From assembly GCA_022760735.1 (NCBI GenBank), contig JAKELU010000002.1, positions 79,262-112,149 on the forward strand: a stretch of 32,888 nucleotides of DNA. The letters run 5' to 3'. Positions 1 through 32,888 of the stretch are shown here, piece after piece. A model generated the notes under the pieces. The model had not been told where the DNA came from. It did no database searches and was given only the letters and a program-made list of their open reading frames with translations. The position numbers and the translations under genes were made by a program. The stretch's first letter is position 1, and every line of letters begins with the position of its first letter. This DNA comes from Firmicutes bacterium FC7. Its GTDB lineage: Bacteria; Bacillota; Clostridia; Tissierellales; Tissierellaceae.

Positions 1-629
1 TTTCCCATATCCTTTAGATAAAGTGAACTCTGGATCCTATCTGCTGTAGAAAACTCCTTAGGCAAATTGTCTAGGGCTGCATCTGTCAATCTAGTGTCTA
101 ATAATTCATCTTTCAAGCTTTTAGGAGTAGCATCTACATCTAAAGAAACTTCAGTATTTACTACATTGAGACTTTCTTCGCTAGTTAACTGATTGTTTTC
201 AATTATGCTTAATTCTTCCTTAGGTATCTCAAAAGTTAAATACTCGGATAAATCTAAGATGTTTTCTGCTTCGGTATTATTTGTCATATCCTTCATTGAG
301 ATCATCATATTATCTAAGGATGTGTTTGTCATTTCACTTGTTTTAGGTAGAGTATCTAAGTCAACTAAATTTTCATCAGCTAACACATTCCCAACCAAAT
401 TGGAACCTATGGCATTATCCTGATGAATATTTACATTGAGGATTCCCATCATCATTTCTAAAAGCTTATTTGAGGATTTGCTTTCTTCTTTCTTAGAAGA
501 TTCATCAACTTCTGTTGTCTTAGTCGCATCTGTTAATATGTCATTAAATAGCTTAGAATCTGCTTCTGAAGATGATTTTGATTTTGACTTGGATAAATTC
601 TGTATGGCTTGTACATTTACGACTTCCAC
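1..629 (-). CDS. fliK: Flagellar hook-length control protein FliK, N-terminal part (3' end outside window)
   Basis: An open frame of 209 codons runs from a GTG at 629-627 off the left edge of the window. A strong Shine-Dalgarno (AAAGGAGGTG) lies just upstream and decides the GTG start. The visible protein is hydrophilic, rich in Ser, Asp, Glu, Lys and Met, and has no recognisable fold, as expected for the poorly conserved N-terminal half of FliK. The conserved C-terminal Flg_hook domain would lie beyond the window. Identity rests mainly on position: it follows fliJ by 36 bases at the end of a flgB-fliJ operon, the usual place of fliK. FliK is exported and measures hook length, switching the export gate to late substrates. 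Confidence 0.75.
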   Translation of the reverse strand, partial: MEVVNVQAIQNLSKSKSKSSSEADSKLFNDILTDATKTTEVDESSKKEESKSSNKLLEMMMGILNVNIHQDNAIGSNLVGNVLADENLVDLDTLPKTSEMTNTSLDNMMISMKDMTNNTEAENILDLSEYLTFEIPKEELSIIENNQLTSEESLNVVNTEVSLDVDATPKSLKDELLDTRLTDAALDNLPKEFSTADRIQSSLYLKDMG

Positions 630-665
630 TTTTTCACCTCCTTTATCTTTTATCTATATTAAAAG

Positions 666-1100
666 CTAGTTTTCTAGCTTTTTAAACTTAAGCACTGCCA
701 TTTCATCAATGAATTTTTGCTCTTCAGCCTTAAGGCTTTCTTGGAAATTCAAATAATCCTTTTCCTTAAGCTTTTCCATAATCTTTCTATCCTTTTGAGC
801 AGTAATTAACTCCTGGCGAACCTCCTCTAATTCCTTAGTTTTTCTCTCAATTATTTGATGTTGAATTTCTATCCTATCTTCTAAATCTGCTTTATATAAT
901 TGAAGTTGTCTAAGTTCATTTATTTTTTTACAATCTAGTGACTTTTCCTTAACCATGTTATATTCCTTTATTAAATTAGCCAATGTCAACTTTTCTTGGT
1001 TAAGTTCATTTTGGAAAACAGCAAACTTTTCCATAACGTTTTTCTCTATGCCTTCTCTCCATTCAAGAACTTTCTCCATGGAGAAAGTATATGCCTTCAT
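666..1100 (-). CDS. fliJ: Flagellar export chaperone FliJ
   Basis: A 144-residue, almost fully helical coiled-coil protein with many Lys, Glu and Leu residues and no membrane segment, matching the usual FliJ size (about 140-150). It begins with MKAYTFSMEKVLEWREG, close to the FliJ start in Firmicutes (a short F-x-L-x-K-V-L-x-x-R motif). FliJ is the stalk of the FliI ATPase ring in the type III export apparatus and helps escort late chaperones. It lies 14 bases after fliI in the same operon. A GGAG lies 11 bases upstream of the ATG. The sequence family is weakly conserved, so context adds much of the certainty. Confidence 0.88.
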   Translation of the reverse strand: MKAYTFSMEKVLEWREGIEKNVMEKFAVFQNELNQEKLTLANLIKEYNMVKEKSLDCKKINELRQLQLYKADLEDRIEIQHQIIERKTKELEEVRQELITAQKDRKIMEKLKEKDYLNFQESLKAEEQKFIDEMAVLKFKKLEN

Positions 1101-1114
1101 CTTATGACCAACTC

Positions 1115-2437
1115 CTATTTAGCTTTTGTATTCATTACATTCTTTAGTAATACTAAAGTATCTTCATATATAAAATGTTCATCAACCTTTTGTCTTAAGA
1201 AATTATTTATTGGTCCATTTAACTGGATTGCCCTATCTACCTTTGGGTTACTACCCTTAACATATGCACCAACGTTGATCAAGTCCTCTGATTCTGCATA
1301 GGTAGCAAGGTTTTCTTTCAGCTCACCAACTAATCTATAGTGCTCATCGGTTACAATTTCCTTCATAACCCTGCTGACACTATTTTGGATATCTATTGAA
1401 GGGTAGTGGTTTTTAGCAGCTATTTTTCTTGATAGTACAATATGTCCATCTAAAATACCACGAACTGCATCGGCAATTGGCTCATTCATGTCATCCCCCT
1501 CTACCAAAACTGTATAAAATGCGGTAATGGAGCCTTTTTCAGACATTCCACTTCTTTCTAGTAGCTTTGGTAGTTCTGCAAATACTGAAGGAGTATATCC
1601 TTTTGTGGTAGGAGGTTCTCCAGTTGCAAGGCCAATTTCCCTTTGAGCCATCGCAAAACGCGTTACAGAGTCCATCATGAGCATTACCTTTTTACCCTGA
1701 TCTCTGAAGTATTCAGCTATTGCTGTAGCTACAAATGCTCCCTTAAGTCTAACTAATGGCGGTTGGTCTGATGTAGCACAAACAACAACTGACTTTTTAT
1801 ATCCATCAGGTCCTAGGTCCTTTTCAATGAATTCCAGTACCTCTCTACCTCTTTCACCTATAAGGCCAATGACATTTACATCTGCTTCGCAATATCTAGC
1901 TATCATACCAAGAAGGGTACTTTTGCCTACCCCAGAACCAGCAAATATACCAATTCTCTGACCTTCACCACAGGTAAGAATGCCATCAATAGCTTTAACT
2001 CCAGTACTCATGATCCTTTCAATTTTTCTTCTTTTAAAGGGGTTAGGAGGGGATCTATCTACGTTATAAAGCTGACCATCATTGATGGCATCCATTTCCA
2101 GTGGTCTTCCCAAACCATCTAGTGTTTGTCCTAAGAGTTTATCACTTATTCTAACCTTTAGAGATTTCCCTGTTGGCCTTACCAAGCAACCTGGTCCTAT
2201 ACCACTAAGTTCATCTAGAGGCATCAATAAAACTGAGTTATCCTTAAAACCTACTACTTCAGATAAGACGATCTTGTCTGAGGCTTTTATATATATTTCA
2301 CATACCTCTCCAACAAATACCTCAAGACCCTCTACCTGTATAATAAGTCCTATTACCTGTGTTACCTTACCAAGCTTCTGGTAATGGGGCTTTTTCTTTA
2401 TTAAATTTCTATATTCATCAAATGGTAAATCAAACAA
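1115..2437 (-). CDS. fliI: Flagellum-specific ATPase FliI
   Basis: A 440-residue F1-beta-like ATPase that energises unfolding and entry of flagellar export substrates at the base of the basal body. Walker A is GSGVGKST at residues 167-174. The stretch GERGREVLEFIEKDLG and the Walker B strand VMLMMDSVTRFAMAQRE are typical of FliI/YscN. The N-terminal beta-barrel domain (about 1-95) and the C-terminal helical domain are complete. The start is TTG at 2437, placed by GGAGGAATAGA directly upstream. The fliH stop (TAG) lies within that ribosome binding site, so translation is probably coupled to fliH. Confidence 0.97.
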   Translation of the reverse strand: MFDLPFDEYRNLIKKKPHYQKLGKVTQVIGLIIQVEGLEVFVGEVCEIYIKASDKIVLSEVVGFKDNSVLLMPLDELSGIGPGCLVRPTGKSLKVRISDKLLGQTLDGLGRPLEMDAINDGQLYNVDRSPPNPFKRRKIERIMSTGVKAIDGILTCGEGQRIGIFAGSGVGKSTLLGMIARYCEADVNVIGLIGERGREVLEFIEKDLGPDGYKKSVVVCATSDQPPLVRLKGAFVATAIAEYFRDQGKKVMLMMDSVTRFAMAQREIGLATGEPPTTKGYTPSVFAELPKLLERSGMSEKGSITAFYTVLVEGDDMNEPIADAVRGILDGHIVLSRKIAAKNHYPSIDIQNSVSRVMKEIVTDEHYRLVGELKENLATYAESEDLINVGAYVKGSNPKVDRAIQLNGPINNFLRQKVDEHFIYEDTLVLLKNVMNTKAK

Positions 2438-2438
2438 T

Positions 2439-3272
2439 CTATTCCTCCATATTCCTTATATCATCAATAATGGAATCTATCTGTTTTCTTATTTGTAAAT
2501 CAATAATTTGTGATTCATTTTCTATAACACAACCATTTTTCTCTAGATTTCCATCCTCAAGTATGATAAATCTAGCCTTTGGGCAAACTTTTTCAAGTTC
2601 CCTTACATTATCCTTTAAAAACTCTACATTATTTGGATGGCAGGTAATAATAATGGTTTCAGTATCTTCATAAAGCTGAATAATTGGTTTTATTAGGGGT
2701 ACTATATTTTCGGAAGATGTTTCAATAGCATTATGAACGATACTTTCAGCCATATCACCTGCCAAATCTATAATTCTATTTTTTGAATCTATATAATATT
2801 CCTTAACCTGTTTCTCAGCTTGTTCCAATAAGTTTAAAGCCCTTTTCTTTATTTCATTGCATTCTTCCTGAACTTCTTCGAATGCTTTTTTTAATCCTTG
2901 ATTCATGCCTTCTTCAATGCCTTTTTGTAAGCCATGTTCATATCCTTTTTGGTAGCCTTCATTTAAGGCTTCCTCTTTCATTTTTTCTATTTCAGCCTTT
3001 GCTTCATTTAGGGCTTTCTCTAAGATCGCCTGTCTTTCCTGCTCTATATCAAGTCTTAGATTTTTCTCTAATTCTTCCTTAAAGGCTTGTACCTCTTCTA
3101 TACTTAAAATTTCCTGGCTGTCTTCAGTACTTTCAATTTCCTCTTCAACTAATATGTCTTCATTCATATCCTTGTTTTCCAAGGGAATATTCAATTTAAT
3201 ATTTGATACGGAGACAAGAGAGTCAGAATATGCGGCATTTTCACTTTTTATAATTTTAAACGACGACCGCAT
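2439..3272 (-). CDS. fliH: Flagellar export ATPase regulator FliH
   Basis: About 277 residues. The middle contains a helical stretch with repeated small-residue spacing (GYQKGYEHGLQKGIEEGMNQ), the G-x-x-x-G pattern characteristic of FliH, which packs the FliH dimer and binds FliI. A C-terminal domain resembling the V-type ATPase E subunit follows. An in-frame GTG three codons upstream (3281) would also open the frame, but AGAGGTGAT sits eight bases before the ATG at 3272 and includes that GTG, so the ATG is preferred. The gene overlaps the 3' end of fliG by 17 bases, indicating coupled translation. Confidence 0.9.
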   Translation of the reverse strand: MRSSFKIIKSENAAYSDSLVSVSNIKLNIPLENKDMNEDILVEEEIESTEDSQEILSIEEVQAFKEELEKNLRLDIEQERQAILEKALNEAKAEIEKMKEEALNEGYQKGYEHGLQKGIEEGMNQGLKKAFEEVQEECNEIKKRALNLLEQAEKQVKEYYIDSKNRIIDLAGDMAESIVHNAIETSSENIVPLIKPIIQLYEDTETIIITCHPNNVEFLKDNVRELEKVCPKARFIILEDGNLEKNGCVIENESQIIDLQIRKQIDSIIDDIRNMEE

Positions 3273-4263
3273 CCTGATCACCTCTACTAATTACTATTTC
3301 TCCAGCTTCGTCAAGACGTCTGATTATACCAACAATTCTTTGTTGTGCTTCCTCAACTGTAGATAATCTAACAGGTCCCATAAATTGAATATCTTCTCTT
3401 AACAAGTCTGCAGCACGCTTTGACATATTTGCATAAATAACATTTGCAACTTGTTCTGAAGCTCCCTTAAGCGCAAGAGCAAGGTCCTCATTGCTAACTT
3501 CACGAAGAGTTCTTTGAATGCTAGCTCTATCAAGGTTGACAATATCTTCAAATACGAACAAGTTAGACTTAACTGTCTCAGCCAATTCAGGCTGCTTTTC
3601 TTCTAGATTGCTGATGATGTTTCTTTCTGTACTTCTATCTACAGAGTTAAGTATCTCAACAAGGGTCTTAACTCCACCAATTGTTTCACTTTCATTATCA
3701 ATAAGGCTGGAGAATTTCTCTTCCATTATCTTTTCTATCTTTCTTATAACTGTTGGTGATGTTCTGCTAATTGTTCCCAACCTTTCAGCAATTTCAGTCT
3801 GTAGCTCATCTGGGAACTGTGATAATACCATAGCAGCTTTTTCAGGCTGCATATAGCACATTATAAGAGCAACAGTCTGAGGATGTTCATTCATCAGCAA
3901 ATTCGTCAATTGACGAGTATCAGCTTTACGGGCAATTGAGAATGGCTTTTCACTTTGCTTCATTTGATTTAGTACATCCATTATCTCCTTAGCACGCTGA
4001 GTACCTAGTGCCTTTTGCAGCAATTCCTTGGCATATTCAATTCCACCATCAATTACATATTGCCTTGCAGATGCCATATCAAGGAAATCATTTATTACCT
4101 GTTCTCTTTCCTCTGGTTCCACATAATTGATGTTGGCTATTTCATAAGTAACCTTCTGTATTAAATAATCAGGCAATAGCTTTAGTATTTGTGCTGATGT
4201 CTCTGGCCCTAAGGATATAAGTAGGATGGCCGCTTTTCTAATTCCATTGTTCTTGTTTTTCAT
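3256..4263 (-). CDS. fliG: Flagellar motor switch protein FliG
   Basis: FliG sits on the cytoplasmic face of the MS ring and contacts the stator; it carries the charged torque-generating helix. The 335-residue protein is full length. The EHPQ motif of the middle domain is visible at about residues 126-129, followed by the region around QPEKAAMVLSQFPDELQ typical of the FliM-binding part. The C-terminal torque domain includes DLALALKGASEQVANVIYA and ends with RGDQDAVVV. AAGGGTGAT lies eight bases before the ATG at 4263; a TTG one codon earlier is less well placed. It follows fliF by only a few bases. Confidence 0.97.
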   Translation of the reverse strand: MKNKNNGIRKAAILLISLGPETSAQILKLLPDYLIQKVTYEIANINYVEPEEREQVINDFLDMASARQYVIDGGIEYAKELLQKALGTQRAKEIMDVLNQMKQSEKPFSIARKADTRQLTNLLMNEHPQTVALIMCYMQPEKAAMVLSQFPDELQTEIAERLGTISRTSPTVIRKIEKIMEEKFSSLIDNESETIGGVKTLVEILNSVDRSTERNIISNLEEKQPELAETVKSNLFVFEDIVNLDRASIQRTLREVSNEDLALALKGASEQVANVIYANMSKRAADLLREDIQFMGPVRLSTVEEAQQRIVGIIRRLDEAGEIVISRGDQDAVVV

Positions 4264-4267
4264 CAAA

Positions 4268-5824
4268 TCACCCTTGTTCCTTCATCCATGCTCTTATTAA
4301 GTCTGCTGCTAGTTCTGGATTTTCTCTAGCATATTTTTGTGCTTTTTCTCCTTTAGTATCAGGCTTAACAATAAAATCAAAGTCTTCTACGTCATATTCC
4401 TCTGTGCCCTCTACTGTACCGTCAGATAATATTTCTCCAGCAGCCAACTGTTCTTGAAACTCTCTGTCCTCTTTTTTCTTCTTTCTTAAGTTTCTTATAG
4501 TCAATATAATTAATATCAATAGGGCTAATACTCCTGCCCCTCTTAGTACATATGGCAAGTATTTCTCAAATCCTTCCACTGGCTCTTCTGCAAATTCATC
4601 TATATCTTGTGGATCTTCAATCACATCGTTGAACTTAATTCCTTCAACGCTGATGATATCTCCTCTTTCACTATCGTAGCCTGTTGCTGCAGCTACTATA
4701 TTCTGTATTTTTACAAGGTTCTCATCGGAAAGAATTCCATTATAAACTACAGATGTAGTTAACCTATTTACCTTTCCAGGTGCCTTGATAATATTCTTCG
4801 TTTCAGTTGATAGTTCATTGTTAATTATCCTAGTGTATGTTGAACCTTCACCATCTACACTGTCTGTCACATTGCTTATATTGTCATCTATACTTCCACC
4901 TGTTACAGTTTGAATATCTATATTGCCTCCACTGGCTTCTATCTGCTCACTTCTAGGCACTGGATTGAAGTAAGTAATTACTGTTGTCTCCTCAGAATCA
5001 AAATCTAAATCAGCAAGAACTGATACTGTTACCTTGTCCTTCCCAAGGGCACTTCCTAGTAGCTTCATCAAATTTGATTCAATCTGATCTTCAAATTTAT
5101 TACGGATACTGTCATATTGACTCATAATATCCATTGGAGTTGCATTATTCTCTTCATTTAAAAAACCACTTAGGAGATTACCGCGAGTATCGATTACTTG
5201 AATATTCTCCTTAGGTAAGTTATCAACTGCTCCTGAAACTAATGCCACTATACCTCTTATCATATCCTGGCTTATTTTTTGAGAAGGTTTAACTCCTATG
5301 ATTACTGAAGCAGAAGCTTGTTTTTCCTGTGTTTCAAAGATACTTTTCTCAGGCATAACTAAATGGACCTTTGCAGATTCTACTGCATCAAGAGACATAA
5401 TAGATCTTTGTAGCTCTCCTGTTAATGCTCTTTGATACATTATCTGCCTATCCTCATCAGTTACCATCATTCCTGTATCATCAAATATTTCAAAACCTGT
5501 AGAGCTTTCTGGCATCATACCATTCATGGCCAGCTGCAATCTATATTCATCTACCTTATCGTCTTCTATAAGAATGTTTCTACCATTGTTCTCAAGCTTG
5601 TACTTTATACCATTTGTCTCTAAATCATTAACGATAATTCCTGCATCCTGAAGTTCAAGGTTGCTAAATAGCAAGGCATAATTTGTTTTATTGTTGTTGT
5701 AAGTTAGGACGGAAACAAGTAATATAATTGCAGTAATAGAAGATATCATAATTATCTTCTTCTTTTTATCTAAATTATTCCAACCTTCTTTTGCACCGTC
5801 CAAGGTTTTCTTTATACTATCCAT
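4268..5824 (-). CDS. fliF: Flagellar MS-ring protein FliF
   Basis: A 518-residue membrane protein that forms the MS ring, the base on which the flagellum is built. Two membrane segments are visible at about residues 24-42 and 425-443, flanking a large extracytoplasmic region. The first part of that region resembles the ring-building motif shared with type III secretion (ALLFSNLELQDAGIIVNDLE). The cytoplasmic tail ends in NPELAADLIRAWMKEQG, the conserved FliG-binding helix of FliF. A GGAG lies ten bases before the ATG. The gene lies between fliE and fliG, the standard order. Confidence 0.97.
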   Translation of the reverse strand: MDSIKKTLDGAKEGWNNLDKKKKIIMISSITAIILLVSVLTYNNNKTNYALLFSNLELQDAGIIVNDLETNGIKYKLENNGRNILIEDDKVDEYRLQLAMNGMMPESSTGFEIFDDTGMMVTDEDRQIMYQRALTGELQRSIMSLDAVESAKVHLVMPEKSIFETQEKQASASVIIGVKPSQKISQDMIRGIVALVSGAVDNLPKENIQVIDTRGNLLSGFLNEENNATPMDIMSQYDSIRNKFEDQIESNLMKLLGSALGKDKVTVSVLADLDFDSEETTVITYFNPVPRSEQIEASGGNIDIQTVTGGSIDDNISNVTDSVDGEGSTYTRIINNELSTETKNIIKAPGKVNRLTTSVVYNGILSDENLVKIQNIVAAATGYDSERGDIISVEGIKFNDVIEDPQDIDEFAEEPVEGFEKYLPYVLRGAGVLALLILIILTIRNLRKKKKEDREFQEQLAAGEILSDGTVEGTEEYDVEDFDFIVKPDTKGEKAQKYARENPELAADLIRAWMKEQG

Positions 5825-5848
5825 CTCAATGTAGCTCCTTTAGTAATT

Positions 5849-6139
5849 CTATAGCTGCATATTGTTTATTTCTTTATACGCCTCAACAACCTTATTCCTT
5901 ACCTGAACTGCTAATTCTAAAGCTAATCTTGCTTCTTCTGTTGCTATCATAACTGTGTGTAAATCATCAATTTCTCCACTGATCAAGTCCATTGTCATAT
6001 TGTTTGCATTAACCTGCATATTGTTAACTTTGTTTAACTCTTTAGTTATAACATCTTTGAAATCAATTTGATTGTCTTGATTCTTATCCAACTTATATAT
6101 GCTATTATTTAAATTACTTGATACCTTTGCTATATCCAA
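5849..6139 (-). CDS. fliE: Flagellar hook-basal body protein FliE
   Basis: A 96-residue protein linking the MS ring to the proximal rod. The C-terminal half (EIDDLHTVMIATEEARLAL and RNKVVEAYKEI) is the conserved FliE signature, and the length fits the family (about 95-105). The start is TTG at 6139; AGGGGG lies seven bases upstream and no ATG is as well placed. A 115-base spacer separates it from flgC, unusually long for this operon; that spacer holds an 8-bp inverted repeat (6206-6213/6243-6250) but no promoter that I can support. Confidence 0.93.
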   Translation of the reverse strand: MDIAKVSSNLNNSIYKLDKNQDNQIDFKDVITKELNKVNNMQVNANNMTMDLISGEIDDLHTVMIATEEARLALELAVQVRNKVVEAYKEINNMQL

Positions 6140-6254
6140 TTCTAATCCCCCTAATTTTCTATTTACTATCTATACCCTTTATAATAAGTTTTTCTAAATC
6201 CAATATTTAGCAACTTATAAAAGTGGTCATATCAAAAATTGCTTGCTAAAAGTT

Positions 6255-6689
6255 CTATCCTTTAGAAATCTCTAGGGCTTTCTTCAATATACTCTTACTT
6301 ACATTTAAGGCAGTTACATTTGCTTCATAGGTTCTCTGAGCATTAATTAAAGCTATCATTTCATCTACCATATTTACATTAGGTAGAGTTACGTAACCAT
6401 CTTCATTTGCATCTGGATGATCAGGATCATAAACTATTTTTAATCCCTCATCATTATCCTCAACGCCTACTACTTTAACACCTAAACTTCTTTTTTCATT
6501 CTTGCCTGAAAGCTTGTTCTTTTCATTTACAAGATTTTCTTCAAAGAGCACTTCTTTTTTTCTATAAGGTCCGCCCTCTTCTGTTCTTGTAGTATTAACA
6601 TTAGCAATATTTGTCGATATAGTATCCATCTTTAATCTTTCAAGGGTAAGGCCACTTGCATTAATTTGCATTGAAGTAAAAACCGACAT
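6255..6689 (-). CDS. flgC: Flagellar proximal rod protein FlgC
   Basis: A 144-residue rod protein exported through the flagellar type III apparatus. The N-terminal bbr signature (MDTISTNIANVNTTRTEEG) and the C-terminal signature (MIALINAQRTYEANVTALN) are both present, so the protein is complete. The frame can be extended four codons to a GTG at 6701, but AGGTGGTG is the ribosome binding site of the ATG at 6689 and overlaps those GTGs, so the ATG start is chosen. It follows flgB in the early operon. Confidence 0.96.
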   Translation of the reverse strand: MSVFTSMQINASGLTLERLKMDTISTNIANVNTTRTEEGGPYRKKEVLFEENLVNEKNKLSGKNEKRSLGVKVVGVEDNDEGLKIVYDPDHPDANEDGYVTLPNVNMVDEMIALINAQRTYEANVTALNVSKSILKKALEISKG

Positions 6690-6750
6690 TTTTTTCACCA
6701 CCTATTAGATAATTTTATCATTTTATTTACCCATCAATATTAAGTTTATA

Positions 6751-7131
6751 TTAACGATTTATTACATAATTAAGATTAGCTAGTCTTGAGTTTAGTTGTT
6801 GTATTAAAATGCTGTAATATATCTCATTAGCAGCTAGTTCTGTCATTTCAAGATCAATGTCTACATTATTACCGTTATCATTTAATGATGTGTTCTCTCT
6901 TTTCTTTACTTCAGGTTCAATGTCCTTAAGTTTTTTTGGTCCAAAATGTTTTTCATGAGTTGCCTTCAAAGTAAGCTTGTCCTTAGCTTGTACCAAGTAC
7001 TCCTCAAATTCAACCTTATTTACTTTGTAGTTCGGTGTATTTACATTTGCAATGTTACTAGAAATCGTTTTTTGTCGAAGTGATGCAACATCCAGTCCCT
7101 TCTTTATTAAATCATAACTATAATCACTCAT
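6751..7131 (-). CDS. flgB: Flagellar proximal rod protein FlgB
   Basis: First full-length structural gene of the basal-body operon; 126 residues, normal for FlgB. The N-terminal motif (LRQKTISSNIANVNTPNYK) and C-terminal motif (NEIYYSILIQQLNSRLANLN) are those of proximal rod proteins. The start is an ATG preceded by GGAGGAAAT. The ORF begins 36 bases after the U-tract of a branched terminator in the leader, downstream of a c-di-GMP-I riboswitch, so expression of flgB and everything after it probably depends on read-through of that terminator. Confidence 0.96.
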   Translation of the reverse strand: MSDYSYDLIKKGLDVASLRQKTISSNIANVNTPNYKVNKVEFEEYLVQAKDKLTLKATHEKHFGPKKLKDIEPEVKKRENTSLNDNGNNVDIDLEMTELAANEIYYSILIQQLNSRLANLNYVINR

Positions 7132-7167
7132 ATTTCCTCCATTATTTTTCCATTTTCATGGTAATAT

Positions 7168-7265
7168 AAAAAATGCTTTTCCATCTATTACTTGATATCT
7201 TGTAGATTGCACTGTCCACGGGATAGCAAAGCTACCCATCTACAATATCGTATCTGGAAAAGCAT
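7168..7265 (-). terminator. Branched intrinsic terminator/attenuator in the flgB leader
   Basis: An 11-bp perfect stem (ATGCTTTTCCA at 7265-7255 with TGGAAAAGCAT at 7183-7173) is followed at once by six U residues (7173-7168). The roughly 70-base interior can fold further: TTGTAGAT with ATCTACAA, and GGGTAGC-TTT-GCTATCC. The inner arms are spaced unequally, so this is an RNA fold rather than a plain inverted repeat. It lies between the riboswitch and flgB and is the natural expression platform. Folding is inferred by eye. Confidence 0.75.
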
Positions 7266-7293
7266 GACATGATAAATAAAGTTTTTTAGTCAT
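7240..7293 (-). CDS. Putative 17-residue leader peptide between riboswitch and flgB terminator
   Basis: ATG at 7293 opens a frame of 17 codons, MTKKLYLSCHAFPDTIL, ending in TAG at 7240. GGAG (7305-7302) lies eight bases upstream, an ideal Shine-Dalgarno spacing, and is the very 3' edge of the riboswitch, where it may pair with UUCC of the 5' strand of helix P1. Ribosomes reading the frame would cover the whole 5' arm of the terminator (7265-7255). The ATG itself sits in an AT-rich hairpin (AGTTTTTTA/TAAAAAACT). No homolog is recalled. It may be a regulatory leader ORF or a chance frame; the ribosome binding site is the best argument for it. Confidence 0.45.
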   Translation of the reverse strand: MTKKLYLSCHAFPDTIL

Positions 7294-7301
7294 AAAAAAC
7301 T

Positions 7302-7397
7302 CTCCTTTCGGTAACTGGCTGCCATCCATTAATAAATGGGAAGGCCCTATAGCTTTGCGTCGCTGCCTTTCGACAGGTTTGCCGCTTTCGTGGAAGC
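7302..7397 (-). promoter_or_regulatory. Cyclic-di-GMP-I riboswitch (GEMM-I aptamer)
   Basis: On the minus strand the conserved GEMM-I blocks appear in order and spacing: ACGAAAG, GGCAAACC (7383-7376), a short helix capped by the GAAA tetraloop (CTGTCGAAAGGCAG), GACGCAAAGC (7361-7352), GGGCCT, a variable hairpin, GGCAGCCAG and GTTACCG (7315-7309). This class binds cyclic di-GMP. It starts about 15-20 bases after the SigA-type promoter and precedes the flgB operon terminator, so it is expected to stop flagellar gene expression when c-di-GMP is high, as known for flgB leaders in clostridia. Confidence 0.93.
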
Positions 7398-7419
7398 ATA
7401 TTAAGTTCTTGTTAAAGTT

Positions 7420-7448
7420 AATATATCACATTTTTTTACAATGTACAA
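7420..7448 (-). promoter_or_regulatory. SigA-type promoter of the flgB operon
   Basis: TTGTAC (7448-7443), a 17-base spacer and TATATT (7425-7420), with TG one base before the -10 (extended -10). It lies just after the terminator of the previous operon and just before the riboswitch. No SigD-type -10 is present here, consistent with an early-class flagellar operon read by the housekeeping sigma factor. Confidence 0.65.
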
Positions 7449-7492
7449 CATAAAAACCAAAAAATCATAAATTTACTTAAAATAATAATAAA

Positions 7493-7529
7493 AGCCAAAA
7501 CATTTTTTTACAATCAAATCGTTTTGGCT
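7493..7529 (-). terminator. Terminator after the hag-flaG-fliD-fliS-fliT operon
   Basis: A 9-bp stem AGCCAAAAC/GTTTTGGCT with a loop of 19 bases, followed by a U-rich tail (TTTATTATTATTTT). It lies 29 bases after the stop of the fliT-like gene. The loop is long, so the strength is uncertain, but the stem and tail are clear. Confidence 0.75.
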
Positions 7530-7557
7530 CATTTTATGCAATATTTTGTTTTCACTT

Positions 7558-7932
7558 TCATCTAACGTCCTTATCTATAAAAAGTGATTTTTTACTCTTT
7601 GAGATATAGTTCTTTATAACCATATCCTTTTTATTGAGCTGCTGCATACTTTTAAGTAAAGAGTCTTGCTTTTCTTTAATTAATGTCTGCAGCTTTTTCT
7701 GCTCCTCTATAATCTCTTTTATTTTTTCAATATATTCCACTCTTTGTGCTTCTGGATATCTACTGAGTTGGAGATTCAAGGTATCTATCCTATCCATCTC
7801 AACCTGATTGTCCTTTATGATCTGTAAACCCGATTCTAGTTCTTTATCCCAATTTCTAAAATTATTTAATATTCTTTCAACAGCCCTATTTCTTTCTTCC
7901 AATAGCTCTTCATAGTTTATATTTGTGCCCAT
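7558..7932 (-). CDS. fliT: FliT-like flagellar protein (probable FliD/late-substrate chaperone)
   Basis: A 124-residue, charged, entirely helical protein with no signal or membrane segment. It overlaps fliS by 16 bases and follows flaG-fliD-fliS, the place where Firmicutes keep a FliT-type chaperone. The C-terminal tail, SKSKKSLFIDKDVR, is like the short tail seen on other Gram-positive FliT-like proteins. FliT proteins hold the filament cap FliD before export. The sequence family is very divergent, so the assignment rests on size, fold and position; a FlgN-like chaperone is the alternative. Confidence 0.6.
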   Translation of the reverse strand: MGTNINYEELLEERNRAVERILNNFRNWDKELESGLQIIKDNQVEMDRIDTLNLQLSRYPEAQRVEYIEKIKEIIEEQKKLQTLIKEKQDSLLKSMQQLNKKDMVIKNYISKSKKSLFIDKDVR

Positions 7933-8279
7933 GTATCTCTCAACTCTTCCAGATATTTTTTTACTTCTTTTACTGCATCTATATCCTTATTGATATTAGC
8001 TTGTACAAGTCTGTGAAACATATATTCGTATAGTCTGTATAGGTTTTTCGCAATATCTCCGCCAGCTTCAAAATTTAGGGTAGACATAAACTCAGCAATT
8101 ATATTCTGTGTCTTAACCAGGTGGGTATTTACCTTTTCTATATCCTTCTCCTCTAATGCAATTTCAGCTAATTTTAAATTCTTAATAGCCCCATCGTATA
8201 GCATTAGTACAAGTTTATTAGGCGAAGCTGTAGTCACCTGATTTTTTTTATAAGTATCAAATGCATATGCATGATTCAT
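7917..8279 (-). CDS. fliS: Flagellin export chaperone FliS
   Basis: A 120-residue helical protein beginning MNHAYAFDTYKKNQVTTASP, with the conserved FliS stretch NKLVLMLYDGAIKNLKLA straight after. FliS binds the C-terminal D0 helices of flagellin in the cytoplasm and prevents early polymerisation. In Bacillus it also takes part in the FliW/CsrA feedback loop by changing how flagellin is held; fliW and csrA are encoded in this window. The gene lies 11 bases after fliD. Confidence 0.96.
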   Translation of the reverse strand: MNHAYAFDTYKKNQVTTASPNKLVLMLYDGAIKNLKLAEIALEEKDIEKVNTHLVKTQNIIAEFMSTLNFEAGGDIAKNLYRLYEYMFHRLVQANINKDIDAVKEVKKYLEELRDTWAQI

Positions 8280-8290
8280 TCTTTACACCT

Positions 8291-9715
8291 CTATCTCTTT
8301 GTAGCTGCAGCCTGAGCATTCATCGCAGATATTTGGCCAGATAACCATGACAATTGACTTTCAGCCTGCATCATTGCAGTATCTAATGCTGCAAACATCT
8401 TTATATAATACTGCTCTTTTCTTTCTATTCTGTCATTAAAATCATCTATTCTCTTATTTAAATCTCTTAAAGATCTCTCATAACTTTCATTCTTACTTTT
8501 AATTAGACCATCCTTAGATGAAATATAAGCATCTATTTGCTTATTTATTTTTGATATAAAACCTATACTATTATCTGCTCCATCTGTACCCTCAACATCA
8601 CTAAAGAAGTTAATTACACTCTGAGGATCCTTTTCGAATTGCTCTAAAAGCTTTGAAGAATTGAAACTTAATCTACCAGTCTTATCTGTAGTTGATACAC
8701 CTAATTGAGATATATCTTTTATTGTTGTTATACCTTCTTTAGCACCAAGTGATTCTGTAACCAATCTTCTAAGCGCAGAATGTAGACTTCTCAAACTGCT
8801 GTCTCCTGCAAGTGTACCTCTACCAGTAGTTCCATCTTCTGTAACTGTTCCTGGAGCCAATTGCTCTTCAATAAAACTCATAGTTGAATTATATTGGTCT
8901 ACAAAATCCTGTACAGCTTTCGTAAGCTTCTCAGTATTATTTGATACAGTTATAGTGGATTCTCCCACTTTATTTAGGTCAAGTGTCAAACCTAGAACTG
9001 CATTTTTAACTGTATTAGAATCACTTGTGACTTCAATGGAGTTGATTTTTAATACAGCTTGTTCTCCATTCTTTGTTGTTCCTTCCTCCAAACCTAAATT
9101 GCCTAAAATGTTATCTGTATCCTCTAAGGTTATACCTCTTTCACCTGTTTTTTCATCAGTTAAGACTATTTGACTACCTATAATAGTAGCATTTATCCCT
9201 GTCTTTTTAGTTTCTGCATTTATTTTATCTACAATGTTTTTTAAACTATCGCCTTCATTAATTGTAATTTGTGCGAAATTTCTTTCATCTTCATTAACAT
9301 AATCATTATTTTTTATAATAAAACTTCCGCTGATACCTAATGATTGAAATTTCCCTTCTTCATCATAAACATTATCAATTTCATTCCCAATAATTCTTGT
9401 ACTAGTTGCCAATTGAATTACATTTATATCATATTTACCAACTACCGCATCATTTGAAACAGTAATATTTGCTACATCTTCTTTTGAAGATTTACCAGTT
9501 TTAGATGTGAAGGTATCTAGGTTTTGAAGTGTTTTTAACTTATCAAATAAGGATTTTAATCTTGTATTTACATCCTTCCATGCATTTTGTTGTGCAGTTA
9601 TATCTGTTTTCTTTCTTGTCAATTGATTTAAGGGTAACTTTTCAATTTGCATTAGCTGATCAATTGTACTTTGATCTATTCCAGAATATGACCCTAAAAA
9701 ATTTATACCTGCCAT
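8291..9715 (-). CDS. fliD: Flagellar filament cap protein FliD (hook-associated protein 2)
   Basis: A 474-residue secreted cap protein that guides flagellin folding at the filament tip. The N-terminal signature (GSYSGIDQSTIDQLMQIEKL) and the C-terminal signature (YYIKMFAALDTAMMQAESQL) are both present. The length is typical of Clostridia FliD. The middle (about 100-400) has the variable beta-rich D2/D3 region. It starts two bases after flaG ends. There is no SigD promoter directly upstream of flaG-fliD, so transcription probably comes through the flagellin terminator. Confidence 0.97.
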   Translation of the reverse strand: MAGINFLGSYSGIDQSTIDQLMQIEKLPLNQLTRKKTDITAQQNAWKDVNTRLKSLFDKLKTLQNLDTFTSKTGKSSKEDVANITVSNDAVVGKYDINVIQLATSTRIIGNEIDNVYDEEGKFQSLGISGSFIIKNNDYVNEDERNFAQITINEGDSLKNIVDKINAETKKTGINATIIGSQIVLTDEKTGERGITLEDTDNILGNLGLEEGTTKNGEQAVLKINSIEVTSDSNTVKNAVLGLTLDLNKVGESTITVSNNTEKLTKAVQDFVDQYNSTMSFIEEQLAPGTVTEDGTTGRGTLAGDSSLRSLHSALRRLVTESLGAKEGITTIKDISQLGVSTTDKTGRLSFNSSKLLEQFEKDPQSVINFFSDVEGTDGADNSIGFISKINKQIDAYISSKDGLIKSKNESYERSLRDLNKRIDDFNDRIERKEQYYIKMFAALDTAMMQAESQLSWLSGQISAMNAQAAATKR

Positions 9716-9717
9716 GT

Positions 9718-10086
9718 TTATCCCCTTTCATCAACCAAAATTCCCACCAAATCCCAAATTCTTGCTATTAAGTCAAGAATTTTTTCAGGCGGAATTTCCT
9801 TTATAACTTCATCTGTTTCCTTATTTACTAATTTAACTAAATATCTTCCAGTTCTTTCATGAACCTTAAATTCAAAGCGTTTGTCATCTTTAAAAATTAA
9901 ACGATTAGTTTCATCAACTGCCTTTTGCAAATCAGATTCTGTATAATTCTTACCAAATTTTTGTGTTTCTTGTTGAGGGTCTATTTTCTTAACTGTCTTT
10001 ATTTCATAAGGTTTAATGTCTAATTTTTGCTCCATGCTAATTGGAGATGTTTTATGAGTTTCATTTACTGTAGGTGTAATCTTCAT
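9718..10086 (-). CDS. flaG: FlaG family protein
   Basis: A 122-residue protein whose C-terminal half (about 65-122) is the FlaG domain: FKVHERTGRYLVKLVNKETD followed by VIKEIPPEKILDLIARI. FlaG is a small protein linked to filament length control in several bacteria, with unclear mechanism. The N-terminal half is polar and low in conservation. It lies directly after the flagellin terminator and two bases before fliD. AGAGGGG lies upstream of the ATG. Confidence 0.92.
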   Translation of the reverse strand: MKITPTVNETHKTSPISMEQKLDIKPYEIKTVKKIDPQQETQKFGKNYTESDLQKAVDETNRLIFKDDKRFEFKVHERTGRYLVKLVNKETDEVIKEIPPEKILDLIARIWDLVGILVDERG

Positions 10087-10116
10087 AATAAACCCCTCTT
10101 TACCTAATATTTAGAA

Positions 10117-10144
10117 AAAGCCGACCGATTTTACGGTCGGCTTT
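10117..10144 (-). terminator. Terminator after flagellin gene
   Basis: An 11-bp perfect stem AAAGCCGACCG/CGGTCGGCTTT with a 6-base loop and a T tail, ten bases after the flagellin stop. This is the strongest G+C-rich hairpin near the filament genes. It should make flagellin mRNA monocistronic most of the time, giving much more flagellin than FlaG/FliD/FliS. Confidence 0.92.
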
Positions 10145-10154
10145 AAACCTTCAA

Positions 10155-11024
10155 TTATTGTAATAATTGTAATACTGAGTTTGGCATTTGGTTTGCTTGA
10201 GCTAACATTGCTGTTGCTGCTTGGCTAAGGATGTTGTTCTTTGTGAATTCCATCATTTCTTCTGCCATATCTACGTCTCTAATTCTTGCTTCTGCAGCAC
10301 TTAAGTTTTCTGATGTTGCTGTTAAGTTGTTGATTGTGTGCTCTAATCTGTTTTGTGCAGCTCCTAGTGCTGATCTTTGAGTTGATACTGTTTCTATTGC
10401 ATTATCAATAGTCTTTAATATACCTGAAGTATTGTTAACTTTATATCCAGATCCATCCTCAACAACAAGCTTATTTACAATTGTATCTTCATCTGTTCCA
10501 GATCCTACATTTAATGTAGCAGCATCCATTTTACCAATTGCAACTTTCATAGTTTGTTTATCATTTGCACCTATTTGGAATACAAGTTCATTTCCAGTAC
10601 CTACACTTCCATTTAATAATTTTTTAGTATTGAATTCTGTAGTGTTAGCTATTCTTGTTATTTCTTTAGCTAATTGGTCTAATTCTTTCTTGATTTGTGA
10701 TAAGTCTGAATTAGTATTTGTACCTTTATTTAATGCCTGTACAGTTAATTCTCTCATTCTTTGTAGCATTGAGTGAGTTTCTGTTAAAGCACCTTCTGCT
10801 GTTTGGATTAATGAAATACCATCTTGTGCATTTCTTATTGCTTGATTAAGTCCACCTACTTGTCCTCTCATCTTTTCAGATATTGCTAGGCCTGCAGCGT
10901 CATCTCCTGCTCTGTTAATTCTAAGACCTGATGATAGCTTTTCTAAAGATTTGCTCTTTGAAGCATTTGCTGCTGTCAGTCTTGAATATGTGTTCATTGC
11001 TGAAATGTTTTGATTAATTCTCAT
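10155..11024 (-). CDS. hag: Flagellin (filament subunit)
   Basis: A 289-residue flagellin. The N-terminal D0/D1 region (MRINQNISAMNTYSRLTAAN; SSGLRINRAGDDAAGLAISE) and the C-terminal D1/D0 region (ARIRDVDMAEEMMEFTKNNI; ending MPNSVLQLLQ) are highly conserved. Only a short variable stretch, about residues 140-205, lies between, so this is a compact flagellin. Ser and Thr in that exposed stretch and in the adjacent D1 are the likely glycan sites, given the Maf gene nearby. The ATG is preceded by AAGGAGGAAT. Transcription is from a SigD-type promoter at 11110-11136; translation is probably controlled by CsrA at the leader. Confidence 0.98.
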   Translation of the reverse strand: MRINQNISAMNTYSRLTAANASKSKSLEKLSSGLRINRAGDDAAGLAISEKMRGQVGGLNQAIRNAQDGISLIQTAEGALTETHSMLQRMRELTVQALNKGTNTNSDLSQIKKELDQLAKEITRIANTTEFNTKKLLNGSVGTGNELVFQIGANDKQTMKVAIGKMDAATLNVGSGTDEDTIVNKLVVEDGSGYKVNNTSGILKTIDNAIETVSTQRSALGAAQNRLEHTINNLTATSENLSAAEARIRDVDMAEEMMEFTKNNILSQAATAMLAQANQMPNSVLQLLQ

Positions 11025-11030
11025 TTGTTT

Positions 11031-11066
11031 ATTCCTCCTTGAATTTTGTTTTTTGGCTTCCTTGCC
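11031..11066 (-). promoter_or_regulatory. Two CsrA-type binding sites in the flagellin leader
   Basis: GGC-AAGGAA-GCC at 11066-11055 is a short hairpin with GGA in its loop, the classical CsrA target. A second match, CAAGGAGG at 11040-11034 or so, overlaps the Shine-Dalgarno of the flagellin gene. The arrangement copies the known hag leader of Bacillus, in which CsrA bound to both sites blocks the ribosome and FliW removes CsrA. fliW and csrA are adjacent at 25532-24866. Binding is inferred from sequence only. Confidence 0.65.
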
Positions 11067-11076
11067 CTTATATCTA

Positions 11077-11102
11077 AAGAAGCATCGCGATATTTGCTTC
11101 TT
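11077..11102 (-). promoter_or_regulatory. 5'-terminal stem-loop of flagellin mRNA
   Basis: AAGAAGCA (11102-11095) pairs perfectly with TGCTTCTT (11084-11077), leaving a 10-base loop. Given the SigD promoter at 11136-11110, transcription should start within a base or two of the first paired base, so the mRNA would begin with this hairpin. Such 5' hairpins commonly stabilise abundant mRNAs. Confidence 0.55.
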
Positions 11103-11109
11103 GATTTAT

Positions 11110-11136
11110 TTATCGGATAGGTATAAAAAATATTAA
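11110..11136 (-). promoter_or_regulatory. SigD-type promoter of flagellin gene
   Basis: TTAA (11136-11133), 15 bases, TCCGATAA (11117-11110). The SigD/sigma-28 consensus of Gram-positives is TAAA-N15-GCCGATAA, so there are two mismatches with exact spacing. It lies 86 bases before the flagellin ATG. The same TTAA-N15-TCCGAT form occurs before flgM. Confidence 0.85.
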
Positions 11137-11207
11137 TAGTTTACAGAAACTTTTTAATAACTTTCCAAAGAATTTTATTTTAGCTCTAATATTAATGTCC
11201 TTTAGAT

Positions 11208-11351
11208 TTATGACCTTAGTTCCCTTAATTCTTGGTCCACATTCAGTTCCCTATAAATTCTATACTTTTGCAATCCGATTTTATACCCATCTATGATTAA
11301 TGTCTGTGGTCTTCCAATTGACTTATATGGATAACTTATGTATCTAATTTT
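11208..11351 (-). pseudogene. Possible remnant of an unidentified gene (47 open codons, no start)
   Basis: Between the acetyltransferase stop and the flagellin promoter one frame stays open for 47 codons, from an in-frame TAA (11352-11354) to a TAA (11208-11210). It has no ATG, GTG or usable start and no ribosome binding site. The translation looks protein-like: [20 protein letters not shown] near the start, then GLQKYRIYRELNVDQELREL, ending RS. It overlaps the last codons of the acetyltransferase in another frame. This is what the 3' end of a deleted gene would look like. I cannot name the family. A chance open frame is the alternative. Confidence 0.4.
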
Positions 11352-11848
11352 TTAATTAGCTTTGCAGGAACACCTCCAACCACGGTATAATCTTCAACAT
11401 CTTTAGTAACGACTGATCCAGCAGCTACAATAGCATGTTTACCAATTGTTACTCCTGGAAGTATAACAGCACCGTATCCTATCCATGCTCCATCTTTTAT
11501 TATTATATCCTTGTAAGTATAGCCTTGTTCAGATATGTTTAGATTTATATCATTATAATTATGGTTATTTACTATCATATAAACATTTGGAGCCAATAAT
11601 ACATCATTTCCTATTATAACCTTTTTCCCTTCATCATTATCTGCATATATGCTAGTGTATGGTCTCAATACAACATTATCACCAATTTCAACATTTTGTG
11701 TGCCTACAATAGTTACAAACGGTCTAATATCAACATTCTTGCCAACTTTACTAATCTTCTTATATAATATTTTTCTTAATGACTTGAAATATAACATCCA
11801 ATGTGTCCTTAATATATCTGGACCAAATCTATTCTTAAATTTACTCAT
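11336..11848 (-). CDS. Acyltransferase of the left-handed beta-helix (hexapeptide) family
   Basis: A 170-residue protein built of hexapeptide repeats (for example [20 protein letters not shown] and [20 protein letters not shown]), ending [11 protein letters not shown], the usual C-terminal of sugar O- or N-acetyltransferases of the maltose/CapG-like type. It most likely acetylates a sugar of the flagellar glycan or its nucleotide-linked precursor. The ATG overlaps the stop of a 39-codon ORF. It is the last gene of sugar unit B. There is no clear terminator after it, so some transcripts may run on toward flagellin. Confidence 0.82.
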
Positions 11849-11960
11849 ACCTTAAACACACCTCATATTTAGAACCTATTTCATCCTCAATCATTACATA
11901 TCTACTCTTATTTGCCCCGTATTTTTTATTAATTTTCTCAATATTCCTAAACCCTTCCAT
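11841..11960 (-). CDS. Small ORF of 39 codons between CBS-cupin and acetyltransferase genes
   Basis: ATG at 11960 opens a 39-codon frame that overlaps the end of the CBS-cupin gene by 14 bases and ends in a TAA overlapping the start of the acetyltransferase gene by 8 bases. It contains [20 protein letters not shown] and ends [10 protein letters not shown]. It fills exactly the 98-base gap between its neighbours. No ribosome binding site is evident, so it would rely on coupling. It may be a genuine small protein, a coupling ORF that sets acetyltransferase expression, or the tail of a lost gene. I do not recognise the sequence. Confidence 0.35.
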
Positions 11961-12693
11961 ATTTGTCTTCATATCTTATGATATCATCTTCACCAAAATA
12001 ATCCCCTAACTGTACCTCTGCAACCATTAAAGTTTTAGTATCAGATTTATTAATTAATTTATGCTTACATCCTTTCGGTATATAAACAAAACTTCCCGCT
12101 GATACTTTTTTAACGGACTCACCTAAAATAACCTCTCCTTCTCCACGAATTATAACCCAATGTTCTTCTCTTCTTTTATGTTCTTGTAAACTTAGCTCTC
12201 CCATTGGATTCACTTTAATAATCTTAGATTGAGCATAATGATTTAAAAATGTAGTTTTATAAATACCCCAAGGTCTATTATATATTTCATGTTCCAATAA
12301 TGAGTCATCTAACGATAAGAAATCAAAGTTCATATCGAACTCTCTATCTTCCATGATTAATACATGCATATTTTTCTTAGTTATTATGTTTCTCAAGCTT
12401 CCATCATGACTTAAAATAGGAAGAAAATCTATCTTTATGGACTTAAATATTTCCACAACATCTCCAAATTCATCAGTATCATAGACATATTTAAAGTCTT
12501 TATTATAAATATCTTCTATTTGTGCGTTTAAATTCTTTCCAGATAATAAGGCTCTTCTAATATCTCCATCAGTTAGAGTCCCTACAACATGGTCTTTATC
12601 ATCTAAAATTATCAAAAATCCTTTTTTATTTTCTTCAATTTTATGCAATGCATCAAATAAGAGTTCATAAGAATATAGTGAGTATTTAATCAT
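11947..12693 (-). CDS. CBS-domain pair fused to a mannose-6-phosphate isomerase-type cupin
   Basis: 248 residues. Residues 1 to about 115 form a CBS pair with GTLTDGDIRRALL (38-50), the form found in PtmE-like sugar nucleotidyltransferases. Residues about 138-248 are a type II phosphomannose isomerase cupin as in the C-terminus of ManC: NRPWGIYKT, LSLQEHKRREEHWVI (168-182), YIPKGCKHKL and [12 protein letters not shown]. His172, His178 and His211 are likely metal ligands. Neither a nucleotidyltransferase domain nor its GxGxR loop is present. A role in supplying mannose-6-phosphate, or as a nucleotide-sensing isomerase, is inferred. It follows the methyltransferase gene by nine bases. Confidence 0.8.
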   Translation of the reverse strand: MIKYSLYSYELLFDALHKIEENKKGFLIILDDKDHVVGTLTDGDIRRALLSGKNLNAQIEDIYNKDFKYVYDTDEFGDVVEIFKSIKIDFLPILSHDGSLRNIITKKNMHVLIMEDREFDMNFDFLSLDDSLLEHEIYNRPWGIYKTTFLNHYAQSKIIKVNPMGELSLQEHKRREEHWVIIRGEGEVILGESVKKVSAGSFVYIPKGCKHKLINKSDTKTLMVAEVQLGDYFGEDDIIRYEDKYGRV

Positions 12694-12702
12694 AAAAAGT
12701 AC

Positions 12703-13596
12703 TCATTCCTCTCTATTAATTTTACAATATGCAACTAATGTGTCACATTCCATATCTTTAATCAATTTTGCAGTATAATATTTCTCTATCCAGTCAATTT
12801 CACGTGGTACACTATACTCTAATATTGGTTGACCTTTATTTAACCAATTCAATGCATTATATAAATTATATCTTTGAACACCTTCAAATTCTATATCAGA
12901 ATATCCGGATTTTGACAACAATCTAGCCAATGTTTTATTATCAAAATACGTAATATGTGCTCTTTGGAAATAAAAATCTCTATATTTTTCACTTCTTTCT
13001 AGCATATGATCATCTAAATTAGGTACTTCTATTATCAAAGTACCTTCTTTCTTTAATATCTTTTTTACATTTCTTAGAAACTTCTCTGGTTCTGATATAT
13101 GCTCTAGAACATGAAACATAAAAATAACATCATATTCCTCTTTATGAAAATTTAAAGAATCCTCACTTAATAGGTTTATATCATATATTTTACATCCAAG
13201 TGTTTTTGTTCCATATTCTCTCCTAACATTACTTATTTCAAATCCATCTATATCATATCCTTCATTTTTTAGATATTCTACAAAAAAGCCATATCCACAT
13301 CCGATTTCAAGTAACTTCATATCCTTGTTAATTTTATCTTTAAACATTCTATATCTTCTTTTTACATCAATAGATGATTTAGCCTTCATAATATCCATAT
13401 TTACTTCATTAAAAACAGCTTTAGCTTGGCTATCATTACTATAATACTTTTTATCTTCATCTATTGTCGGGATAGGATTTATCTGAACTTGTCCACAATT
13501 ATTGCATATAAATACCTTATGAATATTGCTATCCCTTAATCTATCTTGAATCTTAACCATATTTTCAGAATTACATATTATACAATTTAATGACAA
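12703..13596 (-). CDS. Class I SAM-dependent methyltransferase with N-terminal zinc-ribbon
   Basis: 297 residues. The N-terminal knuckle has Cys5-x2-Cys8 and Cys31-x2-Cys34, as in sugar C-methyltransferase-like enzymes with a zinc-binding leader. The Rossmann SAM motif is LLEIGCGYGFFVEYL starting at residue 95, followed by DGFEIS (motif II acidic residue) and YDVIFMFHVLEHI (motif IV region). The substrate is not evident; a sugar of the flagellin glycan, or its nucleotide form, is likely from the neighbours. The start is TTG at 13596, preceded by AGGGAGAG. It follows the CMP-sugar synthetase gene by 12 bases. Confidence 0.85.
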   Translation of the reverse strand: MSLNCIICNSENMVKIQDRLRDSNIHKVFICNNCGQVQINPIPTIDEDKKYYSNDSQAKAVFNEVNMDIMKAKSSIDVKRRYRMFKDKINKDMKLLEIGCGYGFFVEYLKNEGYDIDGFEISNVRREYGTKTLGCKIYDINLLSEDSLNFHKEEYDVIFMFHVLEHISEPEKFLRNVKKILKKEGTLIIEVPNLDDHMLERSEKYRDFYFQRAHITYFDNKTLARLLSKSGYSDIEFEGVQRYNLYNALNWLNKGQPILEYSVPREIDWIEKYYTAKLIKDMECDTLVAYCKINREE

Positions 13597-13608
13597 ATTA
13601 ATCTCTCC

Positions 13609-14796
13609 CTAAAAACTAACATTTAAAATTTTGTTTTTTATGATCAGTTCCGCAATTTCTCGTACTGCACCTTCTCCACCTTTTGCAGAAGTTATGTATT
13701 TAGCCGATTTTTTAACCAAATCCGAACCATCACTTACACTACATCCTAGCCCTACAGCCTTTATAGCCTCCAAATCATTGACATCATCACCAATATAAGC
13801 TATTTCCTCTAATTTCAATCCCCTATTTTGAGCTATTTCCATTAATAACTGCTTTTTATTCTTAATTCCTAAATATACCTCATTTATTCCAAGTTTTGAG
13901 GCTCTTCTTTTTACTAAATCAGCGTTTTCTCCTGTCATTATAATAGTATCTATCCCAATATCTCTTAATCGTTGTACTCCCATACCATCCTTTGTATTAA
14001 ATTTTTTTAACTCATCTCCATTTTCTGAATAATACATTCCACCATCAGTCATTACTCCATCACAATCTGTAATTAAAAGTTTAATACCTTTAATAATCTG
14101 TAACAAATTAAACTCTTGATTTCCCTTTTTTTGTTTTAGTAAATTTTCAACAATAATCCAATCACTTTGTTCATCTAATTCAAAATAACTAGCTTCATCC
14201 ATTATTACAGCTCCAATAAGACCTGATATTCTACTTTTAGAGGAAAGAAGACCTTTCTTGGATGTAATATAAAAAGCACCATTTTCAACTAAAAAACCAT
14301 CAAAATTCTGTCTCATTGGTCTATTTTTATAATCATAGTTTACAGGATGATATCCCTTTTTACCTTCTTCCCAAATAAATCTCTTTTGCCTTGTAAGAGA
14401 TATTATACTTTCATATTTGTTATTTTTTAGCAGTTCAAATCCTTTATCTAAATCTTGAGAATCTAATAGCGGCGATGTTGCTTGTATCAATGCAATATTT
14501 TTAAAGTCATAGTTTTTTGCGAATTCAAGCATTACAGACTCTGTGGAAGAATTATCTCTTGAAGTGGATTCATCTCTACCAATCACCATAACCTTATTTG
14601 AAGGATATTTTTCAACTACTTCTCTTATTATGTCGCTATCTGTTGAAACAAATATTTTATCTATATATTTACAGCCCACTGCCGCATCTAGTACCCAGTA
14701 AGTCAAAGGTCTATCATTTATCTCTTTTATGTTTTTAAGCGGTATAGACTTACTACCACCTCTAAGGGGTATCAATGCTACATTATTAAATTTCAT
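13609..14796 (-). CDS. neuA: CMP-nonulosonate cytidylyltransferase fused to KdsC-type HAD phosphatase
   Basis: 395 residues with two domains. Residues 1 to about 225 are a CMP-sialic-acid synthetase: IPLRGGSKSIPLKNIKEIND (9-28), with the CTP-binding Arg/Ser/Lys, and ALIQATSPLLDSQDL. Residues about 237-395 are a HAD phosphatase of the KDO-8-phosphate phosphatase type: DCDGVMTD at 244-251 (nucleophile Asp244, acid Asp246), IMTGE, and YIGDDVNDLEAIKAVG. The product of the neighbouring NeuB-like enzyme may therefore be a 9-phosphate that this protein dephosphorylates and activates with CMP. It lies one base after the synthase gene stop. Confidence 0.92.
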   Translation of the reverse strand: MKFNNVALIPLRGGSKSIPLKNIKEINDRPLTYWVLDAAVGCKYIDKIFVSTDSDIIREVVEKYPSNKVMVIGRDESTSRDNSSTESVMLEFAKNYDFKNIALIQATSPLLDSQDLDKGFELLKNNKYESIISLTRQKRFIWEEGKKGYHPVNYDYKNRPMRQNFDGFLVENGAFYITSKKGLLSSKSRISGLIGAVIMDEASYFELDEQSDWIIVENLLKQKKGNQEFNLLQIIKGIKLLITDCDGVMTDGGMYYSENGDELKKFNTKDGMGVQRLRDIGIDTIIMTGENADLVKRRASKLGINEVYLGIKNKKQLLMEIAQNRGLKLEEIAYIGDDVNDLEAIKAVGLGCSVSDGSDLVKKSAKYITSAKGGEGAVREIAELIIKNKILNVSF

Positions 14797-14797
14797 C

Positions 14798-15664
14798 TTA
14801 CTTCACCTTATATTTCAGTTTTTCCCTTTGAACTTCTTCTATATCTAATATTTCTTTAGTTTTGTAATTTAGTGCTTTTGATACATTCTCAAGATCAACT
14901 ACTAATTTTCTCATATCGTCAGGCTCTAATGATGCAGAATGATCCGTACCTTTCCATGTTTTATCTAGTGTAAAGTGTCTTTCAATATATTCTGCTCCTA
15001 AAGTAAATGCTGCAATATCCACAGAAGTTCCAAGATGATGACCTGAGAATCCAATTGCTTTTACCTTATTTTTAAATTTTTCATTAAGAATATTTATTTC
15101 GAGTAAACATATATCTTCATAAGGAACAGGGTACCCTGATGTGCAATTGTATAAAATTATATCTTTATTTCTACCTTTTTCAATAGATAGATTTACTAAC
15201 TTTTCTATTTCACTTTGATTAGTCATTCCTGTTGATATATGAATTTCTCCACTATAATGGTCAAACAAATACTCTAACATTTCATAATGAGTATTCATTG
15301 CAGAAGGAACTTTTATAAACCGAGGATTTAAACCGCAAACTTCTCGAGCAGACGTCATATCCCATACAGAAGTGCTATAAACCACACCATATTCTTCACA
15401 AAGTTCTTTAAGTTCTTTATGTTGCTCTATAGTAAATTCTAAAAATTCCCTATGCTCTCCATATGTTCTGCCATATGAATTCTTAGGATTTGGGTGAGGA
15501 GCATTAAATTCTTCTTCAGATAGCAACTCTCTATTGTTTCTCTTTTGAAATTTAATAGCATCCACTTTGCAATATAGTGCAGCTATTTTAATCATATCTT
15601 TTGCAATATTTATTTCACCTTTATGATTACATCCTATTTCAGCTATTACAATAGGTTTTTTCAT
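14798..15664 (-). CDS. neuB: NeuB-family nonulosonic acid (phosphate) synthase, lacking the SAF domain
   Basis: A TIM-barrel synthase condensing phosphoenolpyruvate with a six-carbon sugar (or its 6-phosphate). Visible motifs: VIAEIGCNHKGEINIAKDMI (6-25), DAIKFQKRN, GMTNQSEIE, GFSGHHLGTSVDIAAFTLGA, EYIERHFTLDKTWKGTDHSA and SLEPDDM. At 288 residues it is shorter than NeuB/PseI/LegI (about 330-350); the barrel is complete but the C-terminal antifreeze-like (SAF) domain is absent. Substrate cannot be told from sequence. The ATG overlaps the maf stop (ATGA), so the two are coupled. Confidence 0.9.
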   Translation of the reverse strand: MKKPIVIAEIGCNHKGEINIAKDMIKIAALYCKVDAIKFQKRNNRELLSEEEFNAPHPNPKNSYGRTYGEHREFLEFTIEQHKELKELCEEYGVVYSTSVWDMTSAREVCGLNPRFIKVPSAMNTHYEMLEYLFDHYSGEIHISTGMTNQSEIEKLVNLSIEKGRNKDIILYNCTSGYPVPYEDICLLEINILNEKFKNKVKAIGFSGHHLGTSVDIAAFTLGAEYIERHFTLDKTWKGTDHSASLEPDDMRKLVVDLENVSKALNYKTKEILDIEEVQREKLKYKVK

Positions 15665-17523
15665 GAACTTATCTCCTCTCTAAATAAAAAGTCATTAATA
15701 TTCTCTTTCATTTCTTCGTAAATTGGTTTTATCATTTCTATATCTTTAACACATATATCTATAAATGATTTAAAACTACTAACAATTTTATTACCTTTTT
15801 CATAAGAATCTTTTATATCATTTAAGCTATCTATGCTGTCTGCTAAAATCTTATATTGAACTCTATTCATAGGTAGTATAAATGTTTTATAGAAATCATT
15901 ATTTTCTATCTTTCTAAGTTCTTTATCTAATTTTGTATATAGGTTTTCAGCCTTGTTATAATTTCTACTATTTATAGCTTTCTCAATTTTATTTAGTACT
16001 GATTTATACTCATTATTTATTTTCAAAGCATTAGCATATGCCTTATCCATTTTTTTAGACTGGGAAGCTAAATATTCTTTATCAAAACTTGTTTTGCTTC
16101 CATCAAGCCAATCAGATTCCACTATTTTATCATTTAATAGAGTTTTTATTACTTCTTTAAGTTCTATAAACTTTGCACCTTCAATATTTGCTCCACCTTT
16201 GGTTGTATTAATAACATTTACTTCAGGGGATAATCTTATATAAAATTCGATTTGTTCCCTCATTCTATTAAATTCTTCGTTAGTCAATATATCATTACCA
16301 TATACATCCTTTACAAATATCCCATTTTCAATTTCATCATCGGTTAAATCTTTACTATAACTGACTCCTTCAGAATGTCTTCTCTTGCCCTTAAAGGCCA
16401 AATTTTGCCCTACTAATATTACATTATCGAATCCAAGTAAAATTAAAAGTTGTAATGTAACAGCGGCTACAGTTGGTGCATCAGATAATATATCAATACT
16501 TACCCCATCGACATTTTGTAAATAATATGGCGACACAGAATCAGGACTTGTTAACATATGATATTTGGAACCTGGATAGTTCCATAATGATTCATACCCT
16601 ATACTACTTCCAAAAATAAGAGGAATATCCTGAATGGCTTTATCTTTTATTATCTTAAAAACTTTCTGATTTCCCTCTTTAGGGTCAAATGAAGTAATAG
16701 CATCAGGGTATATATCATTGTGTATAAGAGTATTTATAGCTGAACCTACACTAAATATATACGCCAATCCATTTTCTTTGATATATTTAATGTGCTCTAT
16801 CTCATCATCTAAAGAAGGTCCTGCTGCCACTAGTATAGCAGTCTTCCCCTTAAACTTACCTTTTTTTTCTATGATTATATTTGGGGTTGATAATACTTCT
16901 TTTAAATTTTTCATACCGTTTATTGTCCATCTTTTTTGTAATGCATATCTAATATGGATACCCCTACGTTTCCCCTTTATCGTGCTTAACATTTTTTCAT
17001 TAAATTTTTCATTTTCTTTCGGAAAATTTTGTTTATGTGCTGGTAGCTCTACTATAATAATTTTATCTCTATTCCTATCGATAAATTTATCTAGACTACT
17101 CATGTCAAAGCTAGTACTAATTCCCATTAGCCTATTTTCCTTTAAGTTCTTTAGGTTCACATTCGAAAGAAAGGCGTATAGTAATTCTGGTATTGGCTCA
17201 TATATACAATACTTTATGTCTTTATATTTTTCTAATATTTGCTGTATATGATACCCTAAACCTGTTCCATAGAAAATAATATTTGTATTTTCATCTATAT
17301 CAACAAAAGATTCCACAATGGTCTCTGCCTCTTTAATTGGATTATATTTACTATGGAGATATACTCTTTTATTATCTTTAGTTATAGCTAAAGTTTTATC
17401 ACCAGTTCTTGTTTTCTCTACTTCTACTATTTTTCTATTTTCTTTATCCTCAAATAGTTTTATTTCATTCCAAATATCTAAATAGTGAGATTTGAGAATA
17501 TTTAGATTGTCAGTTAAGATCAT
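15661..17523 (-). CDS. maf: Motility-associated factor (Maf) glycosyltransferase, DUF115/MptE-like
   Basis: 620 residues. The central domain holds KTAILVAAGPSLDDEIEHIK (227-246) and AINTLIHNDIYPDAITSFDP, the hallmark of the DUF115 domain of Maf proteins. The N-terminal part has a Rossmann-like strand-turn (NIIFYGTGLGYHIQQIL, 81-97); the C-terminal 150 residues are helical. Maf proteins transfer nonulosonic acids from CMP to Ser/Thr of flagellin in the cytoplasm before export. The gene for its CMP-sugar donor lies immediately downstream. The ATG follows AGGAAAGTAATC and overlaps the previous gene by 14 bases. Confidence 0.93.
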   Translation of the reverse strand: MILTDNLNILKSHYLDIWNEIKLFEDKENRKIVEVEKTRTGDKTLAITKDNKRVYLHSKYNPIKEAETIVESFVDIDENTNIIFYGTGLGYHIQQILEKYKDIKYCIYEPIPELLYAFLSNVNLKNLKENRLMGISTSFDMSSLDKFIDRNRDKIIIVELPAHKQNFPKENEKFNEKMLSTIKGKRRGIHIRYALQKRWTINGMKNLKEVLSTPNIIIEKKGKFKGKTAILVAAGPSLDDEIEHIKYIKENGLAYIFSVGSAINTLIHNDIYPDAITSFDPKEGNQKVFKIIKDKAIQDIPLIFGSSIGYESLWNYPGSKYHMLTSPDSVSPYYLQNVDGVSIDILSDAPTVAAVTLQLLILLGFDNVILVGQNLAFKGKRRHSEGVSYSKDLTDDEIENGIFVKDVYGNDILTNEEFNRMREQIEFYIRLSPEVNVINTTKGGANIEGAKFIELKEVIKTLLNDKIVESDWLDGSKTSFDKEYLASQSKKMDKAYANALKINNEYKSVLNKIEKAINSRNYNKAENLYTKLDKELRKIENNDFYKTFILPMNRVQYKILADSIDSLNDIKDSYEKGNKIVSSFKSFIDICVKDIEMIKPIYEEMKENINDFLFREEISS

Positions 17524-18136
17524 GATTACTTTCCTCCGTACTAACTATTTTAGAAAGTTTTTCTGACATTTGTATGAACAAAGGTTGTATTTCATATGAC
17601 AAAATATCTGCTATAGTAACATTGTCTTGATTAGATAATGCCTCTTCAAAGTTAGGTAGTACATTACTCAACGAAATTACATCTTTTGAATATAAATTCC
17701 AATTTTCATAATTATTAATTATATCCTTTAAGTTTAAATCATTATCTATTGATGAAAATGTACTGATTATCCAACTAATGCCCTCTAGTAGATCATTTAA
17801 ATCATTCCAAGCTTTCCTATCTGGGCTTTTATAGAAATTATTGGCTAAACCTTCTATTAGTATAGTTGTTCTTTTTAAATAATCTAGAGTAGTACTTAAG
17901 GTCTCATTAACCAACTCCTTGTAAGTTAATGATTTTACTACTACTTTTTCAATAGATCTAATATTATCTAAAAAATAATTGTAATAATCATTGAATATTT
18001 CACAATCATCTATAATCATAGAACCAAGTATCTTAGAAGAATTTTTAACTTCTTTCTCAATTTGAAGTAATATGTTATCAATTTCCTTTTTATCGTTGAT
18101 AAACTCTAACACTTTGTTTTCTACATAAATCTTCAA
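17510..18136 (-). CDS. Uncharacterised helical protein coupled to maf
   Basis: 208 residues; not recognised. The protein is acidic and predicted almost wholly helical by eye, without signal peptide, membrane segment, Cys cluster or catalytic motif. It starts at TTG 18136 after GGGGGATAATA and is the first gene behind the strongest SigD promoter in the window. Its 3' end overlaps the maf start by 14 bases. A role as a chaperone, adaptor or partner of the Maf glycosyltransferase or of flagellin would fit the position and the helical make-up, but this is inference. The late-class promoter indicates expression together with flagellin. Confidence 0.75.
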   Translation of the reverse strand: MKIYVENKVLEFINDKKEIDNILLQIEKEVKNSSKILGSMIIDDCEIFNDYYNYFLDNIRSIEKVVVKSLTYKELVNETLSTTLDYLKRTTILIEGLANNFYKSPDRKAWNDLNDLLEGISWIISTFSSIDNDLNLKDIINNYENWNLYSKDVISLSNVLPNFEEALSNQDNVTIADILSYEIQPLFIQMSEKLSKIVSTEESNHDLN

Positions 18137-18216
18137 TATTATCCCCCATTTTTATAGTATTGTTTTGTGATGGTTTTCTTCTACAATTCACTCTAATATT
18201 GTAAATACATCATTAA

Positions 18217-18243
18217 ATATCGGCATTTAAGTATCAAAATTTA
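18217..18243 (-). promoter_or_regulatory. Consensus SigD promoter of sugar unit B
   Basis: TAAA (18243-18240), 15 bases, GCCGATAT (18224-18217): an exact match to the SigD/sigma-28 consensus in both elements and spacing. It lies 80 bases before the TTG of the unknown gene that opens the maf-neuB-neuA unit and just after a strong terminator. It ties flagellin glycosylation to late flagellar expression. Confidence 0.93.
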
Positions 18244-18282
18244 AATCATATATTTAACTGTATACGACAAAAATACCTTGAT

Positions 18283-18312
18283 AAAAAGCTCATCTCTGTA
18301 AGAGCATGAGCT
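18283..18312 (-). terminator. Terminator after rmlB
   Basis: AGCTCAT/ATGAGCT outer stem with an inner CTCT/AGAG stem and TAC loop (18312-18287), followed by five T residues. It starts nine bases after the rmlB stop and separates sugar units A and B. Confidence 0.93.
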
Positions 18313-18320
18313 AAATCAAT

Positions 18321-19367
18321 TTACACATTAGAATACATGTTTTCATAATAATTAATATAATCACCAGATATAATATTCTCAATCCAGTCAGTATTATTCA
18401 AATACCATTTAATAGTCTCATTCATTCCTTGTTCAAAAGTATATTTAGGAACCCATCCAAGTTGAGTTGTAATCTTGGAGTTATCTATAGCATATCTCCT
18501 ATCATGTCCAGGTCTATCCTTAACAAATCTTATAAGATTTTCCGACTTCCCAAGTGCTTTGATAATTAATTTAACTATATTAATATTTTCTATTTCGTTA
18601 TTCCCACCAATATTGTATATTTCTCCATTTATTCCTTTTCTTAGAACAGTATCAATAGCAGAACAATGGTCTGATACATGAATCCAATCTCTTATTTGCA
18701 TCCCATCTCCATAAACAGGCAAATCCTTGTCTTTTAGGCAATTAATTATCATTAATGGTATTAGCTTCTCTGGAAATTGAAATGGTCCATAATTATTACT
18801 ACAACGAGTGATGTTTACTGGCATCCCATAAGTTTCATGATAAGATCTTACTATCAAATCAGCACTTGCTTTTGATGCTGAATACGGACTGTTAGGCATT
18901 AAGGGCATAGTTTCTACAAACTTTCCAGTTTGCCCTAATTCTCCATATACTTCATCAGTAGATACCTGTAAAAATTTAACTCCAGGTTTATACTCCCTAC
19001 AATATTTATCATTAGGACTAATTTTCCAATACTTTTTAGCAACTTCAAGTAAAGTTTGAGTTCCAATTATATTAGTAGTTAAGAATACACTTGGTTCTTC
19101 AATACTCCTATCCACGTGTGACTCTGCCGCAAAATTAATTACTATATCAATATCAAATGAATTAAATATCTTTTCTAATAAACTCCTATCACATATATCT
19201 CCTTTGATAAAAGTATATCTATCAGTTTTTATATCTTTTAAATTATTTAAGTTTCCTGCATATGTTAACAAATCTAAATTAATAATATTATAATCATACT
19301 TTGATAACATATATTTTATAAAGTTTGAACCAATAAATCCGGCACCACCTGTTACAAGGATATTCAT
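18321..19367 (-). CDS. rmlB: dTDP-glucose 4,6-dehydratase RmlB
   Basis: A 348-residue short-chain dehydrogenase-type enzyme that converts dTDP-glucose to dTDP-4-keto-6-deoxyglucose. The NAD-binding motif is GGAGFIG (7-13). The catalytic triad region STDEVYG (Thr137-Asp138-Glu139) and the Tyr162-x3-Lys166 motif (YSASK) are present, and the full length matches RmlB (about 340-355). It is the last gene of unit A and supplies the keto sugar for the aminotransferase encoded two genes upstream. No rmlC or rmlD is present, so rhamnose is not the product of this cluster alone. Confidence 0.96.
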   Translation of the reverse strand: MNILVTGGAGFIGSNFIKYMLSKYDYNIINLDLLTYAGNLNNLKDIKTDRYTFIKGDICDRSLLEKIFNSFDIDIVINFAAESHVDRSIEEPSVFLTTNIIGTQTLLEVAKKYWKISPNDKYCREYKPGVKFLQVSTDEVYGELGQTGKFVETMPLMPNSPYSASKASADLIVRSYHETYGMPVNITRCSNNYGPFQFPEKLIPLMIINCLKDKDLPVYGDGMQIRDWIHVSDHCSAIDTVLRKGINGEIYNIGGNNEIENINIVKLIIKALGKSENLIRFVKDRPGHDRRYAIDNSKITTQLGWVPKYTFEQGMNETIKWYLNNTDWIENIISGDYINYYENMYSNV

Positions 19368-19389
19368 AAAGCACTCCTTTCTGAACTAA

Positions 19390-20265
19390 TTAACTCTGTT
19401 CTTCATTTGCTAATTCTAATAGATATTTCCCATAATCTGTTTTTACAAGTGGTTGTGCTAATTCAACTAGCTTATCTTTAGAGATATACCCTCTTCTATA
19501 TGCAATTTCTTCAATACATGCTATGTATAACCCTTGACGTTTCTGAATAGCCTCTACAAAATTTGACGCTTCAAGAAGAGATTCATGCGTTCCTGTATCT
19601 AGCCAAGCAAGACCACGACCAGCTAAATGTACATTTAGTTGCCCTAATTTCAAATATTCATTGATAACAGATGTAATTTCAAGTTCTCCTCTATCAGAAG
19701 GTTGTACACTTTTTGCAATATTTACTACCTTATTATCAAAAAAATAAAGTCCCGGTATTGCAAATGACGATTTTGGATTTTCTGGTTTCTCCTCAATTGA
19801 AATCGGTGACATATTTTGGTCTAACTCAATCACTCCATAATCTTTAGGATTCTTTACGAAACACCCAAAAATTATTGCGCCTTCTACTAAATTAGAAGAC
19901 TCTAATAAGATATTACCAAAGTTACTACCATAAAATATATTATCCCCAAGGACTAAGGCAACTGATGAATTCCCTATAAATTTTTCACCGATGATAAAGG
20001 ATTCCGCTATTCCATTGGGATTATCTTGTATAGCATATTCAATTCTAATTCCAATATTATCTCCATTTCCTAACAACTCTTTAAAAATATCAACATCACG
20101 TGGAGTTGATATTATAAGAATTTCCCTTATACCAGCTAACATTAATACCGACAATGGGTAATAAATCATAGGTTTGTCATATATCGGTAATATTTGTTTT
20201 GATATGGATTTTGTAAGAGGATATAGTCTTGTCCCAGAACCACCTGCAAGTATTATTCCTTTCAT
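19390..20265 (-). CDS. rmlA: Glucose-1-phosphate thymidylyltransferase RmlA
   Basis: A 291-residue nucleotidyltransferase making dTDP-glucose from dTTP and glucose-1-phosphate. The N-terminal signature loop [20 protein letters not shown] (6-25) with its Arg and Lys is intact, as is [17 protein letters not shown]; the remaining motifs ([27 protein letters not shown]) fit RmlA. Length is normal. GGAGGG lies upstream of the ATG. Together with rmlB it forms the entry to dTDP-deoxyamino sugars in this unit. Confidence 0.96.
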
Positions 20266-20310
20266 AAATATATGCCCTCCGCTTATGCTTAGATATTAAT
20301 AGTTAAATCA

Positions 20311-21450
20311 CTATACTTTTACTTTCATATATTTAAAAATACTTTGGACTATGCACTCAACATCACATAGTTTTAGTCCCGTATGAATAGGAAGTCTTAA
20401 TAATCGCGCGCTAATGTCTTCAGTCAATGGTAAATCTCCTTCTCTATATCCAAATTTTCTTCCCATTGGAGAAGAATGTAATGGAATATAATGAAATGTT
20501 GCATGTACTCCATTAGATTTTAATTCTTGCATTAATAAGTCTCTTTCATTAGGAGTATTTAATAATATGTAAAATATATGATAATTACTTTCACAATTTT
20601 TTGGTATTAAAGGCAATTTTAATAAGCCTTTGTTCTCTAGAGGTCTAAGTAACTCTAAATACTTATTGTATATACTCTTCCTTATATTATTTATTTCATC
20701 TAAGTTCTCAAACTGAGCATATAGCATAGCAGCTAAAATATCAGAAGGTAAATAACTGGACCCAATGTCTACCCATGTATATTTATCCACTTCTCCTCGA
20801 ACAAATTGACTACGATTTGTTCCTTTTTCTCTAATTATTTCAGCTCTTTTAGCTAATTCCCCATCTTGATTTATTAAAATTGCCCCACCTTCACCACAAA
20901 CATAATTCTTGGTCTCATGAAAGCTAAGGCATCCAATATCTCCAATAGTTCCTAAGTATTTTCCATTATATTTAGCATTAACTCCTTGAGCTGCATCTTC
21001 CACAACCATTAAATTATAACTTTTTGCAATACTTATTATACTATCCATATCACAACTTACCCCGGCATAATGTACAGGAAAAATAGCTTTTGTTTTATTT
21101 GTAATCTTTCTTACTATATCCTTTGGATCAATATTAAGGGTATCTTCATCAATTTCAGCAAAAACAGGCTTAGCTCCTCTTAGTACAACTGCATTAGCCG
21201 TAGAAACGAAAGTGTACGATGGCATGATGACTTCGTCTCCCTCTTTCAAATCTATTAGTATTGCAGCCATGTCTAAAGCAGAACTACAAGAAGTTGTTAA
21301 AAGTGCTTTGCTTGTCCTAAAACTTTTCTCAATAAACTCATGGCACTTTTTTGTATAATATCCATCTCCTGAAAGCTTACCTCTTGATATAGCATCTTGA
21401 ATATATTTTAGTTCCTTATTAGTAATAAACGGCTTATTAAAGTTTATCAT
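20311..21450 (-). CDS. wecE: dTDP-4-amino-4,6-dideoxygalactose transaminase (WecE/RffA type)
   Basis: A 379-residue PLP-dependent sugar aminotransferase of the DegT/DnrJ/EryC1 family. It resembles Escherichia coli WecE closely along its length: SGDGYYTKKC, GDEVIMPSYTFVSTANAVVL (71-90), VHYAGVSCDMD, EDAAQGV, SFHETKNYVCGEGGA (Lys181 is the PLP lysine), EIIREKGTNRSQF, DKYTWVDIGSSYLPSD and FHYIPLHSSPMG. WecE adds an amino group at C4 of dTDP-4-keto-6-deoxyglucose, giving dTDP-Fuc4N. The genes for its substrate (rmlA, rmlB) follow it. Regiochemistry is inferred from likeness to WecE. Confidence 0.88.
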   Translation of the reverse strand: MINFNKPFITNKELKYIQDAISRGKLSGDGYYTKKCHEFIEKSFRTSKALLTTSCSSALDMAAILIDLKEGDEVIMPSYTFVSTANAVVLRGAKPVFAEIDEDTLNIDPKDIVRKITNKTKAIFPVHYAGVSCDMDSIISIAKSYNLMVVEDAAQGVNAKYNGKYLGTIGDIGCLSFHETKNYVCGEGGAILINQDGELAKRAEIIREKGTNRSQFVRGEVDKYTWVDIGSSYLPSDILAAMLYAQFENLDEINNIRKSIYNKYLELLRPLENKGLLKLPLIPKNCESNYHIFYILLNTPNERDLLMQELKSNGVHATFHYIPLHSSPMGRKFGYREGDLPLTEDISARLLRLPIHTGLKLCDVECIVQSIFKYMKVKV

Positions 21451-21471
21451 AATCGGTTTCTCCTTTTAATT

Positions 21472-22386
21472 TTACTTCAACTGAACCCTCAACTTGTCAA
21501 AACATATTTTATTCATATTTTCATCTGTAACATTAATTAATTTAATCAATCCATCTCCACATATAATTACAGGATTATTGTTTTCATCTATACACCAGAT
21601 TTTTCCTGGATACCTTATCTCAAAATTTTTATCCTCTATAATTGTTGATTTCCAAACATATATCTTTTTTCCATTCATAAATGTATATGCTCCTGGGTAA
21701 GGATTACTTACAGCTCTAATTAAATTGTATATTTGTTTAGAACTTAAATACCAATTAATTTTACAATCATCTGGGCTTCTCCACACACTATAAGATGCTT
21801 TGCTATCATCTTGAGGATAACTCGTTATTGAGTTAGATTCAAGCATACTAAGAAGCTTTAAAGTTAGTTCTGAGTATTTTAAGCTCTGCAACTTTATTAT
21901 TTCATCTATATACATATTATCGTCAATTAAGATTTTTTCTTGCAAAATTATGTCACCAGAATCAATGAAATCATTCGCAAAAATGACACTTACTCCAATA
22001 ATATTTTCTCCATTGATAATAGCTGTAGGTGTCGGTGTAAATCCTCTATATTTTGGTAATAATGAATCATGAAAAATTATTAAACCATTTCTCAAAAATT
22101 TATTTATACTAATGTCTATTTTATATTTCCATGAGATTGCTATTATTTCTGTAACACTATTATTTATTATGAGATCATTCAAAGAATATTTAAATTTTTC
22201 CCAAGAATAAAAAGGAATCTTGTGATAATTACAAAACCTAATTATAACTTCATAATAACTTTCCATCATATTTACTTCTTTAAATGAAACAACAAATCCA
22301 ATACAGTTACTTTTTTTTTCAACTAAAGTTTCTAGCACTCTAAAACCTTTTTCTCCTGATATCATCAAACCTAATTTAGTTTTCAT
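21472..22386 (-). CDS. Formyltransferase family protein, probable sugar N-formyltransferase
   Basis: A 304-residue protein with a formyltransferase domain (about 1-190) of the Fmt/ArnA type and a C-terminal domain like that of Fmt (about 205-290). The active-site loop is GLIIFHDSLLPKYRG (101-115) with His106, and the second motif is NDFIDSGDII with Asp142. The Asn usually two residues before His is Ile104 here. Enzymes of this group transfer a formyl group from N10-formyl-tetrahydrofolate to the 4-amino group of dTDP sugars. The neighbouring WecE-like gene would supply the amine. It overlaps the glycosyltransferase gene by 11 bases. Confidence 0.8.
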   Translation of the reverse strand: MKTKLGLMISGEKGFRVLETLVEKKSNCIGFVVSFKEVNMMESYYEVIIRFCNYHKIPFYSWEKFKYSLNDLIINNSVTEIIAISWKYKIDISINKFLRNGLIIFHDSLLPKYRGFTPTPTAIINGENIIGVSVIFANDFIDSGDIILQEKILIDDNMYIDEIIKLQSLKYSELTLKLLSMLESNSITSYPQDDSKASYSVWRSPDDCKINWYLSSKQIYNLIRAVSNPYPGAYTFMNGKKIYVWKSTIIEDKNFEIRYPGKIWCIDENNNPVIICGDGLIKLINVTDENMNKICFDKLRVQLK

Positions 22387-24580
22387 TAATACACTCCTTA
22401 TTTATAATACTAAATAAAGTCCTTATTGAATTTTCCATAGTATATAAAAGGATTCTCTTTTTCATGTTCTTGCCTTCTACTTCTCTACAATCTTTTTCTG
22501 TACTAAGAATCTCTAACTTCTTTATATATTCATTTAAATTATCTACCGCGTTTTCTATACCCACATAAGATACTCCATCAGTTGAATCTCTTGTTATCAT
22601 TATTGGAAGTTCGTTGTTCATTGCCATTGCTACGCTAATACCTCCACCCTTTCTTCTCGGATTTAAGTAAACATCGCAAATTCTATACAATGCTGCTAAG
22701 TCACTTTCATATTTAATTAATATTATTTGACTACTTAAAAGTTCCTTATATTCTTTCTCTATATATGGGATAGTTTTAGGTCCAACCATTAACCATCTTG
22801 CATCTTTATTTGCATACAGAAAACTAATTATTCTATCTATAAATTCAGCATCTAATTCTGCATCTAGTCTGTTACCAACAGTTATCATAGCAAAATCATT
22901 TTCATTTATATTATAATGAGATCTTCTTATAGTTTTTCTTGGTTCACTAAACTCTAATCCATATCTAAACTCATATATTTTAGCTTCATCTAATAAATTG
23001 TAAATATTATTGTTATTAAGGACCTTATTCTTTGATATACATAAATACGCATCGGCTAAGTTGCTAAAATAATCTCCACCCATACTCATATATACAATAG
23101 GAATTTGTTTGTAAAAAAATCTACACGCTAAAGAAATATCACTGTTTGTTAATATAAAACTTGGGTTAAATCCAATAATTTCATTGATTAAATCCCTAGT
23201 TCTATCTTTTTTATTTAATTTAACATCTGTATAATAGATTTCAATTGAGTCATTATCTAAATACTTATAATGCTCATCACTTATTGAACAAGATTTAGCA
23301 GAAGTATATAAATAAGGAATTATATTTAATTGATTCTTACAATAAAGGTTATCCTCTACGAAGATCTTAACTGTATACTCTGGGTGATATTTTATAATAT
23401 TCTTAGCATAATCAAGCATTAATTTTGTCGGAGAATGCTGTATTGACATTAATTGATCAACAACAATTGCAATTTTTTTATTATCTCCTTTTTTATTGTA
23501 TCTGTTTTTTCTTAAGTCTTTAGAAATCCAATTTGTAAGCTTACCTATTTTATTTCTTAAATCAGAATAGAAATTTAAATGGTAAGGAAGATTTTCGTTT
23601 GTATGATAAAATAAAATATTAGTAATTACCTCATAATGATATTCAACATAATCGTTATCATCCAATAATGTGTTCATGATAAATTCCGTCAATTTTTCAT
23701 CACCATTATCTATCATAACTAGTAATGACGATATATAAATCTTCTCTTTAAAATCAATGCTATTTCCATTTAGGTACGCTAAAAGAACCCTAAAAACCTT
23801 ATTTTGATATTTAAAATCGAATGTTTTTAGCGATTTAAAGATTATCAATAAAACTTTAGTTAAAGCTTGGTTCTTTGCTCTAAAAAATTCAACTGTTAAA
23901 TAGGGAATAATGTAGTTATTATTCAAAACGTCCTTCACAAAGATATCATTAATCTGAATGTCTTGATTAGATGCTTTTTGTAGCTCTATTATTTCATTAG
24001 CTACCTCATCTTCAAAATAAAAGTTGTATTCATACCCATTAAATTTGTATTTTTTAGATAATCTAAGCACATTTAAATTATCATACTTAGCTTTATAGTC
24101 AAAAACATCTAAACTATTAAAATACTTAAAATTGTTGTTTTGTATCAAAAAATTAATTAATTTTGAATAATTATTAAAATTAATATTAATATGTATCTTA
24201 CCTTTAATCGTTTCTTTTTCTATTCCGTATAATTTTGATAAATTTTCAAAAAAGTCATAATGATTATCAGTGACATCAAAATAATTATTTTCTTCTTCAT
24301 CAACAAAATATATAAAGTCATCCACAACGGAATTGTAACACCTATACCAAGAAAATATTAAATCTCTTGAATTTGATAAAACCACAATTTTATTAATATC
24401 CTGATGTTCATTTTTGTAGTAATTAACTATCTCAGGTAATGAATCTACACTAAAATATTTATCTACTTTTATATCCGTAAGATACATAGAATAATTATTC
24501 TTTTCAAACTCATTAATAATATCATTAAATTCATCTACATTCTTTAAGTCTTTTAAAAAAATAAGTAATATATTCTCCAA
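22376..24580 (-). CDS. Large glycosyltransferase-like protein with unknown N-terminal half
   Basis: 734 residues, no membrane segments. The C-terminal part (about 365-730) looks like a GT-B glycosyltransferase: KIAIVVDQLMSIQHSPTKLM, PIVYMSMGGDYFSNLADAYL, MITVGNRLDAELDAEFI, ARWLMVGPK and YRICDVYLNPRRKGGGISVA, the last resembling the donor-binding region of GT4-type enzymes. The N-terminal 350 residues are Asn-, Asp- and Tyr-rich with no motif that I recognise. The start is TTG at 24580, with GTGGGGG seven bases upstream. Heading unit A, it probably transfers the dTDP-amino sugar made by the following genes to the flagellar glycan. Confidence 0.75.
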   Translation of the reverse strand: MENILLIFLKDLKNVDEFNDIINEFEKNNYSMYLTDIKVDKYFSVDSLPEIVNYYKNEHQDINKIVVLSNSRDLIFSWYRCYNSVVDDFIYFVDEEENNYFDVTDNHYDFFENLSKLYGIEKETIKGKIHININFNNYSKLINFLIQNNNFKYFNSLDVFDYKAKYDNLNVLRLSKKYKFNGYEYNFYFEDEVANEIIELQKASNQDIQINDIFVKDVLNNNYIIPYLTVEFFRAKNQALTKVLLIIFKSLKTFDFKYQNKVFRVLLAYLNGNSIDFKEKIYISSLLVMIDNGDEKLTEFIMNTLLDDNDYVEYHYEVITNILFYHTNENLPYHLNFYSDLRNKIGKLTNWISKDLRKNRYNKKGDNKKIAIVVDQLMSIQHSPTKLMLDYAKNIIKYHPEYTVKIFVEDNLYCKNQLNIIPYLYTSAKSCSISDEHYKYLDNDSIEIYYTDVKLNKKDRTRDLINEIIGFNPSFILTNSDISLACRFFYKQIPIVYMSMGGDYFSNLADAYLCISKNKVLNNNNIYNLLDEAKIYEFRYGLEFSEPRKTIRRSHYNINENDFAMITVGNRLDAELDAEFIDRIISFLYANKDARWLMVGPKTIPYIEKEYKELLSSQIILIKYESDLAALYRICDVYLNPRRKGGGISVAMAMNNELPIMITRDSTDGVSYVGIENAVDNLNEYIKKLEILSTEKDCREVEGKNMKKRILLYTMENSIRTLFSIINKECINEN

Positions 24581-24610
24581 TCAGCAACCCCCACTCTGTG
24601 GTTAATTAAT

Positions 24611-24641
24611 AAAAAAGCTCTGTCCACAAAGGAACTTGAGC
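24611..24641 (-). terminator. Terminator after yjfB-like gene
   Basis: GCTC/GAGC outer stem (24641-24638 with 24620-24617) with an inner TCC/GGA pairing, followed by six T residues (24616-24611). It lies five bases after the stop of the yjfB-like gene. No promoter is visible in the 36 bases between it and the glycosyltransferase gene, so unit A is probably fed by read-through. Confidence 0.7.
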
Positions 24642-24646
24642 CTAAC

Positions 24647-24841
24647 TTATGCCATAATATCAATATTCCCACCTAAATATGGATCCAAAAATTCCAATAT
24701 CTCCATATTTGCTTCCAACATTTTATTCATAGCTTCTGCCTGTACCTTTGCTGCATCCATAGCCATCTTCATAATCGATATACTTGCCTCTTGTCTAACT
24801 TTTAATTGACTCATTGAAGTTGATAACGATGCTATGTCCAT
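24647..24841 (-). CDS. yjfB: YjfB family putative motility protein
   Basis: A 64-residue protein of one or two helices, rich in Met and Ala (ISIMKMAMDAAKVQAEAMNK), ending GGNIDIMA. Length and composition match the small YjfB family, whose members are controlled by the motility sigma factor in Bacillus and whose function is unknown. It is the last gene of the flgM-csrA operon, 24 bases after csrA, consistent with SigD control. Confidence 0.75.
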   Translation of the reverse strand: MDIASLSTSMSQLKVRQEASISIMKMAMDAAKVQAEAMNKMLEANMEILEFLDPYLGGNIDIMA

Positions 24842-24865
24842 GGCCTCACCCCTTAGAAAAAACTT

Positions 24866-25087
24866 TTACTCCATATTTTTCAACATTTCAAAAATATTTA
24901 TATCAGAATTAACCGATGCTTCATTTTCAGCTTTGACTGCGTCATAAACTTCCTTTCTTAATATTGAGACCTCTCTAGGAGCTTCTATACCAATCTTAAT
25001 CTTTCCATCCTGTATTTCAAGAATTTTTATTTCGATATTGTCTCCAATAATTAAACTCTCACCTATTTTTCTATTCAATACTAGCAT
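24866..25087 (-). CDS. csrA: Translational regulator CsrA
   Basis: A 73-residue RNA-binding dimer. [20 protein letters not shown] at the N-terminus and [20 protein letters not shown] include the conserved RNA-contacting residues (Arg near 6 and the Arg/Glu pair in APREV). The frame can be extended three codons to a GTG at 25096, but AGGTGAAT sits eight bases before ATG 25087 and the canonical CsrA start is MLVL, so the ATG is chosen. It begins one base after the fliW stop. CsrA represses flagellin translation until sequestered by FliW; matching sites are seen in the flagellin leader. Confidence 0.96.
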
Positions 25088-25088
25088 C

Positions 25089-25532
25089 CTATTCACCTAA
25101 CCCTTCTGGGAATAGTTTATGCTTAGTTGTATATGTTGAATCATTTAAAATAAATTGTTTACCTTTTTTAGCTGAAAGATTGATGACTATTGGCGCAAGT
25201 AAATTAGTTGTACTTTCTTTAAATTTGGAACCTAATGTTACAACCGAGTATATCTCCATATGATTTTCTTTATTAGGATCAATGTCTATCTTCAGTAATT
25301 CTCCATCATCTAACTCAACATCATAATCCTTAAAGAAATCCCATGGATTTATGATTGTAAAAGATATATAGCTGTTGTGTACATCCTGAAGAAATTTAAA
25401 ATATGGACTTTCAACAATATCTAACAATACAAACTCTTTACTGTTTTCAAAGCCTAACAATCCATTTGGAAAATGTATTATTTGTTCTTCGCTTACTTCT
25501 ATTTCTCCAAGATATTTTGTTTTAATGTTCAT
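25089..25532 (-). CDS. fliW: Flagellar assembly factor FliW (CsrA antagonist)
   Basis: A 147-residue beta-barrel protein. The N-terminal stretch [20 protein letters not shown] is the FliW signature, followed by [20 protein letters not shown], the usual hydrophobic core. FliW binds either cytoplasmic flagellin or CsrA, so flagellin translation is tied to export. It precedes csrA by one base, the classical pairing. GGAAGGAAAT precedes the ATG. Confidence 0.96.
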
Positions 25533-25547
25533 GGATTTCCTTCCTTT

Positions 25548-26483
25548 TCATCTTATATAATCAAGTAGGCTTGGCTGAAGAATTTGAGCTCCAGTTTGCA
25601 GCGATGCTAAATATACTGTTTTCATTACACTGTATTCCATATACTTTTCAGCCACGTCAATATCCTCTCTTTGTGACAATAGTTTGTTTAGGTTTATATT
25701 TTCAGATTCATTTCTGGACTCTGCAGCTTCCAATCTATTATATATGGCACCTATTTTGGAACGAACTTGAAGTACATTGTCGATATGTTTGTCAATATCT
25801 GCAAGTAAACTACCTGATAAATCATCAGAACCTAATCCATCTTCTCCTTTTAAAGCTTTTACAACATTATTTAAAAACGCACCCAAATCTTCATTGCCTG
25901 GTTCTGTACCGCTTGCAGTCATTATTTGACTTCCATTTGTAATCAATTCAATAGTTACACCTTTAGATATCTCTCTAACTATATTTTCTTGAGATCCATC
26001 TGTAGGTGTTCCTCCCTCATTGTATAGTAGAGTATCACCATTAACGGAAAAAGGCCTTGTCAAAGTCTTCTGTCCTGCAAATATATATCTTCCATCAAAG
26101 TTGGTATTTAGTATGTCCGCTAGTTCCTCTATCTTCATTACAACTTCATCTTTTATTGCTGCTCTATCAGTTTCTGATAATGAACCATTTGCACCGTAGA
26201 CTATTAAGTCTCTGATTCTATTTAATGTGCTTGTCATATTGTCCAATGCACTATCCTGTGTTAGTACCCATCCTAGGGTATCACTAATATTTTTGTTGTA
26301 TTGCTCATTTTGTAATATGTTGTTATTCAAATCCATAATCTTTGATACAAGTAATGGATCATCAGAAGGTCTTGAAACTTCCTTACCTGAGGATAGTTGG
26401 TTTTGATATTTTTGCATTAGTTTTAGATTTCTATTTAAATTTCTTAAATAGTTAGTCGATAATGTACTGTTAGTTATACGCAT
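25548..26483 (-). CDS. flgL: Hook-filament junction protein FlgL (hook-associated protein 3)
   Basis: 311 residues with flagellin-like ends: MRITNSTLSTNYLRNLNRNL at the N-terminus and SSGKEVSRPSDDPLLVSKIM soon after, as in FlgL, and EDIDVAEKYMEYSVMKTVYL at the C-terminus, the FlgL form of the flagellin C-terminal domain. FlgL joins the FlgK junction to the filament. It follows flgK by three bases. Length is normal for the family. Confidence 0.96.
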   Translation of the reverse strand: MRITNSTLSTNYLRNLNRNLKLMQKYQNQLSSGKEVSRPSDDPLLVSKIMDLNNNILQNEQYNKNISDTLGWVLTQDSALDNMTSTLNRIRDLIVYGANGSLSETDRAAIKDEVVMKIEELADILNTNFDGRYIFAGQKTLTRPFSVNGDTLLYNEGGTPTDGSQENIVREISKGVTIELITNGSQIMTASGTEPGNEDLGAFLNNVVKALKGEDGLGSDDLSGSLLADIDKHIDNVLQVRSKIGAIYNRLEAAESRNESENINLNKLLSQREDIDVAEKYMEYSVMKTVYLASLQTGAQILQPSLLDYIR

Positions 26484-26486
26484 TTA

Positions 26487-27833
26487 CTATACCCCCGTCC
26501 TATTAATCAGTACATCAAGCATCTCTGTCAGTACTGAAATAACCTTAGCGTTAGCTTCGTAGGATTTTTGGAACTTTATTAGATTAGTTACTTCTTCATC
26601 TATTGAAACACCAGAAGTAGATTCTCTACGGAGCACCAGTTGGTCTAATAAAACTTCCTGGTTGGCTACCATATTATCAGCTTGTTCTTTTGATATACCA
26701 ACTTTAGTTACCATATCATTATAGGAACCTTCTATGGTATTGTTCCCATTTTTAAATGCAAATTTCTCATTTCTTAATCTTGCTATTGATAATGCTCTTG
26801 AACCATCACCTTCTGGAGAAGTTGGTGTTTCTCCTGCAATTATTTTGCTATTATCATTTTTTATATCATCATGCACCGTTATTGTAAACGCGCTATCTAT
26901 ATTATCAAATATTGGGGTTCCATGAGCATTGTTTATTGCTGTTGCCATAGTTTGAGCAAAATTATTTAAATTGTCCTGTTGTTGCGCTAATTCAATTAAT
27001 GCATCCTGATATCCAGCAATTGTACCATTTTTAAAATTTACTGGTTTACCATCTACAGTGAATTGAATATTGTGAACATCCGTTGTATCTATTGCTAGTT
27101 CTGTATAGCCATTTAATCCTAGTACTTCTTGGCCACCAACTGTTACAGAAATTCTATTATAATTATTAAAATTAATCTCAAAATCAGCTATAGCTGACAA
27201 ATCTTTCAGCAATAAATCTCTTTGGTCTAATAAATCATTTGGAACTTGTCCTTTAACAGAAATATTAAAAATTTGCTTGTTTAAAGCATCTAATTTTTGA
27301 ACTATAGAATTAAAGTTTTCTACATTTTTTTCAATCAAATCTATTGTGCTATCTTTTAATGAATCCAGTTGACTAGCTATATGGTTTAATGTATCTGTCA
27401 TAGTCTTTGACTTTTCAACTACTATTGTTTTTGAATTTAAGCTTTCAGGATTTTTACTCAACTCTTGCCAAGCATCAAACATTTCTCCAAGATTAAAGTT
27501 AAGTCCTGTGTCAGATGGCTCATTGAAAATTATTTCTAATTGTTCCATAACCTCAGACTTAACTGCAAATTTACTCAATGTACTATTTTCTTGTCTTATC
27601 TGTTTATTTACATAATCATCTACTACACGAATGATGTTTTCCATCTTTACTCCAGTACCTAGTTGTCCGACTCCACCTAGAGTATAGGCTAAGCTTGCCT
27701 TTAGTTCTACTCTTTGTCTTGAAAAGCCCTCTGTATTAGCATTTGAAATGTTGTGTCCTGTTGTATGTAATGCTGTTTGAGAAGCTTGTAATCCCTTGTT
27801 TGCAACATTTATTGTATTAAAAATTCCTGACAT
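26487..27833 (-). CDS. flgK: Hook-filament junction protein FlgK (hook-associated protein 1)
   Basis: 448 residues. The N-terminal bbr-type motif GHNISNANTEGFSRQRVELK and the C-terminal motif LIKFQKSYEANAKVISVLTE are both present. It is exported late and forms the first junction zone on the hook. It is somewhat shorter than enterobacterial FlgK (about 550) because the middle domain is reduced, as is common in Clostridia. It follows flgN by ten bases and precedes flgL. Confidence 0.96.
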   Translation of the reverse strand: MSGIFNTINVANKGLQASQTALHTTGHNISNANTEGFSRQRVELKASLAYTLGGVGQLGTGVKMENIIRVVDDYVNKQIRQENSTLSKFAVKSEVMEQLEIIFNEPSDTGLNFNLGEMFDAWQELSKNPESLNSKTIVVEKSKTMTDTLNHIASQLDSLKDSTIDLIEKNVENFNSIVQKLDALNKQIFNISVKGQVPNDLLDQRDLLLKDLSAIADFEINFNNYNRISVTVGGQEVLGLNGYTELAIDTTDVHNIQFTVDGKPVNFKNGTIAGYQDALIELAQQQDNLNNFAQTMATAINNAHGTPIFDNIDSAFTITVHDDIKNDNSKIIAGETPTSPEGDGSRALSIARLRNEKFAFKNGNNTIEGSYNDMVTKVGISKEQADNMVANQEVLLDQLVLRRESTSGVSIDEEVTNLIKFQKSYEANAKVISVLTEMLDVLINRTGV

Positions 27834-27843
27834 ATTTACACCC

Positions 27844-28215
27844 CTATACTGATTGATCTATAAAATTAATATTACTGCTTTTTTCGTATCCACCCTTTGA
27901 AGTGTAGGTATTGGATACATTTTTCAAATTCTTTGCTATACTTTCCATTAGCATTTCCTGATATCCAATTGCCTGTTTAGTCAATAGTAAATTTGTCTCC
28001 TGAAGAGAATTAATCTCCTCAACTAAACTAAGTACTTTTTCATTGTTTGCTGCTTCTATCCCCTTAAATTCCTTTAGTTTTTCTATATATTCATTCTTCT
28101 TTTCTACTATTTCTGCAACCTTATTTCCGTCATTGTTTATCAAAGCATCCTTTTCTATTTGAAGAAGCTTTATGAGACTTTTTAATAAACCTATAAGCTC
28201 CATTACTGTAGCCAT
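27844..28215 (-). CDS. flgN: FlgN-type export chaperone for FlgK/FlgL
   Basis: A 123-residue helical coiled-coil protein (IEKDALINNDGNKVAEIVEK; EEINSLQETNLLLTKQAIGY), the size of the FlgN family. FlgN chaperones FlgK and FlgL, which are encoded directly downstream. Its ATG overlaps the flgM stop (TAATG). Sequence conservation in FlgN is low; gene order flgM-flgN-flgK-flgL makes the assignment firm. Confidence 0.87.
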   Translation of the reverse strand: MATVMELIGLLKSLIKLLQIEKDALINNDGNKVAEIVEKKNEYIEKLKEFKGIEAANNEKVLSLVEEINSLQETNLLLTKQAIGYQEMLMESIAKNLKNVSNTYTSKGGYEKSSNINFIDQSV

Positions 28216-28505
28216 TACTTATCACTTCCCTTTTGCTCTTCAATGGCTTGCATTAATTTATCTGCAATTTTTTCAGAGGATACTTTGTAGCTACCTTCAA
28301 GAATAGCCTTTCTTATTTGTTCTACTTTGTCACTAAATTTCACGTCATTTGTCTGGTTTAACTTTTCAACCAATGCTTTTGCTGAATCAGAGATTTGTAT
28401 ATTTACACTATTCTTTTCAGTTATTTCATTTTCTTTTATCTTCTTTGTATTAGTCTTATATTGACTGATATCAATATATTTATTTTGAACTCTATTTATA
28501 TTCAT
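28215..28505 (-). CDS. flgM: Anti-sigma factor FlgM
   Basis: A 96-residue protein, disordered at the N-terminus and helical in the C-terminal half (SVNIQISDSAKALVEKLNQT; KVEQIRKAILEGSYKVSSEK), which is the FlgM domain that holds SigD inactive until the hook is complete and FlgM is exported. It opens the operon behind a SigD-type promoter, so SigD would raise its own inhibitor. AGGGGGAT precedes the ATG. Confidence 0.93.
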   Translation of the reverse strand: MNINRVQNKYIDISQYKTNTKKIKENEITEKNSVNIQISDSAKALVEKLNQTNDVKFSDKVEQIRKAILEGSYKVSSEKIADKLMQAIEEQKGSDK

Positions 28506-28534
28506 ATTTATCCCCCTATAAAGCTTTGCTAAAT

Positions 28535-28561
28535 ATATCGGAAAGTAATCTCTTTAATTAA
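28535..28561 (-). promoter_or_regulatory. SigD-type promoter of the flgM operon
   Basis: TTAA (28561-28558), 15 bases, TCCGATAT (28542-28535), the same form as before flagellin and one or two bases from consensus. It lies 30 bases before flgM and after the terminator of the preceding operon. Confidence 0.85.
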
Positions 28562-28572
28562 TAGCAAAAATA

Positions 28573-28609
28573 AAAAAACCAAAGGGGATATTTCCCATTC
28601 GGTTTTTTT
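28573..28609 (-). terminator. Terminator after fliY
   Basis: AAAAAACC and GGTTTTTT form the outer stem around GGG/CCC pairing (GGGAAATATCCC), followed by T-rich sequence. It begins two bases after the fliY stop codon and closes the chemotaxis-switch operon. The small internal mismatches do not break the stem. Confidence 0.85.
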
Positions 28610-28610
28610 A

Positions 28611-29678
28611 CTACTTAAGGTTCTGTACTCTTTGTTCTTTACTTAATATATTTGTAATTCTTATTCCAAAGTTTTCGTTTATAACCACTACTTCTCCCTG
28701 AGCTATCAGTTTTCCATTTACGTATATTTCTAGCGGTTCATCTGCTAATTTATCTAACTCTACTACTGAACCATTTCCTAAAGATAGGATATCCTTTATT
28801 GTCTTCTTAGTCTTACCTAATACTACGCTAAATTCAAGTGGAACATCTAGAATAAGGTCTAAATTTCTAGGAGACTTCTTATCCTCTCTATTTGGTGTTA
28901 ATGTATCAAATACTGGTTTCTGCACTATAACCTTCTCCTGTTGTGGTTCAATTTTAGGTGCCACATGTTTTGGCTCTTCTACTATTTGTGACTGTGGTTC
29001 TACCACCTCATCTACTGATTGTGACCCTCCAGACATCATTATCTTAGCTATTTCATCTACTGTGTCTATATCAAAAATCTGCATTATTTCACTTTGAATT
29101 AAGCCTTCAACATCTAAGTCAAATGCTATTCTGCAAATATGTTTATCAGGGTCTATATTGTCGTATTTTATATTTTCGCTCTTATCCCATAGAGAAACAT
29201 CAGGTGGGAAAATATCTATAGGTCTTCCAAGCATAGTAGCCATAGCTGTTGATGCAGAACCTATCATCTGATTCATTGCTTCTGCTACTGCACTCATTTC
29301 AAGTTCAGTTAAAACATCACTTTTAGATGACCCATCTCCACCCATCATTAAATCTGCAATTATGGAAGCATCTGGCACATCCATCATCAGTAAGTTATTA
29401 CCCATTAGGCCTTGCTTAAACTGTATTCCTGCAACAACCTTTGGTATACTGCATTCTTCAATTATTTGTCTAAATGGTACACATGATACCCTAGGAGTTG
29501 TAATAAGTACCTTATGGTTAATTATAGAAGACATGGTGGTTGCAGCAGTTGACATAGAGATATTACCCACTTCTCCTATAATATCCTTTTCTACGTCTCC
29601 TATTATACACTCGTCTACTTTAGATTTCTTCCCTAATAGAGCGTCTATCTCTTCTTGTGATAAAAAATTTTCACTCAT
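28611..29678 (-). CDS. fliY: Flagellar motor switch phosphatase FliY
   Basis: 355 residues in three parts. The N-terminal LSQEEIDALLGKK (5-17) is the CheY-P-binding helix shared with FliM. The central CheC-like domain has both phosphatase motifs (EKDIIGEVGNISMSTAATTM and LEMSAVAEAMNQMIGSAS, each with E-x2-N), so it can dephosphorylate CheY-P. The C-terminal SpoA (FliN) domain is LDLILDVPLEFSVVLGKTKK onwards. This is the Gram-positive FliY rather than the short FliN. Its start overlaps the fliM stop. Confidence 0.95.
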   Translation of the reverse strand: MSENFLSQEEIDALLGKKSKVDECIIGDVEKDIIGEVGNISMSTAATTMSSIINHKVLITTPRVSCVPFRQIIEECSIPKVVAGIQFKQGLMGNNLLMMDVPDASIIADLMMGGDGSSKSDVLTELEMSAVAEAMNQMIGSASTAMATMLGRPIDIFPPDVSLWDKSENIKYDNIDPDKHICRIAFDLDVEGLIQSEIMQIFDIDTVDEIAKIMMSGGSQSVDEVVEPQSQIVEEPKHVAPKIEPQQEKVIVQKPVFDTLTPNREDKKSPRNLDLILDVPLEFSVVLGKTKKTIKDILSLGNGSVVELDKLADEPLEIYVNGKLIAQGEVVVINENFGIRITNILSKEQRVQNLK

Positions 29679-30673
29679 GATTCAACATCCTCTTCTATAT
29701 ATTGTAATACTTCTACGGCTAATTTATTGTCAACTTTACCCGGCTTTACAAGATAATGAAGCTTATCTTCTATATACATGTTAAGTGGATCGCTGATTTT
29801 CTTATCCAATTGAATAATATCTCCAACCTCTAACTGTAAGAAATCATCTACTGTTATATATGTCTTACCTAAATCCACCTGTACATCAACAATTAGCGAC
29901 TTAATCTTTTCAGCTAAAACCTCTCTGTTTTGTTCATTGCCTTCCTTTTCAAAATCGAACCAATTCTTCATACTTAGCTTATCGGTAATATCCTCAAAGG
30001 ACATATATGGAATACATATGTTCATAAAGCTTTTATTCCTAAATACCTCTATTACAAAGCTTATGAGTATAATTGGCTCGTTAGGAGACATAGTCTGTAG
30101 TAGCTGCGGATTGGTTTGGATATCATCAAGCTCAGTTTCTAGCTCAATAACATCACTCCAGGCAGCTTCAAAGGCTCTAAGAATTCCTAACATTACCTCT
30201 TCTAAAATACCAAGTTCAATATCAGTAAAGTTATCTTTTTTCTTTAAATTCTTGGTATATGAGCTTTCAGCCCCGCCTAGCATCAGCTCTATAACTTGGA
30301 CACAGAACTGTGGATTTATCTCTATAATTTGAGAACCATTTAGAGGTTTTGAAAAGAATAAGCCCATTAATGTTGGATTAGGAATTGAATGAATAAATTC
30401 ATCAAAACTTACCTGTTCAATTGCTCCTATTTTAATTTCAACATTTGCGTGTATCATATTAGATACAGTGTTACCAGCCATTTTAGAAAAGTTTTCAAAG
30501 ATCATATAAAGTGTATTTATATACTCCTTTGAAAGCTTAATTGGCCTTTTAAAATCATACGATTTTATCTTATTCTTTTCCTCTTCTTCTTTAATTGTAG
30601 TAGGGTCTAATTCCCCACTATGAAGCGCGTTTAATAAAGAATCTATTTCTTGTTGTGATAATACCTGGTTCAA
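29675..30673 (-). CDS. fliM: Flagellar motor switch protein FliM
   Basis: 332 residues. VLSQQEIDSLLNAL at the N-terminus is the CheY-P docking helix. The middle domain contains NPTLMGLFFSKPLNGSQIIE and the FliG-contacting GGAES loop (ELMLGGAESSYTKNL). The C-terminal SpoA domain (VDVQVDLGKTYITVDDFLQL) packs with FliY. The start is TTG at 30673, preceded by GAGGGATTCAT; the TTGA overlaps the cheW stop. Confidence 0.97.
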   Translation of the reverse strand: MNQVLSQQEIDSLLNALHSGELDPTTIKEEEEKNKIKSYDFKRPIKLSKEYINTLYMIFENFSKMAGNTVSNMIHANVEIKIGAIEQVSFDEFIHSIPNPTLMGLFFSKPLNGSQIIEINPQFCVQVIELMLGGAESSYTKNLKKKDNFTDIELGILEEVMLGILRAFEAAWSDVIELETELDDIQTNPQLLQTMSPNEPIILISFVIEVFRNKSFMNICIPYMSFEDITDKLSMKNWFDFEKEGNEQNREVLAEKIKSLIVDVQVDLGKTYITVDDFLQLEVGDIIQLDKKISDPLNMYIEDKLHYLVKPGKVDNKLAVEVLQYIEEDVES

Positions 30674-31080
30674 ATGAATCCCTCATTTTTCGATAATAAA
30701 ATTTCTATATCAATAATATTTATAATCTCTTTATCCTTCTTAATTATTCCTATAAATCCGTCTACTGTGTTGTCATCAACCTTCTGTATAGAATCCTCTT
30801 CTATATCCATTACTTGTGCAACACTCTTCACCATTAAACCTATCTTTTCATCATTATTATTCAAAATAATGATATTATTATAGCATAGACTGTCTTCCTG
30901 GTGCAAAAGTTTACTCAGACTTAGCAATGTAACTACATTACCTCTTAGATTGATAAGGCCTTCCACCCAATCCGGCGCATTGGGCACCGTTGTTGATGGA
31001 ATTCTTCTACTTATTTCTTCTACCTTCTCTGTGGAAATTGCATAGTGTTTCTCTCCTAAGGTAAATACTATAATTTGCAT
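30670..31080 (-). CDS. cheW: Chemotaxis adaptor CheW
   Basis: A 136-residue single CheW domain that couples receptors to CheA. Motifs: IIVFTLGEKHYAISTEKVEE, PDWVEGLINLRGNVVTLLSL (the conserved N-L-R-G turn) and GLMVKSVAQVMDIEEDSIQK. Length is close to the usual 140-160. It follows cheY by 12 bases and overlaps fliM; GGAGTGAT precedes the ATG. Confidence 0.95.
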   Translation of the reverse strand: MQIIVFTLGEKHYAISTEKVEEISRRIPSTTVPNAPDWVEGLINLRGNVVTLLSLSKLLHQEDSLCYNNIIILNNNDEKIGLMVKSVAQVMDIEEDSIQKVDDNTVDGFIGIIKKDKEIINIIDIEILLSKNEGFI

Positions 31081-31092
31081 TAAATCACTCCA

Positions 31093-31455
31093 TTATCTAA
31101 TAGCTTTGTTTAAGGACTGTAAAACCCTGTCGCTTTCAAATGGCTTAACAATAAAGTCAATAGCGCCTGATTGTATTGCATCCATTACCATGGCTTGTTG
31201 ACCCATAGCACTGCACATTATTACCTTAGCATTGCTATCAAATTGTTTAATGAGTCTAAGTGCAGTCACTCCATCCATTTCTGGCATTGTTATATCCATA
31301 GTTACTAAATCTGGTCTTTCTGCCTTATATTTTTCAACAGCCTCAGCTCCATTTTGAGCTTCAGCTACAACCTCAAATCCATTTTTCTCTAATATATCCT
31401 TCAATTTCATTCTCATAAAAATTGCATCATCAACAATTAAAACTCTCTTTGACAT
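31093..31455 (-). CDS. cheY: Chemotaxis response regulator CheY
   Basis: A 120-residue single receiver domain. Asp9-Asp10 in LIVDDAIFMR, phosphoacceptor Asp54 in VTMDITMPEMDG and Lys in FIVKPF are present; no output domain follows. When phosphorylated it binds FliM and FliY. An earlier in-frame ATG (31467) abuts the ribosome binding site; AGGAG is better spaced for the ATG at 31455, and Bacillus CheY is also 120 residues. It overlaps or abuts the cheC stop. Confidence 0.96.
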   Translation of the reverse strand: MSKRVLIVDDAIFMRMKLKDILEKNGFEVVAEAQNGAEAVEKYKAERPDLVTMDITMPEMDGVTALRLIKQFDSNAKVIMCSAMGQQAMVMDAIQSGAIDFIVKPFESDRVLQSLNKAIR

Positions 31456-31456
31456 A

Positions 31457-32068
31457 TTACTGCTCATCTCCTATTCCTAGTAATTCAAATAATCTCTGTA
31501 ATACTCCTGGTTTTGGAACAAAGTACAGTGATGACTCCAATCTATCTCCTTGATAAAGAAATTCATTCTTTATTATCATGATGTTGTCATCAAATTGTTC
31601 CGAATCTATATATACACTGCTAAAAATTGCTCCAAACATATCTTTAACATATATAGGCACCGAAGAGCTAAGATCTAGTCGTACCATCATAGAAATGGCA
31701 TTTATAAAGGATGTAACCAATATATTTACCAATTCATTTAAGGCTGACTGTCTTATCTCTTCATTCGCTTCTATTCCTGTAGGAAGCATCATATTTATTA
31801 GGTTTTCAGCTACCTCATCTGTAACAATAAATAGGAAAACTCCTTCAGCTGCTCCAACCATTTTTGACAAAACAGAATTTACCAATATATCTTCTGCCAT
31901 AACCTGGTTGAAAACACCTTCGTAGTTAAGAATTTCAATTTTAGGCACTGTCATAGATACAGGTTTTCCTATGAGCTTGGAAATACTGCTAGCTGCATTA
32001 CCTCCACCAATATTGGCCAGCTCCTTTATAACGTCCAGTTGCAAAACTGTATAATTAAAATTATCCAA
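31457..32068 (-). CDS. cheC: CheY-P phosphatase CheC
   Basis: About 203 residues, the normal CheC size. Both phosphatase motifs are visible: LDVIKELANIGGGNAASSIS and SALNELVNILVTSFINAISM, each with E-x2-N. CheC removes phosphate from CheY and, in partnership with CheD, tunes receptor adaptation. The frame opens further upstream (to 32110), inside cheA; TTG at 32068 after AAAGGACGG gives the start expected from other CheC proteins, though nearby TTG 32077 is possible. No cheD gene is present next to it within the window. Confidence 0.92.
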   Translation of the reverse strand: MDNFNYTVLQLDVIKELANIGGGNAASSISKLIGKPVSMTVPKIEILNYEGVFNQVMAEDILVNSVLSKMVGAAEGVFLFIVTDEVAENLINMMLPTGIEANEEIRQSALNELVNILVTSFINAISMMVRLDLSSSVPIYVKDMFGAIFSSVYIDSEQFDDNIMIIKNEFLYQGDRLESSLYFVPKPGVLQRLFELLGIGDEQ

Positions 32069-32888
32069 TTTTTTCAACCGTCCTTTCGCTACATAGATTT
32101 CCTGCATCAAGTATTAGAGTAATATCTCCATTACCTAAGATTGTTGCTCCAAGATATTCCTTCATCTTGCCAGGGATACCTGTCAGCTTCTTTATTACAA
32201 TTTCCTGCTGTCCAATTAGGCCGTCAACAAGTAAGCCATAGTGCATATCCCCTAGTTGAATCAATATAATATGTTTCTCTTCTGAAGTGGATTCTATGGA
32301 TAATTTTTCATTTACCCTTATAACAGGGATTGCTTTTCCTCTGTACATATAAACTTCACTGCTATGTGACTTAAATATTTCATCCTTCTCTACCTTTACA
32401 ACCTTATCTATGATTCCTAGTGGTACTGCAAAAGTATGCTCGCCTATCTTAACCATCAATGATTGTATAATTGATAGGGTCAATGGTAATTTAATGATAA
32501 ATTCAGTGCCCTTATTTATTTCACTATGAACTTCAACACTACCTCCGAGGCTAATGATCTTCTGTTTAACAACATCCATTCCAACGCCTCTACCAGATAC
32601 ATTTGTAACCTTTTTGGCAGTGGAGAATCCCTGGTGGAATATTAGCTGTATAAGGTCCTTTTCACCAAGTCCTGTAACATCTATCCCCTTACTTATTGCA
32701 CTTTCACGGATAGCTTCAGGATTTATTCCTTTACCATCATCACTTACAGTAATAACAACCCTATTTCCCTCCTGGTATGCTGATAATTTTATCAGACCTT
32801 TTTCAGGCTTGCCTAGAGCTTTTCTAGTCTCTACTATTTCAATTCCATGATCTGCTGCATTTCTTATTAAGTGAATTAACGGCTCGCC
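32061..32888 (-). CDS. cheA: Chemotaxis histidine kinase CheA, C-terminal part (5' end outside window)
   Basis: 275 codons are visible, entering from the right edge. The frame starts inside the ATP-binding domain: EPLIHLIRNAADHGIEIVET is the N box, ITVSDDGKGINPEAI the G1 box, FHQGFSTAKKV the F box and SGRGVGMDVVKQKI the G2 box. The CheW-like P5 domain follows (LPLTLSIIQSLMVKIGEHTF to ILDAGNLCSERTVEKIG). The phosphotransfer, CheY-binding and dimerisation domains lie beyond the window. It phosphorylates CheY and CheB in the receptor array. It overlaps cheC at its 3' end. Confidence 0.96.
   Translation of the reverse strand, partial: GEPLIHLIRNAADHGIEIVETRKALGKPEKGLIKLSAYQEGNRVVITVSDDGKGINPEAIRESAISKGIDVTGLGEKDLIQLIFHQGFSTAKKVTNVSGRGVGMDVVKQKIISLGGSVEVHSEINKGTEFIIKLPLTLSIIQSLMVKIGEHTFAVPLGIIDKVVKVEKDEIFKSHSSEVYMYRGKAIPVIRVNEKLSIESTSEEKHIILIQLGDMHYGLLVDGLIGQQEIVIKKLTGIPGKMKEYLGATILGNGDITLILDAGNLCSERTVEKIG

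Follow-up and report, generated by a model that had tools for sequence, protein, structure and literature searches.

How might a predicted c-di-GMP sensor placed ahead of a flagellar operon act on the first gene of that operon, and does the short reading frame lying between sensor and terminator take any part in it? The question arises in a 32,888-nucleotide stretch of DNA from Firmicutes bacterium FC7 (hereafter the window), where the leader of the flagellar gene flgB carries a c-di-GMP-I (GEMM-I) aptamer upstream, with a family-model score above the curated cut-off. A preliminary description, made from the letters of the window, had proposed that c-di-GMP closes helix P1 over the ribosome site of a leader ORF, leaving the ORF untranslated and allowing the terminator to form, and that in the ligand-free state a translating ribosome blocks the terminator, leaving flgB to be transcribed.

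Anatomy of the flgB leader

The elements of the leader are collected in Table 1. The 17-codon ORF announced between aptamer and terminator is indeed present on the minus strand (7293-7240), and the last bases of the aptamer do form a well-placed Shine-Dalgarno sequence (SD), GAAAGGAG, at a spacing of 8 nt from the ATG at 7293. Fold prediction pairs 7265-7255 with 7183-7173 as the basal stem of the terminator, which is followed by six T at 7173-7168 (the first of them belonging to the stem), and the minus strand between 7310 and 7160 folds with a z of -3.8. The codons had also been said to run through the entire 5' arm of this terminator; they do cover the whole basal arm (7265-7255), but the ORF stops at 7240, before the inner 5' strand ends. 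A simple terminator scan, which permits loops of 3-8 nt only, gave no site, and a search of Rfam at relaxed thresholds gave no convincing second RNA family in the leader, its one match being at chance level on the opposite strand (12.7 bits, where the cut-off is 86). Upstream of the leader the window encodes a 124-residue protein without a Pfam match (7558-7932); a similar motif (IDKDV) ends a gene before flgB in several relatives.

Table 1 Features of the flgB leader in the window
Feature	Position	Strand	Basis
c-di-GMP-I (GEMM-I) riboswitch aptamer	7307..7393	minus	Rfam RF01051, 73.8 bits (gathering cut-off 35)
UUCC on the 5' side of the aptamer, putative P1 strand facing the SD	7392..7395	minus	sequence; could pair with GGAG 7305-7302
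GAAAGGAG, aptamer tail and SD of the leader ORF	7302..7309	minus	sequence; -13.2 kcal/mol with the anti-SD
A/U hairpin AGUUUUUUA-UGAC-UAAAAAACU, start codon at the loop	7280..7301	minus	predicted fold, -4.3 kcal/mol
Leader ORF MTKKLYLSCHAFPDTIL, 17 codons, ATG 7293-7291 to TAG 7242-7240	7240..7293	minus	reading frame
Basal terminator stem, 5' arm AUGCUUUUCCA	7255..7265	minus	fold; GCUUUUC 7263-7257 also complementary to GGAGAGU 7305-7299
GGGUAGCU inside the terminator, candidate antiterminator	7230..7237	minus	complementary to aptamer AGUUACC 7316-7310
Intrinsic terminator, 3' arm UGGAAAAGCAU and U tract	7168..7183	minus	fold; G001 and G002 have hairpins at the corresponding position
flgB, first gene after the leader	6751..7131	minus	PF00460 Flg_bb_rod, 3.8e-08

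The start signal is more than a chance occurrence: of the window's 1258 ATGs that open a complete frame, only 4 are preceded by an SD duplex as strong as -13 kcal/mol or stronger, and the leader ATG (-13.2) is among them. The openness of the frame by itself means little, since a leader frame of this length stays open in about 0.29-0.32 of shuffles. Nor is a short frame behind a strong SD unique to the window, since 3 of 59 other c-di-GMP-I loci have, no more than 60 nt from the aptamer, a frame of 5 or more codons that begins with ATG behind an SD of -10 or stronger (L244, L246 and L250; the 59 were hand-picked among the places listed for the order outside the large family f19, with L224, of 212 bases, left out).

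A start signal shared with an aptamer module

Of 248 genomes of the order, 20 contain the combination of aptamer tail and start codon, at 22 places in all when up to two mismatches are allowed; the window matches the pattern (tail GAAAGGAGAGUUU..AUG) with none. At 17 of these places the module precedes a transglutaminase-like homologue of about 260 residues (tblastn; the query, the protein at L181, is counted among the 17, and one homologue has an early stop); two members of this family match Transglut_core, and by eye the start of the protein is signal-peptide-like. In the window the module start opens 17 codons and not a gene of this kind. At the other places the frames comprise 22 codons in G001, 21 in the upstream copy of a tandem in G007, 8 in G040 and 55 in G006, the last two of which look like decayed gene starts. 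When a class-wide sample was searched with a shorter pattern, more modules preceding genes, as well as tandem pairs, turned up in 14 of 291 genomes; behind the upstream copy of one such pair (G287) lie a TTG-started frame of 26 codons and an ATG-started one of 4.

Because the same tail and start occur at 22 places, mostly before genes, the SD and ATG of the leader are best described as part of a widespread module, and the start of the ORF was probably inherited or orphaned. Short frames of this sort can arise behind the module when a gene is lost or when only its start is copied. A tree of 33 aptamers, a few of them sequences of uneven length, does not place those of flgB.

In G007 (L180/L192) the upstream copy of the module starts an orphan, signal-peptide-like frame that ends near the second aptamer, and the tandem looks like a partial duplication. 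At L255/L269, L258/L270, L259 and L271, pairs of c-di-GMP-I aptamers have a U run after the first and an SD with a start codon after the second, which suggests double control by transcription and translation.

Conservation of the leader in relatives

A DNA similarity search recovered a near-full-length match to the leader (81%) in G001, a genome of the same genus, and in no other of the 40 genomes or of the 28 family genomes searched (each set includes the window's own). G001 keeps the SD, U run, ATG and terminator, the last with a hairpin z of -5.7, and its leader ORF, which encodes MSKKLLLFVYNYAFPITVDVNG, overlaps the terminator as that of the window does; a 6-nt gap between the two preserves the frame, and a separate 2-nt gap lies before the ATG. 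Across 16 hand-aligned codons of the ORF the two species differ by 2 synonymous and 8 nonsynonymous changes, distributed 5/5/3 over the codon positions. The codon-like substitutions looked for are thus absent, and as far as this alignment goes nothing points to selection on the leader peptide. The SD, U tract and ATG are better conserved in G001 than the interior of the ORF, a pattern that would suit a working start site equally well.

In a third genome of the genus, G002 (assessed through L005, which has identical flgB coordinates), the flgB aptamer no longer scores. By eye, a possibly homologous ATG is followed by one codon and a stop, and neither the GGGUAGC domain nor an SD-led frame was seen; the basal terminator hairpin is retained, with a z of -2.6. 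Positions 560-815 of L005 accordingly present a leader with a decayed c-di-GMP-I aptamer and a retained basal hairpin.

We scanned 27 flgB loci, in 23 of which the script recognised an aptamer (L153 and L166 were missed though their aptamers are visible by eye, L152 and L171 show none, and the matches in L125-L127 fall within flgB). An SD-led short ORF is present in 2 of these 23 leaders, those of the window and G001, and in 0 of the 21 others. The expectation that ORF, start and ribosome site would be kept in related flgB leaders was therefore borne out in G001, though with an altered peptide, and not in the 21 other leaders scanned.

The Alkalibaculum flgB leader (L007) has two aptamers with similar tails, and the scan covered the one nearer flgB; neither tail is followed by an ATG, but frames that begin with TTG, 14-15 codons long, lie behind the upstream aptamer. 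By eye, a U run comes after each of these aptamers (1497-1577 and 1690-1771), as does a stretch resembling a promoter. In Soehngenia-type leaders (L006, L008 and L009, corresponding to flgB loci L125, L127 and L126) P1 seems, on visual inspection, to run on into a stem with a U run directly after it. The same inspection of L125, L126, L127 and L128 shows the closing aptamer stem apparently prolonged into a terminator stem with a U run, and in these four leaders the aptamer itself would appear to be the terminator hairpin.

Candidate routes from the aptamer to the terminator

We tentatively favour, at a little less than an even chance, an OFF switch in which c-di-GMP lowers flgB expression through an intrinsic terminator and the decision lies with the RNA, no translation being needed. 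With c-di-GMP absent, the aptamer segment AGUUACC and the adjoining GGAGAGU would pair with GGGUAGCU and GCUUUUC, holding the terminator open; with c-di-GMP bound, the aptamer would retain its 3' strand, the terminator would close and flgB would be off. The strong SD and ATG would be those of the module, and the short frame running into the terminator would probably be an orphaned or secondary start. The aptamer, the terminator, the ORF, the homology of the module and the complementarity are there in the sequence; we infer the switching, its direction and the dispensability of translation. The OFF direction is taken from the c-di-GMP-I switch of Clostridium difficile flgB, for which a terminated RNA of ~160 nt and a three-fold drop in flgB mRNA on induction of a diguanylate cyclase have been reported (PMC3649979). 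That element, Cdi1_3, resembles the window in its GEMM-I aptamer within a long flgB leader, its premature termination and the decrease in flgB with more c-di-GMP; a leader ORF at the aptamer is not mentioned in the accessible part of that report (PMC3649979).

The complementarity itself is plain: AGUUACC (7316-7310) and GGGUAGCU (7237-7230) form 7 bp, one of them G-U. For the combined duplex between aptamer tail and terminator the window gives -14.5, inside the span of -12.5 to -18.0 shown by ten flgB leaders that belong to a different family of the order (genomes between G195 and G215). A tail duplex as good arises in 83 of 500 shuffles for the window and 170 of 500 for G001, in a test of low power that 7 of the 10 control leaders also miss at p<0.05. 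For a downstream complement of the aptamer strand, p is 0.14 in the window and 0.33 in G001, each taken alone. The ten control leaders likewise have a c-di-GMP-I aptamer before flgB, and in 5 of them a downstream complement of the aptamer 3' strand is significant at p<0.05 (AGUUGCCA:UGGCAACU in three, 20-23 nt before a U run); unlike the window, they have neither an SD in the tail nor an SD-led ORF, and their complement lies nearer the aptamer. Across 71 aptamer loci 16 have such a complement at p<0.05, where ~3.6 would be expected if the loci were independent, and many of them are related.

G001 keeps GGGUAGC, which forms 6 bp with GUUACC. Its best combined duplex (-13.1) joins GCUUUUC with a nearer CGGUAG-type partner and not with GGGUAGC, so that the exact pairing is not demonstrated as conserved; the hairpin that GGGUAGC itself belongs to could also account for its conservation. 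Folding at equilibrium, applied to transcripts of increasing length with the aptamer core free or forced, was set aside as a gauge of switching: it placed the terminator in both states, and since the leader at L156, which has a perfect 8-bp antiterminator, also folds the terminator in both, such folding decides nothing (by eye, the automatic terminator finder used in this control had chosen other hairpins in 9 of the 10 control leaders and in the window).

The antiterminator and the SD compete, on paper, for the same bases, GGAGAG being common to both. An antiterminator pairing would occupy the SD, and for this reason the RNA-only and the ribosome-based models predict opposite states of ORF translation when flgB is on.

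The ribosome-based model is the one put forward by the preliminary description, and we consider it doubtful, if still a serious contender. In this model a riboswitch of the translational type, captured upstream of flgB as a ready aptamer-SD-start module, would have come to work as an attenuator of transcription: the aptamer would control initiation on an ORF of 17-22 codons, the ribosome would act as antiterminator by covering the 5' arm, and the peptide sequence would be irrelevant. The rarity of so strong an SD in the window, the service that the same tail does before real genes at most places of the module, and the retention in G001 of ATG, SD and a frame that reaches the terminator across a 6-nt gap all speak for this model. 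The lack of codon-like substitutions and the restriction of the ORF to two scanned flgB leaders speak against it. Coupling of transcription to translation is considered loose in Bacillus-type bacteria and their phylum, which also counts against a ribosome in this role.

How well P1 could hide the ribosome site bears on the same model. Across 25 modules the pairing of the strand 5' of the aptamer with the SD region averages -9.3, against -8.3 for swapped partners, a mean reached in 0.18% of 5000 permutations (a figure that, given the kinship of the sequences, falls short of a strict probability); in 8 of the 25 the module's own strand pairs less well than an average swapped one. On the whole this fits sequestration of the SD across the module set. 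The proposed pairing of UUCC with the SD is possible in the window, but it and its G001 counterpart are the weakest of the 25 (-5.4 kcal/mol each; the next is -5.6). In window transcripts of 195-232 nt predicted access to the SD stands at 0.40-0.46 without a forced aptamer core and at 0.27 with one, which speaks for the preliminary description; but in a transcript ending just past the start region GGAG is unpaired at 0.12 versus 0.13 whether the core is forced or not, and in G001 forcing the core brings no predicted change in access at any length tested. In both species the start codon is predicted to sit at the loop of an A/U hairpin (9 bp and -4.5 in G001), a further point against the model.

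The preliminary description knew of no earlier account of such an arrangement for GEMM-I. In the open-licence literature searched, as far as its accessible text extends, there was no c-di-GMP riboswitch that has an upstream ORF or leader peptide, or that works through an SD-type platform; riboswitch control of an upstream ORF (uORF) tied to transcription termination is known, however, from the Mbox and rv1805A of Mycobacterium tuberculosis (PMC12810186). Like the proposed ribosome-based model, that system has a translational platform acting on a small, termination-linked uORF; unlike the window, it senses Mg2+, terminates through Rho, belongs to an actinobacterium and has a conserved peptide (PMC12810186). 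In the B12 riboswitches of M. tuberculosis metE and ppe2 the riboswitch and a translated uORF act together (PMC11260477); these differ from the window in being translational OFF switches, and the accessible part of the source does not mention an intrinsic terminator overlapped by the ORF. Leader-peptide attenuators of the ilvB-II type resemble the window in a short ORF adjoining an intrinsic terminator, but they sense through ribosome stalling at regulatory codons, according to the portion of the source available (PMC11109978), whereas in the window the sensor would be the aptamer and the codons are unconserved. Of the marks of such attenuators the leader has a short ORF overlapping the terminator (7265-7255), and neither conserved regulatory codons nor a stalling peptide was found. 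The translational c-di-GMP-I module before transglutaminase-like genes shares its aptamer tail with the window; it differs in a start that opens a gene of ~260 codons and in a stronger pairing of 5' strand and SD.

An improbable variant of the RNA-only switch leaves the decision to the RNA, and ribosomes translating the ORF would only raise or lower readthrough, or shield the transcript from Rho; GGAGAG is common to both sets of signals and the genome encodes Rho (623 bits), but translation of the frame and action of Rho at this leader are, judged from the DNA, candidate activities only. It is very improbable that the start and ORF are a pure relic, left over from duplication of an aptamer with a gene start and with the aptamer no longer regulating flgB through them. 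The truncated frames behind the same module in the G007 upstream copy, G040 and G006, and the G002 aptamer that can no longer be recognised, are what such a history would leave; aptamer, SD-ATG block and terminator have nevertheless been kept together in the window and G001, and the aptamer tree gives no origin. Termination by Rho alone was rejected, an intrinsic terminator being present at the site even though the genome has rho.

The leader start site is real in kind and probably inherited, and has a candidate role for flgB. If the ORF works, the locus would offer a modular route from a translational to a transcriptional riboswitch; if it is idle, the leaders compared here suggest that one aptamer tail serves related bacteria in different ways: it can bind the ribosome, belong to a terminator stem or supply the strand of an antiterminator. 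With the tail used so variously, ideas on how riboswitch expression platforms evolve could be put to a direct test.

Within the terminator, the window and G001 agree closely over the interior between 7242 and 7190 (GGGUAGC..GCUAUCC..GGACA), to a degree that seems to exceed the needs of a plain terminator.
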